From Sulfitobacter undariae (GTDB lineage: Bacteria; Pseudomonadota; Alphaproteobacteria; Rhodobacterales; Rhodobacteraceae): a stretch of 64,000 nucleotides of DNA. Where the stretch lies: NCBI RefSeq assembly GCF_014196805.1, contig NZ_JACIEI010000019.1:1-64000 (forward strand). The letters run 5' to 3'. A model generated the notes under the pieces. That model saw only the letters and a list, made by a program, of their open reading frames with translations. It was not told the DNA's origin and made no database searches. Below are positions 1 through 64,000 of this stretch, piece by piece. The translations under genes and the position numbers were made by a program. Each line of letters starts with the position of its first letter. Position 1 is the stretch's first letter.

Positions 1-450
1 ACGACATTCTTGCACAAAGGCCCTCACCAGACCTTCGCTCGATTGCGCACCTTCGGCATTCTGATCAAGCCACGCACGCATCTGTTTGACCCGCTTGCCC
101 TTGAACATCTCGTACCTATAAATCTTGCGCAGTACTTCCAGGTGCTCGTGCCGTGTGTTCTCTCGCTCGGCATAATGTAGAAGGTCATCGGGTTTGACGC
201 CGAGCTGGGCGGCGATGAAGTCAGACATTTCTTTGGGGATGATCTCTCCGGGCCTCAGCAGCCGTCCCGGATATCGAAGGGCACAAAGCTGCAGCGCAAA
301 TCCGATCAGGTTCTCAGGGCGGCGGCGGGTGCGGATAAAATCGATGTCTTCATCGGACAGGGCGTAATGCCGAAGGATCAACGCCTCATCCGTTGGAAGG
401 TGGAAAAGGGCCGCGCGCTGTCGCGCGGTCAGAACCGCTCGGTGTGCCAT
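1..450 (-). CDS. tnpA: Tn3-family transposase TnpA, N-terminal part (runs off the window)
   Basis: The reading frame begins at the ATG whose complement ends at 450 and stays open to base 1, giving about 150 residues that begin MAHRAVLTARQRAALF. This matches the N-terminal DUF4158-type region of Tn3-family transposases, including the stretch around RRRPENLIGFALQLCALRYPG. TnpA cuts and joins the 38-bp terminal repeats during replicative transposition. The DDE catalytic domain lies outside the window, so activity cannot be judged. It is divergent from the resolvase gene, the usual Tn3 arrangement, and a matching right inverted repeat is at 1163-1200. Confidence 0.88.
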   Translation of the reverse strand, partial: MAHRAVLTARQRAALFHLPTDEALILRHYALSDEDIDFIRTRRRPENLIGFALQLCALRYPGRLLRPGEIIPKEMSDFIAAQLGVKPDDLLHYAERENTRHEHLEVLRKIYRYEMFKGKRVKQMRAWLDQNAEGAQSSEGLVRAFVQECR

Positions 451-574
451 GAGGGTCGTCTTTCTATACGGAGAGGGTCTTCAAAACTGTAGAAATTGAG
501 ACCATTCGCTTGCCATGTCTTTTTCAATGTCTCAATATGACAGTCGCAAGACCTCTGAATTTATTCGAGACACT
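451..574. promoter_or_regulatory. Divergent tnpA/tnpR control region, presumed res site
   Basis: These 124 bases separate the divergent transposase and resolvase starts. In this arrangement the region holds both promoters and the res site where the resolvase acts. Short repeats built on GAGAC/GTCTC recur (near 494, 528 and 570), including TGTC-N7-GACA at about 529-543. Sub-site boundaries cannot be fixed by eye; the assignment rests mainly on position. Confidence 0.5.
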
Positions 575-1126
575 ATGGCCAAAGTCGGATACGCCCGCGT
601 CAGCTCAGTCGGACAATCTCTGGACGTGCAGCGCGAAAAGCTGGATGGCTGCGACAAGCTTTTCGAAGAGAAGCGCAGTGGTACGACGGACGCCCGCCCT
701 CAGCTGAAAGAATGCCTGAATTACGTCCGCGACGGTGACCAGCTGATTGTCACACGTATCGACCGATTGGCGCGATCCACACTGCACCTTTGCCAGATCG
801 CTGAAACACTGAAACAGAAAGGTGTCGATCTGGTCGTGCTCGATCAGAATATCGACACGTCCGACGCAACCGGGCGGCTGCTGTTCAACATGCTCGGAGC
901 CATTGGCCAGTTCGAAACCGAAATCCGCGCCGAGCGACAGATGGATGGGATCAAGAAGGCCAAAGATCGCGGCGTACAGTTCGGCAAACGACCCGCGCTT
1001 TCAGAAGATCAGATCGTTGAGCTACGCAAAAAGCGTACCGCTGGAATGCTGATCAAAGATCTGATGGCACACTACAGCCTCTCAAAAGCGACAATCTATC
1101 GGTATCTCGGAGCGAACGAACCGTGA
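575..1126 (+). CDS. tnpR: Tn3-family resolvase TnpR (serine recombinase)
   Basis: A 183-residue serine recombinase that resolves Tn3 cointegrates at res. The N-terminal catalytic domain starts MAKVGYARVSSVGQS with the nucleophile serine at about residue 10, followed by IDRLARS (about residues 70-76) and the GQFETEIRAER helix. A C-terminal helix-turn-helix ends KATIYRYLG. The start at 575 is preferred over 515 because family members begin directly at the first strand (M-x-x-x-G-Y-A-R-V-S); a start at 515 would run through the presumed res region. Length and motifs are normal, so it is probably intact. Confidence 0.88.
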   Translation: MAKVGYARVSSVGQSLDVQREKLDGCDKLFEEKRSGTTDARPQLKECLNYVRDGDQLIVTRIDRLARSTLHLCQIAETLKQKGVDLVVLDQNIDTSDATGRLLFNMLGAIGQFETEIRAERQMDGIKKAKDRGVQFGKRPALSEDQIVELRKKRTAGMLIKDLMAHYSLSKATIYRYLGANEP

Positions 1127-1162
1127 GCGTCAGTCTCAACGCGCAAACAACCCAACAGAAAC

Positions 1163-1200
1163 CTTAAAGGGGTTTTCTGCACTCAGCCCCACTCGACCCC
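1163..1200. repeat. Tn3-type 38-bp terminal inverted repeat (right end)
   Basis: Read inward from base 1200 on the minus strand, these 38 bases start GGGGTCGAGTGGGG and end TTTAAG, the length and end signature of Tn3-family repeats. It marks the right end of the transposon that carries tnpA/tnpR. It matches the repeats of the miniature element at 21669-21931 at about 27 of 38 positions. The DNA immediately beyond it (1201) is a partition-protein fragment. Confidence 0.8.
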
Positions 1201-1323
1201 GATGAGGATGTCGGAGCGTTGAAGCCGCTGCCCGAGCGGCTGGTCATGGAGTTGACGGCCCACCGGACGCTGGCGCTGCGTGAAGCGCGTCGATGCTGGC
1301 CGCCAAGTAGCGAAATCCAGTAG
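1201..1323 (+). pseudogene. ParB-like partition protein fragment, cut by the Tn3-type element
   Basis: The frame starting at 1201 reads DEDVGALKPLPERLVMELTAHRTLALREA, which resembles an internal helical segment of plasmid ParB-like nuclease/partition proteins (LP-x-RL-V-x-x-LTAHRT). The similarity ends after about 30 residues and a stop follows at 1321-1323. The 5' portion is missing because the Tn3-type end lies directly at 1200. This is inferred from remembered family resemblance; no other ParB motif survives. Confidence 0.5.
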
Positions 1324-1410
1324 GGGGCGGACATTTCGCCCCCAAATTACAAGATAATGTAACAATATCAAAAAGATAAGTGCGATTACTCGCATTCGGA
1401 ATGAGGAATT

Positions 1411-1565
1411 ATGTCTGCAACAACCATCATCGACACTGCCCCCTCAGGGCGCACATTCGCTACACCGACGGCAGTCCCAAGCCACCGGGGCGCTTTACCA
1501 AAAAGCTGGCGGCCTGGGAGCGTTAGAACGGCATCTGCCGCCTTGTGAAGAAGAAACTGTCCCAG
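1411..1565 (+). pseudogene. Broken small gene next to the ParB remnant
   Basis: An ATG at 1411 opens MSATTIIDTAP, then the coding signal moves to another frame (about 1443) that reads RYTDGSPKPPGRFTKKLAAWER and meets a TAG at 1524-1526 before continuing NGICRLVKKKLSQ. One frameshift plus one stop mark it as decayed. The pattern resembles small proteins that I recall near ParB-like genes on Rhodobacterales plasmids, but no function is known. Bases 1324-1410 and 1566-1643 show nothing else. Confidence 0.4.
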
Positions 1566-1643
1566 TCACTCGTGCATCGCGCAGCAATTTCAGTCTAGCA
1601 ATCTCACAGATTCGGAAGAGTGAGCATTCGCTAGCACTTGCAA

Positions 1644-2123
1644 TCAAGCGGCAGTGTAACGACTGAACACCTCGACCGATCCGTCGCGCTGGATCAGGAA
1701 CACGTCATAGGACTCGCGCTCACTTTCCGGCCCCATTCCGGGCGAGCCGTAGGGCATGCCGGGAACTGCCAGGCCGACCGCGTCGGGGCGTTCCACCAGC
1801 AAACGGCGAATGTCGGCAGCAGGGACGTGGCCCTCGATCATATAGCCGTCCACGCGACCCGTATGGCAGGAGACCATCTCCTGCGGGATGCCGTTGTCCA
1901 GCTTGTAGCGCATCAGAAGCGTTCCGGCGCTCGCCTCGGTCGTGACTGCGAAACCGTCATTCGCGAGGATATCGATCCAGGCTGAACAGCAGCCACAATT
2001 CGGGTCCTTCATCACGTGAATCGCCGGTCCGGCGCCTTGCGCCAACGCCCTCAGGGGCGATGTGGCCACGAGTGCCGTCACTCCGACCAGGATCGTGCGG
2101 CGAGAAATCGTTTCATGGGTCAT
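1644..2123 (-). CDS. DUF411 periplasmic metal-binding protein
   Basis: A 159-residue protein with a Tat-like signal (SRRTILVGVTALVATSPLRALAQ). The mature part has the DUF411 pattern: a CGCC cluster (NCGCCSAWID), MVSCHTG, the EGHVPAADIRRLL segment and PGMPYGSPGM. DUF411 proteins are repeatedly found with copper-handling genes and are thought to bind copper in the periplasm. It lies 38 bases downstream of the copper ATPase on the same strand, so the two probably form an operon. A close paralogue is at 49167-49622, with an almost identical C-terminal half. Confidence 0.85.
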   Translation of the reverse strand: MTHETISRRTILVGVTALVATSPLRALAQGAGPAIHVMKDPNCGCCSAWIDILANDGFAVTTEASAGTLLMRYKLDNGIPQEMVSCHTGRVDGYMIEGHVPAADIRRLLVERPDAVGLAVPGMPYGSPGMGPESERESYDVFLIQRDGSVEVFSRYTAA

Positions 2124-2161
2124 CTGGTTTTCCTTTATGATTGGTGTGGTGTGCGGGCAGG

Positions 2162-4495
2162 TTAGAGATCGACCCGCCTCAGCCGCAGCGCATTGGTGAT
2201 CACCGAGACCGAGGACAAGCTCATGGCCGCCGCCGCGATCATTGGCGACAGCAGCATACCAGTGACCGGGTAGAGCAGTCCTGCCGCGATGGGCACGCCA
2301 AGGGCATTGTAGGCGAAGGCGAAGAACAGGTTCTGCTTGATGTTGCGCAAAGTCGCACGCGCCAGCTTGCGCGCCCGGACGATGCCCATCAGGTCGCCGC
2401 CCAGCAGGGTAATCCCTGCGCTTTCCATCGCCACATCCGCGCCGGTGCCCATGGCGATGCCGACATCGGCTGCGGCGAGCGCCGGGGCGTCGTTCACTCC
2501 GTCACCGGCCATCGCGATCTTGTGGCCATCGCGGCGCAACTGGTCGATCAGGTCCTTCTTGGCCTCGGGCAGGACGCCCGCGCGGACTTCGTCAATGCCA
2601 AGCTTACCTGCCACCGCCTGTGCCGTGCGTTCGTTGTCGCCCGTGGCCATGATCACGCGCAGGCCCTGGGCGTGCAGTTCCTTGATCGCTTGCGCGGTGC
2701 TGTCCTTGATCGGGTCAGCTACCGCTATGATGCCAACAAGCGCGCCATCAACGGAAATGAACATCGCCGTTTTGCCGTCGGCGCGCAGGGTGTCAGCCTT
2801 CACGTCGGCCGCACCCGTGTCCAGCTCCATCTCTCGCATCATCGCGGCGTTGCCGAGCGCCACGGCGCGTCCGCCAACTCTGCCGCGCACCCCCTTGCCG
2901 GTGACAGCCTCGAAGTCGGTGGCCTCCTGACGCGGGGAGCCCTGTGCCTCGGCGCCCTCGACGATGGCTTCGGCCAGCGGATGTTCCGAGCCGCGCTCGA
3001 GCGCAGCAGCCAGCGACAGCAGCTCCATCTCGGTCAAATTCCCAAGCGCGACCGTATCCGTGAGCTTGGGCTTGCCCATGGTCAGGGTGCCGGTCTTGTC
3101 GACGATGAGCGTATCGACACCCGCCATGCGCTCCAGCGCCTCGGCGTCCTTGATCAGCACGCCCGCCTGCGCGCCGCGCCCCGCCGCCGTGGTAATCGAG
3201 ATTGGGGTCGCCAGCCCGAGCGCGCAGGGGCAGGCGATGATCAACACTGACACGGCAGATGCGATGGCGAAGACCAGCGCGGGCTCTGGGCCGAAGATCA
3301 GCCAGACTACAAAGGCGACAATGGCGATGGCGACAACGGTTGGCACAAAGACTGCCGACACCCGGTCCGCCAACCCCTGAATGGGAGCGCGGGACCGTCG
3401 CGCGTTCGACACCATGGCCACGATCTGTGCGAGCACCGTATCCGCGCCAACCTTGCCCGCCTCGATTACCAGGCTGCCGTTTTTGTTGATCGTGGCCCCG
3501 GTCACATCATCGCCCAGACCTTTTTCCACTGGCATCGACTCACCAGTCAGCATGCTCTCGTCCAGCGAAGACCGGCCCTCGATCACCGTCCCGTCGACCG
3601 GGACCGCGTCGCCGGGGCGCACGCGCAGCCGGTCGCCCTCCATGATGTTCTCGAGCGGCGCATCATATTCGGTGCCATCGGGCAGGATGCGCCGTGCCGT
3701 CTTGGGTGCGAGGTCCAGCAGCGCGCGGATCGCGTCGCCTGTGCGCTCTCGTGCGCGGAGTTCCAGTACCTGGCCCACGAAGACCAAAGTGACGATGACC
3801 ACGGCCGCCTCGAAATAGGTGCCGACGCCGTGTCCCATCCGGTACTGTTCGGGGAAAATCCCGGGTAGGAAGGTGGCAACGATCGAATACAGGTAAGCCG
3901 CCGCCACGCCGAGGCTGATCAGCGTCCACATGTTGGGGCTGCGGTTCACGATCGAGTCCCAGCCGCGGCGGAAGAACGGCAAGGCGGCCCAGAGGATGAT
4001 CGGTGTCGCGAGCAGGAACTCCAGATAGCTCGCTGTCTGATGCCCGATCCAGTCGCGCACCGGCAGCGCCACCAACTCGCCCATTGTCAGGATGACGAGT
4101 GGCACTGCGGCGGCAGCCGAGATCCACATCCTCCGTGTAAAGTCAGTCAATTCCTCGCTGGGCTCGTCGGACGGCACCATTGGCTCCAGCGCCATGCCGC
4201 AGATCGGACAGGCCCCCGGCGCATCGCGGACGATCTCCGGATGCATCGGACAGGTGTACTGGACATTGGCCGGTGCCGCCTTCTTCTGCCCGGCAGCCCG
4301 GCCCGAGGCGTAGAACCACGGATCCGCCTTGAACTTCGTCTGGCACTTCTCCGAGCAGAAATGGAAGGTCTCGCCCTCGAACTCGGCGTGACGCCCGTCC
4401 GTATTGACCGCGACCGTCATCCCGCAGACCGGGTCCTTTGCCGTCTCGGTCCCCGTCGGGATGTCGTGCGTTGCGTGATGATGATCATGCTCCAT
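2162..4495 (-). CDS. copA: P1B-1 copper-translocating ATPase with N-terminal YHS and heavy-metal-binding domains
   Basis: A 777-residue ATP-driven Cu(I) exporter of the inner membrane. In order: a His-rich start ([11 protein letters not shown]), a YHS/TRASH-like domain (DPVCGMTV ... CSEKC), a CPMHPE...CPICGM metal-binding motif (about residues 82-100), membrane helices, the TGES actuator loop, the CPC ion-binding motif (about 422-424), DKTGT (about 466), and TGDN and GDGVND in the nucleotide domain. YN in the seventh and M-x-x-SS in the eighth transmembrane helix are the Cu(I) subgroup signature. The start at 4495 is chosen because the His-rich tail begins there; 4513 is an alternative. It is followed by the DUF411 gene and preceded by a CueR-type promoter. 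Confidence 0.95.
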
Positions 4496-4524
4496 GGTCT
4501 GCCAGCCTCTCATTGCCTTGTTTC

Positions 4525-4555
4525 AGCTTGCGCCTTCCAAAGACTGGAAGCTCAA
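4525..4555 (-). promoter_or_regulatory. CueR-type (MerR family) promoter/operator of the copper ATPase
   Basis: On the minus strand, TTGAGC (bases 4550-4555) is followed by a 19-bp spacer that contains most of a palindrome, CTTCCA-N5-TGGAAG (4534-4550), and then a poor -10 (CAAGCT). A 19-bp spacer with a palindrome between the boxes is typical of MerR-family promoters, and CTTCC...GGAAG is the CueR-type core. No cueR gene is present in the window, so the regulator would act from elsewhere. Confidence 0.6.
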
Positions 4556-4564
4556 GCTCTTTTT

Positions 4565-5875
4565 TCAGTGATGGTCGTGCGCGCCTTCCCGGACCGGATT
4601 GCGCGCCAGGAACACCCGGACGAACAGAAACACCAGCGCCATACCGACGACGCCGACCACGACGATGAGCGGGTCGGACTGCCACTTCATCGCAGCGAAG
4701 GCGGCCAGCACCACGGCGTCAAGGGCGATGGCCGTCAGCAACACCCATCCCTTCGCAGCGATCTCATCGCGCAGGTGCCGAAACACGCCGAAATGGATGA
4801 TCATGTCCATCACCAGGTAGAAAAACCCCCCAAGCGAGGCGATGCGGCTGAGATCGAAGAAGACCGTCAGGAAGCCCGCGATCACGACGGTATAGACGAG
4901 CGTGTGATCCTTGATCGTGCCTTGCATCCCGAAATGGCTGTGCGGGATCATTTTCATGTCGGTCAGCATCGCCAGCATCCGCGAGACCGCGAACACGCTG
5001 GCGATCAGACCCGACGCGGTGGCCACCAGCGCCAGCGCCACCGTCAGGTAGAAGCCAGTCTTGCCGAGCGCGGGCTCGGCGGCCTCGGCCAGCGCGTAGT
5101 CCTTCGACGCCACGATACGGTCTAGCGGCAGGCTGGAGCCGACCGCGAAGGCCACCAACAGATAGACGACGACGCAGAGCGCGATGGACCAGATGATGGC
5201 CCGGCCCACGTTGCGGTGCGGGTCGGTGACCTCTGCGCCGCTGTTGGTGATGGTCGTGAAGCCCTTGAAGGCCAGGATCGACAGCGCAACCGACGCCACG
5301 AAACCTGTGGCTGCAAAATCATCACCCGTCGCCTCGAACGAGATGCCGCTTGCCCAAAGACCCGCTGCGCCGAACAGCGCGATGCCGCCCACCTTGAGCA
5401 CGGCCATGATGATGGAGAACAGCCCAACCGACCGGGTGCCCGATGCGTTCACGAGATAGGCGAAGACGATCAGCCCGACACCGAGAATAGGCACGAGAAT
5501 GCTGTCCGGATCGCCGCCGAACGCCCGCAGCGTGTAGGTGCCGAAGGTGCGCGCGACGAGGCTTTCGTTGATCACCATCGACAGCGCCATCAGCAGGGCG
5601 GCGCCCGCCGCGATCGTCGTCGGGCCGTAGGCCTTCTTCAGGATCATCCCGATGCCGCCCGCTGACGGATACGCGTTCGACATCTTGATGTAGGTGTGGG
5701 CGCTGAACGCGGTCACGATGGCGCCCACGACGAACGAGAGCGGGAAGAGCGGCCCGGCAAGCTCGGCGATCTGGCCGGTCAGCGCGAAGATGCCCGCGCC
5801 GATCATCACGCCGGTTCCCATGGCCACAGCACCCGGGAGGGTAATGCTGTTCTTCTCGTAATCGCTTTTCGTCAT
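4565..5875 (-). CDS. APC-superfamily amino-acid permease
   Basis: A 436-residue polytopic inner-membrane protein of about 12 helices. The first helix region (GAVAMGTGVMIGAGIFALTG) carries the G-x-G-x-x-I-G-x-G-I-F motif of the amino acid-polyamine-organocation superfamily. The C-terminus is short and His-containing (HDHH). The substrate cannot be told from sequence. It ends 70 bases before the copper ATPase start and is separated from it by the CueR-type promoter, so it belongs to a different transcript. The orphan Tn3-type repeat at 5891-5928 begins only 15 bases upstream of its start, so its original promoter may have been replaced. Confidence 0.85.
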   Translation of the reverse strand: MTKSDYEKNSITLPGAVAMGTGVMIGAGIFALTGQIAELAGPLFPLSFVVGAIVTAFSAHTYIKMSNAYPSAGGIGMILKKAYGPTTIAAGAALLMALSMVINESLVARTFGTYTLRAFGGDPDSILVPILGVGLIVFAYLVNASGTRSVGLFSIIMAVLKVGGIALFGAAGLWASGISFEATGDDFAATGFVASVALSILAFKGFTTITNSGAEVTDPHRNVGRAIIWSIALCVVVYLLVAFAVGSSLPLDRIVASKDYALAEAAEPALGKTGFYLTVALALVATASGLIASVFAVSRMLAMLTDMKMIPHSHFGMQGTIKDHTLVYTVVIAGFLTVFFDLSRIASLGGFFYLVMDMIIHFGVFRHLRDEIAAKGWVLLTAIALDAVVLAAFAAMKWQSDPLIVVVGVVGMALVFLFVRVFLARNPVREGAHDHH

Positions 5876-5890
5876 GGATTTTCCTTTTCA

Positions 5891-5928
5891 GGGGTAGATT
5901 CCGGCTGGGTGCAGAATAGTACGTTAAG
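5891..5928. repeat. Orphan Tn3-type 38-bp inverted repeat (left-end orientation)
   Basis: These 38 bases start GGGGTAGATTCCGGCT and end GTTAAG. They match the right repeat of the miniature element (21894-21931, read inward) at 33 of 38 positions. No partner ending in ...CCCC with similar sequence was found in the following 230 bases. It therefore marks a solitary or decayed end of a Tn3-family element between the permease and minC. Bases 5929-6164 hold no gene and presumably contain the min promoter. Confidence 0.65.
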
Positions 5929-6164
5929 CGTCCCATTCACGGATTTTTCCACCCTAAAGAGCCACTCACTTTGCGGGCGCATGCACTCCGACGCAAATAC
6001 GCAGGTTTTCGCCACTGGAATAATTCCGCTTATTGACGGCGATGGTTTGCCGCCAACTGCCTTTACTCAACAATCGAGTGGCCTGCAACCGCGATATCCA
6101 TAGAACTGGGGGAAGCAAAAGGCGGGTCTACACGCCACAAAAATAGCAGGAGAGCAGTTTCTCG

Positions 6165-6911
6165 GTGGAGAAGGATGATACAGGAATTCGATCTGATACC
6201 GGTTCGAAATGGCGAGAGACTTTTCACGTGCGCGGTCGGTTTCTGACCGCGATTGCGATTAGGATCGAATCCGAAAGGCCAGATGCAAACTTCTTTGTGG
6301 CACTTGACGAAAAAATCAAAACCAACGCAAACCTCTTGATCGGAGCGCCGATCGTGCTCGACCTAGAGGCAGTGCCCGGATTCGTTGACGGGACTCTTCT
6401 GCAGAACTTAATTGACGCCATCCGGTCGCGGGGCCTGTTGCTTTTCGGCGTGCAGAACGCCAGTGCCGAGCAACGCACAGTTGCTGAAAAAGCCGGGCTG
6501 ATCCCCGTTCTGATCGGGCGGGATGCACCAACGCATAAGGTGCGAGCGGAAGCGTCGGGCCCGATGCGTTCCGTGAAACGGCTGGAGAACAAAGTCATAC
6601 GCCGCCATATACGCTCTGGTCAGATGGTTGTTGCTGAACGCGGTGATCTCACGATCATTGGCTCTGTGGCCTCTGGTGCCGAAGTTGTGGCGTCGGGGAA
6701 CATACATATCTACGGCACCCTGCGTGGCCGCGCGATAGCTGGTGCCGACGGTGACGAAAACGCGCGGATTTTCTGTAACAAGCTCGAAGCCGAGCTGCTT
6801 GCCGTCGCTGGCCTTTTCAAAACAAGCGAGACCATCGACCCGGATCTGCGCAGCAGGAACGTTCAGGTCTTTCTCGAAGACGAAACACTCCGCATTGAGA
6901 GATTTCTATGA
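6165..6911 (+). CDS. minC: Septum site-determining protein MinC
   Basis: A 248-residue inhibitor of FtsZ polymerisation that acts with MinD at the membrane to keep the division septum at mid-cell. Residues to about 120 form the N-terminal FtsZ-inhibiting domain. The C-terminal MinD-binding beta-helix is recognisable from RSGQMVVAERGDLTIIGSV through GNIHIYGTLRGRAIAG to the end. The start is a GTG with AGGAG about 12 bases upstream. Its stop overlaps the minD start (ATGA at 6908), showing translational coupling. Min genes are absent from many Rhodobacterales, so their presence in an accessory region is notable. Confidence 0.93.
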   Translation: MEKDDTGIRSDTGSKWRETFHVRGRFLTAIAIRIESERPDANFFVALDEKIKTNANLLIGAPIVLDLEAVPGFVDGTLLQNLIDAIRSRGLLLFGVQNASAEQRTVAEKAGLIPVLIGRDAPTHKVRAEASGPMRSVKRLENKVIRRHIRSGQMVVAERGDLTIIGSVASGAEVVASGNIHIYGTLRGRAIAGADGDENARIFCNKLEAELLAVAGLFKTSETIDPDLRSRNVQVFLEDETLRIERFL

Positions 6912-7750
6912 CACAGTTGAAAGCTAAAGCCCCGCTGGGGAAAGTGATCGTCATCACTTCGGGCAAAGGGGGCGTGGGCAAGACAACCTCTGCCGCCGCC
7001 ATCGCCGCAGCCTTGGCAAAACGTGGCCATAAGACGGTCGTGATCGACTTCGATGTGGGCCTGCGCAATCTGGATATGATCATGGGCTGCGAACGCCGCG
7101 TGGTCTTCGACTTTATCAATGTCATTCAGGGCGAAGCGCGACTCAAGCAGGCTCTGATCCACGACAAGCGGGTGGAGACGCTTTGGATACTTCCCACGTC
7201 ACAGACCCGCGACAAGGACGCGCTGACCGAAGAAGGGGTTGAGAAGGTTCTGAACGAGTTGAAAGAGCAGTTCGACTACATCATCTGCGACAGCCCTGCA
7301 GGCATTGAGCGCGGTGCGCAATTGGCGATGTATTTTGCCGATGAGGCTGTCGTAGTCACCAACCCAGAAGTATCCTCGGTGCGCGACAGTGACCGGGTTC
7401 TGGGCCTTTTGGCGAGCAAGACAAAGCGCGCCGAAGAAGAGGGGACCGAGGTTGAGGCCCATGTGCTCCTGACCCGACATGACCAGCGCCGGATTGATGC
7501 GGGCGAAATGATGACGGTCGAGGATGTTCTTGAAATCCTTGCTGTGCCGCTCTTGGGGGTCATTCCGGAAAGCACGGCCATTTTGCGCGCCTCAAACGTC
7601 GGCATGCCGGTCGTACTTGATGAGCCCTCTGCCGCGAGCAGAAGTTACGAGGCTGCCGTGTCCCGCTTGCTGGGCGAGGAAGTCGACCCACGCGCGGAGC
7701 GAGAGAAAAAACCCGGCTTATTCAGCCGTCTTTTCGGAGCGTCGGCATGA
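6908..7750 (+). CDS. minD: Septum site-determining ATPase MinD
   Basis: A 280-residue deviant-Walker ATPase. It carries KGGVGKT at residues 20-26, the DFDVGLRNLDMIMGCERRVVFD region and ICDSPAGIERGA, all diagnostic of MinD rather than ParA. The C-terminus (EREKKPGLFSRLFGA) is the amphipathic membrane-targeting helix. It recruits MinC to the membrane and oscillates under MinE control. It overlaps minC and minE by 4 bases on each side. The length is slightly above the usual 270. Confidence 0.97.
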   Translation: MTQLKAKAPLGKVIVITSGKGGVGKTTSAAAIAAALAKRGHKTVVIDFDVGLRNLDMIMGCERRVVFDFINVIQGEARLKQALIHDKRVETLWILPTSQTRDKDALTEEGVEKVLNELKEQFDYIICDSPAGIERGAQLAMYFADEAVVVTNPEVSSVRDSDRVLGLLASKTKRAEEEGTEVEAHVLLTRHDQRRIDAGEMMTVEDVLEILAVPLLGVIPESTAILRASNVGMPVVLDEPSAASRSYEAAVSRLLGEEVDPRAEREKKPGLFSRLFGASA

Positions 7751-8046
7751 GCTTGTTTGGATTTTCCCTCAGACCGCGCCTCCCCAAATCCGCGCAGACG
7801 GCTAAGGATAGGCTTCAGATACTGCTGGCCCATGAGCGCCGCGATGGATCGGATGGGCCAGATTACCTGCCCATGCTTCAATCCGATATTCTTGCTGTGA
7901 TCCGTAAGTACGTGCAGATCAAACAGGAAGATGTCGACATCCGGATGGAGCGAAACGACGACATTTCGAGCCTGGAGATCAATATTGAGATCCCGTCGCC
8001 AGAGCAGGAAGCGCCTGCGCGTCTGCGCTCGCGGGCAAAAGGCTGA
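7747..8046 (+). CDS. minE: Cell division topological specificity factor MinE
   Basis: A 99-residue protein, close to the usual 85-95. It begins with a short amphipathic membrane-binding stretch (MSLFGFSLRP), then the MinD-interacting segment (AKDRLQILLAHERRD) and the dimerisation domain (LPMLQSDILAVIRKYVQI ... SSLEINIEIP). It stimulates MinD ATP hydrolysis and drives pole-to-pole oscillation. It is the last gene of the minCDE operon. Confidence 0.95.
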   Translation: MSLFGFSLRPRLPKSAQTAKDRLQILLAHERRDGSDGPDYLPMLQSDILAVIRKYVQIKQEDVDIRMERNDDISSLEINIEIPSPEQEAPARLRSRAKG

Positions 8047-8454
8047 CCGCTGCACAGCAGGCCTGCAGCGAGCGGCCGCAGTCCGCTCATGGCGGGAGTT
8101 GAATTTGCTTCCACAGAAGACTCCGTATTACGCCCAACCTCGCATCGTCGTGGTCCCACAAACTTCTACGAGGCATACGAGTCCGGTTCAAACAAAACAG
8201 TGAATTTCGTCTGCCCGTGGATCAAAAGAAGCAAAATACATGAAGATAGGCACACGGGGCGAGTTGTCCCCGCATCGACCGCTATAGTGTCAGCGTCGAA
8301 CTTTGGCCCAGATTACCCCTGCGTGTCGTGAGTGAGGGCGAGAGACATATATCTGGAGCAAAAAATCTGTCCATTGGTGGTCAAATCTTCTTGGAACATC
8401 GCTCGAGGGAACGTGCTCTGCTCAATTTGTTAATTTCATGGTTTTCTTGTTGAA
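8047..8454. other. Non-coding stretch after minE
   Basis: I see no supported gene here. One possible relic is 8282-8319: read inward from 8319 it starts GGGGTAATCTGGGCC and is 38 bases long, so it could be a diverged Tn3-type or IS end. Its match to the repeat at 5891 is weak beyond the first six bases, so this is only a possibility. Confidence 0.4.
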
Positions 8455-8507
8455 TGTCACTGAGAACTGACCCGGTAGCCCCATAAATTGTCACTGAGAA
8501 TTGACCC
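8455..8507. repeat. IS21-type left terminal repeats
   Basis: The 19-bp motif TGTCACTGAGAA(C/T)TGACCC occurs at 8455-8473 and again at 8489-8507 in direct orientation, differing at one base. Repeated copies of a transposase-binding motif at the end are typical of IS21-family elements, and the istA fragment begins 45 bases downstream. Confidence 0.7.
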
Positions 8508-8551
8508 ATGTGAACACATGGCCCTGACGTTTTTGTTCAGGGAGATTTGGA

Positions 8552-9024
8552 GTGATCGACATGGGATTTTTGAGTGTCATACGACGCTGGGCATTGCGTG
8601 ACAAAATGCCAATACGTGAGATTGCGCGCCGCACCGGGCTGTCTCGCAACACCATCAAAAAGTATCTTCGTGAGGATGCTGTAGAGCCACGGTTTAATAC
8701 GCCACGTAGGCCGAGCAAGCTGGATCCTTACGCGGATCGTTTGTCAGCATGGCTTTTGGCGCAGACGCGGAAGTCTCGCAAAGAGCGGCGCAATGTTAAG
8801 CTGATGTATGAGGACTTAGTTAAGCTGGGCTACGATGGGTCCTATGAGCGGGTCGCAGCCTTTGCGCGCGCGTGGCGTGCTGATCGGCATCGTGCAGAGC
8901 AAACAACGGGGCGCGGCACATTTGTACCGTTGGTGTTCCAACCCGGAGAAGCGTTCCAGTTTGATTGGAGCGAAGACTGGGCCACGATTGGTGGTGAACG
9001 CATCAAGCTGCAAGTTGCACACAG
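8552..9024 (+). pseudogene. istA: IS21-family transposase IstA, 3'-truncated
   Basis: About 157 native residues of the roughly 500 expected. A GTG start opens MIDMGFLSVIRRWALRDKMP, followed by the N-terminal helix-turn-helix (IREIARRTGLSRNTIKKYLRED) and the start of the DDE core (PGEAFQFDWSEDWA). Similarity stops after LQVAH at about 9022, where antisense IS66 tnpC sequence begins; the frame runs on to 9199 as a chimera. It cannot encode an active transposase. Confidence 0.8.
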
Positions 9025-9076
9025 CAATGGCCTTGAGCGCATCAATATCATCAGGAAGATCAAAGGCGGATGTCAT
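9024..9076 (-). pseudogene. tnpC: IS66 TnpC, first ~18 codons only
   Basis: The ATG (complement ending at 9076) opens MTSAFDLPDDIDALKAIA, the standard N-terminus of IS66 TnpC transposases, which are normally about 500 residues. It lies 54 bases downstream of tnpB in the right orientation. Coding is lost at about 9024, where istA sequence starts on the other strand. Confidence 0.7.
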
Positions 9077-9130
9077 GCCTGTGAACTATCAAAATCAGAG
9101 GTAACCCGCCCGTGCAAAACACGATCCGAG

Positions 9131-9484
9131 TCATTCTGCCGCAGCCGGCGGGCGGGTCTCCAAGGCGGTCACACGACGCCAGTCGAGGCCCGCAAATAGG
9201 GCCTCAAATTGCGCAGCGTCCAGCCGCAAAATACCGTCCTTGATTGCAGGCCATTTGAACGCATTCTGTTCAAGCCGCTTGTAGGCCATCACCAGACCCG
9301 TGCCATCCCACCAGATCATCTTGAGTCGATCGGCGCGTTTGGCGCGGAACACATAGACAGCACCATCAAAGGGCTTCTTCTTGAGGTGGCTCTGCACCAG
9401 CGAGGCCAAACCATCGTGCCCCTTGCGGAAGTCCACAGGCTTGGTCGCAACAAATATCTGCACGCCATGCGACGGATGGATCAC
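9131..9484 (-). CDS. tnpB: IS66 accessory protein TnpB
   Basis: A 117-residue IS66 Orf2-type protein with the family pattern [47 protein letters not shown] and [11 protein letters not shown]. Its biochemical role in IS66 transposition is not established. It overlaps tnpA by 4 bases. The element around it is truncated, so it is probably no longer mobile by itself. Confidence 0.9.
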
Positions 9485-9861
9485 AGCGCAGCCGCGATCT
9501 CGGCGATCCGCGCGGCTGGCGTGTCTGCTGTCAGTCGGATCGTCACGTTACCCTTCAACACATCAATCACACCCATCTCAGTCTCGGGCACGTCCGGCAA
9601 ATCGGCAGAGGTCTCTTCAATGGCTACAGGGACAAACGAAACACCATCCAGGTTCGGCAGGACCAACTTGCCCTCACGTGCCATGCGACGCCATTCCGAC
9701 AGATGATTGGGCCGCAACCCATAGCGCCGGGCAACCGCGTTCACCGTAGCACCCTCAACCAGCGTTTCCGCCACAATCCGCGCCTTCACATCCTGCGGCC
9801 AGCGAGGACATCTACGACCACCTTTGCCCGCATCCGTGAGAAACTCTATCGTACCATCCAT
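9481..9861 (-). CDS. tnpA: IS66 TnpA (helix-turn-helix protein)
   Basis: A 126-residue IS3/IS911-like OrfA homologue of IS66 elements. The core is a helix-turn-helix with [46 protein letters not shown]. The C-terminal part ([21 protein letters not shown]) is also family-typical. It is the first gene of the truncated element, about 80 bases inside its end. Confidence 0.88.
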
Positions 9862-9943
9862 GGAGAAACTCCTTCAAATCCACGAAGCAAGGACTCGCAG
9901 AATAATCGCGGCATCGGAAGGTGGGGGCTAATCAGCGGTTACA

Positions 9944-10269
9944 TTACGTCGCGGTATTTGCCGCGAACATAAACATCGCGGAGGCATTCATCGGCGATCC
10001 GCCAAATGAAAGATACAAGGCCGTTGTGAGAGGTTTGATTCATTGTGTCCGCCTATATTTTGCGCTGCAAATATTGCCCTATACAGCGCTTAGATGTGAC
10101 ACCCGCATAGAGCAACCGATGCTGCCCGGACGAGTGGTTTTACTCTTCATTCAAGCCTGTCGACTCGTGTTTCTGGAGTTATGTTTTGCTTAGAAAGGGT
10201 ATGATAAGTTCCGAAAGGATACCGGTCCGATTAGCTGCATTCGAAGCGTGATTTGAATGTCCATTATGT
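9944..10269. other. Gap between the IS scar and the methylase-like operon
   Basis: No supported gene. An open frame of about 90 codons exists at 9921-10193, but it starts inside the IS66 end, lacks a ribosome-binding site and resembles nothing, so I treat it as chance. Confidence 0.5.
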
Positions 10270-12000
10270 TCATGGATTAACCTCTGTCATTTTCAGTTCT
10301 GCATGTGGCCAGCTCTGGTTTTTTATCTGATCAATAGCTTGGCGAATCCCATGCAATTTTTCGAAAGCATGCTGGCGCTTCTGAAATTCCTCGCCAACCT
10401 GTGCCTGCTGTTCTTTTGAGGGAACCGGAATTTGAAGTGCTGCCAGGTCCTTGGCGGTAATCGACTGGATTGCTGCGCCACCGGCAAGGGAGCCAATGTA
10501 ATCCTGAACAAGACCGTTGGAGAGGTACTCAAACAGGACCTCTGGTGAGATGCTTCCCTTTGATCGAAGGATCACGAGCGATTGTCCAGCAGTCCAGAAG
10601 CTGTCCTCGTCTAAGCCAGGCACGTTTTTCGGGATCATACCGGTTTTGCCGATGGTGCCCTTTACGGAAAGGAGAACGTCTCCTGGGCGAACCTGTTGGT
10701 TCCGCGCCTTGCGGAGTGCGCCTCGTGCAACCCTTGTTTCTTTCGGTGGACAGTTGAGGAAACCTTCCTCGCCGATGTCTCCCGGAGATGCCTCATGAAT
10801 GATGAATTCGCCATCCTCAGACTTCGGTATCGCGGCTGGCCGTATTACCTCTACGACATCGCCAAGAGGTCTGGTCTCATAGTTAGCAAGAAAGACAGAA
10901 AGAGCCTCGCCCGACTGTGTTCTCAGATACCGCTCCGCCGAGAGCACATCACTTTGATCATGGATTTCGCTGACAGCCACATCTCTGGCCCAAAGGACAT
11001 CGTCTGAGATTTCACAATCTATTGCTTCCGCCCATGACGTCTTCCGATCAATGTTATATCGTCCACGGTTCGCCTTGGTCGCAAACCGCTTGTCCGCAAG
11101 ATCTACGAAACGAATACTCTCCTCATGATGTCCCTTTGGCTTTAGGATGACGATACCGGTCGCAATCTGGGTTGTGGTATAGATCATGCTTGGCGGCACA
11201 GCGAAGACTGCGACAAGGCGACCCGAGTCGATGATCTCACTACGCGCGACAGCCTCGAAACCTACCGTACGAAATAGAGCGCCGGCCGTGAAGCTGAAGA
11301 CCACGCGTGCGTTCGGCGCGTGGACCAACATATCCGCCATAGCGACGGGCTCAAAATGCAGACGCCCTCGCTCGGCGGCGTCTATGCGCTCAAGTGTTTT
11401 GCGAGGCAGTTCCTCACGATCCCGGATGTTTGCACCAAATGGGGGCATGCAGATCTCGGCCTCAAAACTCCCACCGTCGATCCGGGAAAAAGGCTGGCCC
11501 GCGATGACGTCGATTGAAACGCCGATCGCGGCAGCCGCGAGCTTCACCAAGTCGCAGAGGTCAATGTCGGCATCAACGAAGCGCACATGGAGGAAGCGCT
11601 TGGCAATTTTTCCCTCCAGCGCAATCTGAAGAGCAGGCATCGCGGAAGGTCCAAAAGAGCAGCGCACGGATGCCACCTGCCCAGCCATTTCGGCGATTTT
11701 CTTTGCCGGAATGTCTTCGATAAGACCAAATTCAAAACGGCGGCTACCGTCGATATTTCCAAGCCGAGGCAGGGATGCAATCCGCTCTGCTTCACTCAAT
11801 TCAAGGAACATCCGTGCTGCTGACTGAAGGTGAGGGTAGCTCGGATTTTCCCGGCACTCCTGCCAATGTCTTTCAAGACCGCTATAAATTCCGGGCGCTT
11901 CACCGCTAATTTCGGCGACTTCGCGAAGGAGGACACCAGCTAACCGCTGAGGGTCGATGCTTCCACGAAGAGCATCAAGTTCTCTCCAAATATGCTTCAT
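10270..12000 (-). CDS. N6-methylase-like / type I specificity-like protein with degenerate catalytic motifs
   Basis: A 576-residue protein. The N-terminal two-thirds resembles a class I adenine-specific DNA methylase. Where motif IV should read NPP(F/Y) it has MPPFG (about residues 185-188), and the SAM-binding motif I region reads CSFGPSAMPALQ instead of a DPACGSG-like loop. The C-terminal third resembles an HsdS target-recognition unit: GDVLLSVKGTIGKTGMI, then GGAAIQSITAKDLAALQIPVPSKEQQ and a coiled-coil end. This suggests DNA recognition without methylation. The start at 12000 is chosen because the frame upstream of it overlaps the DUF4258 gene. It lies 7 bases downstream of that gene and is surely co-transcribed. 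No restriction subunit is adjacent. Alternative: a diverged but active enzyme. Confidence 0.7.
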   Translation of the reverse strand: MKHIWRELDALRGSIDPQRLAGVLLREVAEISGEAPGIYSGLERHWQECRENPSYPHLQSAARMFLELSEAERIASLPRLGNIDGSRRFEFGLIEDIPAKKIAEMAGQVASVRCSFGPSAMPALQIALEGKIAKRFLHVRFVDADIDLCDLVKLAAAAIGVSIDVIAGQPFSRIDGGSFEAEICMPPFGANIRDREELPRKTLERIDAAERGRLHFEPVAMADMLVHAPNARVVFSFTAGALFRTVGFEAVARSEIIDSGRLVAVFAVPPSMIYTTTQIATGIVILKPKGHHEESIRFVDLADKRFATKANRGRYNIDRKTSWAEAIDCEISDDVLWARDVAVSEIHDQSDVLSAERYLRTQSGEALSVFLANYETRPLGDVVEVIRPAAIPKSEDGEFIIHEASPGDIGEEGFLNCPPKETRVARGALRKARNQQVRPGDVLLSVKGTIGKTGMIPKNVPGLDEDSFWTAGQSLVILRSKGSISPEVLFEYLSNGLVQDYIGSLAGGAAIQSITAKDLAALQIPVPSKEQQAQVGEEFQKRQHAFEKLHGIRQAIDQIKNQSWPHAELKMTEVNP

Positions 12001-12007
12001 TTCAATA

Positions 12008-12289
12008 TCAACCTCTGACTTTTTTTGCGGCGGCCGCAGAAAATGAATTCGCGCGGTAGGCTGTGATAACATGCACTCCGTCAAGAACGAAGGCAATGCC
12101 ACCTTTCTTCGCGACTTCTTCAAGGGATTTGATCTCTTGCTTGAGTGCGACCATTCTTTGGCGAGCGGCCTTCGCCGACAAGACCATCTTGTCTCCGGTA
12201 TGCTCTCCATGGTCCATAACGAGCCCGAGGTGCTTCTTGTTGATGCCGCGCTGGTTCATCCGAGCGTCAGCGTGTGCCGTGATCCGCAT
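12008..12289 (-). CDS. DUF4258-like small protein
   Basis: A 93-residue protein: MRITAHADARMNQRGIN, then HGEHTGDKMVL, a Lys/Glu-rich helix (KQEIKSLEEVAKKGG) and the strand FVLDGVHVITAY. The H-A-x-x-R-M-x-x-R-G-I start and the late V-x-T-A/V-Y strand fit the DUF4258 pattern, whose function is unknown. It is the first gene of a two-gene operon with the methylase-like protein and is preceded by a palindromic promoter region. A 50-residue protein with the same motif order lies at 16196-16348. Confidence 0.6.
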   Translation of the reverse strand: MRITAHADARMNQRGINKKHLGLVMDHGEHTGDKMVLSAKAARQRMVALKQEIKSLEEVAKKGGIAFVLDGVHVITAYRANSFSAAAAKKVRG

Positions 12290-12322
12290 AGCGTTCTCCT
12301 TGTGCCGATGGGAGACATATAA

Positions 12323-12356
12323 ATTGATATGACATAAATATCAATAGCTGATATTG
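12323..12356 (-). promoter_or_regulatory. Promoter with embedded palindrome upstream of the DUF4258-methylase operon
   Basis: ATTGATAT-N7-ATATCAAT (12323-12345) is a perfect 8-bp inverted repeat, with a smaller CAATA-N5-TATTG overlapping it (12342-12356). Read on the minus strand, TTGATA is followed after 17 bases by TATATG, a plausible -35/-10 pair, so the palindrome would lie between and over the promoter boxes. This is the classic position for an autoregulatory operator. Confidence 0.5.
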
Positions 12357-12490
12357 GAAATATAGGAATAAATAATTCCTGGCCTATAGGCAAAGACAGC
12401 GGCCCCCGGTCGCAATGAGAGACCTTGGACCGGTTTGCGCTTGCTGGCCTCCAATTTCATACAGAAAAACCGCACAAGGGCTCGACTCTG

Positions 12491-12715
12491 TTAAACCGAC
12501 TCGAAGCACAGCCTCCTGAACAAGCGGATTCTTGTGCCGTAGTTGAACTCCAGAAGGTATTTCTGGATAGCCGTGATGCTTGTATCGAGGAAATCCAAGC
12601 GGCCTTGATCGATATAGACCACGTCCTGCAGGAATTCATCGAAAAGGGTTTTATGCTCCACTGACGACTCGTGGGCGAACCCTACTGAACTGAGCCGGGT
12701 TTGCCGGAAACCCAT
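12491..12715 (-). CDS. Uncertain 74-residue ORF downstream of the RPA initiator gene
   Basis: An open frame begins MGFRQTRLSSVGFAHESS and continues FDEFLQDVVYIDQGRLDFLDTS. It has the same strand as the initiator gene and lies 46 bases past it. I recognise no family and no clear ribosome-binding site. The opposite strand is also open (12425-12664), so either may be chance. Nothing else is visible in 12357-12742. Confidence 0.2.
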   Translation of the reverse strand: MGFRQTRLSSVGFAHESSVEHKTLFDEFLQDVVYIDQGRLDFLDTSITAIQKYLLEFNYGTRIRLFRRLCFESV

Positions 12716-12742
12716 TGCTTCGCTTAGAATTTTTGTCAGAAA

Positions 12743-12759
12743 GTTCCTGATACCCCGAA
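12743..12759 (-). repeat. Inverted single iteron at the 3' end of the initiator gene
   Basis: GTTCCTGATACCCCGAA is the exact reverse complement of the 17-bp iteron TTCGGGGTATCAGGAAC that is repeated upstream of the initiator gene. It sits one base beyond that gene's stop codon. A seventh, opposite-facing site away from the origin could serve initiator binding, handcuffing or transcription control. Confidence 0.8.
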
Positions 12760-12760
12760 G

Positions 12761-13831
12761 TCACGGCACCCCCTTCTCAGCAAACCGCTTCTTGCAGAAC
12801 CCTACGAACGCCGCGTCAGCACTTTTCGGTACTTCACCAGCCCAGGCACGCCATTCCTGCTCAAGAACACGCACATCCCAACCGGGAGCCGCCGCCCGTG
12901 CCTTGTCATAGGTGTCGGACTTCAGAGGACCTATCTCGGGCCTATCTTTCCCTGTGACGGATACCACGGTTCCGCGGCTCTGAAACACCACCACATCGCG
13001 CTCCTCGTCGAACCTGACCAGGTAGTCAGGTAGGTGGTTGTGGGTCGCGATTTCCTTAAGGGTATGCCGGAAACGCTTCAGCTCGGTTCGGGCGCCAGTC
13101 CGCTTCAAAAGCTTGTTCAGTCCGATCTCGAATGATGTCTGCGATCCACACATCTTGCGCGCGATCTCATAGACCCGCCGCTCGATGGGTTTCCGCAACC
13201 GAAAGTAGTCGCGATGAAGCGTCAGGACGGACTTGCGGCGGATGCTGTTGAAGATCCACTCGCTGATCTCAATTTCAGCCCACATGATGCGGCCATCCTC
13301 AGCGTTGTTTTTCCTCTGGATGTGTGCTTTTTCAATGAGATGGAACCACCCAAGTCGCTCTTCATCGCCGAGAGGAAGTGCATCATCGGACCTCGCCGTG
13401 CTGATGTTAGTCTTGATCACCGTGCCCATGAGGCGGTCGATGGCCTCACAGAACGCTCCGTAGTCTTTGCCGCCGGTTCCGCGGTTCACAAAAATCAGAA
13501 GATCGCGCGGATTGAACCGTAGCCGACGTTCGACCTTTTCTCCACGATTCAACCGATGCATGATCTGCGAGACGACGTAGATGAGGATGTCCTTGTCGTA
13601 GATCGTAGCCTGTCCTTTTACGCTGGGAACGACTTCCAACCATTTTCCCTCATGCTCATAGCGACGGATCGCCGTATCAGGCTTCTTGCTCAGCGCGTAG
13701 AATGGGTGCTCCATACTCGGCATGAGATCCTTGAGCACGGCATCCGCAACATCACAGATGAAAAAGTCCGCTTGCGGATGACGATCAGGAAGCAGCTGAT
13801 CCAGCAGATTCGGGGTATCAGGAACGGGCAT
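12761..13831 (-). CDS. repA: RPA-type plasmid replication initiator
   Basis: A 356-residue initiator of the RPA family (Pfam PF10134 type) found on alphaproteobacterial plasmids. Recognisable blocks are FYALSKKPDTAIRRYEH, GQATIYDKDILIYVVSQI, RLMGTVIKTNI and RRKSVLTLHRDYFRLRKPIERRVYEIARK, the last a winged-helix segment. It should bind the iterons at 13809-14002 to open the origin. The first codons (MPVPDTPN) are themselves encoded by an iteron, so initiator binding would cover its own start region, which implies autoregulation. No second initiator domain or truncation is seen. Confidence 0.9.
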   Translation of the reverse strand: MPVPDTPNLLDQLLPDRHPQADFFICDVADAVLKDLMPSMEHPFYALSKKPDTAIRRYEHEGKWLEVVPSVKGQATIYDKDILIYVVSQIMHRLNRGEKVERRLRFNPRDLLIFVNRGTGGKDYGAFCEAIDRLMGTVIKTNISTARSDDALPLGDEERLGWFHLIEKAHIQRKNNAEDGRIMWAEIEISEWIFNSIRRKSVLTLHRDYFRLRKPIERRVYEIARKMCGSQTSFEIGLNKLLKRTGARTELKRFRHTLKEIATHNHLPDYLVRFDEERDVVVFQSRGTVVSVTGKDRPEIGPLKSDTYDKARAAAPGWDVRVLEQEWRAWAGEVPKSADAAFVGFCKKRFAEKGVP

Positions 13832-14002
13832 GCGGGGACATTCGGGGTATCAGGAACCGGCGTCAAGCTTTGAATTCGGGGTATCAGGAACCCATTGCAG
13901 GTTTTTGCACCATACCAGGTCCTTTCCAGCCGTTCTATCAAATGCGGACATCAGGAACCGGGATTCGGGGTATCAGGAACTCAAGTTCGGGGTATCAGGA
14001 AC
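13809..14002 (+). repeat. Iteron array (origin of replication of replicon 1)
   Basis: The 17-mer TTCGGGGTATCAGGAAC occurs exactly at 13809-13825, 13841-13857, 13875-13891, 13964-13980 and 13986-14002. A degenerate copy (TGCGGACATCAGGAAC) is near 13943-13957. All are in the same orientation. Spacings between starts are 32, 34, 89 and 22 bases, and the degenerate copy partly fills the largest gap. The first copy lies inside the initiator coding sequence. The AT-richer DNA at 14020-14110 is the likely unwinding region. Confidence 0.92.
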
Positions 14003-14127
14003 CAAGGGTAAGGTTTTTCCCATCTATCTCAATGCCTTACAGAACATTATTTATGGCATAACACTGAATCAAACACATATAAACACCACTCCCTTCAAAT
14101 AACTGCATCACCAACTCCATCACATGG

Positions 14128-14385
14128 CTACTTGCCCTCAAGACGGTCCATGAGAATGCCAAGCATATCAGCGTACGTGCGCCGATCGTCTTTGCAGATC
14201 CGCTTAAAGCGGTCCAAAACTTCAAGCGGCGCTTTAATACTGATCTGACCATCCATGATCGGTCCACGGCTCGGCCATCGCGTTGTCGGAGCCCCTGCCC
14301 TATCAACAACAGATTCAGGTTCAACCTTTGCTGCAGGTCGCGCTTCGAATTGCTTCAAACGGTCAAAATCAAGCGGTTTGGGCAT
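14128..14385 (-). CDS. Small ribbon-helix-helix-like partition partner
   Basis: An 85-residue protein beginning MPKPLDFDRLKQFEAR. The C-terminal half (ISIKAPLEVLDRFKRICKDDRRTYADMLGILMDRLEG) has a strand followed by two helices, as in ribbon-helix-helix DNA-binding proteins. The start at 14385 is preceded by GGAGGT at good spacing and overlaps the parA stop, so the two are translationally coupled. By position it is the centromere-binding partner of ParA (ParG/ParB-like function). The family assignment is inferred from pattern only. Confidence 0.6.
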   Translation of the reverse strand: MPKPLDFDRLKQFEARPAAKVEPESVVDRAGAPTTRWPSRGPIMDGQISIKAPLEVLDRFKRICKDDRRTYADMLGILMDRLEGK

Positions 14386-15046
14386 GGCGGACCTCCTCAA
14401 GAATGTCGATGATTTCGGATGCAAACGCCTGGGCATTGAGAAGAGCCTTGTCGATCCCGTTGACATCAGATGGATCCAGCTGACGCAAGCCACCACCAGC
14501 GTTGTGCAAAGATGAAAATGCCGTCCGCCGGTGAAGCTCAGTGTCCATAACGCGGCCAACCTTCGTCATTTCTGCATGGATATGTTTCTCAAGTTTGCTT
14601 TTCACGGCTGCTGACGTTCTGGCGAAAACAATGGCTGCCGGGATTGCGCGTCGGCGGGCCTTGCCCTCCATCTCGATCTCGGCCAGTGTTTCGATCGCGG
14701 CATCCGCATCTTGCTGTTCTTCACCAGATGGAATGACGACCAAGTCAGACTCTGCGACCGCAAAGGATGTGAGGCGGCTCGCAGAGCCCTCCAAGTCAAT
14801 CAATACGAACGTCGCCTTGCTCCGTGCGTCAGAAATCTCATCCTGGATGAAGCGCTCACCCTGGCTGGTGACAACACGCAGAGAAGTAGGCAGCGCTGCC
14901 AGTGTCGACCAACGCGTCAGCCGCTTTGCTGGGTCAGCATCTATCATTATGACCTGAGTACCTTCGGCCAGCTCCGTACCCAGCACGATAGCCGATGTTG
15001 TCTTGCCAGCTCCGCCCTTGGATGTGGCGAATGAAATGACGGGCAT
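14369..15046 (-). CDS. parA: ParA-family plasmid partition ATPase
   Basis: A 225-residue deviant-Walker ATPase with KGGAGKTT at residues 10-17 (MPVISFATSKGGAGKTTS), the switch segment MIDADPAKRLTRW and FVLIDLEGSASR. The length fits short ParA/ParF-type proteins without an N-terminal DNA-binding domain. The start at 15046 is chosen because the Walker strand begins there and GGAGG lies just upstream. It is followed by the small DNA-binding partner and then the replicon, and preceded by a palindromic region that probably serves as operator and centromere. Confidence 0.9.
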   Translation of the reverse strand: MPVISFATSKGGAGKTTSAIVLGTELAEGTQVIMIDADPAKRLTRWSTLAALPTSLRVVTSQGERFIQDEISDARSKATFVLIDLEGSASRLTSFAVAESDLVVIPSGEEQQDADAAIETLAEIEMEGKARRRAIPAAIVFARTSAAVKSKLEKHIHAEMTKVGRVMDTELHRRTAFSSLHNAGGGLRQLDPSDVNGIDKALLNAQAFASEIIDILEEVRHAQTA

Positions 15047-15063
15047 GCATGCCTCCTTCGTTT

Positions 15064-15143
15064 TTCTACAGTATACATGTGTAGGCCCGGATTGGAATGT
15101 ATATCTTATAGTATGATACCGTAGGATACCTTTAGGTATCATA
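15064..15143. promoter_or_regulatory. Putative partition site/operator upstream of parA
   Basis: TATGATACC (15112-15120) and GGTATCATA (15135-15143) form a perfect 9-bp inverted repeat with a 14-base centre that contains another GATACC. A second partial palindrome, TACAGTATACATGTGTA, is at about 15067-15083. Clustered short repeats directly before a parA gene usually form the promoter/operator and the plasmid centromere. Confidence 0.6.
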
Positions 15144-15181
15144 GGCAGTGGTGTGCTGGGTTTGCTAAGCGGGCATCTCTC

Positions 15182-15569
15182 TTACGCCAATAACTCAGCC
15201 CGATAACTCGTCGGCATCAACGAGACATGAGATGCAAGCGGAGGCCTGATCTCGAACGCCTTTAGTTGCCGCGCGAAATTCCATACACGGACGAGATTCC
15301 ACTCAGCTGCACGCGCCTCCGCAACCATCAGTTCATTGTGCGAAATATGTCTGTCAACGGCCGTAAAGCGAACAGCAGAGCTTGCCGGTCTCTCAGACAC
15401 AAACGGATCGGGGATAGACCCGAAGTGGTATGCCGGGCTGATAGATGGCCTCTCGGTTGTTCCTGATGTCGACGCCTTGGTCGCGCTGGCGGCTGCACTT
15501 GATGTTCCGCGCGCCGATTTCGCAGCGCGGGGAGTGCGACATCTTCTGGAGCTTGAATCGGGCTAATGC
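15182..15569. other. Decayed DNA between parA and the IstB fragment
   Basis: No intact gene is supported. Frames on both strands (15182-15400 minus and 15336-15566 plus) are open but resemble nothing convincingly. The plus frame ends PDVDALVALAAALDVPRADFAARGVRHLLELESG, which has the helical spacing seen at the end of some XRE-type repressors and may be a fragment of one. Confidence 0.35.
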
Positions 15570-15795
15570 TTGGCTGCCCAGAACGTCGTGCTGATCGGCG
15601 GCTCGGGGACTGGCAAAACCCATGTCGCGACAGCCCTTGGTGTGCAGGCTGTCGAACATCACCGCCGCAAGGTTTGCTTCTTCTCGACCATCGAGCTCGT
15701 CAACACGCTCGAACAGGAGAAGGCCAAAGGCAAAGCCGGACAGCTTGCCGAAAGCCTCACAAAGCTCGATCTCGTGATCCTTGACGAGATGGGCT
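15570..15795 (+). pseudogene. istB: Internal fragment of an IS21-family IstB ATPase, fused to foreign sequence
   Basis: The frame reads QNVVLIGGSGTGKTHVATALG (Walker A), then FFSTIELVNTLEQEKAKGK and LDLVILDEMG (Walker B), as in IstB helper ATPases. The roughly 90 N-terminal residues are missing. At about 15795 the similarity stops, and the open frame continues to 16082 into an unrelated 95-residue tail (ELIGRAIERVANLRNHAQEP..., LAPNGFEVALLGGRAVLR). That tail may be the end of an abortive-infection-type protein. The whole is a scar rather than a gene. Confidence 0.65.
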
Positions 15796-16077
15796 GCCTC
15801 AGATGGGCAGCTGGTCAGGAGAACGGCGACGAACTTATTGGCCGGGCGATCGAGAGAGTCGCTAACCTGAGGAACCACGCTCAAGAGCCGGAGAAGACGC
15901 AGGCCGTTCTCGACCACCTGAACCTGCACCTTGCTCCGAACGGCTTCGAAGTGGCGCTGCTCGGGGGCAGGGCGGTCCTGCGCAAACGGGGCTCCGGGGC
16001 CGCTGTCGTTGGTGCTTCCGGCCTAAAGCTACCATTCCAAGTGATTCGCAGAATTACTACAAATCACTCTGAAAAAG

Positions 16078-16160
16078 TATGATATTATAATTTATATAGT
16101 AATATCATATACCTAATAAAAAGTCAAAATATGACTTGCATTAAAAGTCATAAAATGACA
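16078..16160. promoter_or_regulatory. AT-rich control region with three palindromes
   Basis: TATGATATTA (16078-16087) and TAATATCATA (16100-16109) form a perfect 10-bp inverted repeat. Two further sites share one plan: AAGTCA-N5-TGACTT at 16121-16137 and AAGTCA-N5-TGACAC at 16145-16161, 24 bases apart. Two similar sites on the same helical repeat period (about 2.3 turns) directly before the gene at 16196 look like operators for a dimeric regulator. Confidence 0.55.
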
Positions 16161-16195
16161 CTTTGATCCTGCAACCAAGAACAGGAACGTGACCA

Positions 16196-16348
16196 ATGAA
16201 AACGAAGCACATGGAAATGCGCATGACGCAGCGGAAGATCGGTGGTGACATCATCGCACTGGTCGAAAAGTATGGTGAATTCAACGCTCGCGGTGACCAG
16301 ATCATCCTCACCAGGAGGATGATCCGGAAATTGCTGCAAGACAGCTGA
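16196..16348 (+). CDS. 50-residue protein with DUF4258-like motif order
   Basis: The frame reads MKTKHMEMRMTQRKIG, then ALVEKYGEFNARGDQIILT and ends RKLLQDS. Its H-x-x-x-R-M-x-Q-R-x-I, L-V-x-x-y-G-E and G-D-x-x-x-L elements line up with the N-terminal half of the protein at 12008-12289. It therefore looks like a minimal member of the same family, lacking the C-terminal strand. It starts 35 bases after the paired palindromes and is the first gene of the run to 21.2 kb. It is short, so it could be a fragment. Confidence 0.5.
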   Translation: MKTKHMEMRMTQRKIGGDIIALVEKYGEFNARGDQIILTRRMIRKLLQDS

Positions 16349-16418
16349 TACAGATCCCGACATCCACGCTGCCCTTTACCAGCCCACAATCATCCACCCT
16401 GCCAGGAGGCAACCACCA

Positions 16419-16574
16419 ATGTTCACATCGATTAGCGTCGAAGAGAGAAAACTGCTCGAGCGCGTCCTGAAGAGGGGCGGAGCAACCCTCGTCGTAGCGG
16501 ACGGCGGCGAGGTGAAGATCACAACTTACTATAACACATCGCCTCTGCGCGACTCCCGGGTGCGGCATGACTGA
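16419..16574 (+). CDS. Small unknown protein
   Basis: A 51-residue frame beginning MFTSISVEERKLLERVLKRGG and ending PLRDSRVRHD. AGGAGG lies 8 bases upstream of its ATG, a strong ribosome-binding site. Its stop overlaps the next start (16567), so it is translationally coupled to the 167-residue protein. No family is recognised; the body is a helix followed by two predicted strands. Confidence 0.5.
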   Translation: MFTSISVEERKLLERVLKRGGATLVVADGGEVKITTYYNTSPLRDSRVRHD

Positions 16575-17070
16575 TCCCATTGCTTCAGATCGCGTAAATG
16601 CGCCAGCCGCAGAAGTGCCGGAGATAGTCATTCAGAAGGATCAGGCCGCAAAATATCAAGCCGCAGTCGAGTTGAATCAAAGAAACGGCGTTGAGAGGAA
16701 GTACAATATCAAACTGCTCCACCAGGATTACGACGTGATCAAAACGGCTGCGGACGCCAAAGGCCGGTCAGCATCGTACTTTGTGTCTTTTCTGATCTAC
16801 GACCACATCGCGCGTAAACTGGCAGACATGGGTGAGGACAACGAGGATGCGATCCTCCTTATGGCCACCAAAGCGGACGCGGCAACGGATTATGACATCA
16901 TGTCGACACCGTGGCTTTACGACATGATGTCCCAGCACCTCGACGAGATCGTCGCTGCGGTGACTGGAACGGATGGTGCGGACCTCACGCAGTTCATGGA
17001 GATGATTGAGAAGTACCAGCGAAATAACAGCCACCTCCATGCCGTGGTAAAGCTCATGATGGAGTCCTGA
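16567..17070 (+). CDS. Unknown 167-residue protein
   Basis: It starts MTDPIASDRVNAPAAEVPE. The central part RKYNIKLLHQDYDVIKTAADAKGRSASYFVSFLIYDHIARKL has the strand-helix-helix spacing of a ribbon-helix-helix DNA-binding domain. The remainder is acidic and helical with many methionines. It overlaps the upstream 51-residue gene and is followed after 1 base by the next gene, so it is part of a tight operon. A role as operon regulator is possible given the palindromes at 16121-16161, but this is inference. Confidence 0.6.
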   Translation: MTDPIASDRVNAPAAEVPEIVIQKDQAAKYQAAVELNQRNGVERKYNIKLLHQDYDVIKTAADAKGRSASYFVSFLIYDHIARKLADMGEDNEDAILLMATKADAATDYDIMSTPWLYDMMSQHLDEIVAAVTGTDGADLTQFMEMIEKYQRNNSHLHAVVKLMMES

Positions 17071-17071
17071 G

Positions 17072-17413
17072 ATGGCGCAAAAAAAGAAGTCGGACCTGGC
17101 TTCCGAGATTCTGGCAAAGGCGTCTTCTCGGGGTACGACCGGCGATGACATGCACATCGCGCTCAGCATCCGGCCTGGGAACAAGATTTCCGCGCTGCTG
17201 GAGATACTTGCCCGGCTGACGTCGAAAAGTCCGGCCGAGCATGCAAGCGACGGCATTCCGGAGAGCCTATTTCTCTATCTCGTCTCATCGGAGGAAGGGC
17301 TCGAACTCGCCGCAAGGCAGATTTCAGAGATTCTGCAGCGTGGAGAGGCGCTTCAGGAGGGGAGTGCCCTGGACCTTATGGTCAGGCGGGGTGTCATCGA
17401 AATTAGGGGCTGA
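17072..17413 (+). CDS. Unknown 113-residue protein
   Basis: It begins MAQKKKSDLASEILAKASSRG and ends GSALDLMVRRGVIEIRG. It is predicted largely helical without membrane segments or recognisable motifs. It starts one base after the stop of the preceding gene. Co-transcription with both neighbours is very likely; no function can be assigned. Confidence 0.55.
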   Translation: MAQKKKSDLASEILAKASSRGTTGDDMHIALSIRPGNKISALLEILARLTSKSPAEHASDGIPESLFLYLVSSEEGLELAARQISEILQRGEALQEGSALDLMVRRGVIEIRG

Positions 17414-17467
17414 CATCTGCCCACCCAGTACCGCGAAATACTTGGAAACGAATAAGAAAGTATCATC

Positions 17468-19198
17468 ATGCTGCGCTATAGAAAAACGAAGGACCAAGAG
17501 ACCCAACGAGCCCGTGTCTTGGGGATCGACGGGTTGCTCAATTCGCTTGCGAACGTGACCGTGGAAAACGGGCGCGGACAGGACGTAATCGTCCCAGACT
17601 GGCTCTCGAACGCGCTTGACGACGGCAAAGTAGAAGCGATGACCCACCTTGCCGGTCTTCATCTCGGGGCGCATCGAAACAGCGGCGGGATCATACAGGC
17701 CGAGCCTCTCCTTAGGGAAGCCGCCGAAAAAGGTTATGCTCCGGCACAGGAACAACTTGGCATCATTTGCCTTTTCGGTCTGGGGCACGATGCCGATCCC
17801 AAAGCGGCAGAGAGCTGGCTGCGACTTGCCGCGGATCAAGGTAGAGGAGTGGCGCAGTCTCTACTTGGTATGATGCTTGCCACCGGATCCGGTATCGAGC
17901 GAGATTTGCCACATGCAATGCAGCTGCTTGCGCTGGCAGAGCAGCAGGGCGACGGCTTTGCCAGAAATTGTCTGAAAAATGGGAAAACCCTTGGAATGGT
18001 CCCGCAGTTAGCGGCATTCTTCTTGGGTATGTTGCGTGTTCTGGGAACAGTCTTGTCCAGTTGTAACGACAATGATGCCGACGCAGAGCTCCTGCATGGC
18101 GTCACGATGTTGGCTGAGGCGGGAGATGCGGACGCATGTTTTGTGCTGGGGATATTGAAGCAGCAGGCGGGCAAAGGGGCTGAGGCACAGCACTGGTTCC
18201 TGGTTGCCGCCGCGGTTGGCCATGAACTGGCGGTTTTGATTGCGGGTCTGCTGGCGTTCGTCGACCAAGGAGACATCAGGGACGCTTATCCTGTGACGGA
18301 TTGGCTTGAGGTTGCGACGCAAGATGGTTCGGTCTACGCGCAAGCTCTGCTCGGGCTGATGCATGCAACGGGGCGAGGTGTCGACCGCGACGTCTCAAAG
18401 GGCAATTGCCTGCTGGACCTTGCTGCAAAAGCTGTGGACACGTCCACCGCCTTGGGAAAGTTTGTGGGAACGCGGGAGACGCGATCCTCTCTTGAAATGC
18501 TCATGCATGTGCTCGGCAAGGTGCTTGCGGCTCAAGTGTCCGGTGGCAGTTTCGCTGGTTCGGGCGGTGGTTTCGATCTTTTGGATCAAGTGGCGCAACT
18601 TGCAAAGCAAGGCGATCATTTTGCCCAGTTCTTCGTCGGCCTGGCGCTTTGGTCCGGGCAGGATGTGGCTGAAGACAAAATCGGTGCAATCAAATGGATG
18701 CAAGATGCCGCCCGTCAAGGGTACATGGAGGCCCAGCACTTCCTTGGCATCTGCCTCGATACGGGTGACGGGATCGGACGGGATCGCAAGGAAGCGTTGC
18801 GCTGGTTCCGATTGGCTGCGGAGCAAGGGCATGCGCACTCTCAGTTTTTCCTCGCGATCGCCAGTGCGCGGGGTGATGGCACAGAAAAGGATCAGGCTGA
18901 AGCGCTCCACTGGTTTCAACTGTCAGCAGAACAGGGCAACGCAATCTCCCAATTTTACCTTGGAATTGCGCTTCTGGATGGCGACGGCGTCGACAAGGAC
19001 ACCGCCGCAGGCGCTCAATGGTTATTGAGGGCGGCAGAGCAAAATGATGTCGACGCTCAATATTTGATTGGCACGTGCTTCTTGCTGGGCGACAGGGTCG
19101 AGAAGGATCCCGAATCGGGCTTCCGTTGGCTTTTCAAGGCGGAAAGCAACGGATCACAAGACGCAAAAGAATTACTCGACCGCTTCAGGAACGACTGA
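17468..19198 (+). CDS. Sel1-like tetratricopeptide-repeat protein
   Basis: A 576-residue protein composed mainly of Sel1-like repeats of about 36 residues. The pattern is A-x-x-x-L-G-x-x-x-x-x-G-x-G-V/I-x-x-D-x-x-x-A-x-x-W-x-x-x-A-A-x-Q-G, with clear copies such as LGICLDTGDGIGRDRKEALRWFRLAAEQG and the next repeat after it. No signal peptide or membrane helix is visible, so it is probably cytoplasmic. Sel1 repeats are protein-interaction scaffolds. Its position 54 bases after an operon of unknown proteins and before a NERD-helicase suggests a shared role, possibly defence, but this is inferred. Confidence 0.8.
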   Translation: MLRYRKTKDQETQRARVLGIDGLLNSLANVTVENGRGQDVIVPDWLSNALDDGKVEAMTHLAGLHLGAHRNSGGIIQAEPLLREAAEKGYAPAQEQLGIICLFGLGHDADPKAAESWLRLAADQGRGVAQSLLGMMLATGSGIERDLPHAMQLLALAEQQGDGFARNCLKNGKTLGMVPQLAAFFLGMLRVLGTVLSSCNDNDADAELLHGVTMLAEAGDADACFVLGILKQQAGKGAEAQHWFLVAAAVGHELAVLIAGLLAFVDQGDIRDAYPVTDWLEVATQDGSVYAQALLGLMHATGRGVDRDVSKGNCLLDLAAKAVDTSTALGKFVGTRETRSSLEMLMHVLGKVLAAQVSGGSFAGSGGGFDLLDQVAQLAKQGDHFAQFFVGLALWSGQDVAEDKIGAIKWMQDAARQGYMEAQHFLGICLDTGDGIGRDRKEALRWFRLAAEQGHAHSQFFLAIASARGDGTEKDQAEALHWFQLSAEQGNAISQFYLGIALLDGDGVDKDTAAGAQWLLRAAEQNDVDAQYLIGTCFLLGDRVEKDPESGFRWLFKAESNGSQDAKELLDRFRND

Positions 19199-19366
19199 TG
19201 TCTCCCGGTCCCGTGTCCTCGCAGCAGGTTACGGGACCGGGATCCAGCAACACGTCAGCCCGATCACACGCAACCCACTCCGCAGGCACAATGTCAGAGA
19301 CTCGTCCACCAAACGCGGGGGGTGGGTGAATGCCGTGTGCCTTTTCCAATCTTAGGGACGCTCATC

Positions 19367-21241
19367 ATGATGACACAACGCCTCATCTATCCACCGATGG
19401 CTGAACTCTCGCGACTTCGGCAACCTCTGACTGCTGGGGAAACACGGGTTCTCGACCTGTTTTCACACCATCTACCGCAAGATTGGGAAATCTACGTCCA
19501 GCCTCACCTGAACGGCCTGCGACCAGACTTCGTGGTTATGAACCCGAGGGGCGGTATCGGGGTCTTTGAGGTCAAGGATTGGAACCTCGGTGCAATGCGG
19601 TATTTCGTCAGGAACGACACCTGCGGACCCGAGCTTTGGGCCCAAAAGGATGGCAAAGAATTCAGCCTTCAGACGGAGAACCCTGTCACAAAGGTAAACC
19701 TTTATCGCGACGAGATCTTCAACCTCTATTGCCCAAGACTGCAGCAGGGAAATGGTTGGGCCGCCATTACCGCAGGCGTGATCTTTCCTTTCGCTTCGTC
19801 GGATCAGGTGAGGCGCCTTCTGGCCCCGTTCCTCCAGTCCCAGTCAGGTGACAGGTACGCGAAGTATCAGCCGGTAAGTGGATCCGCGGAACTTGCTTCC
19901 AGTGATATTCGGCGGGTATTCCCAGAATCCGTACGCGACAGTTCCTACGTCATGTCGGAGGACCATGCGAAGGACCTACGAGGCTGGCTGGTCGAACCAG
20001 ATTTCGCAGCCACTCAGAGAACGCCCCTCTTGCTGGATCGAAACCAGCGCAACTTGGCCGAGAGCCGCACGAAATCCGGCTATCGCCGGATCAAGGGGCC
20101 GGCGGGATCTGGGAAGTCCCTGGTCATTGCGACGCGCGCCGCGAAGCTGGCGAAAGAAGGTAAGTCGGTTCTTGTCGCCACGTTCAACATTACGCTCTGG
20201 CACTACCTTCGGGACCTGATCGTGCGTGACCTCGACGCCCCCGAGCAGCTTCGCAACATCCGCTTCACGAACTTCCACCATTGGTGCAAGCTGGCCTGCC
20301 ACGAAGCAGGCTGGAAAAAGCGCTACGAAGCTCTCTGGAAGTCGGGCCGAGAAGAGGACGTCTTGAATATTGGCCTGCCACGGCTTGCAAGCGCAGCCAT
20401 CGACCAACCCGGGGCCACGAAATACGACGCTATCCTGGTCGATGAAGGTCAGGACTACCGCCCACTCTGGTGGAACATATTGCGCAAGGCATGCAACCCA
20501 GAGGGCGAGATGCTTCTCGTCGCGGATGCTACTCAGGACATCTATGGCACGGCGGGGTCATGGACAGATGATGTGATGACAGGGGCTGGTTTTCCTGGTG
20601 GTCAATGGGCCCAGCTGAGCGTCAGCTACAGATTGCCGCCGGACGCTCTTGATCACGCAAGACGGTTTGCGAGCCAATTTCTACCGAGGAAGCTTGTCGA
20701 CCTACCGGAACAGGATCAGGAAGCGCTCGATCTCTTCCCTTGTCAGTTGCGCTGGGTTCAATGTGATCCGGAAAGCTCTCAGGACACCTGCGTTGATGAG
20801 GTGATCTCTATGATGCTAAAAACTGGACAGTGTGGGCTGGCCAATGCGGATATCACCCTCTTGACCGATCGGAAGATATCTGGCGATGGCATCGTCAAGA
20901 AACTCTCTCGCAAGGGCATTCAAGCCGTCAATACTTTCAGTGCCACCGATGATAGGCGTCAGAAGATGGCCTTTTTTATGGGGAGGGCTGAACTAAAGGC
21001 GACCACACTGCACAGTTTCAAGGGGTGGGAGGCGCGCCTTTTGGTCGTATATATCACCACTGCTTCTCATCGTGAAAATCTTGCCCTCCTCTACGCTGGA
21101 CTGACCCGCCTGAAGCGCAGTCCGGAAGGTAGCTCGCTGACAGTTATCTGCTCGGCTCCAGAACTTGAGAACTATGGGGAAACTTTTCCGGACCATGTCA
21201 TCCGGCCCCTTTGCTTCTCCAGCCTCACGTCTGCTGGTTGA
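19367..21241 (+). CDS. NERD-nuclease domain fused to a UvrD/Rep-like helicase
   Basis: A 624-residue protein. Residues about 20-110 form a nuclease-related domain (NERD) with D54 in PDFVV and E68-V-K70 in VFEVKDW, the D...E-x-K nuclease core. Superfamily 1 helicase motifs follow: Walker A GPAGSGKS (about 244-251), VDEGQD (358-363), YRLPP, and a late TTLHSFKGWEA motif before AGLTR. Such nuclease-helicase fusions are common in anti-phage and plasmid-control loci. The start at 19367 (tandem ATGs) follows GGGACG weakly; 19322 is possible. Nothing else is seen between 19199 and 19366. Confidence 0.85.
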   Translation: MMTQRLIYPPMAELSRLRQPLTAGETRVLDLFSHHLPQDWEIYVQPHLNGLRPDFVVMNPRGGIGVFEVKDWNLGAMRYFVRNDTCGPELWAQKDGKEFSLQTENPVTKVNLYRDEIFNLYCPRLQQGNGWAAITAGVIFPFASSDQVRRLLAPFLQSQSGDRYAKYQPVSGSAELASSDIRRVFPESVRDSSYVMSEDHAKDLRGWLVEPDFAATQRTPLLLDRNQRNLAESRTKSGYRRIKGPAGSGKSLVIATRAAKLAKEGKSVLVATFNITLWHYLRDLIVRDLDAPEQLRNIRFTNFHHWCKLACHEAGWKKRYEALWKSGREEDVLNIGLPRLASAAIDQPGATKYDAILVDEGQDYRPLWWNILRKACNPEGEMLLVADATQDIYGTAGSWTDDVMTGAGFPGGQWAQLSVSYRLPPDALDHARRFASQFLPRKLVDLPEQDQEALDLFPCQLRWVQCDPESSQDTCVDEVISMMLKTGQCGLANADITLLTDRKISGDGIVKKLSRKGIQAVNTFSATDDRRQKMAFFMGRAELKATTLHSFKGWEARLLVVYITTASHRENLALLYAGLTRLKRSPEGSSLTVICSAPELENYGETFPDHVIRPLCFSSLTSAG

Positions 21242-21267
21242 CAACTAAGGTGCCGTACACGTCTATA

Positions 21268-21380
21268 CTTAACACTATGGTTAATAGTGTTAAGCGATCT
21301 GCCTTCCGATCCTGTGGACAGATAGGGTAGGGGGCTCATTTGCGCTTCGCGATTTAACACTATTTATGTATAGTGTTAAA
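21268..21380. repeat. Two related palindromes with recombinase-core geometry
   Basis: CTTAACACTAT-N5-ATAGTGTTAAG spans 21268-21294, and TTTAACACTAT-N6-ATAGTGTTAAA spans 21353-21380. Both have 11-bp arms with the shared core TTAACACTAT and a 5-6 bp centre, 85 bases apart. The second ends 1 base before the ATG of the integrase fragment. The geometry fits tyrosine-recombinase core sites, or operators of a dimeric repressor. Confidence 0.6.
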
Positions 21381-21381
21381 T

Positions 21382-21668
21382 ATGAGCGAAATGACCCTCT
21401 ACGATGCCGCCGGCAACCGGCTCTATCTGAACGCTGAAGAGCGTGCCGCTTTCCTTGCCGTGGCCAGGCGCCAGCCGGCTCGGGACCGGACGCTCTGCGA
21501 GACGCTGCACTTCACTGGGTGCCGTCCATCCGAGCTTCTGGAGATCACGCCGGCGAGGGTCGACCTCGGGGGTGGGTCCGTCGTCATCCGCAGCCTGAAG
21601 AAGCGCAAGGATGCCTCCGGGCGCTCCAAGGTGGTCTACAGAAGCGTTCCGGTGCCCCCGGACTATCT
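21382..21668 (+). pseudogene. Tyrosine recombinase/integrase, N-terminal fragment
   Basis: From the ATG at 21382 the frame reads MSEMTLYDAAGNRLYLNAEE, followed by TLHFTGCRPSELLEITPARVDL (the tyrosine-recombinase box containing the first catalytic arginine in TGCRPSE) and VYRSVPVPPDYL. It is cut at 21669 by a 263-bp Tn3-type miniature element after about 96 residues. The catalytic C-terminal half with the tyrosine is absent and is not found beyond the element, so it is inactive. Confidence 0.8.
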
Positions 21669-21931
21669 GGGGTCGATTCCGGCTCAGTGTCAAAAAGCAC
21701 TCTAAGGATTTGTCAACTGGTTTTGGAGCCACCGTTTGCGGTATTTTCATTGAGAAACGGGTAAAGATGCCCGTTTCGAGCCTCTGTGAGGCATTTTTAG
21801 GGCGATATCACAAACCAGCGTTTGAGACATATGCCAACAACACGAATCAGATTAAATCTTTAACAATCATATGGTTGTGGGCGTCAGAGCAAGCTTACCG
21901 TACTATTTTGCACTGAGCCGGAATCGACCCC
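21669..21931. mobile_element. Tn3-derived inverted-repeat miniature element (TIME-like)
   Basis: A 263-bp element bounded by 38-bp inverted repeats at 21669-21706 and 21894-21931. Each starts GGGGTCGATTCCGGCTCAGTG (written inward, first 20 shared exactly as GGGGTCGATTCCGGCTCAGT) and the two agree at 32 of 38 positions. The interior has no gene. It interrupts the integrase fragment. Flanking pentamers (TATCT and AACTG) differ, so a target duplication is not preserved, probably because the right flank was later replaced. Such non-autonomous elements are mobilised by related Tn3 transposases. Confidence 0.8.
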
Positions 21932-21964
21932 AACTGCCAGAGAGTACCGTAAAGTGTGGGGCAA

Positions 21965-23350
21965 TCATGCAGCCATTTTGGTTTCGGACGAAGGCTTCAA
22001 CGCCGGATGCCATTGCTCGAACTTGGCGCGCAGGGTGCCATCGAGAGCCCTGGTTCGGGTTTGCAGCATGAGGTGCGCGCCTCGTTTTGACCAGCGCATT
22101 TGCTGCCGCTTGCCGAAGCGCTTTCCAACAACGGTGTTGACGGTGCTTTCGACAAAGCCGGTTGAAACGCGTTCACCGTACCGTCGTCTTTCCGCATAGT
22201 TCGGGATCATCAAGGCGTTGTTGGCGATGTAGGTCTCGAACTCGGACGCCGCCGTCCGAAGTGCCGTGATGCTGGCATAGTCCGTCTCGACAACTTCCAG
22301 ATCGATGGCAAGGTCTTCGATCGCTGCCTGACCATCGTGAAGGTTGCCATTCCAAAGGAACCCTTTGATCTGGCGCAGCAGGCGGGCAATGGCTTCGGCC
22401 TCTGCGGGATTGTGATGCGCAAGCCCTTTGACGTATTGCTGCATGACGGTGATGCGCATGGTGATGTGGAACCAATCTAGGATATGCTCAGAGGCAGGTG
22501 CCATGTGTCGCGCCATGTTGATGACCGTGTCTCCACCGTCAGTCATGAATGTCACTGGCTGGTTTTCCTGCCAACCCTGATCCTTCAGAACTTCATGCAG
22601 TCGCCGCTTGGGCCTGTCATCATGACTTTGGACAAGCCCAAGGTAGCGGCTCGGGCGATCTGTGGGGATGGATTTGCCGACGGTGACCTCGAAATGCGAC
22701 TGACCAGCGTCGCGAGATCGAACATAGCCACCGTCGATACCGACGGTGATTTGGCCCTCAGGGTTGGGAAGCTGGGCCCGCTGGTGGGGACTGGTTTCAA
22801 TGAAACTGTAACGCTCATCAGAAAGTTCGGCCTCCATCCGCGTGGCCACACGCCCCAGATGTCTGCGGATGGTATCTGGATTTAGCCTCATATCAATCGG
22901 CAGGACATCTTTCAGCAGATTAGTCGTGACCCCGAAAGATACAAGCGAAGCCCATTTCGTCTCAAGCCAGAGCAACTCCGGGGCAATATGGTCGGGCAAA
23001 AGTTCGTTCAGGGGGCTGAAAGTTTTGGCTGGACCATTGTGGCACTGGCAGGAATAGAAGCGCGGACTTTCAACGGCGATGTCACCGAAGACCGTCCGGT
23101 ATCGAATTTGCCGGCGCCCTTTGCCACGAAGCTTTCGATCACAGCACGTACAGCGGGCATGTTTGATACAAAACGCTTCGCATTGCGCGGCAACAACTTT
23201 CCGCTGGATGCCCAAAAGAACGGCTTTGCCTTCCTCTATGGACAAGCCGATGTCACCAGCAGCCTCAATGCCCTTGGAGAATGCGGCGATCCTATCCGTG
23301 TGAGCGGTGCCATCTGGCGCAGTTATTGTGACGCTGATTTCGATATCCAT
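21965..23350 (-). CDS. ISKra4-family transposase
   Basis: A 461-residue transposase. It has a zinc-ribbon-like segment (HARCTCCDRKLRGKGRR), RTVFGDIAVESPRFYSCQC, the DDE-core strand VGIDGGYVR with the first Asp, VTFMTDGGDTVINMARHM, and HILDWFHITMRI, which is typical of ISKra4/ISL3-related enzymes. The C-terminal segment is FVESTVNTVVGKRFGKRQQMRWSKRGAHLMLQTRTRALDG. The start at 23350 is chosen by alignment to the family N-terminus (MDIEISVTI). It ends 25 bases inside the element's left repeat and appears intact. Confidence 0.85.
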   Translation of the reverse strand: MDIEISVTITAPDGTAHTDRIAAFSKGIEAAGDIGLSIEEGKAVLLGIQRKVVAAQCEAFCIKHARCTCCDRKLRGKGRRQIRYRTVFGDIAVESPRFYSCQCHNGPAKTFSPLNELLPDHIAPELLWLETKWASLVSFGVTTNLLKDVLPIDMRLNPDTIRRHLGRVATRMEAELSDERYSFIETSPHQRAQLPNPEGQITVGIDGGYVRSRDAGQSHFEVTVGKSIPTDRPSRYLGLVQSHDDRPKRRLHEVLKDQGWQENQPVTFMTDGGDTVINMARHMAPASEHILDWFHITMRITVMQQYVKGLAHHNPAEAEAIARLLRQIKGFLWNGNLHDGQAAIEDLAIDLEVVETDYASITALRTAASEFETYIANNALMIPNYAERRRYGERVSTGFVESTVNTVVGKRFGKRQQMRWSKRGAHLMLQTRTRALDGTLRAKFEQWHPALKPSSETKMAA

Positions 23351-23372
23351 CTTCGGGGTCCTGCCTGCTTGA

Positions 23373-23993
23373 TTACATTGGTTCTGAATCTCTCGCCCGC
23401 ATGATTGTCTGCCGACTGGTGCCCATTTCGCGTGCAATGGAGGAAACTGTCGCACCATTGGCGATCTTTTCGCGGACCAACGCCTGCTGATCAGCCGAAA
23501 GGGTTGATGGGCGCCCCAGTGTTTTGCCTTGCGCTTTCGCACGCGCCAGCCCCGATTGCGTGCGTTCGATCAGAAGGTCTCGCTCGAACTGGGCAACTGC
23601 GTTGATCACACCCATCGTCAGCTTGCCCGCAGAACTGGTCAGATCCACGCCGCCCAAGGCGAGGCAATGCACACGGATGCCCAAGGTTTCCAGCTTGGCG
23701 ACGGTGGTACTGACATCGATCGCATCGCGCCCCAGCCGGTCCAGCTTGGTCACGACAAGAACATCGCCACGCTCCATCTTGTCCAGAAGACGCGCAAATC
23801 CCTTCCGCTGTGCGATGGCCTGTGAGCCGGAAACCGTTTCGGTAATGATCCGGTGGGGCTCCGCCGCAAATCCTGCGACAGCGATCTCCCGGATCTGGTT
23901 TTCGGGGTCCTGTTCGACGGTCGATACTCTGGCGTAGGCGAATGTTCTGGTCACAGCATTGCAATTCTGTCCGGAAATGATGTCCAAAATCAT
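23373..23993 (-). CDS. Serine recombinase (resolvase/invertase) of the ISKra4-type element
   Basis: A 206-residue protein with RTFAYARVSTVEQDPENQ (catalytic serine in RVST), VTKLDRLGRDAIDV, MGVINAVAQFERDLLIERTQSG, and a C-terminal helix-turn-helix ending TSRQTIMRARDS. This is the small resolvase/invertase architecture. The gene lies between the passenger gene and the transposase on the same strand and is preceded by a repeat-rich region likely to be its res site. The first codons before RTFAY are uncertain. Confidence 0.85.
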   Translation of the reverse strand: MILDIISGQNCNAVTRTFAYARVSTVEQDPENQIREIAVAGFAAEPHRIITETVSGSQAIAQRKGFARLLDKMERGDVLVVTKLDRLGRDAIDVSTTVAKLETLGIRVHCLALGGVDLTSSAGKLTMGVINAVAQFERDLLIERTQSGLARAKAQGKTLGRPSTLSADQQALVREKIANGATVSSIAREMGTSRQTIMRARDSEPM

Positions 23994-24055
23994 ACACCTG
24001 TTCGATACAGGTTCAAGATAATTTCTGGACAGATCATTACGCCCTGTCCAGAACC
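23960..24055. promoter_or_regulatory. Putative res site of the ISKra4-type element
   Basis: TTCTGGACAG-N11-CTGTCCAGAA (24023-24053) is a perfect 10-bp inverted repeat. CCTGT-N5-ACAGG (23997-24011) and a partial copy, TTCTGTCCGGAA (about 23966-23977), lie beside it. Repeats sharing CTGTCC upstream of a resolvase gene are the expected layout for recombinase-binding sub-sites. Confidence 0.5.
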
Positions 24056-24074
24056 GAACCATTTCGGACGGCCC

Positions 24075-24734
24075 TTACCACATCTGCTGGCGCATCAGGT
24101 CGCGATGATCTCCGGATCGAAACCGCTTGTTCACAGCACCCCGTGAGAATTTCCCCGCCACAAACGGCTTGCGAGCAACCATCCGTTCCATCGCAGCTTC
24201 CACATCGTCAGACATGAAATCGGATACCGGCCGATTGGGGGCGTTCACTGCTACAACATCTTCGAGAAAACCAACCATGACGCCCATGTCATTCCAGGCA
24301 TCATAACCGTCAGCCTCATCCCGCCGTTCAAGATATCCATATACGCCACCGCAATCTTCAGGCGGGCAGGCTCCGGAACCGCCTATGCAGGCCGAATAGG
24401 TTTTCTTTGGTGGCGGATTAATCGCTTCAACACGGATTTCGTGTTCCCAGTTATTCCCCATATCGTAAACGTAGGAAAATCGTTCGTTCTCGCGGAACCC
24501 AAACTGCTGCAAGGATACATCCGGGTTTCCAGCATGCAACTCCAACGAGCCGTATTGTACCGCGTGAACCTCGAAGAGGAACAGATGAATGCCCTCCCAG
24601 CCCATCGCAACCTGAAGAATGCCGTGCAGTTCACGCAGAGTCGTCGAATCCGATACCAAAACACGCCGCCAGATCATCGGGCTCAACCCAAGAAGGCGTA
24701 CCTTTAGCTGATAGATTGGAGAAGCGGATGACAT
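24075..24734 (-). CDS. Plasmid pRiA4b ORF-3 family protein (passenger gene)
   Basis: A 219-residue protein with the hallmark sequence YQLKVRLLGLSPMIWRRVLV at its start, followed by LHGILQVAMGWEGIHLFLF, FSYVYDMGNNWEHEIRVE and a Cys-rich PPEDCGGVYGY segment. This matches the pRiA4b ORF-3 family (PF07929), whose function is unknown although it often travels on plasmids and IS elements. It is the first gene of the element, read toward the resolvase, and begins 36 bases inside the right repeat. Confidence 0.9.
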   Translation of the reverse strand: MSSASPIYQLKVRLLGLSPMIWRRVLVSDSTTLRELHGILQVAMGWEGIHLFLFEVHAVQYGSLELHAGNPDVSLQQFGFRENERFSYVYDMGNNWEHEIRVEAINPPPKKTYSACIGGSGACPPEDCGGVYGYLERRDEADGYDAWNDMGVMVGFLEDVVAVNAPNRPVSDFMSDDVEAAMERMVARKPFVAGKFSRGAVNKRFRSGDHRDLMRQQMW

Positions 24735-24794
24735 CCAAAATCCTTGCCAGCATCAATCCCAAAATTCAACTGCCCCACACTTTACGGTACTCTC

Positions 24795-25680
24795 CACCAT
24801 CGGCATTGGCATCATCATCGCAACAAGCCAGATCAACGACCTGTTCGGCCTGTCGATCAAAGACGTTCCCGCAGAATTCATCGAAAAGATGCACACGCTG
24901 TGGAACGCGCGCGATAGCCTAAGCCCGTTTGCGCTGGGGATCGGGGCGGTCACAATGATATTGATCGTTGGTTTGCGCCGCCTTGCGCCCAAATTTCCGG
25001 GGCTGGTGGTCGCTGTCGGTCTGACCTCCGCCATTGTCGCCTTTGCCGCCCTGCCCGTCGATACCATCTTTTCGCGGTTTGGCGATCTGCCACGCACACT
25101 GCCGGTGCCCTCCCTTCCCGTTATCACCGTCGAGCGGATCATCGAGCTGCTCCCCTCCGCCGTCATCATCGCCTTCCTCGCCAGCGTTGAATCGCTTCTG
25201 TCTGCGATGGTTGCCGACCGGATGATCGGTGGCCAACACAGACCAAACGCCGAGGTTCTCGCACAGGGGTTCGCAAATGTCGGGTCCGCCCTGTTTGGCG
25301 GCCTGCCCGCAACAGGGGCGATTGCGCGCACCGCCACGAACGTTCGCGCGGGCGGCAAAACCCCCGTTGCAGGCGTCGTTCACGCGCTGACGATCTTGCT
25401 GGTGATGCTTCTGGCCGCGCCGCTAGCGGGGTATCTTGCCATGCCCGCGCTCGCCGGGCTGCTCATCCTGACCGCATGGAACATGAGCGAGCCGCACAAA
25501 TGGCGCGGCTATATGCAAGCCCCCACATCCGACCGGGTTCTGCTGGGCGTCACACTGGTTTTGACGGTGTTTGCGGACCTGACCGTCGCGATCGGTGTCG
25601 GTGTCGCGCTTGGCCTTGCCTTGCGGTTACGCCGCAACAACGCAACCATGGAGAAAGACTGGACACCGCCCGATCGCTAG
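24795..25680 (+). pseudogene. SulP-family anion transporter, 5'-truncated
   Basis: From 24795 the frame reads TIGIGIIIATSQINDLFGL and continues through membrane helices, including AVIIAFLASVESLLSAMVADRM and FGGLPATGAIARTATNVRAGG, which are SulP/SLC26 signatures. The remaining 295 residues lack the N-terminal membrane half and start exactly at the ISKra4-type repeat, so the insertion removed the beginning. An internal ATG at 24889 is unlikely to give a functional carrier. The C-terminus ends without a STAS domain. It converges on the M32 gene with a 4-base overlap. Confidence 0.85.
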
Positions 25681-27158
25681 GCGACGGCGGTGAATTTGTC
25701 CTTCAGATACGACAGGTACGGCTGCGGATCATTTGCTTCGGCCCCCAGCGCCCCCAACATCTGCGCACGGCTGCGCGCACGCCCGTGCTGCCAGACGCTA
25801 TCCGACAACGCCGCGCGCAACGGTGCGGTGTCCGCCCGCTCAAGCGCTGCGCGGATGTCGGGTTTGGTGGCATCGAAATGCGCCATCAGCTGTGCCGCCG
25901 TTGCATTGCCGATGGTGTAGGTCGGGAACGACCCGATATAGCCCGACGACCAATGCACATCCTGAAGACACCCCTGCGCATCATCGGTGATCTCCACACC
26001 CAGATCATCGCGCATCGCCTCGCGCCAGACCTGCGCAACATCGGCCACCGCCAACGATCCGTCCATCAACGCCATCTCGATCCGCACACGCAGCATGATG
26101 TGCAGATCATACGTCAACTCGTCCGCCTCCACGCGGATCGGTCCCGGCTCGACCCGGTTGATGGCCGCGACAAATTCCGCCTCGCTCACATCGGCAAGCT
26201 GCTGCGGGAAGGTATCGCGCAGGCGGGCAAAATGCGCCGCCCAAAACGCGGGGCTGCGCCCGACGTGGTTTTCCAACAGACGCGACTGGCTTTCGTGCAT
26301 CCCGAAACTGGTGCCGCCAACCGCATAAAGCCCGATCATATCCGTCGCAAAAGCGCCGCGCGTATGGGCCGGATCAACACCTTGCTCATACAGCGCATGA
26401 CCGACCTCGTGAATGCTGCCGAAAATCGACATCGGCAGGTAATTGCGCGGCCAGCGCGAGGTGATGCGCACATCGTTGCGGGTAAAGCTCACCTCGAACG
26501 GATGCACAGCGGTATCAAGCCGCCCGCGATCAAAATCATACCCCAACGCGCGCGCCGTATCGGCGGCAAAGCGGTGCTGCAATTCCGGCGGATAGTCGCG
26601 GTACAGAAAATCGGTGCGCGGAGCGGGTCGTCCGCGCGCAGCGTCGAGCACCGGCAGGATACCCGCGCGCAGCGTATCGAAAAACGCCCCAAGGCTGGCG
26701 GCGGTTTCACCCGGCTCGTAAATCTGCACCATCGGGTCATAAGGATGACCCTCGTATCCCAAAGCCTGCGCACTTTCGCGCGCCAATGAAACAACCTTTT
26801 CCAGATGCGGCTGGAACAGCGCAAAATCGGATGTTTCGCGTGCTTGCGCCCACGCCGCCCCCGCAACGGTGGCATGTTCGGCCTGTGCGCGCAGTAATTC
26901 GGCGGGCAGGCGTGTATGATGGTTGATCGCCTCTTGCACCGCCACGGCGGCCGGATCGTCCCCCGCCGCGTCAACAGCATCCTGCATCCCGCGATCAAGG
27001 ATCATCTCGCGCGCGATTCCCATCAACGTCGCCACCTGGTGCCCGCGCGTTTGCGCCCCGCCAGACGGCATTTGCGTGCGCGCATCCCAATTCAGCGTAT
27101 TCACCGCGCACAGCACATCGTTCAACCGGCCGACACGCGCGTTCAGATCATCGCTCAT
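25677..27158 (-). CDS. M32-family metallocarboxypeptidase
   Basis: A 493-residue cytosolic zinc carboxypeptidase related to Taq carboxypeptidase, releasing C-terminal residues from peptides. The HEVGH metal motif is in FGSIHEVGHALYEQGVDP, with the downstream GMHESQSRLLEN carrying the third ligand. LNWDARTQMPSGGAQTRG at the N-terminus and TYDLHIMLRVRIEMAL are also family-typical. The length matches M32 enzymes (about 490-500). It overlaps the ABC ATPase stop/start by 4 bases (ATGA at 27155), so it is the last gene of the peptide-uptake operon and probably processes the imported substrate. Confidence 0.93.
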   Translation of the reverse strand: MSDDLNARVGRLNDVLCAVNTLNWDARTQMPSGGAQTRGHQVATLMGIAREMILDRGMQDAVDAAGDDPAAVAVQEAINHHTRLPAELLRAQAEHATVAGAAWAQARETSDFALFQPHLEKVVSLARESAQALGYEGHPYDPMVQIYEPGETAASLGAFFDTLRAGILPVLDAARGRPAPRTDFLYRDYPPELQHRFAADTARALGYDFDRGRLDTAVHPFEVSFTRNDVRITSRWPRNYLPMSIFGSIHEVGHALYEQGVDPAHTRGAFATDMIGLYAVGGTSFGMHESQSRLLENHVGRSPAFWAAHFARLRDTFPQQLADVSEAEFVAAINRVEPGPIRVEADELTYDLHIMLRVRIEMALMDGSLAVADVAQVWREAMRDDLGVEITDDAQGCLQDVHWSSGYIGSFPTYTIGNATAAQLMAHFDATKPDIRAALERADTAPLRAALSDSVWQHGRARSRAQMLGALGAEANDPQPYLSYLKDKFTAVA

Positions 27159-28180
27159 GCCGCCACCTCCGACTTGGCATCAACCCCGCCATCGTTGAGG
27201 TGACAGGCAACCGTGCGCGCCGTCCCCGCATCCGTCAGGCGCGGCACCTCCACCCGACAGCGCGGTCCGGCAAGCGGGCAACGCGGATGAAACGCACAGC
27301 CCGACGGCGGGTTGATCGGCGACGGGATTTCACCCTTGATCGCCTCGAACCGCCGCTTGCCCGTCCCGACAGTCGGGACCGAGGCAAAAAGAGCCGTCGT
27401 ATAAGGGTGCTTGGGATCGGCGTATAATTCATCCGCCGGAGCAAGCTCGACCAACCGGCCCAGATACATGATCGCCACGCGGTCACACACATGACGCACC
27501 ACCGACAAATCATGGCTGATAAACAGCGCCGTCAGACCCAGATCGCGACGCAGATCCATGAACAGGTTCAACACCTGCGCCTGAATCGACACATCCAATG
27601 AGGCAACAGCCTCATCCAGCACCAGAACCTCCGGCTCCATCGCCAGCGCACGGGCAATCGCGACACGCTGGCGCTGACCCCCCGAAAACTGATGCGGGAA
27701 ACGATCCGCATACGCCCCCTCAAGGCCCACTTTCTCCAACAATTCGCGCATCCGCGCCTGCACATCACGGGCCGGAATAATCTTGTGATAGCGCGGGCCT
27801 TCGGCCAATGTCTCGCCCACCTTCATGCGCGGGTTAAGCGAGGCAAACGGATCCTGATGGATCATCTGCACCTGCGTCGTCAGCTTGTCGATATTGCCGC
27901 CATGGGTGCGCGCAACCGGCTTGTCGTGCAGGGTCACGCTGCCATCGCTGGGCGCATAAATGCCCGCCACAACACGGCCCAACGTGGATTTGCCACAGCC
28001 GGATTCGCCCACAATACCCAACACCTCGCCCTGCGACACCTCAAGCGACACGTCCGTCAGCGCATGAACCGTCACCGGCTTGCCCCCACCGGTTACCTTG
28101 CCGACCAGCCGCTCGGCCAGCCCCGGCATCCGGGTAAAGCGTTTGGAGACGTGTTCGATTTTCAAAATGGGATCGGTCAT
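27155..28180 (-). CDS. Dipeptide/oligopeptide ABC transporter ATPase (DppF-like)
   Basis: A 341-residue ATPase. Walker A is GESGCGKSTLGR, the signature is QFSGGQRQRVAIARAL, Walker B is VLVLDEAVASLDVS, and the C-terminal oligopeptide-transporter motif is CAFHPRCPLAGPRC. The start at 28180 (MTDPILKIEHVSKRF) is chosen because the longer frame overlaps the upstream ATPase gene by almost 300 bases. A 4-base overlap with that gene shows tight coupling. Confidence 0.93.
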   Translation of the reverse strand: MTDPILKIEHVSKRFTRMPGLAERLVGKVTGGGKPVTVHALTDVSLEVSQGEVLGIVGESGCGKSTLGRVVAGIYAPSDGSVTLHDKPVARTHGGNIDKLTTQVQMIHQDPFASLNPRMKVGETLAEGPRYHKIIPARDVQARMRELLEKVGLEGAYADRFPHQFSGGQRQRVAIARALAMEPEVLVLDEAVASLDVSIQAQVLNLFMDLRRDLGLTALFISHDLSVVRHVCDRVAIMYLGRLVELAPADELYADPKHPYTTALFASVPTVGTGKRRFEAIKGEIPSPINPPSGCAFHPRCPLAGPRCRVEVPRLTDAGTARTVACHLNDGGVDAKSEVAA

Positions 28181-29142
28181 GTTCGCTCCAACGGGTGGTG
28201 GCACAGGACGGTTTGCCCATCGACGGTATCGGCGGGCGGTACGGTTTTGCAAATGTCGCTCGCGCGCGGGCAACGGGGGCGAAACGGACACCCCTGCGGC
28301 AGCCGTGACAGCTGCGGTGTCGATCCGGGAATTTGCGGCAGATGCTTGCCCGGCTCGTGTAGCGCGGGAATCGAATCCAGCAGCCCCTTGGTGTAGGGAT
28401 GGCGCGGATGGTCGATCACCTGTTGCGCCGTGCCGCGCTCCACGATCTTGCCCGCGTACATCACGCAAATATCATCCGCGAGGCTTGAGACCACGGCAAG
28501 GTCATGCGTGATCCACACAATCGCCGCGCCCGTGGTATCCGCCAGATCGCGCACCTCCGCCAGAATCTGCCCCTGAATCGAAACATCAAGCGCCGTTGTC
28601 GCCTCGTCCGCGATAATCACCGACGGGCTGTGCAAAAGCGCCATCGCGATGGCAACCCGTTGCCGCATCCCGCCCGACAACTGGTGCGGATAGGCCTGCA
28701 ACCGCTCTTCGGGCGACGGAATCCCCACCGCCTCAAGGGCTGCACGCGATTCCTCCAACGCTGCGGTTTTGGACATCTTGCGATGCACCCGCACCGCCAT
28801 CGCCATCTGGTCGCCCACGCGCAACACGGGGTTCAGCGTCATCATCGGGTCTTGAAACACCATGGCAACCTTGTTGCCGCGCATCTTGCGCATGTGTTCG
28901 TCCGACAGCGCGCGCAAATCGTTTCCATCCACCAGAACCTTGCCCGCCGAAATCTCTCCCGGCGCGTCGATCAATCCCATGACAGAGAACCCTGTCACGC
29001 TTTTGCCCGACCCGCTTTCTCCGACAAGGCCAAGGATACGGCCCTTTTGCACGGAAAAGCTCACGTCATTTACCGCCGTTACCGGATCGCCACGGGTGGC
29101 AAAACGGGTGGTCAGGCCCTGAACATCAAGTGCGGCAGTCAT
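28177..29142 (-). CDS. Dipeptide/oligopeptide ABC transporter ATPase (DppD-like)
   Basis: A 321-residue partner ATPase with Walker A GESGSGKSVTGFS, signature HQLSGGMRQRVAIAMAL, Walker B VIIADEATTALDVS and the C-terminal FRPRCPRASDIC cysteine motif. It pairs with the DppF-like subunit to energise the two permeases encoded just upstream. It overlaps both neighbours by 4 bases. Confidence 0.93.
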   Translation of the reverse strand: MTAALDVQGLTTRFATRGDPVTAVNDVSFSVQKGRILGLVGESGSGKSVTGFSVMGLIDAPGEISAGKVLVDGNDLRALSDEHMRKMRGNKVAMVFQDPMMTLNPVLRVGDQMAMAVRVHRKMSKTAALEESRAALEAVGIPSPEERLQAYPHQLSGGMRQRVAIAMALLHSPSVIIADEATTALDVSIQGQILAEVRDLADTTGAAIVWITHDLAVVSSLADDICVMYAGKIVERGTAQQVIDHPRHPYTKGLLDSIPALHEPGKHLPQIPGSTPQLSRLPQGCPFRPRCPRASDICKTVPPADTVDGQTVLCHHPLERT

Positions 29143-30080
29143 CGGCTGTTCCTCGGGTCAATTACGGTGCGGATCTGGTCGCCCACAAGGTTGATCGCAA
29201 CAACCGTGATCATCAGGAAAACCCCCGGATAGATCGACAACCAATAGCGCCCCGCATGAATGTATTTGAATCCGTTCGAGATCAACGATCCCAACGACGG
29301 TTCGGTCAGCGGCAGGCCCACCCCCAGAAACGACAGCGTCGCTTCCAGCGAAATCGCGCTGGCCACCTGTACCGTTGCAACCACAATCAACGGCGGCAGC
29401 ACGTTGGGCAACAAATGCTTGAACATGATCCGCCATGTCGGCAGCGGGGTCGAGCGCGCCGCCTCGATGTAATCCTTGCGCCGCTCGACCGAGGCCGCGC
29501 CATGGGTGGTGCGCGCGAAATAGGCGTATTGCGCCACAACCAGCGCGAAAATGATCTGCGGAATCCCCTGCCCCAGCATCGCCACCATCACCAGCGCCAA
29601 CAGGATCGCAGGCATCGACAGTTGCAAATCAACGATCCGCATCAACAGCGCCTCGATCCGGCCCCCGAAGTACGCCGCCGTCAGCCCGACAGTGATCCCC
29701 ACCACCAGCGCCAACGCCCCGGCGGATAACCCGATCACAAAGCTGGTGCGCAGCCCGTACAGGATCGCCGACAGCATATCGCGCCCCGCGTTGTCGGTAC
29801 CAAGCAGATGGACATACCCCCCCGACCCCTCGGTGCCGGGCGGCAAAAACGCATCCATCCAATCCAGTTTCGCCAGATCATAGGGATCTTGCGGCACCAG
29901 AAAAGGCGCGCCAAACGATCCCATCAACAAGGCAACAATCACGATCAGCGCGGCAATCGCCACCCACGACTGGCGGTAATCCGACCAGAAGTTGCGCAGG
30001 CGCATCGCGCGCGTTTCGGCTGGCGGTGCAGAGGGGACCGCGATCACGCCGCTCTCAGGCGTCAGGGTATCGGGCATCAC
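29139..30080 (-). CDS. Peptide ABC transporter permease (DppC-like)
   Basis: A 313-residue inner-membrane permease with an N-terminal helix (SWVAIAALIVIVALLMGSFG), the HLLGTDNAGRDMLSAILYGLRTS motif characteristic of DppC/OppC, and the EAA-loop YIEAARSTPLPTWRIMFKHLLPN that contacts the ATPases. It overlaps the genes on both sides by 4 bases. Confidence 0.92.
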   Translation of the reverse strand: MMPDTLTPESGVIAVPSAPPAETRAMRLRNFWSDYRQSWVAIAALIVIVALLMGSFGAPFLVPQDPYDLAKLDWMDAFLPPGTEGSGGYVHLLGTDNAGRDMLSAILYGLRTSFVIGLSAGALALVVGITVGLTAAYFGGRIEALLMRIVDLQLSMPAILLALVMVAMLGQGIPQIIFALVVAQYAYFARTTHGAASVERRKDYIEAARSTPLPTWRIMFKHLLPNVLPPLIVVATVQVASAISLEATLSFLGVGLPLTEPSLGSLISNGFKYIHAGRYWLSIYPGVFLMITVVAINLVGDQIRTVIDPRNSR

Positions 30081-31051
30081 GAGCCTCCTTTCAGACGGAC
30101 ACGCGGGTCCAGCCTTGCATAGATCAGATCAACAATCAGGTTGATCAGCACAAACAGGATCACCACCATCACGAGGTAGGACACCATCACAGGCCGATCC
30201 AGTTGCAAAATGCTATCAATAATCAGCTTGCCCACACCGGGCCAGTTGAACACCGTCTCCGTCACCACCGCAAACGCGAGGGTCGAGCCAAGCTCGAGCC
30301 CGAACACCGTGATCACCGGAATCGAAATGTTGCGCAGGATGTGGCTGAATACAATCTGGCGGTCCGGCAATCCCTGGGCGCGCGCAAAGCGCACATATTC
30401 CGCGCCCATCGCCTCGACCATGCCTGCGCGGGTCAGGCGGATCAGCAGACCCATCTTGAACAGCGACAGGTTGATCGCGGGCATAATCACATGGCTCCAG
30501 CCGTTCGATGTGGCCAGCGACGTCTTGAACCACAAGAACTCTGCCACCTCGCCGCGCCCGCCCGATGGCAACCACCCCAATTCAACCGCAAACGCCATGA
30601 TCAACAGCATCCCGATCCAGAACGTAGGCACCGAAAATCCCAAAACCGACAGCGCCATAATCAGCTTGGCACCAATGCTGTTCGGACGATACCCGGCATA
30701 AAGCCCTGCCGGAATCCCCACCACCGCCGCAATCGTCACCGACACCAACACCAGCTCAAGCGTGGCAGGCAGGCGCGAGAACACCAGCGACGTAACCGAG
30801 ATGTTATACACCATCGACCGGCCCAGATCGCCCTGAAACAGATTGCCGACAAAGGTGAAATATTGCCGCCACAGCGGTTGATCCAGCCCGTACTGGCGGA
30901 TCAGGTTTTCGCGGATCTCGGCCGTGGCACCGGGATCAATCATCACATCAATCGGATTGCCGATGGCATAGACCCCGACAAAAACGATGACCGACATGGC
31001 AAAGACCACAACAACCGCCTGCGATAATCGCCCGACAAGATAACCAAACAT
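30077..31051 (-). CDS. Peptide ABC transporter permease (DppB-like)
   Basis: A 324-residue permease with the classical start GYLVGRLSQAVVVVFAMSVIVF, GLDQPLWRQYFTFVGNLFQGDLGRS (typical DppB/OppB), and the EAA-loop EYVRFARAQGLPDRQIVFSHILRN. It is separated from the binding-protein gene by a transcription terminator, so the operon is read at a lower level past that point. Confidence 0.92.
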   Translation of the reverse strand: MFGYLVGRLSQAVVVVFAMSVIVFVGVYAIGNPIDVMIDPGATAEIRENLIRQYGLDQPLWRQYFTFVGNLFQGDLGRSMVYNISVTSLVFSRLPATLELVLVSVTIAAVVGIPAGLYAGYRPNSIGAKLIMALSVLGFSVPTFWIGMLLIMAFAVELGWLPSGGRGEVAEFLWFKTSLATSNGWSHVIMPAINLSLFKMGLLIRLTRAGMVEAMGAEYVRFARAQGLPDRQIVFSHILRNISIPVITVFGLELGSTLAFAVVTETVFNWPGVGKLIIDSILQLDRPVMVSYLVMVVILFVLINLIVDLIYARLDPRVRLKGGS

Positions 31052-31118
31052 TTCAACCTCGCGTTTCGCCCCTGTTTCGCAAAGGGCATGACTGGATCAG
31101 CTTGTCGTAGAAAAAGGA

Positions 31119-31148
31119 GCGGCGCGCAATTATCTAACTGCGCGCCGC
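31119..31148 (-). terminator. Terminator/attenuator between the binding-protein and permease genes
   Basis: GCGGCGCGCA (31119-31128) and TGCGCGCCGC (31139-31148) form a perfect 10-bp GC-rich stem with a 10-base loop. On the minus strand it is followed by TCCTTTTTCT, a rho-independent terminator shape. It lies downstream of the binding protein and upstream of the permeases, consistent with partial read-through and an excess of binding protein. Confidence 0.75.
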
Positions 31149-31166
31149 CCGACCGCTTGAACCGGT

Positions 31167-32735
31167 TTATTCCGGCGTGATCGCATAGGCGCGGGTTTCC
31201 TGATCGACGCGCGGCGTCATATCAAGCGTATCCGCCTTGGCCGCCCAAACGGTCTGCAAAATCACTGTGGGGATCAATGCGCGGTCTTCCATCGCGATAA
31301 AAGACGCCTCTTCGTACAGCTTCTTGCGCGCTTCGGGGTCCAATGTCTGGCTGCCCTCAAAGAAAACCTTGTCGAATTCAGGGTTGGAATACCCCGAACG
31401 GTTAAAGTTGCCAAAGCCCTTTTCCGCGTCCTTGGTATGCGCCAAAGCGCCGTAGGTATAGGCGGCTTCGCCCGTCAACGTGCCCCATGCGGACATCGTC
31501 ATGGTGTATTCCTCACGCGCAGCGGCGGGGAAATAGACAGTACCGTTCAAGGCCTGCGCGTTCACCTTCAGACCCAGACGCGACCACATCTGCGCCAGCG
31601 CCTCGCACACCACGGCGTCGCCGGGCACACGGTTGTTGGTGCAGGTGAAATCAATCTCGAACCCGTCGGGATACCCCGCCTCGGTCAACAGTGCCTTGGC
31701 CTGCTCGATGTCATACTCCCGCACAGGCAGTTCGTTGGAATAGCCAAAGAACCCTTCGGGCATCAGCTGGTTCGCCGGTTTGCCCAGCCCCTCAAGGACC
31801 ACTTTCACCAGAATTTCGCGGTTGATCGCCAGATCAAGCGCCTTGCGCACCCGCAGATCCTGCAATGGATTGCCCTCGACCTCGACGCCGTTCACCTTGA
31901 TCGGCTGCGGCTCTTCGTCCTTTACCGATGGCGCGATGTTCAGGATATAAATCGAATCCGACACAAATGTTTCAAGGCTGTTGTCGTTCTGCATCGACAG
32001 ATAATCGGTCGCGGGAACATAGTTGATCAGATCGACCTGACCGGATTTCAACGCGGCCACACGCGCGGCGTCATCCGCAATCTCGCGGCGGGTGACATTC
32101 TCCCACGCAGGCGCGCCGCCCCAATACTCGTCATTCCGCTTCAGAACCAAATCACCTTTGGGCTGCCAGCTTACAAAGGTATACGGGCCCGTGCCGATGG
32201 CCTTTTCGCCCGAATTGAATTCCTCGTTGCGCGCTTCCATACCGGTTTCGGAGGGGACAACGAACAGGCGGGTGAAGTCGTTTGGCAGCGAAGGCGCCAT
32301 GCCTTTTGTCGTCACGCGCAGCGTCAGCGGATCAACCACCTCAACGCTCTCGACGTATTTTGTATACAGCGTCATCGGCATCGGGCCGGTCACTTCCGGG
32401 ATGCGCTCGATCGAGAATTTCACATCTTCGGCGTCAAAATCGCTGCCGTCATGAAATTTCACGCCTTCGCGCATTTTGAATTCCCACGTCGTATCGTCAA
32501 TCGCTTCCCAGCTGACGGCAAGACCCGGCATCATCTGAAGCTTGTCATCCACATCAATAAGCGTGTCGAAAACATGGCGCAGCGCCTCGGCCTGACTGCC
32601 CAGAGTGGACCAATGCGGATCAATGGAATCGGGTCCGGCCCGCAGACCAAGCATCAAATCCTGCGCCATGACCGCCGGTGCGGCCACAAGAAGCGCAAGC
32701 GAGGCAACGCCAGACCTTAGTGTAGTTTTCAACAT
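31167..32735 (-). CDS. Periplasmic peptide-binding protein (SBP family 5)
   Basis: A 522-residue extracytoplasmic solute receptor of the DppA/OppA type. The signal peptide is MLKTTLRSGVASLALLVAAPAVMAQ. The mature part contains SWEAIDDTTWEFKMREGVKFHDGSDFDAEDVKFSIER, the family-5 signature, and FVSWQPKGDLVLKRNDEYWG. The start at 32735 is used because the signal peptide begins there. It is the first gene of the uptake operon and is divergent from the GntR regulator. Confidence 0.93.
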   Translation of the reverse strand: MLKTTLRSGVASLALLVAAPAVMAQDLMLGLRAGPDSIDPHWSTLGSQAEALRHVFDTLIDVDDKLQMMPGLAVSWEAIDDTTWEFKMREGVKFHDGSDFDAEDVKFSIERIPEVTGPMPMTLYTKYVESVEVVDPLTLRVTTKGMAPSLPNDFTRLFVVPSETGMEARNEEFNSGEKAIGTGPYTFVSWQPKGDLVLKRNDEYWGGAPAWENVTRREIADDAARVAALKSGQVDLINYVPATDYLSMQNDNSLETFVSDSIYILNIAPSVKDEEPQPIKVNGVEVEGNPLQDLRVRKALDLAINREILVKVVLEGLGKPANQLMPEGFFGYSNELPVREYDIEQAKALLTEAGYPDGFEIDFTCTNNRVPGDAVVCEALAQMWSRLGLKVNAQALNGTVYFPAAAREEYTMTMSAWGTLTGEAAYTYGALAHTKDAEKGFGNFNRSGYSNPEFDKVFFEGSQTLDPEARKKLYEEASFIAMEDRALIPTVILQTVWAAKADTLDMTPRVDQETRAYAITPE

Positions 32736-32755
32736 TTCACTCTCCATCCGTTATG

Positions 32756-32769
32756 GTGTTCTGTAACAC
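32756..32769. promoter_or_regulatory. Candidate operator in the divergent control region
   Basis: GTGTT-N4-AACAC forms a 5-bp inverted repeat 21 bases upstream of the binding-protein start, in the 181-base gap shared with the GntR gene. Similar short palindromes are typical GntR-family operators. It is the only obvious symmetric site there; no strong -35/-10 pair stands out. Confidence 0.4.
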
Positions 32770-32916
32770 TACGCATCAGGTAAATTTGAGGTCAAGAAAA
32801 TATAACACATTTGCGGAATTAAATTTGCATAACGCCCATGTTTCGCGCAACAATGATGCACGAAGCCCGCCGCACCCACTCTTGCACCAGCAACCGTTAC
32901 AGTTAATTGATACACC

Positions 32917-33933
32917 ATGATGCGCACTGAAACAGATGGAATCGACTCGGCACTGGCGCGCATCGCGGCGGCAATTGAACCGCAATCGTCGGTGCCTGTG
33001 TCGGTGCAACTGCGCGGTGCGCTGGAATACGGCATCGCCACCGGTGACATTCCCGCGAACGCGCGCCTGCCCTCCGTGCGCCGCCTCGCCGCCCGTCTCA
33101 AGCTGTCTCCCGTCACCGTCAGCAGCGTTTACACCGCGCTTCAGGCGCGTGGCCATATCGAGGGGCGCATCGGCTCGGGCACGTTTGTCGCCGACCGCGC
33201 GCCGCTCCCCCCCAGCCAGACACAGCGCCTCGCCGATTTCGAGCGCCAGATCGCCGCCCTTGTGCAGGCGGGCCGCGAATTGGGCCTGTCACGTCAGGAC
33301 ATCGCCTTTCGCATTTCCATGGCACCGCCCGCCGCCGTCCTGCCGCTGCGCATCCTCGTGTTGGGCACATTTCTGGACGCAACCAAAGCCTACGCAAACG
33401 ATCTGGAACCCTACCTCAGCGACATCGACACCATAAGCGCCGCAAGCGTCGCAGACCTCGGGCGCGGCGCGGAACCTGCGGCGGATCTGGTCATCTGCCC
33501 GCACACCCTGACCGCCGACGCACAGCGCCTGTTTTCCAACCTGCCGGTGTTGGGCATGACCCTGATCCCGAACGAGCAAACCCGCATCGCCCTCGCCGGT
33601 ATCCCCCCCGAAGCAAACGTCGGGGTCGTCTCTTATTTCGATGATTTCCTGCCCACCCTCAAAAGCGGGATAGACCGTTTTGCCCCGCATTTGGGTCGCA
33701 TTACGGCGGTGCCGCGCGATTTTGACGGGCTGCCCGATCTCCTCGCCCGCGTCGATGTGCTGATCTACTCCACAGGGGCCGAATATCTGCTCAAATCCCT
33801 GCGCGCGGATCAAACCGCAATAGAATACCGCCACACCCCGGACAGCCACGCCGTCCGCTCCAAAGTTCTGCCCGCAATCGAAGCTGTGCGGGCCAAAAAC
33901 CAAACAAAGGACACGCAAAATGAGAATAAGTGA
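32917..33933 (+). CDS. GntR-family transcriptional regulator
   Basis: A 338-residue protein. Residues about 20-90 form a GntR winged helix (PVSVQLRGALEYGIATGDIPANARLPSVRRLAARLKLSPVTVSSVYTALQARGHIEGRIGSGTFVAD). The remaining 240 residues are not an aminotransferase (so not MocR-type) and look like an alpha/beta ligand-binding domain, for example LRILVLGTFLD and VGVVSYFDDFLPTLKSGI. It is divergent from the uptake operon and overlaps the creatininase-like gene by 14 bases, so it probably controls both with the pathway substrate as ligand. Confidence 0.85.
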   Translation: MMRTETDGIDSALARIAAAIEPQSSVPVSVQLRGALEYGIATGDIPANARLPSVRRLAARLKLSPVTVSSVYTALQARGHIEGRIGSGTFVADRAPLPPSQTQRLADFERQIAALVQAGRELGLSRQDIAFRISMAPPAAVLPLRILVLGTFLDATKAYANDLEPYLSDIDTISAASVADLGRGAEPAADLVICPHTLTADAQRLFSNLPVLGMTLIPNEQTRIALAGIPPEANVGVVSYFDDFLPTLKSGIDRFAPHLGRITAVPRDFDGLPDLLARVDVLIYSTGAEYLLKSLRADQTAIEYRHTPDSHAVRSKVLPAIEAVRAKNQTKDTQNENK

Positions 33934-34621
33934 CAGCAACTGGTTCGAAGTCGAAGAATACCTTAAAAACGACGACCGCTGTGTTTTGCCCCTGGGCAGC
34001 ACCGAACAGCACGCACACCTCAGCCTCTCGGTCGATTCGATCCTGTCGGACAAGATGGCCGCCGACGCCGCCGAGCCGTTGGGCGTTCCGGTGTTTCCCG
34101 CCGTTCCCTACGGCCTGACCCCCTATTTCATGGGCTTCCCCGGCACGGTCTCCTTGCGCCTGCAAACCTACGCCGCCCTTGTGCGCGACATTCTCGACAG
34201 TCTCTATGATACCGGTTTCCGCCGGATTCTCATCGTCAACGGCCACGGCGGCAACAGCCCCGTACAGCCGGTGTGCGCCGAATGGATGCAAGACCGGATG
34301 GGCGCGCGCTGCCGCTTCCACGACTGGTGGCGCGCCCCGAAAACATGGGCCGCCGTGCAAGACGTCGATCCCATCGCCTCGCACGCGTCATGGATGGAAA
34401 ATTTCCCGTGGACCCGCCTTGACGGTCGCCCCGTACCGCCCGAACAAAAACCCTACGTCGATTTCGACCGCCTGCGCGACCGCAACGCCGCCGGTGTGCG
34501 CGACCTGATCGGCGATGGCAACTACGGCGGCCACTACCAAAAACCCGACGCCGACATGCACCGCATCTGGGGCATCGCCGTCGAAGAAACCCGCGCGCAG
34601 CTGGCAGGCGACTGGACATGA
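33920..34621 (+). CDS. Creatininase-family amidohydrolase
   Basis: A 233-residue protein with the creatininase metal motifs: LPLGSTEQHAHLSLSVDS (Glu and His ligands, Asp) and ILIVNGHGGN. Family members open cyclic amides or remove formyl groups (creatininase, formamide hydrolases, mycofactocin enzyme). The true substrate cannot be read from sequence. It overlaps the regulator gene and, by 4 bases, the PanE-like gene, and opens the enzyme operon. Confidence 0.9.
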   Translation: MRISDSNWFEVEEYLKNDDRCVLPLGSTEQHAHLSLSVDSILSDKMAADAAEPLGVPVFPAVPYGLTPYFMGFPGTVSLRLQTYAALVRDILDSLYDTGFRRILIVNGHGGNSPVQPVCAEWMQDRMGARCRFHDWWRAPKTWAAVQDVDPIASHASWMENFPWTRLDGRPVPPEQKPYVDFDRLRDRNAAGVRDLIGDGNYGGHYQKPDADMHRIWGIAVEETRAQLAGDWT

Positions 34622-35637
34622 GCGATGATGCAATCCTGATCTGGGGTGCGGGCGCAATCGGCGGCATCCTTGGCGCATATTTCGCCCGCGCGGGGCATCC
34701 CGTGCACATGGTCGACATTGTCGAGGACCACGTCGCCGCCATGCAAACCACCGGCCTGCACATCGAAGGGCCGGTCGAAGAGTTCACCCAAATCCTGCCC
34801 GCCGACACCCCCGCCACCCTCACCGGCAAATTCCGCCGCGTGATCCTCGCTGTCAAGGCGCACCACACCGACGCGGCGCTCGACATGCTGCTGCCGCATC
34901 TGGCCGACGACGGCTATGTCGTCTCCGCACAGAACGGCCTGAACGAACGCACCATTGCCGCGCGGATCGGCGCGGACCGCACGTTGGGCTGTTTCGTCAA
35001 TTTCGGTGCCGACTGGCTTGAACCGGGGCGCATCCTGTATGGCAACCGCGCCGCCGTGGCCTTGGGTGAACTTGACGGCTCCGACACCCCCCGTTTGCGC
35101 GAAATGCATGCCCTATTCAGCATCGTAGAGCCTGATGCTGTCAAAACCGATAACATCTGGGGCTATCTCTGGGGCAAATGCGGTTATGGCGCGCTGCTGT
35201 TCGCCACCGCCCTTACCCCCGCCTCCATGTCCGACGCGATGGAGCCTGCCAAAACCCGCCCCGTCTTTGCCAAACTCGGGACCGAAGCGATGCAGCTGGC
35301 GCAAGCCGAAGGCATCCGCCCGCTGGGGTTCAACGGCTTTGATCCCGACGCCTTTCGCACCAACGACGCCGCAGGCATAAACATCGCCATCGACACGATG
35401 GTTGCCCACAATCGCAAAACCGCAAAAACCCATTCCGGTATCTACCGCGACCTTGCCGTGCGCAAACGCAAAACCGAAGTCGATGCGCAAATCGGGGTGC
35501 TGGTCGACATCGGGCGCAGCCACGGCGTCGCCACACCCGCGCTGGCGCTGTTGTGCGACCTGATCCACGACATCGAAGACGGCAAACGCGCACAATCCAC
35601 CGACCTCCTTGATCTGATGGTGCCGGTATGCAGTTGA
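34618..35637 (+). CDS. Ketopantoate reductase-like dehydrogenase (PanE/ApbA family)
   Basis: A 339-residue NAD(P)-dependent enzyme with the Rossmann start ILIWGAGAIGGILGAYFARAGH, then VILAVKAHHTDAAL and the C-terminal helical domain characteristic of PanE/ApbA (PEHSTDLLDL-like end, here KRAQSTDLLDLM). Because it is embedded in a catabolic operon rather than with pantothenate genes, it is more likely to reduce or oxidise a 2-keto/2-hydroxy acid of the pathway. It overlaps the next gene by 10 bases. Confidence 0.88.
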   Translation: MSDDAILIWGAGAIGGILGAYFARAGHPVHMVDIVEDHVAAMQTTGLHIEGPVEEFTQILPADTPATLTGKFRRVILAVKAHHTDAALDMLLPHLADDGYVVSAQNGLNERTIAARIGADRTLGCFVNFGADWLEPGRILYGNRAAVALGELDGSDTPRLREMHALFSIVEPDAVKTDNIWGYLWGKCGYGALLFATALTPASMSDAMEPAKTRPVFAKLGTEAMQLAQAEGIRPLGFNGFDPDAFRTNDAAGINIAIDTMVAHNRKTAKTHSGIYRDLAVRKRKTEVDAQIGVLVDIGRSHGVATPALALLCDLIHDIEDGKRAQSTDLLDLMVPVCS

Positions 35638-36383
35638 ATCTTGACGGAAAAATCTTTGCTGTAACGGGTGCCGCCCAAGGCATCGGCGCGGCCATCGTGC
35701 GCGGCCTTACGGACGCCGGTGCCACCGTCGCGGCAATCGACATTGACGCAGGCGGCATGGCGCATCTCGCCCCCCTGCCCCGCGTCACCACCCACGCGGG
35801 CGATCTGGGCACCCAAACCACCGCCCATGCCCTGTGCGCCGAGGTCATCGCACAGCACGGCACCATCGACGGCCTTGTCACTGCCGCTGGTGGCGTGCGC
35901 GGCCAGACCGGCCGCCCGCTTGAGGACATCACCCCCGACGACTGGCACACGATCTTTGCCGCCAACGTCGATGCCGCGATGTGGTGCGCACAGGCCTTTG
36001 CTCCGGCGATGAAAAAACGCGGACAGGGCCGCATCGTCACCATCTCTTCGGGCGCGGGTCTCAAGGCAAGCCTGACCGGCATCCAAGCCTACGCCGCCGC
36101 CAAACACGCGCTGATCGGCCTCACCAAACAACTCGCGCTTGAGCTGGGGCCCGCAGGCATCACCGTCAATTCCGTCGCCCCCGGTTTCATCCTCTCCAAC
36201 CCCGCCACCGAAAGGCAATGGGACGCGTTCGGCACCGAGCGGCAGAAACAAATCATCGGCAACATCCACATGCGCCGCCTTGGCCGCGCACAGGACATTG
36301 CCGATGCCGTTACCTTCCTGTGTTCCGACAAGGCGAACTGGATCACCGGACAAACCCTGCAAGTCGATGGAGGACACGCATGA
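35628..36383 (+). CDS. Short-chain dehydrogenase/reductase
   Basis: A 251-residue classical SDR: cofactor motif TGAAQGIGAA, the NAG-region counterpart TAAGGVRG, the serine in VTISSGAG, and the catalytic Tyr and Lys in AYAAAKHALIG. The C-terminus ends ITGQTLQVDGGHA. An Asp after the second strand (AIDIDAGG) indicates NAD preference. It overlaps its neighbours by a few bases in the tightly packed operon. Confidence 0.92.
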   Translation: MQLNLDGKIFAVTGAAQGIGAAIVRGLTDAGATVAAIDIDAGGMAHLAPLPRVTTHAGDLGTQTTAHALCAEVIAQHGTIDGLVTAAGGVRGQTGRPLEDITPDDWHTIFAANVDAAMWCAQAFAPAMKKRGQGRIVTISSGAGLKASLTGIQAYAAAKHALIGLTKQLALELGPAGITVNSVAPGFILSNPATERQWDAFGTERQKQIIGNIHMRRLGRAQDIADAVTFLCSDKANWITGQTLQVDGGHA

Positions 36384-37285
36384 ACGATCCACACACATGG
36401 GACGAAGCAATCTGGCGCGGCAAGGTCGAAGCCGTGCGCGCAGGCCGCAATCTGCTCCCTGCAAAATGGCCGAACGGCGCGCGCTGCGCCGTGGCCCTGT
36501 CCTTCGACAGCGACCATGAAACCAACGAATTGCGCGATGGCGGCAACTCCACCGCCCGACTCAGCTGGGGCGAATACGGCACCCGCCGCGGTGTGCCGCG
36601 CATCCGCCGCGTGCTGGACCGTTTCGGCGCAAAGGCCAGCTTTTTCGTGCCTGCCGTCTCCGCCCTGCTGCACCCCGAAGAACAACGCAGCCTTGCAGAT
36701 GACGGCCATGAAATCGGCCTGCACGGCTGGATTCACGAACTGAACACAGGGCTGGACGAAGCGACCGAACGCGACCTGATGCTGCGCGCCGCCGATACGC
36801 TGGAAAAGATCGCAGGCACCCGCCCCGTCGGCATGCGCACCCCGTCCTGGGATTACAGCCCCAACACCCTCAGCCTCGCGCGCGAAATGGGTCTGATCTA
36901 TGACAGCTCGCTGTTCTCCGACGATGACCCCTACGAGATTTTGCAAAACGGCGAGCCGACAGGCATGGTCGAACTGCCCGTCGAATGGATTCGCGACGAT
37001 GCGGTTTACTTCATGATGAACCGTTTCGGCGCGCAACGCCCCTATACCGCGCCCGCCGATGTGCTCGATATCTTCACCCGCGAATTCGAAGGGGCGTATG
37101 CCGAAAACGGGCTGTTCCTGCTCACCATGCACCCGCATGTCACCGGCTACCGCAGCCGGATTTTCATCCTCGAAGAACTGCTGGAGCGGATCACCGACAA
37201 AGGCGATTGCTGGATCGCGACCCACGCCGAAATCGCGCAATACTGCGCAGAGCAGGCAGGAATGACCCCGAAAGGCCCGAAATGA
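36380..37285 (+). CDS. Polysaccharide deacetylase-family hydrolase
   Basis: A 301-residue NodB-homology protein. The Asp-Asp/His motif appears as LSFDSDHETNEL, the H-x-x-x-H motif as LHGWIHELN, and there is GMRTPSWDYSPNTL and LLTMHPHVTGYRSR. No signal peptide is present, so it acts in the cytoplasm. This fits the subgroup with allantoinase-like and imidase-like activity rather than cell-wall deacetylases. In this context it may open a cyclic amide or imide. The ATG at 36380 overlaps the SDR stop by 4 bases. Confidence 0.88.
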   Translation: MNDPHTWDEAIWRGKVEAVRAGRNLLPAKWPNGARCAVALSFDSDHETNELRDGGNSTARLSWGEYGTRRGVPRIRRVLDRFGAKASFFVPAVSALLHPEEQRSLADDGHEIGLHGWIHELNTGLDEATERDLMLRAADTLEKIAGTRPVGMRTPSWDYSPNTLSLAREMGLIYDSSLFSDDDPYEILQNGEPTGMVELPVEWIRDDAVYFMMNRFGAQRPYTAPADVLDIFTREFEGAYAENGLFLLTMHPHVTGYRSRIFILEELLERITDKGDCWIATHAEIAQYCAEQAGMTPKGPK

Positions 37286-38208
37286 AACGATTTTCCCTTG
37301 CCGTACATGGCGGCGCCGGCACAATCCTCAAGGCCAATCTGACACCCGAGCTTGAAACCGGATACCACGCCGGCCTACGCGCCGCCCTTGATGCGGGGCA
37401 CGCCATCCTTGCCGCAGGTGGCAGCGCGCTTGATGCGGTCACCGCCGCTGTTTGTGCGCTTGAGGACGAGCCGCTGTTTAACGCGGGGCGCGGGGCGGTT
37501 TTCACCTCCGATGGCAAACAGGAAATGGACGCCGCCGTGATGGACGGTGCCACCCGCGCCGCTGGCGCTGTCGGTGGCATCTTTGGCCCGCGCAACCCGA
37601 TCCGCGCCGCCCGCGCGGTGATGGAGCACACCGATCACGTCATGCTGATCGGCCCCAACGCGCTTAACGTGGCGCACGCGGCGGATTTGCCCTTTGCAGA
37701 GCCTGATTATTTCTTCACCCAAGCCCGCTGGGACGCGCTGCAATCCACCCTCGAAATGCGTTCCGAAGGCTGCGAAGACGATGACCCCGCGCGGCGTCAC
37801 GGCACCGTGGGCGCGGTGGCCTGCGACACGCACGGCACCGTTGCCGCCGCCACCTCTACCGGCGGCATGACCGCCAAATTGCCGGGGCGTGTGGGTGATA
37901 CCCCGCTCATCGGCAGCGGCACATTTGCCGATAACGCCACCTGCGCCGTTTCCGGCACCGGCCACGGCGAGGTGTTCATCCGCTACACCGCCGCGTCCGA
38001 AATCGCCGCGCGGATGCGCCATGCGGGCCAATCGCTTGAGGACGCCGCCGCGCATGTGGTGATGCACGATCTGGCCGAAAACGACGGTTCCGGCGGGGTG
38101 ATCGCGGTGGACGCCAAGGGCAACATCACAATGCCGTTCAACTGCGATGGCATGTACCGCGGCAGGGTCACCCAGGACGGCGCGTTCGAAACCTTCATCT
38201 ACCGCTAA
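37282..38208 (+). CDS. Isoaspartyl peptidase / plant-type L-asparaginase
   Basis: A 308-residue Ntn-hydrolase precursor. It has AVHGGAGTI at the start, FNAGRGAVFT, and the autocleavage site HGTVGAVA with Thr175 as the new N-terminal nucleophile, followed by STGGMTAKLPGRVGDTPLIGSGTFAD. It hydrolyses beta-aspartyl dipeptides and, more weakly, asparagine. It overlaps the upstream gene by 4 bases. With the S58 peptidase after it, it points to breakdown of unusual peptides. Confidence 0.93.
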   Translation: MKRFSLAVHGGAGTILKANLTPELETGYHAGLRAALDAGHAILAAGGSALDAVTAAVCALEDEPLFNAGRGAVFTSDGKQEMDAAVMDGATRAAGAVGGIFGPRNPIRAARAVMEHTDHVMLIGPNALNVAHAADLPFAEPDYFFTQARWDALQSTLEMRSEGCEDDDPARRHGTVGAVACDTHGTVAAATSTGGMTAKLPGRVGDTPLIGSGTFADNATCAVSGTGHGEVFIRYTAASEIAARMRHAGQSLEDAAAHVVMHDLAENDGSGGVIAVDAKGNITMPFNCDGMYRGRVTQDGAFETFIYR

Positions 38209-38219
38209 AGGAAACCGCG

Positions 38220-39302
38220 ATGACGCAAAACCGCACCCCCCTGCGCGCGCACGGCGTAAGCATCGGCGAATACCCCGCCGGAGCGCTGAACGCGATCACC
38301 GATGTGGCGGGGGTGCGGGTGGGGCATTGCACCCTGATCGAAGGGGACAAAACCCGCACCGGCGCCACCGCCATCATTCCGCACGATGGCAACATTTTCG
38401 CCCGTAAAACCCCCGCCGGTCTGGCGGTGCTGAACGGTTTTGGCAAATTCGCCGGTGCCACCCAAATTCAGGAACTCGGCCAGATCGAAACCCCGATCCT
38501 GCTGACCAACACGCTTGCCACCGGTCGCGCAATCGACGCGCTCATCGCCTATACACTGGCGCAGCCGGGCAACGAAAAAACCGTTTCGATCAACGCCGTT
38601 GTGGGGGAAACCAACGACAGCCGCCTTAACGACATCCGCGCCCCCCGCCCCACCGTCGCCGAAATGACCTGCGCGCTTGACGGTGCGCGCACTGGCCCCG
38701 TCGCTCAGGGCGCTGTGGGTGCGGGGACCGGCACCGTTGCCTTCGGGTTCAAAGGGGGCATCGGCACCGCCTCGCGCAGTGTGGGCGATCACACCCTTGG
38801 CGTGCTGGTACAATCCAACTTTGGCGGCACTTTGCGGATCGACGGGCGCACCCTGAACACCCCCGCGAACGCCGATGTCGACGGCTCCATCGTGATCATC
38901 GCCGCCACGGACGCCCCTGTCTCGCCGCGCAATCTTGAGCGTCTTGCGATGCGGTGTTTTGGCGGGCTTGCCCGCACCGGCGCGGCCCTTAGCAACGGAT
39001 CGGGCGATTATGCGCTGGCGTTTACCACCAGCCAAAACGCCACGGAAATGTCACACGACGCCATGTCGCCCCTGTTCAACGCCGCGATCGAGGCAACCGA
39101 AGAGGCGATCATAAACTCCCTGCTGATGGCCGTGGATATGCACGGCTATGATGCCTCAACCGACCGCCCCAATCACATCGCCGCCCTCACCCTTCCCCCG
39201 AATCAACCACCGCCTGCTGGGAGTGGACAAAACATGGGGGTCATGCGGCGCGTTTTCTGTTTGCGACGGTCAGCCGACCATCGAGAACTGCGGCCCTTGT
39301 GA
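38220..39302 (+). pseudogene. P1/S58-family peptidase (DmpA-like), C-terminus replaced by an IS insertion
   Basis: Residues 1-333 (38220-39218) are native S58 sequence: NAITDVAGVRVGHCTL, INAVVGETNDSRLND, GAVGAGTGTVAFGFKGGIGTASR, and the autoprocessing nucleophile Ser261 in ALSNGSGDYALAF. DmpA-type enzymes cleave N-terminal residues, including beta- and D-amino acids. An ISKra4-type element starts at 39219 and supplies the last 27 codons and stop. Family members are about 330-375 residues, so only the tail may be lost and activity is possible. Confidence 0.85.
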
Positions 39303-40679
39303 CGGCTACTCGGTGAGCCCCTTTGGGCGACCACCGCATCCTTCTGCGCTTTCCCATGCGGGCATTGGCAATGTCATCGACTGATCCTTCGGCACGAGAT
39401 GACGAGATGGGCAGCCCGTTACGGTACCGTCGGCCATAGTCGACAAGGGATTCCATGTTGTTCGCGAGATAGGTGTACAGTGTCCCGCATCGGGCCTGCA
39501 CACGAGCGGCAGCGGTGCGGACAGCCAAAGGTTCTTCCGCAAGGCGGGTGCAATCGTGCATGAGCCCTTTCAGATAAGTTTCCGCGACCCGTGCTCTGCC
39601 ATGCCACAGCCACCAGCGAAGGCTTTTCGCGGGGCGCTGGAACAGCACCGGAATTCCAGTGAATCCCGGTATCTGGACCAGACCCTGAACGGCGGCCTCG
39701 ACATGTCGAATACGCATCGAGATGTGCCACCAGTCGAGGATATGCTTCACCTGGCCGTCGCCACCCATGGCATTCCGTATGAGGTTCGGGAGAGCAAGCT
39801 CGCCATCAGAGATTACCGTCAACAGACGGCCCGGCTTCCATCCAAAGTCTGACAGCTCTTCTCGCATCCGGCTGCCTGGCGATGCCGTCGCATTGGCGAC
39901 CAAGCCAAATCGTCGGCACATAGTGCGACTTTCAATCTTACCGACCACAAGATCCAGGTGTCGCTGCTGATACTCCGGTCGACAGCGGATATGCGCACCG
40001 TCCAGAAAAACCGTCAAACCCCCTTTGGGAAGTGCTTCAGCGGGATCGCCTGATGCCCTTCGACTTTTCTCGAGCCCCGCGGCTACTCTTCCCAACCGGT
40101 CACGCACCGTGGTGTGATGGGGCGGATGGCAGGGGAGGAAGCTTTTCATCAGCCGCGCGGCTTCGCGAAAGGAATGCCGGGACCCGAGTTCCGCATGGAG
40201 CCGCTGCAGCTCCGGGGTAGCCCGGTCAGGAAAGAAATAGGCCAGCGGAGAAATAGGTCCGCCGGGCATCGCCGCTGACCTGGCATCACACGAACAGCGG
40301 CGCAAGCGCGCGGCTTTGACCCGAACCCGCCCAAAGAGCGTGTCGAGATCGCGCGTGCGATAGTCATGAATGGCACGAACCGAGGCGCAATCCGGGCATA
40401 CGCGGCTTTCTCGGATGATTTCCTCAACCTGATCGCAAAGAATTGCCCGCTGAATCTGTTCGACAACCCTCTTCCCATCCTCGAGGCGCAACCCGATCCC
40501 GTCTGGACAGGTCACCCGGTAGGGTCGTGAAATGCCGTCAAGCTGATGAGTGCGCTTCTCCCCGTTGTCGAAGGTAGTTTCGATTGTAATCCGTACGTCC
40601 ATGGCAGCCCCACACGCAAAGAACTCACCTTAGCACGGGCCGCAACGACGAAGATGACCCCCATGTTTTGTCCACTCCC
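39219..40679. mobile_element. ISKra4-type insertion sequence
   Basis: Perfect 25-bp inverted repeats, starting GGGAGTGGACAAAACATGG, lie at 39219-39243 and 40655-40679 and bound a 1461-bp element with one minus-strand transposase gene. It interrupts the S58 peptidase gene on the left. On the right an unrelated gene fragment begins at 40680, so no target duplication is evident and DNA has probably been lost or rearranged. Confidence 0.85.
39241..40602 (-). CDS. ISKra4-family transposase
   Basis: A 453-residue transposase. CPDCASVRAIHDYRTRDLDTLFGRVRVKAARLRRCSC forms the zinc-binding part. The DDE core includes LTVFLDGAHIRCRPEYQQRHLDL, LTVISDGELALPNLIR and KHILDWWHISMRIRHVEAAV. The C-terminal SSSRAEGSVDDIANARMGKRRRMRWSPKGAH parallels the enzyme at 21965-23350 but is clearly a different subtype. 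The stop codon lies within the left repeat. It looks intact. Confidence 0.85.
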   Translation of the reverse strand: MDVRITIETTFDNGEKRTHQLDGISRPYRVTCPDGIGLRLEDGKRVVEQIQRAILCDQVEEIIRESRVCPDCASVRAIHDYRTRDLDTLFGRVRVKAARLRRCSCDARSAAMPGGPISPLAYFFPDRATPELQRLHAELGSRHSFREAARLMKSFLPCHPPHHTTVRDRLGRVAAGLEKSRRASGDPAEALPKGGLTVFLDGAHIRCRPEYQQRHLDLVVGKIESRTMCRRFGLVANATASPGSRMREELSDFGWKPGRLLTVISDGELALPNLIRNAMGGDGQVKHILDWWHISMRIRHVEAAVQGLVQIPGFTGIPVLFQRPAKSLRWWLWHGRARVAETYLKGLMHDCTRLAEEPLAVRTAAARVQARCGTLYTYLANNMESLVDYGRRYRNGLPISSSRAEGSVDDIANARMGKRRRMRWSPKGAHRVAVTRAAVLDGRLTVANRKRAA

Positions 40680-40920
40680 CTCCCCTTCGCTCGACCACCT
40701 CGCGCGGGCGTTCCAGCAACGCCATCTGCTTGCCCACCGGCAGGGGCTTGTCGATGAGGAGTATATTGCCAAGAGCGGTGACACCCGCTATCGGCCCGGC
40801 CAGCGGCTTGTACTTCGCGCCGAACGCGTCACCGAGGCCGTCGAGCTTGTCGAGAGGCTCGTTGCGGGGCTTCGGGATGATGCAAGCAGTGCCCGTTCAG
40901 GGCAGAGGTCTTCACCATAA
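40680..40920 (+). pseudogene. C-terminal fragment of an unknown (HEPN-like?) protein
   Basis: Directly after the IS end the frame reads SLDHLARAFQQRHLLAHRQGLVDEEYIAKSGDTRYRPGQRLVLRAERV and ends ARSGQRSSP. The R-x-x-x-x-x-H-like segment (RHLLAH) within a helix recalls HEPN or abortive-infection proteins. The 5' part is missing, replaced by the IS. No function is claimed. Confidence 0.45.
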
Positions 40921-41152
40921 ATGCTGGCAGGGGCGCGGCGCCACAATATGTGAAGGCTACCGGCTTCCAGTCTGCCCTTGCCGCTCCGAGAACCGTGCGC
41001 GTGCGTTCACGGATGATCAATCCGTTGCCTCTGTGATCCCTTTCCGCAAAAGCCAGGCCTTCAAAGGAGCCGCAGTACTGTGGCTCGGTGGGTTGGACGG
41101 AGGGCTCAAAGAAAAGAAATTGGGCCGGTCGGATTGGGTCCGGTTCCAACGC
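40921..41152. other. Non-coding stretch
   Basis: No supported gene in these 232 bases on either strand. Confidence 0.5.
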
Positions 41153-41183
41153 ATGAGTTATAGAATTTCATTCTATAACTCAT
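41153..41183. repeat. Long perfect palindrome
   Basis: ATGAGTTATAGAAT-TTC-ATTCTATAACTCAT is a 31-base perfect inverted repeat with 14-bp arms and a 3-base centre. It is not followed by a T-run, so it is not an obvious terminator. It lies 86 bases beyond the end of the small membrane protein gene. It may be an operator, an IS relic, or a bidirectional hairpin. Confidence 0.8.
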
Positions 41184-41268
41184 GATACGCAGAATTTTGC
41201 GTGGCTTGATGTGCGATCAGCACTCCGCACTGCCCTTGATCGCCTGGCCCGCAGTCAGATCACGCCTG

Positions 41269-41496
41269 TCAGGCGGCCTCGACCATCGGTTCGTAGCGCA
41301 CGTCGGGCATGGCATCATTGAGCCAGGCAGGCTGCAGGTCGCCATTGTTCCATTGGTACAAGTAGCCCACCAGCGTGTCGGTCTTCTTGCAGAGGATGCG
41401 CTTGGACGGGCGGGCGATCGACCAAAGGAGCGCACCAATCAAAACCAGACCGGACAGCAGGCCTACGACCACTAGTATGCCTTGGGCAATCGTCAT
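41269..41496 (-). CDS. Small one-helix membrane protein
   Basis: A 75-residue protein: one N-terminal transmembrane helix (ILVVVGLLSGLVLIGALLWSI), then a short cytoplasmic or periplasmic part, KRILCKKTDTLVGYLYQWNNGDLQPAWLNDAMPDV. Its start overlaps the CDF stop by 4 bases (41493-41496), so it is translationally coupled to the cation transporter and may assist it. No family is recognised. Confidence 0.6.
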   Translation of the reverse strand: MTIAQGILVVVGLLSGLVLIGALLWSIARPSKRILCKKTDTLVGYLYQWNNGDLQPAWLNDAMPDVRYEPMVEAA

Positions 41497-42410
41497 GAGC
41501 GGTGTCCGAACACCTGCGCCTCCTGATGCGCATTGTCGGTCGCTTCGAATTCAAGCGTGGAATGCTCGATTGAGAAACGTTCATGCAGCACCGATTTGAC
41601 GTTTTCTTTAATTTTGTCGGCCTCACCCATCCGGTCGCGTTCGACAACAATATGGCAGTCCAATGCCGCAGTGTTCTCCTGCATTTGCCACAGGTGGACA
41701 TGATGCACGTTCACAACGCCATCGACACTCTGGATCGCTCTGACCACGTCATTTCCATCAATATCTGGTGGGCTCCCAAGCATCAGGGTTCGAATTGGGC
41801 CCCCTATTTCGGTGAAGGACAGATACAGGATGTAGAGCGCGATGCCGATGGTGATGGCCGGATCCACCCAACGCATATCATAAAGTATAATGAGCGTCCC
41901 GCCGACTATGACGGCCACTGAAGCCAACGCGTCCGAAAGGTTGTGGAGAAACAGCGCGCGGATGTTCACGCTCCCCTTCTGCATCGAATAGGTCAGCATT
42001 GCGGTCAGCGTGTCGACCACAAGCGCAATTCCACCGAGAATGACGACGGTCCACCCCATGACTTCGGGTGGATCAATCATGCGCATGCCACCTTCGTAGA
42101 TCAGGTAGAAGCCGATCACGATCAGGGTGGTGTAGTTGATCAGGGCAGCGACGATTTCGACCCGGCCATAGCCGAAAGTCATGCGCTCATCGGCCGGGCG
42201 GCGCGCGATCTTGCGCGCGGCGAAGGCAATGACAAGCGAGGCCATATCGGAAAAGTTGTGCAGCGCATCGGCGATAAGTGCTAGACTGCCCGACAATATG
42301 CCCCCGACGATTTGCGCAGCAGTAAGTAGCCCATTCGCCCAGATCGCGATCGCAACCCGTCGATCCCCAGAATTCGGATCGATATTCGCGTGCCCGTGAT
42401 CATGCGGCAT
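41493..42410 (-). CDS. Cation diffusion facilitator (CzcD-like metal efflux)
   Basis: A 305-residue inner-membrane proton/metal antiporter. It has a His-rich N-terminus (PHDHGHANID), six helices with the HNFSDMASL and H-N-L-S-D-A-L-A metal-site motifs in helices II and V (ALHNFSDMA, LHNLSDALA), and a cytoplasmic metal-regulatory domain (VVNVHHVHLWQM). Zn/Co/Cd export is the usual role. The start at 42410 is preferred because the extra upstream codons overlap the transglutaminase gene. Confidence 0.92.
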   Translation of the reverse strand: MPHDHGHANIDPNSGDRRVAIAIWANGLLTAAQIVGGILSGSLALIADALHNFSDMASLVIAFAARKIARRPADERMTFGYGRVEIVAALINYTTLIVIGFYLIYEGGMRMIDPPEVMGWTVVILGGIALVVDTLTAMLTYSMQKGSVNIRALFLHNLSDALASVAVIVGGTLIILYDMRWVDPAITIGIALYILYLSFTEIGGPIRTLMLGSPPDIDGNDVVRAIQSVDGVVNVHHVHLWQMQENTAALDCHIVVERDRMGEADKIKENVKSVLHERFSIEHSTLEFEATDNAHQEAQVFGHRS

Positions 42411-43161
42411 TGGCAGGCTCCTCATGCGCGTGTGTCGCGCGTCGGTCAGTCTTCAGGCGGCCGCTGCGGAAACCACGTACGCGCGCATTCATCCAGTGGC
42501 GTATTATATGACGGTAAAGGGCACCACGCAGCCTTCCAAAGGATTGCTCATGGGACAAATAGAAGGCGTCGGGCGTATCGTACACGCCGAAATCTTGCAC
42601 GATGCCGGTTTTCTGAATGTAGGTATCTTCTCCGTTCCAGGCGACGGGAGGCGCGCCAAGGCAATCCGTGCCCGCGCCATAACCGCAGAGACTGTCCGTG
42701 TCCGAGAACGATCTTTGCAGGACTTCGAAGAAAGCGTCATCCAGGATGAAGCCTTCAAGGTTGATCCAGGCCCCTTGAAATTCGATCTCTACCCACGAAT
42801 GGAGAATTTCCTCTGGAGCAAGCGGATACACCAACTCTGGGACAACACCGCGCTGCAAGCCTTTGTGGATCGTAAACCCATGCAACCGGCAACGAACGCC
42901 AACACCACGCAGCAGCGCCATTAAGAGCGTGCCTTTCGTATTGCACTGCCCGTAGCCGTCGGAAAGTACCTCGGATGCGGGGATGTCGTCAGCTCGATTG
43001 TATCCGAACGAGATTTCATTTCGAACGAAATCATAGGCAGCTCCGATCCGATCGTATTCGGATAAGTCGCGCCAGCTGCGGCTCTCTATTAGATGCGCAA
43101 GAGGCGCGGCATCAAAATCCAGTAGTTTGGTGGGTGCAAGTAGGGGGTTGGTTATCTGCAA
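42400..43161 (-). CDS. Transglutaminase-like domain protein
   Basis: A 253-residue protein of the transglutaminase/protease-like superfamily. The catalytic Cys is in SDGYGQCNTKGTLLMALLR, and His in EEILHSWVEIEFQGAWINLEG is followed by the Asp-bearing segment FILDDAFF. No signal peptide is present. Its role in a metal island is unclear; cysteine proteases or amide transferases are possible. It overlaps the CDF gene by 11 bases and is probably co-transcribed. Confidence 0.8.
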   Translation of the reverse strand: MQITNPLLAPTKLLDFDAAPLAHLIESRSWRDLSEYDRIGAAYDFVRNEISFGYNRADDIPASEVLSDGYGQCNTKGTLLMALLRGVGVRCRLHGFTIHKGLQRGVVPELVYPLAPEEILHSWVEIEFQGAWINLEGFILDDAFFEVLQRSFSDTDSLCGYGAGTDCLGAPPVAWNGEDTYIQKTGIVQDFGVYDTPDAFYLSHEQSFGRLRGALYRHIIRHWMNARVRGFRSGRLKTDRRATHAHEEPANAA

Positions 43162-43250
43162 CGGAGTCGCTCCTCGAATCGTCTTGGAACAGACTAGTCT
43201 CTATAGTTACTGTAGCTTCAACCCCTTCTTTTAGAAACGATCTCTCGCAA

Positions 43251-43850
43251 CTACTTGTCCGTGTGAACTGCTTTGTGGTGTTCACCGTGTGCGTCGCGTA
43301 GGATATTGACACCGCCCCAGGCCGCGATCCCGGCGATAATCACACCGACGACTAGGTCGGGCCAGTTCGTTCCCAGCCAGGCAACGAGGCCACCTGCGAC
43401 CACGATTCCGAGGTTTGCCGCAAAGTCGTTCCAGCTGAAAGTATTGGCCGCGCGGATGTTGACGTCCGGATCTTTGAGCCGAGCGAGCAACCAGACACAA
43501 ACTGAGTTGATGGCCGCCGCGCTCAGCGCCATGACGATCATAACGGTGCCAAGGGGATCCGACCCACCGACATAGCGGCGCCAAGCATCATAAAGGATCC
43601 CGATGGCGAACACGATCAGCAAGCAGCCCGAGACATTCGCCGCACCACGTTTCCATTTCGCAGACCGCGACAATGCAAACAGACTGATTGCGTAGACCAA
43701 GCTGTCTGAAAGGTTGTCGAGCCCGTTTGCGATCAGGGCACTGGAATCCCCGAAGGCCCCGGTCGCAAAAAAGGCCATGGCAAGACCCACGTTTAGACCG
43801 AGAACAATCCAAAGGGTGCGTCTTTCGCTTGCTCCTTTTCCTGCAGTCAT
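43251..43850 (-). CDS. CDF-superfamily cation transporter (short form)
   Basis: A 199-residue membrane protein: helix II contains ALIANGLDNLSDSLVYAISL, and helix V SWNDFAANLGIVVAG, which are CDF-type metal sites (D-x-x-x-D and N-D). It ends after the sixth helix with HGEHHKAVHTDK and lacks the cytoplasmic domain seen in the 305-residue paralogue at 41493-42410. Short CDF proteins of this type exist. The start at 43850 is chosen for its GGGAAG ribosome-binding site; 43859 (ATG) and 43886 (TTG) are in frame. Confidence 0.8.
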   Translation of the reverse strand: MTAGKGASERRTLWIVLGLNVGLAMAFFATGAFGDSSALIANGLDNLSDSLVYAISLFALSRSAKWKRGAANVSGCLLIVFAIGILYDAWRRYVGGSDPLGTVMIVMALSAAAINSVCVWLLARLKDPDVNIRAANTFSWNDFAANLGIVVAGGLVAWLGTNWPDLVVGVIIAGIAAWGGVNILRDAHGEHHKAVHTDK

Positions 43851-44048
43851 ACTTCCCATTCCGCTTGGTCGACTATGATCCTTCAACCTCTCGGGCAGAT
43901 CAGAGTTCCGGATTGATTAATAATGGTCAGTTCCATGTACGACCGCCGGGAGCTGTCAGTCAGGCGTCTCAACCAAAGTAGAGTATAGCCCTTTTTATGG
44001 GGCGATGAGATCGCGATTTGAGACGGTTTCAAGTTCAAACCATAAAGT

Positions 44049-44384
44049 TCAATTGGTTCGTGGCGCGGCCAGTATTATAGCTGCGCCGAGCAAGCAAACG
44101 GCTGTGCCAAGCGTATCCCACCTGTCCGGTCTGTGACCCTCTGCAAGCCACATCCACAGTACCGAAGCCGCAATGTAGACTCCGCCATAGGCGGCAAAGG
44201 CGCGGCCCGCAGCAACCGTTTCGACTTGCGCCAGAAGCCACCCGAATACCACCAAGGCTACAATACCGGGTACGAGCCAAGCCGCGGATGCGCCGAGGCG
44301 CCACCAGCTCCAGATCGCGAAACACCCGGCGATCTCGGCCAAGGCCGCAAGCGGATAGGCAAGCGCGGCAGGCATCTCAGGCAC
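44049..44384 (-). CDS. YnfA-family small membrane protein
   Basis: A 111-residue protein of four transmembrane helices with the YnfA pattern: [16 protein letters not shown], then [46 protein letters not shown]. It resembles small multidrug-resistance-type carriers, but function is uncertain. It overlaps the merR stop by 8 bases, so it is in the merR transcript. Confidence 0.9.
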
Positions 44385-44805
44385 CGATCTCGTCGTGTTC
44401 GGTCAAACATTCGGAATGATCCCGCAACACCTCAAGCACCTTGCAATCGGCGGTACGTCCACCGCTGCATTCGTGAACCATGCGTTTCAGTTCGGTGCGC
44501 AGCGCCTTCAGACGGGCCATGCGCTGCTCCACCTGCTTTAGCTGGCGACGCGCAATCGCGTCGGCTTCTTCGCAGGGCCGATTGGGCTGGTCGCTGAGGT
44601 CGAGCAGCTCGCGGATCGCATCAAGCGAGAAGCCGAGTTGTCGCGAATGGCGGATAAAGGACAGTCGGTCGAGCTGTGCATTGTCATAGCGCCTCTGTCC
44701 GCCTTCAGTCCGGCCGGGTTCGGGCATGAGCCCGATCTGCTCGTAGTACCGAATGGTCTGCACCTTTGTGCCGGTCTTCTTTGACAGAGTGCCGATCGTG
44801 AGCAT
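44377..44805 (-). CDS. MerR-family metal-responsive regulator (Zn/Cd/Pb type)
   Basis: A 142-residue activator. The N-terminal winged helix is [26 protein letters not shown], followed by a long dimerisation helix. Cysteines are at 78, 113, 121 and 133 (RPCEEA, HECSGG, ADCKVL, SECLTE), matching the ZntR/PbrR/CadR pattern for divalent soft metals rather than CueR. The start at 44805 follows GGAGG. It is divergent from the ten-gene operon that begins at 44977, whose promoter has a 19-bp spacer with a palindrome. Two more such promoters occur in the window. Confidence 0.92.
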
Positions 44806-44909
44806 CTTCGCCTCCATGAAAAGTTACAGTCTTTGTAGGTTTTGCCGCCCCAATAGACAAGTGCCGGATTCACAGACGCGTGAGTTTAAGCCACAACGTG
44901 ATTTCGCGC

Positions 44910-44940
44910 TTGAACCTCTAGTAGCTAGAGGATGTAAACG
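44910..44940 (+). promoter_or_regulatory. MerR-type promoter/operator A (ten-gene operon)
   Basis: TTGAAC at 44910-44915 is followed by exactly 19 bases and then TAAACG. The spacer region holds the palindrome CCTCTAG-TAG-CTAGAGG (44915-44931). This extended spacing is the hallmark of MerR-activated promoters, and the site lies between merR and the operon it should activate, reading rightward. Confidence 0.75.
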
Positions 44941-44976
44941 CGGCAATAATCAAGAATCAAAATCAGGCGCACAGGA

Positions 44977-45592
44977 TTGTCCCTCACATCGGCACAGAAA
45001 TTTCTTTGGGTTTTGGCAGGCGTCGCGTCGCTTGCCTTCGTATGGTTTTTGCTCTGGTCGGACTATCGCGCTGACCGCGCCCGAACCGACACCGATCCAG
45101 CGTTTGTCGCTGCATTCGAATTGACGGACCACCAAGGTGTGGTTCGAACGGAAGAAGACTTTTCGGGGCGTTGGATGTTGGTATTTTTCGGCTTCAGCAA
45201 CTGCCCCGATGTCTGCCCGACGACACTGCCCGACGACACTGTCTGAGGTCGCGGCGGTGATGGACGGTCTGGGCGACAATGCCGCGAGGGTCCAGCCGAT
45301 TTTCATAACCATCGACCCCGAACGGGACACGCCCATGGCACTCGCCGAATTCGTTCCGCTGTTCGATGCGAACATCATCGGGCTGACAGGTACGCCCGAA
45401 CAGATCGCCGCTACATCCGAAACGTTTCCGATCTTCTTTGAACGCATCGAAGAGGCCACAGCGCCGGATGGCTACACAATGGGCCACACGTCGCATCTGT
45501 TTCTGTTCGACCCCGAGGCAGGCTTTGCAGACTCATGGCCCTATGGCACGTCCGCTGAAGAGATTCTCGCCGATCTGGAAGAGAGGATCTGA
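44977..45592 (+). pseudogene. SCO1/SenC-family protein, frameshifted by a 13-bp tandem duplication
   Basis: The first frame (44977-45246) encodes a membrane anchor and the copper motif CPDVCPTTL. The second frame (45137-45592) encodes the rest, including ITIDPERDTP and the conserved His in YTMGHTSHLFLFD. Between them CTGCCCGACGACA is duplicated exactly (45213-45225 and 45226-45238). Removing one copy restores CPDVCPTTLSEVAAV without interruption. SCO proteins deliver copper to cytochrome oxidase or act as periplasmic thiol reductants. The intact paralogue at 47167-47793 may compensate. Confidence 0.88.
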
Positions 45593-45597
45593 CCGAC

Positions 45598-46020
45598 ATG
45601 AACCGCGTACCCGCAGAAACCGCCCTCGGGCTGGCATGGATCGTTGCCCTCGTCGCCTCGCTTGCTGTACTTTTCATCGGCGAAGTGATGGGGCAGACAC
45701 CCTGCGTGTTGTGCTGGTTCCAGCGCGCCTTCATGTTCCCGCTCGCGATCATTCTCGGCCTCGGCCTTTGGTGGCGAGACGGCAGCGTCGGGCGCTATGG
45801 CATCGCTCTGGCGCTTGGTGGTGGCGTGGTCGCCCTGTGGCACATGGGCCTCTACGCGGGCCTGATCCCCGAACGTATCCAGCCCTGCACGGCCACCGGC
45901 CCCTCGTGCACCGATGATAACCAATTGGTCTTCGGCATCCCGATCCCGCTGATGGCGCTGGCCGCCTTCGCGCTGATCGGGTTCCTGTCGGCCCTTTCAT
46001 TGAAGGAAACACAAACATGA
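45598..46020 (+). CDS. dsbB: DsbB-like disulfide bond formation protein
   Basis: A 140-residue inner-membrane protein with four helices. The first cysteine pair is in TPCVLCWFQR (C36, C39), the canonical DsbB C-x-x-C, and the second pair is C97/C104 (QPCTATGPSC). It passes electrons from DsbA-type oxidants to quinones. It overlaps the next gene by 4 bases; the pair probably forms a dedicated oxidation couple. Confidence 0.9.
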   Translation: MNRVPAETALGLAWIVALVASLAVLFIGEVMGQTPCVLCWFQRAFMFPLAIILGLGLWWRDGSVGRYGIALALGGGVVALWHMGLYAGLIPERIQPCTATGPSCTDDNQLVFGIPIPLMALAAFALIGFLSALSLKETQT

Positions 46021-46676
46021 ATCGACGCGGCTTAATCCTGTCCGTTCTCGCCCTCGGCGTTGCCGGTTTCGGCGGAGCCACTTGGTACGCGACTCGCCCC
46101 GGCCCCGCGGCCGAAGCAAAAACCGTTGCGCCGGAACTCGCGGACGCGATGATCCGCTCTTACTCGCCCATCCTCGGACCTGCCGACGCGCCCGTCACGA
46201 TTGTCGAATTCTTTGACCCGGCCTGCGAGGCTTGCCGCGCCTTCCATCCGATCGTGAAGGACATCATGGCACAGCATGGAGATGCCGTCCGCGTCGTTAT
46301 CCGCTACACCGCGTTTCATGGCGAGGCATCCGAGGAAGCGATCCGCGTGCTCGAGGCAGCACGCATGCAAGGCGTTTACGAGCCGGTGCTCGAAGCCGTT
46401 CTGCGGGATCAGCCGAGATGGGCGTCGCACGGCGCGCCTGAGCTCGGTCTGATCCTCCAGATCGCCGCCACTGCCGGACTCGATGCAGAGGCCGCGCGCA
46501 CGCAAATGCTGGCACCAGATGTCGTTGCGATCCTGAATCAGGATCGTGCGGACGTCGAAACCGTGGGAGTGCGCCAGACTCCTACTTTCTTTGTAAACGG
46601 CAAGTCGCTCGATCCATTCGGGGAGGCAGAACTGCGGCGATTAGTGGCCGCGGAAGTTGCCGCCGTGCAAAGCTGA
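46017..46676 (+). CDS. DsbA-family thioredoxin-fold protein
   Basis: A 219-residue periplasmic protein with an N-terminal signal anchor (GLILSVLALGVAGFGGATWYA). The thioredoxin fold has FFDPACEACRAF with the active site C70-E-A-C73, and the cis-proline loop is QTPTFFVNG. It likely receives oxidising power from the adjacent DsbB and oxidises or protects thiols in metal-stressed envelopes. Confidence 0.9.
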   Translation: MNRRGLILSVLALGVAGFGGATWYATRPGPAAEAKTVAPELADAMIRSYSPILGPADAPVTIVEFFDPACEACRAFHPIVKDIMAQHGDAVRVVIRYTAFHGEASEEAIRVLEAARMQGVYEPVLEAVLRDQPRWASHGAPELGLILQIAATAGLDAEAARTQMLAPDVVAILNQDRADVETVGVRQTPTFFVNGKSLDPFGEAELRRLVAAEVAAVQS

Positions 46677-46699
46677 ATGGAAAAGGCAGGACCAAAACG

Positions 46700-47167
46700 A
46701 TGAAAAAGATTATTATGACGGGCACACTGGCCGCGCTCTTGACCTTTGGAGGGCTCTCAGTGCCCGCACTGGCCGGACCCGTGGATGCCGTCGTCGAAAG
46801 CGCGTGGTCTCGCGCCTCCATAGGGATGAACCGCCCCGGGGCCGCCTACATGACGATCCGCAACACTGGCGACGAGCCGGTGACGCTGATTGGTCTTTCA
46901 ACACCCCTCGCGATGATGCCCGAGATCCACGAGACGAAGACCAATGCCGAAGGTGTGAGTTCCATGAGCGCGGCAGGTGAGATCGCGATCGCCCCGGGCG
47001 AGAGCGTCGCGCTTGAGCCGGGCGGCCTCCACGCGATGTTGATGCGGCTACAACAACCCATGACGGAAGGGGAAACCTTTCCGCTGACCCTACTTTTTGT
47101 CGACGGGGGCGAGGTGACGGTCGAGGTGCCGATCCTTGGCATCGCCGCACGCGGACCGGAAGACTAA
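46700..47167 (+). CDS. PCu(A)C-type periplasmic copper chaperone
   Basis: A 155-residue secreted protein with signal MKKIIMTGTLAALLTFGGLSVPALA. The Cu(I) ligands fit the PCuAC pattern: MPEIHET, then M in SSMSAAG, and the GGLHAMLM motif (H-x-M-x-M-like). It passes copper to oxidase or SCO proteins, consistent with SCO genes on either side. Its stop overlaps the next start by one base. Confidence 0.92.
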   Translation: MKKIIMTGTLAALLTFGGLSVPALAGPVDAVVESAWSRASIGMNRPGAAYMTIRNTGDEPVTLIGLSTPLAMMPEIHETKTNAEGVSSMSAAGEIAIAPGESVALEPGGLHAMLMRLQQPMTEGETFPLTLLFVDGGEVTVEVPILGIAARGPED

Positions 47168-47793
47168 TGCGACGAAGGACGATCGCAGGATACGGCGCGG
47201 CCGGTGCCGGTGCAATTGCCTTGACGCTCTTCGTCGGTTGGTGGCGGGTCGACGGACCCGGTGCGCCCGAACCTATCGGGCAGCGGCCTATGGCTCTGAC
47301 CGAGATGGATTTCCGCCTGACTGACCATGAAGGCAACGAGGTCGGGCCGGAAACCCTGATCGGGCGACCGACGATGGCGTTCTTCGGTTTCACTTACTGC
47401 CCCGATGTCTGCCCGACCACGCTCTCGGACATTTCAGGTTGGCTCGACGATTTAGGAGACGAAGCCAAACAGCTGAACGTGGTTTTCATCACGGTCGATC
47501 CCGAGCGCGATACCGTCGAGGCGATGGCAGAATATGTCAGTTATTTCCACCCAGCGATCCGCGGCTGGACGGGACCGGAGGGGCAGATTGCGCGCATCGC
47601 GGACGGCTTCCGCGCTGCCTACGAGCGGGTGCCCACGGAAGGCGGCGACTACACGATGAACCACACGGCCAGCGTCTTCCTGTTCGGTGCTGCTGGACGG
47701 TTCGTCACCATGATTGACTATCATGAACCGAGGGAATTCGCGGTACCGAAGATCCGCCGCGCGTTGGAAGAAGAAACGGAGGGGGCGACATGA
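47167..47793 (+). CDS. SCO1/SenC-family protein (intact)
   Basis: A 208-residue membrane-anchored thioredoxin-like copper protein. It has an N-terminal helix (AAGAGAIALTLFVGWW), the copper-binding CPDVC (C78, C82), VVFITVDPERDT and the distal His in YTMNHTASVFLF. It is similar throughout to the frameshifted copy 2 kb upstream. It overlaps the peptidase gene by 4 bases. Confidence 0.93.
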   Translation: MRRRTIAGYGAAGAGAIALTLFVGWWRVDGPGAPEPIGQRPMALTEMDFRLTDHEGNEVGPETLIGRPTMAFFGFTYCPDVCPTTLSDISGWLDDLGDEAKQLNVVFITVDPERDTVEAMAEYVSYFHPAIRGWTGPEGQIARIADGFRAAYERVPTEGGDYTMNHTASVFLFGAAGRFVTMIDYHEPREFAVPKIRRALEEETEGAT

Positions 47794-49163
47794 GGCTCAG
47801 AACTTTTGCGGCAGGTGTCGCGCTTGCGGGGACCGTTTCGGGGGCGGCTATCGCCTTCTTCGATGTTCTGTCGAAAGAATCCGTGCCGCCAGAACTTGCC
47901 CAGGCAGGTAGCTGGATGCCCCAGCGTCCTGAAGCTCCCCGGAGCCTGGACATTCCGTTGTCGCTGCCAGCTACGGCGTGGGCGGAAGATACACCCCGCC
48001 TCGGCCCCTTCCCCCTGCTGCAGGCCGCTGTTGTTGACAGGCCGATGCAGGCGATCGAACCGCCCCTGTTGACTTGGTCTCGCGACATATCTTCTGGTGA
48101 AACGCTCGACTCCTTGCTTTCCGAAGCCGGTCTTGCGGGAGCCGACCGGGCGGAAGTCGCCCTTGCGCTTGGCGCGGAATACGATCTGCGACGGTTGCGG
48201 CCGGGGAATTCGGTCACTGTTGTTTCGACTATGGATGGCAGCCCCCGCACCGTCTCGCTCGCCGTCGAGGACGGGGTGCGGATCGAGGTGCTTTTTGGCG
48301 AGCAGGTGTCCACGCAGGTCGTGGCGCCGGATCCGGAGGTCGTAACCCTTGCTGGGGAGGCCGTGATCGACACCTCGATCTTCGCGGCACTCGACAATGC
48401 CGGCATCCCCGCCCGATTTGCCGTGGACCTTGCGCAAATGCTGGGTGGAACCGTGGATTTCCGCCGTGAGATGGCTGGAGGCGAGACACTAAGGCTTCTC
48501 TGGCGCGAGACGCGCGTCGGCGATGACAAGATCGGACAGCCGGACCTCGCCTTCGCCGCACTGGAAATCGGCGATTCGCTTTACGAGATCGTTTGGCCGG
48601 ACGACGGCAGCGGTCAGGCGACGATCTACGTCGATGGCGAGGTGCTTCGCGTCTTTGCACAGCCGGTCGAGGGCGCGCGCCTCAGCTCGGTGTTCGGGCG
48701 CCGCACACATCCGGTCTACGGAAACGTCCGGATGCACACCGGCGTCGATTTTGCCGCGGCAAGCGGGACGCCGGTACGGACGACGGCACCGGGCCGGGTC
48801 AGCTTCATCGGCTGGCGAGGCGGCTATGGACGCGTGGTCGAAATCTCCCACGGCTCCGAGACCATGACGCGCTACGCGCATCTCAGCGCCGTGCCGGAGG
48901 GCCTATCACAGGGCCAACGCGTGGCGGCGGGAGATGTGATCGGCCGCGTTGGCGCAACCGGCACAGCGACAGGTCCCAACCTGCACTACGAAGTCCTCGT
49001 AGATGGGCGTCCGACTGACCCTCTCTCTGACGACCGGCTCGCAGAAGCCGCAGAGAAAGAGGTGGATGATACCGCCGCGCTGTTGCGTCTGACCGAGGCG
49101 CGCGCGCTTCTGACTGAAAACCTTGACAGCGAAATTGCCCAGACGACAACCGAAAGGCTCTGA
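47790..49163 (+). CDS. M23/LytM-domain envelope peptidase with a substituted catalytic histidine
   Basis: A 457-residue exported protein with an N-terminal hydrophobic segment, a central region with LysM/OapA-like spacing (SSGETLDSLLSEAGLAGADRAEVALAL) and a C-terminal LytM domain. The first metal motif HTGVD (H316, D320) and RYAHL (H364) are present. The last motif, usually H-L-H-Y-E, reads N397-L-H399-Y-E. The usual first His of H-x-H is therefore Asn, which may impair hydrolysis and suggests an amidase-activator role. It would act on peptidoglycan during metal stress. Confidence 0.85.
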   Translation: MRLRTFAAGVALAGTVSGAAIAFFDVLSKESVPPELAQAGSWMPQRPEAPRSLDIPLSLPATAWAEDTPRLGPFPLLQAAVVDRPMQAIEPPLLTWSRDISSGETLDSLLSEAGLAGADRAEVALALGAEYDLRRLRPGNSVTVVSTMDGSPRTVSLAVEDGVRIEVLFGEQVSTQVVAPDPEVVTLAGEAVIDTSIFAALDNAGIPARFAVDLAQMLGGTVDFRREMAGGETLRLLWRETRVGDDKIGQPDLAFAALEIGDSLYEIVWPDDGSGQATIYVDGEVLRVFAQPVEGARLSSVFGRRTHPVYGNVRMHTGVDFAAASGTPVRTTAPGRVSFIGWRGGYGRVVEISHGSETMTRYAHLSAVPEGLSQGQRVAAGDVIGRVGATGTATGPNLHYEVLVDGRPTDPLSDDRLAEAAEKEVDDTAALLRLTEARALLTENLDSEIAQTTTERL

Positions 49164-49166
49164 CCC

Positions 49167-49622
49167 ATGAAACGCATGACCCAAGCTCTGACCATCGCGC
49201 TCGCCCTGTTCCCGGCGGCCCAGGCCCTCGCAGAGGCAACAGCGATAGACGTCCGCAAGACCAACGGATGCGGCTGCTGCCTGTCCTGGATGAACCATCT
49301 CGAGGAAAACGGATTCGCGCCGACGGGCGAGAACATGTTTGGCGGGTCGCTGGTTCGTTTCAAGCTCGACAACGGCGTGCCGCAGCGCATGGTCTCCTGC
49401 CATACCGCGCTCATAGAGGGCTACGTGATTGAAGGCCATGTCCCGGCCGCTGATATCCGCCGCCTTCTTGAGGAACGCCCGGACGCCGTCGGCCTCGCCG
49501 TTCCGGGAATGCCCTATGGCTCGCCCGGCATGGGGCCGGAAGAAAACCGTGAAGCTTATGATGTCTTCCTCATCCGCGAGGACGGGTCGACCGAAGTCTT
49601 TTCAAGCTACGCCGAAGGATAA
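49167..49622 (+). CDS. DUF411 periplasmic metal-binding protein (second copy)
   Basis: A 151-residue exported protein with a Sec signal (QALTIALALFPAAQALA). It has NGCGCCLSWM, MVSCHTA, EGHVPAADIRRLL and PGMPYGSPGM as in the copy at 1644-2123. The last 75 residues of the two are nearly the same, whereas the signal peptides are of different types (Sec here, Tat-like there). It lies 3 bases after the peptidase gene in the operon. Confidence 0.88.
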   Translation: MKRMTQALTIALALFPAAQALAEATAIDVRKTNGCGCCLSWMNHLEENGFAPTGENMFGGSLVRFKLDNGVPQRMVSCHTALIEGYVIEGHVPAADIRRLLEERPDAVGLAVPGMPYGSPGMGPEENREAYDVFLIREDGSTEVFSSYAEG

Positions 49623-49634
49623 TCTGGCCCGCTT

Positions 49635-50417
49635 ATGGAAAACCTGTCTCCGATAATGCTCGGCTTTCTCGGAAGCCTTGCCGCCGGATCGCTCACGGCA
49701 GTCGGAGCAATTCCCGTGCTGTTCGGGCGCATCCCGTCGCGGGCGACGCGCGATCTGTCGCTCGGCTTCGCTGCCGGCGTCATGCTCTCAGCCTCGTTCT
49801 TTTCTCTGATCATCCCGGCATTGGATGCGGCGGAGCCGATGTTCGAAAACGGCGCGATGCCTGCGGTCATCGTTTGCGTCTCGATCCTTTTGGGCATGGG
49901 GGCCGTTGCATTGATGAATGAAAGGCTGCCGCACGAGCATTTCAGAACGGGACGCGAAGGGCCCGAAGCGGCGTCCTTACGGCGGGTCTGGCTGTTCATC
50001 ATCGCGATCACGATCCACAACTTCCCCGAAGGCCTCGCGGTCGGAGTTGGCTTCGGTTCCGGAGGTATGGAGGGCGGTCTGCCACTCGCTATCGGCATCG
50101 GGCTTCAGAATGCGCCTGAAGGGCTGGCCGTCGCGGTATCCCTGTTGGGCGAAGGATATCCGAAGCTGCGCGCATGGGGCATCGCCGCGCTAACGGGCAT
50201 GGTCGAGCCGATTGGCGGTTTGCTCGGGGCGGGCATCATCACACTGTCGGAACCGCTGCTGCCATGGGGCTTGGCCTTTGCCGCAGGCGCCATGCTCTAT
50301 GTCATCAGCCACGAAATCATCCCCGAAACCCATCGAAGCGGCCATCAGAACAAGGCAACGCTCGGCTTGGCCGTCGGGCTCGTTTTGATGCTTTTTCTCG
50401 ATGTTTGGTTGGGGTGA
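49635..50417 (+). CDS. ZIP-family metal transporter
   Basis: A 260-residue membrane protein of about eight helices. The ZIP signature in helix IV is ITIHNFPEGLAVGVGFG, and helix V has IGLQNAPEGLAV, with a further H-E in VISHEIIPETHRSGH. ZIP proteins move Zn or other divalent metals toward the cytoplasm, though GufA-type members can act differently. Its place in an efflux operon suggests metal redistribution. Confidence 0.9.
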   Translation: MENLSPIMLGFLGSLAAGSLTAVGAIPVLFGRIPSRATRDLSLGFAAGVMLSASFFSLIIPALDAAEPMFENGAMPAVIVCVSILLGMGAVALMNERLPHEHFRTGREGPEAASLRRVWLFIIAITIHNFPEGLAVGVGFGSGGMEGGLPLAIGIGLQNAPEGLAVAVSLLGEGYPKLRAWGIAALTGMVEPIGGLLGAGIITLSEPLLPWGLAFAAGAMLYVISHEIIPETHRSGHQNKATLGLAVGLVLMLFLDVWLG

Positions 50418-50421
50418 CGCA

Positions 50422-50904
50422 ATGCCAGTGCATAAACTATCTCCGGTGATCGGCATTTTTGCGGCGCTTACCGCTTTCGTAATCGATCAGATCACAAAAG
50501 CCATTGTTGTGGCGAATGCGGCCTCCTTAAGCACTGGAATCGCCGTGTTTCCAGGTTTTAACCTTGTCTTTTATCGCAATGATGGCGTCACTTTCGGATT
50601 ACTTGGCGGCGCACCATGGTGGAGCCTCATAGCTCTCGCTCTTGCCATCTGCGGCTGGCTGGGGGTTATGCTGTTTCGCGCCGAAAATGCGGTTGAAACG
50701 CTCGCTTACGGAGCGATCATCGGTGGAGCCTTGGGCAATGTCATTGATCGTGTGCGGTATCGGGCTGTAACGGACTTCCTGGATTTCTACATCAACTCAA
50801 CGCATTGGCCTGCCTTCAACATGGCCGATGTGTTTGTCGTCAGTGGCGTGGGGCTCTTGCTCGCCGCACCCTGGGTCAGTGCGCGGCGTCCGATCAAGTC
50901 GTGA
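50422..50904 (+). CDS. lspA: Lipoprotein signal peptidase LspA
   Basis: A 160-residue four-helix aspartic protease that cleaves prolipoprotein signal peptides. The conserved blocks are IDQITKAIV, FNLVFYRNDGVTFGLL, GNVIDRVRYRAVTDFLDF with catalytic D118, and AFNMADVFV with D136. The start at 50422 is used because 50401 is inside the ZIP gene. LspA genes occur in lead and other metal operons. The stop overlaps the lnt GTG start. Confidence 0.93.
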   Translation: MPVHKLSPVIGIFAALTAFVIDQITKAIVVANAASLSTGIAVFPGFNLVFYRNDGVTFGLLGGAPWWSLIALALAICGWLGVMLFRAENAVETLAYGAIIGGALGNVIDRVRYRAVTDFLDFYINSTHWPAFNMADVFVVSGVGLLLAAPWVSARRPIKS

Positions 50905-52478
50905 AGCCGGTAATTCTGAACTGCTTCGCTCTGCGCAAACGTCTGCTCTCGCGGATGACGCTTGGTTTCGCCGCCGGGGCGCTGACCGTTCTAACCTTCC
51001 CGCCTTTCTCGATTCTCCTTCTTGTTCCCGTTGCCTATTCTGCGTTGTTTGTCGGTCTTCGCGACCTCTCCTTCGGGCGTGCTTTTCTCGTCGGCTGGGC
51101 GTTTGGTCTCGGCCAGTTCGGTTTCGGGATTTCGTGGATCGCGGAAAGTTTCTACGTCGAACCCGAGCGTTTCGGGGCGCTGGCGATCCCGGCCGTCGCG
51201 GGATTGTCCGCAGGTCTCGCGATTTTCCCGGCCATTGCCGCCGTGCTCTTCGTCGAAATCGCGCGGCGCGGAGCCATGGGCAGTCTCCTGGCCTGTCTCC
51301 TGTTCGCGACCTCCTGGACCGCGGCCGAGTGGTTGCGCGGTCACGTTCTGACAGGTTTTCCGTGGAACCTCGCCGGCTACGCTCTTGTCGATTACGCCGC
51401 CCTTCGCCAGCCCGCCGCCTGGGTGGGAAGTTATGGGCTAAGCTTTCTCACCGTGTTCGTAGCGGCACTCCCCGGCGCGGCTCTCATGGCGGTCGGGCGA
51501 CAACGATTGATCATCTCGCTCATGCCGCTGGCCGGCATCGTGACGATGTGGGCCGTCGGCACGCTTCGCCTCCAGTCGGATGCACCACAGCCACCGGATG
51601 TCGACCTGCGCATCGTTCAGGGCAACGTTCCCCAAGAGGAGAAATGGGCGCCCGAGAACCGCGAGGCGACCTTCGCGCTCTATCTCGAGCTTTCAACCCA
51701 GCCCGGCGATTTCGACGTTCTTCTCTGGCCGGAAACCGCCTTTCCCGGGTTCCTCGATGAGGATGCCCAGGCGCGATCCCGCATTGCCGCTGCGCTACCG
51801 GACGGCAGCGTGCTGCTAACCGGAGTGCCGGACCGTGTACTGAGCGAGGATGACACCCGATATTTCAACACCGTCCAGGCTTTTGACGATACCAATGAGA
51901 TCCTGACCGGATACGCGAAACACCATCTCGTGCCCTTTGGCGAATACGTGCCATTCCGCGGCTGGTTGCCGATCGAGCGGCTGACGGCGGGGCTGGGCGA
52001 TTTTACGCCCGGACCGGGTCCGCGCACCCTTGCGCTTCCGGGTATGCCCCTGGTCGCCGTGGCGATCTGCTATGAGATCATTTTCCCGGGCCATGTGGTC
52101 GACGACATGTTCCGACCCGACTGGATTTTTAACGCGACGAACGATTCCTGGTTTGGAACCAGCATCGGACCCGAGCAGCATCTGGCTTCCGCACGTATGC
52201 GCGCCGTAGAGGAAGGCCTTCCTGTCATCCGAGCCGCGAATACGGGCATCTCTGCGGTCATCGACGCGAACGGAGAGATCATTGCGCGGCTCGATACCGG
52301 GGAAAGGGGCATCATCGACGCTGATCTTCCCTCAGCGCAGCCGCCTACGCCATATGCGCTTTTCGGGGACTGGATGTTGCTGGCGCTCATCTTGGCTTCG
52401 TGGAGCTGGGCTCTGGCGGCCAATGCGACGGCTAACTACCGCCGCATGAGAAAGACCGTCATGCAAAGATGTGGATAG
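50901..52478 (+). CDS. lnt: Apolipoprotein N-acyltransferase Lnt
   Basis: A 525-residue inner-membrane enzyme that adds the third acyl chain to lipoproteins. Membrane helices precede a nitrilase-like domain with the Glu in LLWPETAFPG, Lys/His region YAKHHLVPFGEYVPF and the catalytic Cys in VAICYEIIFP. It starts at GTG 50901 (GTGA overlap with lspA). A mobile lspA-lnt pair inside a metal operon is unusual, since lnt is a chromosomal housekeeping gene. Confidence 0.93.
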   Translation: MKPVILNCFALRKRLLSRMTLGFAAGALTVLTFPPFSILLLVPVAYSALFVGLRDLSFGRAFLVGWAFGLGQFGFGISWIAESFYVEPERFGALAIPAVAGLSAGLAIFPAIAAVLFVEIARRGAMGSLLACLLFATSWTAAEWLRGHVLTGFPWNLAGYALVDYAALRQPAAWVGSYGLSFLTVFVAALPGAALMAVGRQRLIISLMPLAGIVTMWAVGTLRLQSDAPQPPDVDLRIVQGNVPQEEKWAPENREATFALYLELSTQPGDFDVLLWPETAFPGFLDEDAQARSRIAAALPDGSVLLTGVPDRVLSEDDTRYFNTVQAFDDTNEILTGYAKHHLVPFGEYVPFRGWLPIERLTAGLGDFTPGPGPRTLALPGMPLVAVAICYEIIFPGHVVDDMFRPDWIFNATNDSWFGTSIGPEQHLASARMRAVEEGLPVIRAANTGISAVIDANGEIIARLDTGERGIIDADLPSAQPPTPYALFGDWMLLALILASWSWALAANATANYRRMRKTVMQRCG

Positions 52479-52971
52479 GCGTTCCGTCCTTCACCATTGC
52501 ATAGATGTCCTCGATCTGCCGATCTGTGACTGCGATGCAGCCAGCTGTCCAGTCGCGGATGTCCGTCGGGTCGATGCCGGGGCGTGGACCACCATGGATG
52601 AAGATGTCGCCGCCGGGGGAAAGGCCCTGCGCTGCGGCAAAGGCGATGTCGGCCTCATTTGGATAAGAGATGCCAACTGAAAGATGATACGTACTTTCAG
52701 GGTTGCGCTTATCGACTATGTAGGTGCCCTCCGGGGTCCGACCGTCTCCCTCGAATTGCTTGTGACCCTGAGGAGCGAAGCCCAGCCCGATCGGATAGGT
52801 TTGCAGCACGCGATCGGATCCGTCGAGAAAAAGCAAACGCTGTCCCTTGTAGAGCCGAAGTCGCGTCACTTCGGGTCCGTCATAGCTGCGGAACTTGCCG
52901 GCACAGCCCGACAAAAAGGCCGCTAAGCCACCCAACAGGACGGCGCGGCGGGGAAATCGGATGGTTTTCAC
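52459..52971 (-). CDS. L,D-transpeptidase lipoprotein (YkuD)
   Basis: A 170-residue lipoprotein with lipobox FLSGC (C23). The YkuD domain has IFIHGG (126-128) and the catalytic site WTAGCIAVTD (C145). It makes 3-3 peptidoglycan cross-links or attaches lipoproteins. It converges on lnt with a 20-base overlap. The IS200-type element begins about 12 bases upstream of its start, so its own promoter may be lost. Confidence 0.9.
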   Translation of the reverse strand: MKTIRFPRRAVLLGGLAAFLSGCAGKFRSYDGPEVTRLRLYKGQRLLFLDGSDRVLQTYPIGLGFAPQGHKQFEGDGRTPEGTYIVDKRNPESTYHLSVGISYPNEADIAFAAAQGLSPGGDIFIHGGPRPGIDPTDIRDWTAGCIAVTDRQIEDIYAMVKDGTPIHIFA

Positions 52972-53032
52972 TTTCCACCTAATGGCTCGAAGCCACCGGC
53001 TTCGAGCCGGTCCGCTTCAGCGAATCTGTTCT

Positions 53033-53097
53033 GATCTTCCTCCCCGGAATTTGAAGCCCCCGAAGGGGTATGGCTTCAAATTCCGGGGAGGAAGATC
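53033..53097 (+). promoter_or_regulatory. RBS-sequestering hairpin of the IS200-type transposase
   Basis: A perfect 26-bp inverted repeat (53033-53058 and 53072-53097) with a 13-base loop ends exactly at the ATG at 53098. The ribosome-binding sequence GGGGAGGAAG is inside the right arm. In the mRNA the start region would be base-paired, and the stem also blocks read-through from outside. IS200 is known to repress its transposase this way. Confidence 0.85.
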
Positions 53098-53496
53098 ATG
53101 CGTTACTCGTCATCCGCGCACACGCGATTTTATCACAGATACCACGTCGTGTGGGCCACGAAATACAGGTACAAGGTTCTGCAGGGCGCAATGCGTGAGC
53201 GGATCCGTGAAATCATCATCCAGACTTGCGCAGAACTGGGGGTCCATATCGTGAAAGGCGTTTTGGCGCGCGATCATATCCACATGTTTCTGTCGATCCC
53301 GCCCAAGCTATCCCTGTCAGATGTCATGCAACGCATCAAAGGTCGCTCATCGCGTCGCATCCAGATGGAGTTCCCCGACCTGCGAAAGCGCTATTGGGGA
53401 AGACGCTTTTGGGCACGTGGGTATTTCTCCACGACCTCGGGCAATGTGACAGACGACGTCATCAAGCAGTACCTGGAATTACATTCCTCAAAATGA
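53098..53496 (+). CDS. tnpA: IS200/IS605-family Y1 transposase TnpA
   Basis: A 132-residue HUH single-strand transposase. The His pair is in ARDHIHMFLSIPP (H60, H62), and the catalytic Tyr is Y125 in DDVIKQYLELH. SLSDVMQRIKGRSSRRIQMEFP is also typical. The length and motifs are complete, so it may be active. No tnpB partner is present. Confidence 0.93.
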   Translation: MRYSSSAHTRFYHRYHVVWATKYRYKVLQGAMRERIREIIIQTCAELGVHIVKGVLARDHIHMFLSIPPKLSLSDVMQRIKGRSSRRIQMEFPDLRKRYWGRRFWARGYFSTTSGNVTDDVIKQYLELHSSK

Positions 53497-53589
53497 TGCC
53501 TCCGGCGTCAGCCGGTGGTCCTTCACTGCTCGATGCCTCTTTCGTGAGGTCTGATATGGACATTATGTTACCTTGCAAATGCTGCGTGA

Positions 53590-55944
53590 TCAATGTCCGT
53601 GGGCAAGCGCGGCCTTTGCCATCTGTGGCCCAACCTGCTCGCCACCGGACGGCGGTGCCTTGGCCTCTTGGCTGTTAAGCAGGCGCAGGGCGTTCGCCAC
53701 CACCAGCAATGACACACCCACGTCGGCTGCAATAGCGCCCCACATCGATGCCATTCCGAACGCGGTAGCGACAACGAAAACTCCCTTGGTCGCCAAGGAA
53801 ATACCGATGTTCTGATGGATAATCGACATTGTCCGGCGCGAATGACCGATCAGCCAAGGCACCTTGCCGAGGTCGTCGGTCATGAGGGCAATGTCCGCCG
53901 TCTCGATTGCCGCGTCAGAACCAACCGCACCCATCGCGATGGCATAATGCGCGCGCGCCATTGCGGGAGCATCGTTCACCCCGTCGCCGATCATGGCAAC
54001 CATGTCATGAGTTTTGACCAGTTCTTCGATGGCTGTCACCTTGTCTTCGGGCAGAAGCTCAGCGCGCACCTCGTCGATACCGACCTCGGCGGCAACGGCG
54101 CGCGCTGTTCGCTCGTTGTCACCGGTCAGCATGACGATGGTCTTCACGCCCTGCGCGTGAAGTTGCGCCACGATGCCCTTGGCATCAGGGCGGATGCGAT
54201 CGCGCAGTTCAAGAATGCCCGTCACACCGGATTCATCGCCGACAGCGACAAGGGTGCTGCCGGCGCCTTCGATCCGCTCCCGCAGATCCTTCGGAATGGC
54301 GTCGCCGAAACCCTTCTCCTCGGCAAACCGGTCCGACCCCAGCCAGATCGACCGTCCGTCAGTGCGTCCTTCAAGTCCTCTGCCGGGAATGGTGCGGGTA
54401 TCCTCTGCGGCGGACACCTTGACGCCGTCGGCCTCCGCCCGCGCGAGAATGGCACGCGCCAAAGGGTGCGACGAACGTGCCTCCAGTCCTGCGGCGAGGG
54501 TCATCAGATCTTGCGCTGAAGCCCCGCCCAGCGGGTGCACCGCCGCCACTTCCGGCTGGCCCATGGTGATTGTGCCGGTCTTGTCCATGGCCAGCGCCGT
54601 CGTCCTGCCCGGCGCCTCTACATAGGCACCGCCCTTGATGAGGACGCCCGCCCGCGCCGAAGCGGTGAGCGCTGCGACGATGGAGACAGGGGTCGAGATG
54701 ACCAGAGCACATGGGCAAGCGATCACCAGCAGCACGAGGGCATTGTAGAACCAGTAATCCCAGGCTCCGCCGAAGATAAGCGGCGGCAGTAGCGCAATTG
54801 CGACGGCGAGAGCCATGACGATAGGCGTGTAGATGCGGGCGAACTTTGCCACCCACTGTTCCACGGGCGCGCGGCGGGCATGAGCGTCGCCGACCATGCG
54901 GATGATCTTGGCCAAGACGGTATCCGAGGCGGCCTTCGTGGCGCGCACCGTTAGTGTACCTTCGCCGTTGATCGTGCCCGCATAGACCTCGTCTCCGGCC
55001 TCTTTGGGTATCAAAGCACTTTCGCCTGTGATCGGCGCCTGGTCGACCGCGCCCGCGCCACCCGTCACCAGGCCGTCGAGCGGGATACGGTCGCCACCGC
55101 GTACAATAAAGCTTGAGCCTACGGCGACTTGCGCCGCCGGCATGTCGGTCTCGCTTCCGTCATCGCGGATCACGCGCGCGGTGGGTGGCGCAAGATCCAG
55201 GAGCGCCGACACCGCGTTCCGCGCGCGCCCAACGCTCCAGCTTTCGAGAAAGAGGGACAGCGAAAAGAAAAAAGCCACTGTCGCTGCCTCGAAGAATTCA
55301 CCGAGCCCGATGGCTCCGGCGACTGCGACAACCATCAGCAGGTTCATGTCGGGCGACAGCCGACGTGCGGACGACCATGCCTTCGGTGCCACAAGCCAAA
55401 CGCCGAATAGGATAGCAACTGCAAAAAGCCCTGCCTCGGCCAGCGGCATCGGCGCTTCGCCGTGCCCCGCGAAGAGGCCGAGCGCCCCGCCCATACCTGT
55501 CTCGACGATGTGCCAGAGAAAACCCGCCGCCCAGAAGCCGCCGCTGAGAGCCGTAAACAGCCGCTGTCGTGCAAGATGGGCCGCTTGGTCGACCGACGCG
55601 TTCTCGGCATTCCACGGCTTCGCGGTCATGCCGGTGCTCGCGACAAGTTCCGCAACTTCGTCGTCCGATACACTCTTTGCGCTGTCGAGAATGGTCATCC
55701 TCCCGTTGATCACATCGAACGCGAGATGCTCGGCCCCGCCGATCTGCGGGCCGATTACCTTATTCAAGATCGCGACCTCCTCGGCGCAATCGAGGCCGGA
55801 CACCTGAAAACTGCGCCCGCCGGTTGGGGCGGGCGTCGTCGGTGCGATGTCGCCGCACGTTCCGGCGCTACCACAGCAACTGCCGCCGCTTGCCTGGGCA
55901 TCTTCGGCGTGATCGTGATCGTGGCGGTGGGTGTCGGACGGCAT
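53590..55944 (-). CDS. P1B-2 Zn/Cd/Pb-translocating ATPase (ZntA/CadA-like)
   Basis: A 784-residue metal exporter. A His-rich start (THRHDHDH) and Cys cluster (GGSCCGSAGTC) precede an HMA-like domain in which the usual C-x-x-C reads SGLDCAEEVAIL. It has ITGES in the actuator, CPC in [33 protein letters not shown] and [19 protein letters not shown] in helix VII and AADVGVSLLVVANALRL in helix VIII are P1B-2 signatures for divalent soft metals. MerR-type promoter B lies directly upstream. Confidence 0.94.
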   Translation of the reverse strand: MPSDTHRHDHDHAEDAQASGGSCCGSAGTCGDIAPTTPAPTGGRSFQVSGLDCAEEVAILNKVIGPQIGGAEHLAFDVINGRMTILDSAKSVSDDEVAELVASTGMTAKPWNAENASVDQAAHLARQRLFTALSGGFWAAGFLWHIVETGMGGALGLFAGHGEAPMPLAEAGLFAVAILFGVWLVAPKAWSSARRLSPDMNLLMVVAVAGAIGLGEFFEAATVAFFFSLSLFLESWSVGRARNAVSALLDLAPPTARVIRDDGSETDMPAAQVAVGSSFIVRGGDRIPLDGLVTGGAGAVDQAPITGESALIPKEAGDEVYAGTINGEGTLTVRATKAASDTVLAKIIRMVGDAHARRAPVEQWVAKFARIYTPIVMALAVAIALLPPLIFGGAWDYWFYNALVLLVIACPCALVISTPVSIVAALTASARAGVLIKGGAYVEAPGRTTALAMDKTGTITMGQPEVAAVHPLGGASAQDLMTLAAGLEARSSHPLARAILARAEADGVKVSAAEDTRTIPGRGLEGRTDGRSIWLGSDRFAEEKGFGDAIPKDLRERIEGAGSTLVAVGDESGVTGILELRDRIRPDAKGIVAQLHAQGVKTIVMLTGDNERTARAVAAEVGIDEVRAELLPEDKVTAIEELVKTHDMVAMIGDGVNDAPAMARAHYAIAMGAVGSDAAIETADIALMTDDLGKVPWLIGHSRRTMSIIHQNIGISLATKGVFVVATAFGMASMWGAIAADVGVSLLVVANALRLLNSQEAKAPPSGGEQVGPQMAKAALAHGH

Positions 55945-55976
55945 GAACGGACCTCTGGATTCGGGTGCTTTGTAAT

Positions 55977-56007
55977 GACATAGCCCCTACAGTAGCTAGA
56001 GCTTCAA
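55977..56007 (-). promoter_or_regulatory. MerR-type promoter/operator B (Zn/Cd/Pb ATPase)
   Basis: On the minus strand TTGAAG (56002-56007) is followed by a 19-base spacer beginning CTCTAGCTACTGTAG and then TATGTC. It shares TTGAA(C/G)CTCTAG with sites A and C and lies 33 bases before the ATPase start, reading into it. Confidence 0.72.
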
Positions 56008-56125
56008 GAGAAAAGTTCGGTGGTATTTCCGTTTGTTTTCTTGCTAGACGGTCCGACGACAGCCTCAATCACGGCGTGAGGCATAAAAAGCCGATACTAA
56101 GAAAACAGAAAAGAAAGGAAACTCG

Positions 56126-56410
56126 ATGCAGGTTTTGATGCTGAAGCAAAAAATGATGGTTGCGGTGGCGCTTTTGCTCACGACAGGATGCGCCATCCAG
56201 CCGACAGGGCCGAACGACACGGCAGACCAGACGGGCAACGTTCCCGAAGCCGTGGTTGCGATGGCTGCTCCGGATCAGGATGTTGCAACCGCGCGCCTCG
56301 TGCCGGAAGACGGCTGCTATTGGTACGAACACAGCGGGCCGGTCGAAACGACGCTGCTGCCGTTGCGCACGGCGAACGGTAATCCGATCTGCGTGGCACG
56401 CGAAGCTTGA
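56126..56410 (+). CDS. Small secreted lipoprotein of unknown function
   Basis: A 94-residue protein with an N-terminal hydrophobic segment and lipobox LLLTTGC, giving a mature chain of about 73 residues that begins CAIQPTGPND and ends GNPICVAREA. AAAGGAAA precedes the start. Mature cysteines (DGCYW and PICV) could form a disulfide. It reads divergently from the ATPase and converges on the second L,D-transpeptidase. The family is not recognised. Confidence 0.6.
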   Translation: MQVLMLKQKMMVAVALLLTTGCAIQPTGPNDTADQTGNVPEAVVAMAAPDQDVATARLVPEDGCYWYEHSGPVETTLLPLRTANGNPICVAREA

Positions 56411-56458
56411 GGACGCGCCACACGTTGGATCAACGCGCCTCAGACCTACGCACCACAC

Positions 56459-57121
56459 TCAACTTCGCGCGGTGACACTGTCCTCCGCCGAGTACAAATG
56501 TGCCGTCGATTCGATCTCAACGTTGGGATAAAGTTCGTTAATGTGAGCCATGACCATCCGCACGCAACCCGAACTGGCTCGACCGCCGATACTTCTCGGA
56601 TAGGGCGTGCCGTGTATTCGAAGATAAGTGTCGCGGTCTCCGACGTACAGATAGATGGCTCGTGATCCCAAAGCGTTTTCGGGGCCGGGTTCCATCCCGT
56701 CGGCCCATCGTGCGTTTTCCGGATCCCGCTCGATCATGTTCTGGGTCGGTGTCCAATGCGGCCACCTCACCTTGCGTTTGATCGTGTAGACCCCAGGCTC
56801 GTATAGGTTGCCCCGGGCAATGGCCACACCGTAGCGCATTGCGGTCCCGCTCTCCTCGATATGATAGAGATACCGCGCGACCGCATCGACATGGATGTCT
56901 CCTGGCACGAGTCCGGGTTTCGCGACCACGCGCTGGGGCAAAAAGCGCGGGTGTAGGCCCCAAGGGTTTGACGTGGCCGGATCGAATCCGGGCGGCGTGA
57001 CTTGCGCGTCCCATTCAGCCTTCTGTGCCTCGGCGGGCCAGGTATCGGCCAACAGGGGGCTGGAAACAGACGCGGAGAATAGCGCCGTTGTTGTTTGAAT
57101 GAAGTGTCGTCTTGTCAGCAT
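56459..57121 (-). CDS. L,D-transpeptidase (YkuD family), exported
   Basis: A 220-residue protein with a Tat-like signal (TRRHFIQTTTALFSASVSSPLLA). The YkuD domain has YLRIHGTPYP (H170) and the catalytic RASSGCVRMV (C186). It is of the longer ErfK/YbiS-like type, compared with the 170-residue lipoprotein at 52459-52971. MerR-type promoter C lies upstream and reads into it, which ties peptidoglycan cross-linking to metal sensing. Confidence 0.9.
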   Translation of the reverse strand: MLTRRHFIQTTTALFSASVSSPLLADTWPAEAQKAEWDAQVTPPGFDPATSNPWGLHPRFLPQRVVAKPGLVPGDIHVDAVARYLYHIEESGTAMRYGVAIARGNLYEPGVYTIKRKVRWPHWTPTQNMIERDPENARWADGMEPGPENALGSRAIYLYVGDRDTYLRIHGTPYPRSIGGRASSGCVRMVMAHINELYPNVEIESTAHLYSAEDSVTARS

Positions 57122-57181
57122 GTCTTACCCTTTCGGTTCCCACCAGAATCTATGGCAAGAACGGTATCTGTTCACTTTGAT

Positions 57182-57212
57182 TAGATAGGACTTCTAGTGG
57201 CTAGAGGTTCAA
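57182..57212 (-). promoter_or_regulatory. MerR-type promoter/operator C (L,D-transpeptidase)
   Basis: On the minus strand TTGAAC (57207-57212), a 19-base spacer starting CTCTAGCCACTAGAAG, then TATCTA, a good -10. It shares TTGAACCTCTAG with site A. It lies 61 bases before the transpeptidase start. Confidence 0.75.
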
Positions 57213-57224
57213 GGACATATTTTC

Positions 57225-57419
57225 GTGAAAACACACGATCCTTGTGATCCGCAATTTACCATCCGCTACTACGAAAAGATCGGCGCGCCGCCCAGCCTGA
57301 CCCGGCCTGTTCCCGAGACCACGGTTGCTGCAGAGTCAGATCCTGTCGAAGCTGGCTATGGAGGAAGGCCATATCGCCCGCTTCGCCTGAGCAGCGAACG
57401 GCAGTGTGGTGAACTTTGA
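57225..57419 (+). pseudogene. merR-type regulator remnant
   Basis: The 64-codon frame contains FTIRYYEKIGAPPSLTRP, matching the recognition helix and wing start of MerR proteins (TIRYYEKIGLLP). The first part of the winged helix and all of the sensor domain are missing, and the rest is out of family. It sits divergent from the L,D-transpeptidase with operator C between, exactly as a real merR would, so it is probably the decayed original regulator. Confidence 0.6.
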
Positions 57420-57699
57420 CTTGCACGGTGACGGGGGCAGGCAAAGCAGCAACGACAAACAGGGCCGCGCAGTGTCCAAAATACCGGGCGTCTTGCTCGC
57501 CGCCTTCACCAGTCATCATAGATGGTGAAGGCACAACCGCACGGAAGCGCCGGCCACAGCGGCCTTGCGCACTGGCGAGGAGTATCTCCAAATTCGAGCA
57601 CCTTGATTGCCAAGGTTCCGGCGGGCTTTGCCTCCTCCTACCGGAACTTTGGCCGACTGGCACGCACCCGTCAGGATACCGAGCGATGACGCTCATCTC
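57420..57699. other. Decayed stretch after the merR remnant
   Basis: Open frames exist on both strands but show no recognisable family, no good ribosome-binding sites and no start context. It probably contains further remains of the metal module. Confidence 0.4.
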
Positions 57700-58779
57700 T
57701 TAGGTCGTGGTGCGCCACATCCGGAACCGGCCCTGCCCGGTCACTTCGCAGATCAAACCCCGCGCTTCCATCCAGACGAGGTTGCGCTGGACGGCGGCGC
57801 GGCTGGCACCGGTCAGGGTCTCGGCCATTGGGGCGGAGACGAGGGGCCATTCGGCCAGCACGGCGCGCAATGCTGGTGGTGTCTTGCCAGAGAGCGGGGC
57901 CATCATGGTTTCCGCCCGCGCTGACCATGCCTGGATATCGTCGAGGTGCCGCATCGCGGTCAGGCATGCTGTTTCCATTCCCTCGAGCCAACGCTCCAAG
58001 CGCTCAGCTGGTGGGCCACTGGCGCGCAGCCCCCCTGCCCCGCGCATAGCCAGAGGCGCAAAGATGGCCCCTCCATTCGAATTCGGGCCTTCGCTGGCGG
58101 CAATGCGTGCGGCGGTAACCGCCGCTTCCATCCGGTCGCCCTGTTGCCCGAGGCCCGCAAGGCTCCAGAGGTGAAGCCCCATGCAGGCGCGTGTGATCGG
58201 GTGCAGGTCGACGGCTTGCGCCATCAGGTCAAGCCAACCGCCCGCGCGATCCGCAAAGGTTTCGGCTTCACCTGCTATGTTTTCGGGGTCACGGCGATCG
58301 AGGAAGGCGGACAGGTCCACCTCTGGGCCGGGACCGCCTGTTAGACGCCGCACTGCCCATCCGACACGCGCGAGCGCTGCAGTGTTGTCCTGCACGCCGG
58401 ACAGGCGCATGGATATCCAGAGCGCCAGCCGATCCGGGCCAATACGGTCACCCACAAACCAGCTGAGGTCTGCCGCCTCCATCAGCGCGAGCCTGTGCCG
58501 CCAGCCTTTCGGGCCACGGCGCAGCCGGTCATCCAACGCGCCGATCCGACCAGCCACACGGGCGAGACGCGCGGCATTAACCGCCTCTGCCTTCCGCCAA
58601 TCGTCGAGGACTGCGGTTTCACGCAGCTCTGCTCTCGGTCCGGGCGGCAGATAATCCGGCTCCACTTCCATCGGACCGGGCAGGAACCACAGGTCGTCCT
58701 CAGACGTCTCTTCAAGCCCCTCCGAATCCACTAGAGGATCGTCAAAACTATCATAATGTGTAGATACTTGAGGCTTCAT
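57700..58779 (-). CDS. RHE_PE00001-type protein (DUF1612 with helix-turn-helix)
   Basis: A 359-residue protein. WRKAEAVNAARLARVAGRIGALDDRLRRGPKGWRHRLAL and the C-terminal ETLTGASRAAVQRNLVWMEARGLICEVTGQGRFRMWR (a helix-turn-helix) match the RHE_PE00001/DUF1612 family of alphaproteobacterial plasmids, whose role is unknown but which is often near repABC replicons. The start at 58779 is chosen because it follows family N-termini. It is divergent from the recombinase gene. Confidence 0.75.
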   Translation of the reverse strand: MKPQVSTHYDSFDDPLVDSEGLEETSEDDLWFLPGPMEVEPDYLPPGPRAELRETAVLDDWRKAEAVNAARLARVAGRIGALDDRLRRGPKGWRHRLALMEAADLSWFVGDRIGPDRLALWISMRLSGVQDNTAALARVGWAVRRLTGGPGPEVDLSAFLDRRDPENIAGEAETFADRAGGWLDLMAQAVDLHPITRACMGLHLWSLAGLGQQGDRMEAAVTAARIAASEGPNSNGGAIFAPLAMRGAGGLRASGPPAERLERWLEGMETACLTAMRHLDDIQAWSARAETMMAPLSGKTPPALRAVLAEWPLVSAPMAETLTGASRAAVQRNLVWMEARGLICEVTGQGRFRMWRTTT

Positions 58780-59005
58780 ATGTGCAAAATACGGCACTTT
58801 TGCATTTTACCCAAGTGTTTTGTCAGGGTGCGCCCACACACCTTATATAGCACGTGCGCGCGGTGGTCTGCGAGATCTCTCTGATCACGCTCAGCGTATG
58901 GAATCCAAGGGGTTTTTGATGAGCAGCACCACAGAGAGAGCGGTTGCATTCGTTTACAAACGGTCGTTTAGTAATAATATACGAAACTGCAAAAGGCCTG
59001 TTTTG

Positions 59006-59887
59006 ATGCCATTGATAGGCTACGCGCGCGTTTCAACAGAGGATCAAACCCCCCTGCCCCAGTCGCAGGCCCTGAAATCCGCAGGCTGCGCCGAGATCCA
59101 TGAAGAACAGGCCTCGGGCGGCAATCGTGCGCGGCCGGTGCTGGCGCGGGTGCTTGAACGGATCAGCAAGGGCGACACGCTGGTCGTCGTTCGGATCGAC
59201 CGACTGGCGCGGTCGCTGTCGCATCTGCTGGAGGTGATCGAGCGGCTGGAGGCCAAGGGGGCGTTCTTTCGTTCCATTCAGGACCCGATCGACACCGGAT
59301 CCCCGCAAGGCAAGTTCACGCTTCAGGTTCTGGGCGCCGCGGCCGAGTTCGAGCGCGCCCTGATCCGGGAACGCACCAAGGCCGGCCTCGCCAGCGCGCG
59401 CACGAAGGGCCGTGTGGGCGGGAACCCAGGGCTGCGGGCCAAAGACCCTGCCGCTCTTCGCAAAGTGCGGCTGGCAAGACAGGACGGCTACATGGAGCGC
59501 CTGAACGAGACGGCACAAGACTGGGTGCCTCATGTCCGTCGGTTGCGCCCCGACTTGGCTTGGGAAGACGTTGTGCGCATCATCAACGGCCCCTTGCCCG
59601 AGGCGCGTCGCTGGACCCAAAGCCGCCTGCTGCGCGCTGTGAAGGCCTATGTCCGCGACGGCTTCCTGCCGGCCGAGGTGCTGGCCCGCGCCGGGCGCCG
59701 CGAAACGGACGATCGCCTGCCCGCCATTATTGCTGGCATCAAGGGCGCAGATCCCGACATCACGCTTCAAGCGATCTGTGAACGGCTGGAATCTATGCGC
59801 GAACGCACACCACGTGGCCGAACGAGATGGCAGCCCTCATCGGTCAAGATGCTGTTGGAGCGAGCCGAGAGTCTAGGAATGATTTAA
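59006..59887 (+). CDS. Serine recombinase with extended C-terminus
   Basis: A 293-residue protein. The catalytic domain begins MPLIGYARVSTEDQTPLPQ, with VRIDRLARSLSHLLEV and LQVLGAAAEFERALIRERTKAGL. After the usual resolvase core it carries an extra 150 residues with two or more repeated helical segments (e.g. HVRRLRPDLAWEDVVRIING and AIIAGIKGADPDITLQAICERLES). This long resolvase class is common near repABC operons, where it may resolve multimers. The start at 59006 is favoured; upstream codons to 58820 lack homology. Confidence 0.85.
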   Translation: MPLIGYARVSTEDQTPLPQSQALKSAGCAEIHEEQASGGNRARPVLARVLERISKGDTLVVVRIDRLARSLSHLLEVIERLEAKGAFFRSIQDPIDTGSPQGKFTLQVLGAAAEFERALIRERTKAGLASARTKGRVGGNPGLRAKDPAALRKVRLARQDGYMERLNETAQDWVPHVRRLRPDLAWEDVVRIINGPLPEARRWTQSRLLRAVKAYVRDGFLPAEVLARAGRRETDDRLPAIIAGIKGADPDITLQAICERLESMRERTPRGRTRWQPSSVKMLLERAESLGMI

Positions 59888-60169
59888 GAGACTCAGATTC
59901 GTTCTTTGGAAGCAAAACCGCCTATGTGAATCGGGTACATCTTGCGTTTAAGAGATGGCAGCGACACAAGCACTTGACGCGCTGGATCCGCAAAATAAGA
60001 TAAGTCATTGTAAATAAATGATTTCACGGGATACCAACCCACCATTTGAAAAAATCCTTGCCTGTCAAACGCTTTCCTGACATTTTTGCGGAAGAACGCT
60101 AACCATCAGTTTCCGGCGGTTTTGCGTTCCTTCTCAAGATAGACCCGGAAGACGGGCGGCGGGACGGGC
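59888..60169. promoter_or_regulatory. Leader of the repABC operon
   Basis: No gene. This 282-base AT-richer stretch must hold the repABC promoter. TCATTGTAAATAAATGA is an imperfect palindrome at about 60005-60021. GTTTCCGGCGG near 60108 resembles half of the parS-like palindrome found in the three rep genes. Exact promoter elements are not clear. Confidence 0.45.
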
Positions 60170-61357
60170 ATGAACGAGCAGCGGATCAGAATGGATCAAA
60201 AGATCCAAACGATGGCGACACGTCTAAGCAAATCGCTTGATGTGAATATGCGCAAGTCGTTTCTACCTGATGAACGAAAGGCTCTCAGACGCTTCTCATC
60301 CACGGAAGTTGCCCAGATCCTCGGTGTAAGCCAAGATTTTTTGCGAAAGATGTTTTTCGAGGACAAGCTCGATCTCGGTGATATCGAGACAGACGCCCGC
60401 GGCCGCAGGTTCTACACTGCAGAGCAAATCGATATAGCGCGCCACGAAATAGCCCGGTCAAGCACCAAGTTCCAGCATATCGTTCCTCGTCGTCGGGATG
60501 GGGAGCATATCCAGATCATTTCGATCGCCAACTTCAAAGGGGGCGCTGGGAAGACGACAACGGCGATCCATCTGGCCCAAAAGCTTGCCCTTGATGGTTA
60601 TCGAGTTCTGGCAATCGATCTCGACCCACAAGCCTCAATGACCACCATGTTCGGTTTCCGGCCGGAAATCGACTTCCCTGAGGCCGGAACGGTGTACGAT
60701 GCCCTTCGGTACGAGGACCCTATCCCATTTAGAGACGTTGTGCGCAAAACGTATTTCCACAACCTCGATCTAGCCGCAGCCGGCTTGTTGCTCTCTGAGT
60801 TCGAGACCGAAACCGCACACGCCCTTCGAAACAATATCAGGCCGCCGTTCTATCAGCGGCTTGCCCTTTGCATTAATGAAGTTGAGACAGACTACGATAT
60901 TGTCGTCATCGACTGCCCACCGCAACTCGGGTTTACCACACTATCGGCTTTGGTGGCGTCGACATCCCTAGTCGTCACTGTCATTCCAAGCATGCTTGAC
61001 GTCGCCTCGATGGCCCAATTCCTGCAGCTCACATCCAGCCTCATGGCAACAATTGCTGATGTGGGCGCATCGCCCGACTGGGACTTCATGAGATTTCTAA
61101 TCACTCGTTTCGAGCCCAATGACGGCCCCCAAACCCAGATGGCGGCATTCCTGCGGACCATGTTCACGGATGACGTTCTTACTCAGCCTTTCCTGAAATC
61201 CTCTGCAGTCTCTGACGCTGGGCTCACGCAACAGACACTGTTCGAGATCGCCAGAACGGATTTTCATCGCCAGACGTACGATCGGGCTATCGAGTCCATC
61301 AACGGGGTTGTGGCGGAGGTCGAAGGGCTCATCAAAACGGCATGGGGGCGTAAGTAA
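60170..61357 (+). CDS. repA: RepA, partition ATPase and repressor of the repABC operon
   Basis: A 395-residue ParA-type ATPase with an N-terminal helix-turn-helix (FSSTEVAQILGVSQDFLRKMF) followed by KGGAGKT at 123-129, LAIDLDPQASMT and IVVIDCPPQLGF. RepA of repABC segregates the plasmid with RepB and represses the operon. It overlaps the repB start by one base. A parS-like palindrome with one mismatch is within the gene (60654-60669). Confidence 0.95.
   Translation: MNEQRIRMDQKIQTMATRLSKSLDVNMRKSFLPDERKALRRFSSTEVAQILGVSQDFLRKMFFEDKLDLGDIETDARGRRFYTAEQIDIARHEIARSSTKFQHIVPRRRDGEHIQIISIANFKGGAGKTTTAIHLAQKLALDGYRVLAIDLDPQASMTTMFGFRPEIDFPEAGTVYDALRYEDPIPFRDVVRKTYFHNLDLAAAGLLLSEFETETAHALRNNIRPPFYQRLALCINEVETDYDIVVIDCPPQLGFTTLSALVASTSLVVTVIPSMLDVASMAQFLQLTSSLMATIADVGASPDWDFMRFLITRFEPNDGPQTQMAAFLRTMFTDDVLTQPFLKSSAVSDAGLTQQTLFEIARTDFHRQTYDRAIESINGVVAEVEGLIKTAWGRK
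60654..60669. repeat. parS-like palindrome in repA (one mismatch)
   Basis: GTTTCCGGCCGGAAAT fits the repABC parS consensus GTTNNCNGCNGNNAAC at all but the last base and is otherwise identical to the perfect copies in repB and repC. Confidence 0.6.
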
Positions 61358-62427
61358 TGGCCCGCAAAGTCACATTCGACATTCCCGAGGATGAAGAAAA
61401 GCAGCAGAGCTCGTCGATTTCTCCGACTCGAACCCAGTCACGAGCCCCTGCCCTTTCGGGAATGGCCCGTTCTCTTCAGGATGCGGCACAATCTTCAATT
61501 CAAGAAATCAGTACCGACCTTATTGATGATTCCGAGTTCCAGGATCGTCTGGCCCTGGATGACGAAGATGACATCAGGGAACTGGCTGAAAGCATTGACA
61601 AGCAGGGACAGCTTATCCCGATACTTCTGAGTCCCGAAGGGGGCCGGTACAGGATCATCTATGGGCGCAGGCGATTAGCGGCCCTTCGACTTATTGGCAA
61701 GCCCGCAAAGGCTCTCATCAGAGGCTTGGATGAGGATCAAGCGATTCTTGCGCAAGGCCAAGAGAACAGCTTCCGAAAAGACCTCAGCTGGATCGAGAAA
61801 GCCCTGTTTGCACGTTCTCTCATAGAGTCCGGCAAGGATGAGGGACTGGTCTGTGACGCCCTCAACATCGATCAGAAAGCCAGGAAAGCCGGTGACAAGC
61901 TCACGGGACTTGCTCGCATGAAACAAGTCACTTCCTGTATTCAGACTGAACTCATCCAAAAGATCGGGGCGGCACCCGGGGTTGGACGGGATCGTTGGTA
62001 TGCTGCCGCAAAGTCTTATGAGAGCCTTGGCTTCTCAGGAGATGAAGGGTTTCCGGCCGGAAACCGAGAATTCCATGATGCTCTCATGGAATCCAGAGGT
62101 TCAGGGAAGACCTCCGACGAACGCTTTGCGATCTTCGAAGGGCTCCTGAAACAGCACAAGCCCCCTGCCCCATCGGCAATCAAGACAAAACTCGGGATGG
62201 TGAAGGTCACCAAGAGAAACGTGATCATCACCGTCAAGAGCGGAGATGACGGGCTTCATAAGTGGATCTCTGAGAATCCAGAGGCCGCTCTTCTCGCGTT
62301 GGCGAACGCGAAGGCCGCTGGTCCAGGGCAGATCATTACCCCAGAGAAAATGGAACCCATAGGTAACCCAGTCTCCGGCAGGGATCAGGATCTTGATGGT
62401 CCTGACATAGAAGATAACGAAAACTGA
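61357..62427 (+). CDS. repB: RepB, centromere-binding partition protein
   Basis: A 356-residue ParB-type protein. It starts MARKVTFDIPEDEEKQQ and has LIDDSEFQDRLALDDEDDIRELAESIDKQGQLIPILLSP followed by YRIIYGRRRLAALR (the ParB nuclease-fold box) and the helix-turn-helix region FRKDLSWIEKALFARSLIESG. The C-terminus contains the dimerisation part. It binds parS; a perfect parS-like palindrome lies inside its own gene at 62049-62064. Confidence 0.94.
   Translation: MARKVTFDIPEDEEKQQSSSISPTRTQSRAPALSGMARSLQDAAQSSIQEISTDLIDDSEFQDRLALDDEDDIRELAESIDKQGQLIPILLSPEGGRYRIIYGRRRLAALRLIGKPAKALIRGLDEDQAILAQGQENSFRKDLSWIEKALFARSLIESGKDEGLVCDALNIDQKARKAGDKLTGLARMKQVTSCIQTELIQKIGAAPGVGRDRWYAAAKSYESLGFSGDEGFPAGNREFHDALMESRGSGKTSDERFAIFEGLLKQHKPPAPSAIKTKLGMVKVTKRNVIITVKSGDDGLHKWISENPEAALLALANAKAAGPGQIITPEKMEPIGNPVSGRDQDLDGPDIEDNEN
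62049..62064. repeat. parS-like palindrome in repB
   Basis: GTTTCCGGCCGGAAAC is a perfect 16-bp palindrome and an exact match to the repABC parS consensus. It lies within the repB coding sequence. Confidence 0.75.
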
Positions 62428-62549
62428 GCAGAAAGGAGGACAGGCCAGAAAAGGAAAGACCCCCCGAAAGCAGTGCTTCCGAAGGGCCTCGATTAGCTTA
62501 GACACCTGATTGATACCCCGAAGCCGAATCGTTTTCAACACCGTTCGCG
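62428..62549 (-). ncRNA. Counter-transcribed RNA (incompatibility RNA) between repB and repC
   Basis: In repABC operons this interval encodes an antisense RNA that limits repC expression. Here the minus strand ends in a hairpin built from CCCTTCGGAAGC / GCTTTCGGGGGG followed by a T-rich run (TCTTTCCTTTT, complement of about 62447-62458), the expected ctRNA terminator. The promoter should lie near 62530-62560 but is not certain. TGATACCCCGAA at 62511-62522 also matches 12 bases of the replicon-1 iteron. Confidence 0.7.
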
Positions 62550-63632
62550 GTGAACGGGGAAGCTTTTTCAGCCGATATCATCATGAGACAGGTAATTTCT
62601 CACACACCCGCCTTGGCGGAACGATCTTCTGTACCCGGTACGAACCCGTACAGGGTCATCGAGCCGATCCGAGCGCTTCGCAAAGAACTCGGTCTGACAC
62701 CAAATGACCTAGTAACACTGCAGGCCTTGATCAGCTTCATGCCGAAGAAGGCCGGACAAACAGCTCCAATGACTATCGTCTTTCCCTCAAACGCATCATT
62801 GTCTGAGAGAACGAACGGCCTGAACGAGAGAACGATTCGACGGTGTATCGGACACCTCGTGGATGCCGGGCTGATCCAGCGCAGGGATAGCGCAACCCGC
62901 AAACGGTTCCCTCTTCGCTACGGTGGATTGATCAGAGATGCCTTTGGCTTCGATCTGCAGCCAATGTATGATCGGGAAAGAGAGCTCACCGAATACGCAG
63001 AACAGCTTGTGGGCGATCAGGAAAAGCTACGGTCACTCAAGGCGGAGGCACTGGCTCTTCGTGTCGAGGCTTTGCGCCAAGCAAAGGATGTTGAGACTGT
63101 CTCATTTCTCCAGAACGTACGAAACATCCTACGCCGTGCAACTCTCAAAGCCGACGAAATCATAGAGCTTATCAAGAGGCTAGCAGAGTTGGCCGGAGCG
63201 ACGATCAGAGAGTTTCCGGCCGGAAACCATGACGCTCAGGAAACAATGCCCGACCAAATGTCCGGCGACGACGGACAAAATGTCCGGCACGTAGAACCCA
63301 CAAGATTGAATATAAAAAAAGATAGAGCAGATGCGCACAGCACCTCTGGTTTCCATGAACGCCGAGATCCAACAATTATGGCTTGGACGGACCTGAAAAA
63401 CGTATCGGACTTCTTCCCGCATGAACCGAGAGATCATCAATCAGTTCTCGAAATATTGGCCCATGTCGGAAAATTGCTAAGAATAGAACAAGGCAGGATC
63501 ATGAAACACCTTAGAAAACGAGGTCCAGGGCAGCTCCTTATTGCACTCGACGAATTAATTTTGAGAGCCAGCACAGGACAGGTGAAAAACAACAACGCCT
63601 ACCTCGACGCTATGATGAGGCAAGAAAACTGA
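62550..63632 (+). CDS. repC: RepC, replication initiator of the repABC plasmid
   Basis: A 360-residue initiator (349 if the ATG at 62583 is used instead of the GTG at 62550). Conserved blocks: ALRKELGLTPNDLVTLQALISFMP, IVFPSNASLSERTNGLNERTIRRCIGHLVDAGLIQRRDSATRKRFPLR (winged-helix region), then a long coiled-coil helix and the C-terminal GRIMKHLRKRGPGQLLIALDELILRA. RepC binds and opens an origin usually located within its own gene. The parS-like palindrome at 63212-63227 lies in its central part. Length is slightly below the usual 400 residues. Confidence 0.93.
   Translation: MNGEAFSADIIMRQVISHTPALAERSSVPGTNPYRVIEPIRALRKELGLTPNDLVTLQALISFMPKKAGQTAPMTIVFPSNASLSERTNGLNERTIRRCIGHLVDAGLIQRRDSATRKRFPLRYGGLIRDAFGFDLQPMYDRERELTEYAEQLVGDQEKLRSLKAEALALRVEALRQAKDVETVSFLQNVRNILRRATLKADEIIELIKRLAELAGATIREFPAGNHDAQETMPDQMSGDDGQNVRHVEPTRLNIKKDRADAHSTSGFHERRDPTIMAWTDLKNVSDFFPHEPRDHQSVLEILAHVGKLLRIEQGRIMKHLRKRGPGQLLIALDELILRASTGQVKNNNAYLDAMMRQEN
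63212..63227. repeat. parS-like palindrome in repC
   Basis: GTTTCCGGCCGGAAAC, identical to the repB copy and a full match to the repABC parS consensus, inside the repC gene near where the intragenic origin is usually found. Confidence 0.75.
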
Positions 63633-63833
63633 TGCTCTCGCCACATAAACTCGACCGGCTGGTGAGTCTGCATAGCCATCGAAGATCAAGAGACAATTGC
63701 GGCACACTTCAAACCATACGATCATCAAGAAGAAGAATGTTGGTTTGAAGGTGACCCAGATCACCCGCGTCAGGTGCAGGTCTGGGATGTGATCAACTTA
63801 TCATGGAACAAGAAGGCAATTTAGGTTTGCTAG
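63633..63833. other. Short interval after repC
   Basis: No complete gene. One frame (about 63670-63824) reads AIEDQETIAAHFKPYDHQEEECWFEGD and ends NLSWNKKAI at a TAG, but it has no start codon because a TGA precedes it. It may be the end of a decayed gene. Confidence 0.3.
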
Positions 63834-64000
63834 ATGTTCACAGACGCCTCGGCCCAGGTGGCCAATCTTACCGACGTGTTTGTCTGTGTTAATGCTTATA
63901 ACGCTGAGGGTGGCACAATGCTGCTCGATTGGCTGGTGACGGATGAACAAGCCAGAGGGGTTTCAAGCCACAGTTTCGGACCAGATCACGAGGCCGCTTG
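63834..64000 (+). CDS. Unknown protein, 5' part only (continues past the window)
   Basis: An ATG at 63834 opens a frame without stops to the end of the window: MFTDASAQVANLTDVFVCVN, then GGTMLLDWLVTDEQ. About 55 residues are visible. No family is recognised. Confidence 0.35.
   Translation, partial: MFTDASAQVANLTDVFVCVNAYNAEGGTMLLDWLVTDEQARGVSSHSFGPDHEAA

Follow-up and report, generated by a model that had tools for sequence, protein, structure and literature searches.

A DUF4258-family gene and a predicted pseudo-methyltransferase gene at the head of Type I restriction-modification operons, with a remnant in Sulfitobacter undariae

Introduction

Few bacterial defences are as common as Type I restriction enzymes, yet to our knowledge few dedicated controllers or safeguards of Type I restriction have been recognized. 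In Type II systems, C proteins delay or limit the restriction genes after entry into a new host. Ocr and ArdA, the DNA-mimic anti-restriction proteins of phages and plasmids, bind the M-S core and switch restriction off. PrrC, a protein tied to Type I restriction, is composed of an ABC-ATPase and an anticodon-nuclease domain.

The locus described here lies in a 64,000-nucleotide stretch of Sulfitobacter undariae DNA (the window) and consists of two adjacent genes, one for a 93-aa DUF4258-family protein and one for a 576-aa fusion of methylase and specificity domains (M/S). Its likeness to EcoprrI/PrrC would lie in an RNase-type killer gene within a Type I restriction-modification (R-M) operon, kept latent in that system by Type I proteins; PrrC, however, is an anticodon nuclease that the R-M complex itself restrains and T4 releases, whereas the candidate killer of this locus is a DUF4258 protein of 93 aa accompanied by its own, apparently dead, M/S (for PrrC, the accessible part of PMC3874165). 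Type I islands headed by RptR likewise have a small gene and repeat DNA at the operon head, but RptR, 79 aa long, is a regulator whose helix 4 binds TAGCTA, and no pseudo-methylase is described in the available portion of that report (PMC12255303), the comparison being by description only. In the pneumococcal SpnIV (tvr) locus, the TA-like pair tvrAT is also found inside a Type I locus; its genes, however, are phd-doc orthologues, lie between hsdM and hsdR among hsdS pieces, and act on the recombinase gene, and the accessible text mentions no pseudo-methylase (PMC6265443).

Type II toxin-antitoxin (TA) modules with BECR-fold (RelE-superfamily) toxins, the class in which PF14076 is placed, resemble the pair in that a toxin-family gene lies close (here 7 bp) to the gene for a protein with a predicted DNA-recognition fold, with a palindrome upstream. 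In those modules, however, the antitoxin is a small HTH or RHH protein, whereas here the partner of the putative toxin is a 576-aa predicted pseudo-methylase/specificity protein, and the unit heads a restriction operon. Finally, fused M-S gamma-MTases (the V. vulnificus YJ016 MTase, 7eew, and M.DrdI) also join methylase and recognition domain in one chain with a C-terminal helix; they are enzymes, whereas in M/S the catalytic Asn is gone and, within the close family, apparently the SAM loop as well. We found no published description of an operon of the order DUF4258-M/S-hsdM-hsdS-hsdR in the open-licence PMC literature, and the accessible parts of papers on DUF4258 and R-M held nothing on this arrangement.

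The Window Locus

The window belongs to a contig of 64,214 bp in a genome of 3.85 Mb, and since a RepA-type replication gene is present at 12761-13831 (PF10134, Pfam), this contig is likely a plasmid. The genes and gene remnants of the locus are as follows:

12008-12289, minus strand: DUF4258-family small protein, 93 aa (ORF list, translation, family alignment)
10270-12000, minus strand: M/S, methylase/specificity fusion, 576 aa plus stop (ORF list, translation)
9944-10046, minus strand: 5' end of hsdM, of which about 34 codons are left; originally the third gene in the operon (tblastn with the HsdM of locus L048, frames read)
9026-9943, minus strand: piece of an IS66-type element interrupting hsdM, with ORFs at 9131-9484 (117 aa) and 9481-9861 (126 aa) (ORFs, DNA match)

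Both genes of the pair occupy the positions that the initial annotation had given them, and 7 bases separate the stop of the DUF4258 gene from the ATG of M/S. Downstream, the HsdM of L048 matches 10049-9930 on the minus strand with 82.5% identity over 40 aa (tblastn, E 9.6e-17). This hsdM remnant begins MNQTSHNGLVSFIWRIADECLRDVYVRGKYRDV, and its frame is broken at about 9944; the adjoining 9026-9943 aligns at the DNA level, with 85.4% identity, to genes annotated as IS66 on an Octadecabacter plasmid. With ten seeds, tblastn detected nothing further of hsdM, hsdS or hsdR in the window, and one HsdS and four HsdR seeds gave chance-level matches only (best E 0.04). The mobile element has thus cut the restriction genes away, so that only the pair survives. 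As had been proposed from the first reading, there is no restriction subunit: neither HsdR, nor a two-domain HsdS, nor an intact HsdM with NPPF/Y adjoins the pair, and hsdM is reduced to its stub. Elsewhere in the same genome, three loci on other contigs have N6_Mtase and HSDR_N matches, with HsdM proteins 24-30% identical to the seeds.

Relatives of the Pair

When 84,980 species genomes were scanned with an alignment of four sequences, 23 loci were obtained. Their neighbouring genes were classified by BLAST with a set of seed proteins; on examples, Pfam confirmed the labels HsdM, HsdS, HsdR, TniQ and TniB given to the seeds, and TniA was confirmed by its Mu-transposase domain. The gene order in relatives is DUF4258-M/S-hsdM-hsdS-hsdR. 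M/S frames are full-length in all 23 genome loci, and a DUF4258 gene lies upstream in 20, one of which (L065) is interrupted by a stop codon in frame; L060, L062 (where a weak remnant is left) and L067 are without the gene. M/S is intact in each of these four loci with the DUF4258 gene absent or broken. In 21 of the 23 loci the gene right after M/S encodes HsdM, which is split in L060 and truncated where the contig stops in L047, L049 and L066; the exceptions are L067 and L065, the contig of L065 ending 382 bases past the match. Of the 19 loci whose sequence extends far enough, 18 have HsdR further on and L067 has none; the contigs of L047, L049, L065 and L066 end too early to be counted. Beyond the 23, L103 and L104 have DUF4258, M/S and HsdM, and L102 is probably the same as L053.

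On plasmids, the pair stands ahead of Type I genes in Roseovarius S88 (M/S split), ahead of Type I genes in R-M-S order in Aromatoleum, and ahead of M and S in Sulfuricurvum, where the next gene has no Pfam match. Plasmids of Aliivibrio (HsdM following M/S across the origin of the circular record) and Lactococcus (M/S with M and S) had no DUF4258 by profile in the stretch examined. In Roseomonas, a DUF4258 gene and a split M/S occur with S and R genes further on, and in Oscillatoria the pair is present with no HsdM downstream. The pair occurs in Pseudomonadota, Campylobacterota and Cyanobacteriota, and in Bacillota there are M/S relatives lacking DUF4258. Orphan M/S genes occur in the window, L067 and Oscillatoria, and within the close family M/S accompanies HsdM of differing types (best seed HsdM_a or HsdM_b). 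No M/S relatives were found in phages or, by a short-motif scan that is insensitive, in viral contigs, and no DUF4258 relatives were found in phages.

The pair thus belongs at the head of Type I R-M operons in its relatives. The coupling of the two genes proposed earlier is borne out as a conserved two-gene unit, but the initial annotation had also set the pair apart from restriction-modification, and this does not stand: relatives carry it at the front of full Type I R-M operons, and what the window contains is left over from such an operon. "Not a restriction-modification system" is true of the window copy by itself, but not of the pair in its relatives, where it is part of such operons.

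The M/S Protein

The domains predicted for M/S can be summarized as follows, with Pfam residue numbers taken from a translation that begins one codon early:

10270-12000, minus strand: N6_Mtase fold without the motif IV Asn and without a SAM loop; one HsdS-type target-recognition domain; long C-terminal helix at residues 529-562 (Pfam, alignment, AF2 model)

Methylase_S matches at residues 374-542 (E 5e-10), and N6_Mtase with only its C-terminal part, at residues 229-364 (profile positions 174-307 of 311, E 8.3e-8). Motif IV reads MPPFG at residues 185-189, and all 24 family members, the window copy counted, have another residue in place of the NPPF Asn, with variants such as MPPFG, MSPFG, MAPFG, FPPFG, LPPFG, FPPLG, LPMLG and FPMLG. 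The Asn is also gone in five distant M/S from four phyla (Aliivibrio FPPFN, Aromatoleum FPPMG, Sulfuricurvum IPPFG, Oscillatoria FPPFG, Lactococcus VPPFG); the split Roseomonas M/S, in which the motif region is disrupted, is outside this count. As a control, NPPF or NPPY was kept by HsdM in 22 of the 22 operons examined, and 19 of these 22 HsdM have a DP-type SAM motif by a simple pattern match.

The AF2 model of M/S, built from 24 sequences, has a pLDDT of 83.9 and a pTM of 0.77. In the model of the close family, strand 111-115 passes into helix 117-132 with almost no loop, so that no glycine-rich SAM loop is seen. The Lactococcus M/S retains a motif-I-like DATAGTAG, and therefore the loss of the Asn is a wider feature than that of the SAM loop. 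Residues 1-363 of the model resemble Type I M subunits (2okc, Z 21.3, 4.3 A over 342 residues; 3khk, Z 21.1, 3.5 A over 341; PacII 7vs4, Z 21.1, 4.0 A over 343), and the C-terminal part resembles the S subunit 1yf2 (Z 16.0, 3.2 A over 182), HsdS 3okg (Z 14.3, 3.4 A over 158) and protein Esub1 8vsq (Z 18.8, 2.9 A over 195). The top Foldseek match was 7eew, an MTase in complex with Ocr (E 1.5e-11, TM 0.39/0.37), whose chain covers both the methylase and the recognition parts.

By sequence and model, M/S is a pseudo-methyltransferase. Both the degenerate motif IV and the missing SAM loop had been called from the first reading, and both hold; neither an intact SAM site nor an NPPF equivalent, the findings that were to overturn that call, was seen. 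The Methylase_S match and the structural matches also place a predicted DNA-recognition fold beside the DUF4258 gene, as a Type II TA module would have. Membership in MADS was rejected, because the MAD5 model scores 41.2 bits against a curated cut-off of 400 and the S domain alone aligns.

The DUF4258-Family Protein

DUF4258 (PF_DUF4258) is listed among 13 BECR-fold toxin families, with its target unknown (Gerdes, 2025; PMC11980606, accessible part), and a Synechocystis DUF4258 gene has been described as a predicted toxin beside a HicB antitoxin (PMC4963859, in part). The window protein matches DUF4258 (PF14076) with E 0.0043, below the curated cut-off, and 19 of 20 family members match (best E 1.6e-4). 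Up to E 10, four Pfam families were matched by the window protein, DUF4258 being the best, and none was an ATPase; at 93 aa and with no ATPase among these matches, identity with PrrC was rejected. In keeping with the proposal that the pair may be toxin-antitoxin-like, the family is listed among RelE-type toxins in the accessible part of PMC11980606; the window protein's own match is below the cut-off.

In the 20-row alignment, start residue aside, the invariant residues are H6, R10, N12, R14, I16, G28, G32, D33, L37, L56, K62, G63, G64, T76 and Y78. H6, R10 and R14 are kept in 17 of 17 proteins of a wider set, and T76 and Y78 in 16, the exception being Roseomonas (L086), whose copy is without T76 and Y78. 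The model from 20 sequences is weak (pLDDT 78.8, pTM 0.57), and by Foldseek it matched no solved structure in the PDB (best E 2.1). A sequence profile gave matches at E 0.0005-0.5 to designed TIM barrels and the like, from which no fold is claimed. The BECR fold of this protein would therefore follow from family membership, its own model being too weak.

A profile search found DUF4258 relatives in 13 of 390 genomes of the order, six close (best E 1.2e-37 or lower), six distant and one a short match (G258). At the six distant loci (L105-L110), another gene lies immediately upstream in place of M/S, and Pfam found an HTH in that gene in five, four over the curated cut-off and L108 below it; the L107 gene had no Pfam match. 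Among 398 genomes of the phylum, two further weak relatives (L111 and L112) were found, with neither M/S nor an evident HTH partner seen in the ORF list. Relatives without M/S also occur on Aeromonas and Acinetobacter plasmids, and since their neighbours are different, the partner is not fixed in the wider DUF4258 family.

Evolution and Constraint

In five near-identical operons (L030, L053-L056), HsdM is 96.2-98.1% and HsdR 97.1-98.8% identical, DUF4258 92.7-97.1%, and HsdS only 38.6-83.6%. M/S identity is 82.0-92.6% in the four unsplit copies (77.8-97.4% for the halves of L030), so that M/S evolves faster than HsdM and HsdR here. The differences are scattered and the recognition domain is never replaced. 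M/S therefore does not follow HsdS specificity, because its recognition domain stays while hsdS changes; for the same reason (hsdS differing at 39-84% identity), a methylation-sensing regulator matched to its own HsdS was lowered as a candidate.

Among the 18 loci that have an intact DUF4258 and a usable HsdM, a set that excludes L060, L062, L065, L066, L067, the window and the plasmids, the correlation of pairwise distances was 0.897 for DUF4258 and M/S, compared with 0.467 for DUF4258 and HsdM and 0.538 for M/S and HsdM. In ten chosen pairs, dN/dS was 0.08-0.27 for DUF4258 and 0.12-0.32 for M/S, with dS above 1 in one pair. Both genes are under purifying selection. Loss of the motif IV Asn recurs in six class- or phylum-level lineages.

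Upstream Inverted Repeats

Two overlapping inverted repeats lie upstream of the DUF4258 gene, neither with an assigned strand:

12323-12345: inverted repeat ATTGATAT-N7-ATATCAAT, perfect; candidate operator (repeat search, shuffle test)
12337-12355: inverted repeat AATATCA-N5-TGATATT, perfect, overlapping the first (repeat search)

For the better repeat, comparison with 100 dinucleotide-shuffled sequences of 110 bases gave p = 0.03. Palindromes at p <= 0.03 occur in 6 of 23 promoters (window, L030, L033, L053, L057, L069), with the broken L065 left out and the relatives not independent of one another; those of L030 and L053, at -27 to -3, are too close to the start codon. By our own reading only, TTGATA-N17-TATATG across the repeats on the minus strand might be a promoter. 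The palindrome over the promoter reported in the initial annotation is thus present as two perfect repeats, but a consensus scan gave no minus-strand promoter at 12323-12355. By eye, no single motif common to the upstream regions was seen.

Discussion

The pair is real and conserved, and it is a variation on the known theme of a toxin-family gene tied to Type I restriction. Our leading explanation, to which we give a little under an even chance, is that, at the head of Type I R-M operons, it serves as a toxin-antitoxin-like module which regulates itself and guards or times restriction. In this model, DUF4258 would be an RNase-type (BECR-fold) toxin, and M/S would be its DNA-binding partner, replacing the usual HTH antitoxin, holding the toxin in check and binding an interrupted palindrome in the operon's own promoter, by analogy with homodimeric gamma-MTases such as M.DrdI. 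If M/S were lost or blocked, the toxin would be freed and the operon derepressed, whereby restriction genes on plasmids and transposons could be stabilised and attacks on restriction genes answered. Enzymes that combine a methylase and a target-recognition domain in one chain and carry C-terminal helices work as homodimers at interrupted palindromes (M.DrdI; PMC3874165, in part); M/S has a comparable helix in the model (529-562), and the upstream DNA is an interrupted palindrome.

The toxin-antitoxin reading is supported by the operon position, the loss of the Asn under constraint, the co-divergence of DUF4258 and M/S, the fixed recognition domain, the toxin family, the exchange of partners at L105-L110 and the palindromes, as well as by a polarity, namely that M/S is found intact with DUF4258 absent or broken. 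Against it, DUF4258 genes lie beside split M/S in L030 and L086, an arrangement not expected with a lethal toxin unless the M/S halves retain function, the toxin is inactive (L086 being without T76 and Y78), or the L030 split is a homopolymer error. Palindromes pass p <= 0.03 in only the six promoters, two of them too near the start codon; M/S is more variable than HsdM and HsdR (82-93% vs 96-99%); the DUF4258 model is weak; and L111 and L112 are without M/S or an evident HTH partner. The pneumococcal tvr pair is a further warning by analogy, as this TA-like pair showed no addiction and acted as a regulator (PMC6265443, accessible part).

Much of the same evidence could be read in terms of transcription: M/S, with or without DUF4258 as a co-factor, may be a repressor that delays or limits the restriction genes in a new host, DUF4258 not being a toxin. 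We consider this unlikely on balance, though a serious rival. The head-of-operon position, the upstream palindromes and the fixed recognition domain would all fit, and there are precedents, as far as the accessible texts go, in RptR, a small repressor heading Type I operons (PMC12255303), and in tvrAT, which gave no evidence of addiction and whose TvrT reduced transcription of the recombinase gene (PMC6265443). A repressor alone, however, leaves unexplained both a methylase-like body of 576 aa and the H/R/R/T/Y residues that are invariant in a RelE-type family, and in the window the pair is still intact with nothing left adjoining to control. Alternatively, M/S may enter the complex of HsdM, HsdS and HsdR as an M-S half without catalytic activity and modulate how active or specific that complex is, as the fold matches to Type I M and S subunits (7eew, 2okc, PacII M1M2S) and the adjoining Type I genes in most loci might suggest; but M/S is paired with differing HsdM types, its recognition domain stays while hsdS changes, and orphans exist, which makes such an accessory subunit improbable, at around one chance in ten. 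Scarcely better placed is the suggestion that the dead M/S mimics the Type I methylase core as a bait while holding a DUF4258 RNase, so that Ocr or ArdA, on binding it, would free the toxin and abort the infection; by analogy, this would resemble a PrrC-like alarm with a dedicated pseudo-enzyme as its sensor. The least probable reading by far is that M/S is a decaying methylase gene without function. The lost catalytic motif and the cut hsdM of the window are what it would predict, but purifying selection, the full-length frames in 23 of 23 genome loci and the same loss in six class- or phylum-level lineages refute it for the M/S family, although the single window copy could be dying.

Kept across several phyla, plasmids and tni transposons, a two-gene head with a pseudo-methyltransferase would be a general accessory of Type I restriction. 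The DUF4258 toxin family gains from it a concrete context and a testable partner, and the question arises of whether a catalytically dead methylase serves cells as an antitoxin or as a bait that anti-restriction proteins take.

As to the transposons, tni genes or fragments lie upstream in 10 of the 23 loci (fragments only in L060, tniQ only in L066). A role of M/S as a Tn7-type target selector was rejected in favour of cargo, as 6 of these 10 loci carry hsdM, hsdS and hsdR, and 13 of the 23 have no tni gene in the available stretch. Two distant M/S-like proteins, L041 and L042, adjoin tni genes as well.

A second DUF4258 gene and inverted repeats

In addition to the DUF4258 gene that is paired with the pseudo-methyltransferase/specificity fusion (M/S), the window carries a second DUF4258 gene, which is preceded by a palindrome of its own.

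16078-16109, upstream of the second DUF4258 gene: perfect palindrome with 10-bp arms
16196-16571, + strand: second DUF4258 gene, consisting of two short frames of 50 aa and 51 aa

The second frame, of 51 aa, overlaps the 5' end of the gene at 16567, which encodes 167 aa, and the palindrome shares a TGATAT core with that at 12323-12355, which includes the candidate operator of the main pair. Long inverted repeats also lie ahead of DUF4258 genes in other genomes, with 16-bp arms upstream of 9540 in L069 and with 13-bp arms upstream of 5031 in L033, the latter spanning a TTGACT -35-like element.

Variants and other contexts of the two genes

Distant M/S-like proteins adjoin tni transposon genes at L041:9125-10882 and L042:7863-9611; TniQ of L041 was confirmed by Pfam, and a profile search did not find DUF4258 in either locus. 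In two different records, a Roseovarius plasmid (L030:7830-9532) and a Roseomonas record (L086:4940-6834), M/S is broken near motif IV into two frames that overlap by four bases. A homopolymer sequencing error is a possible cause of the split in L030.

DUF4258 relatives also occur with other neighbors. At loci L105-L110, the relative is preceded by a gene of 236-364 aa, in which Pfam detected an HTH in five of six cases, and is followed in five of these loci by a gene of 172-207 aa, with no Pfam match in the two such downstream genes scanned. L109 and L110 look prophage-like, judging from tape-measure-like frames. A weak relative at L112:2460-2756 has a 1033-aa gene directly downstream.

Enemella is an actinomycete. 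The operon at L049 comes from an Enemella assembly contig, yet it is similar to the Rhodobacteraceae copies, and contamination of the assembly seems likely. The genome carrying the window has three more Type I R-M loci, on contigs C1, C9, and C12.
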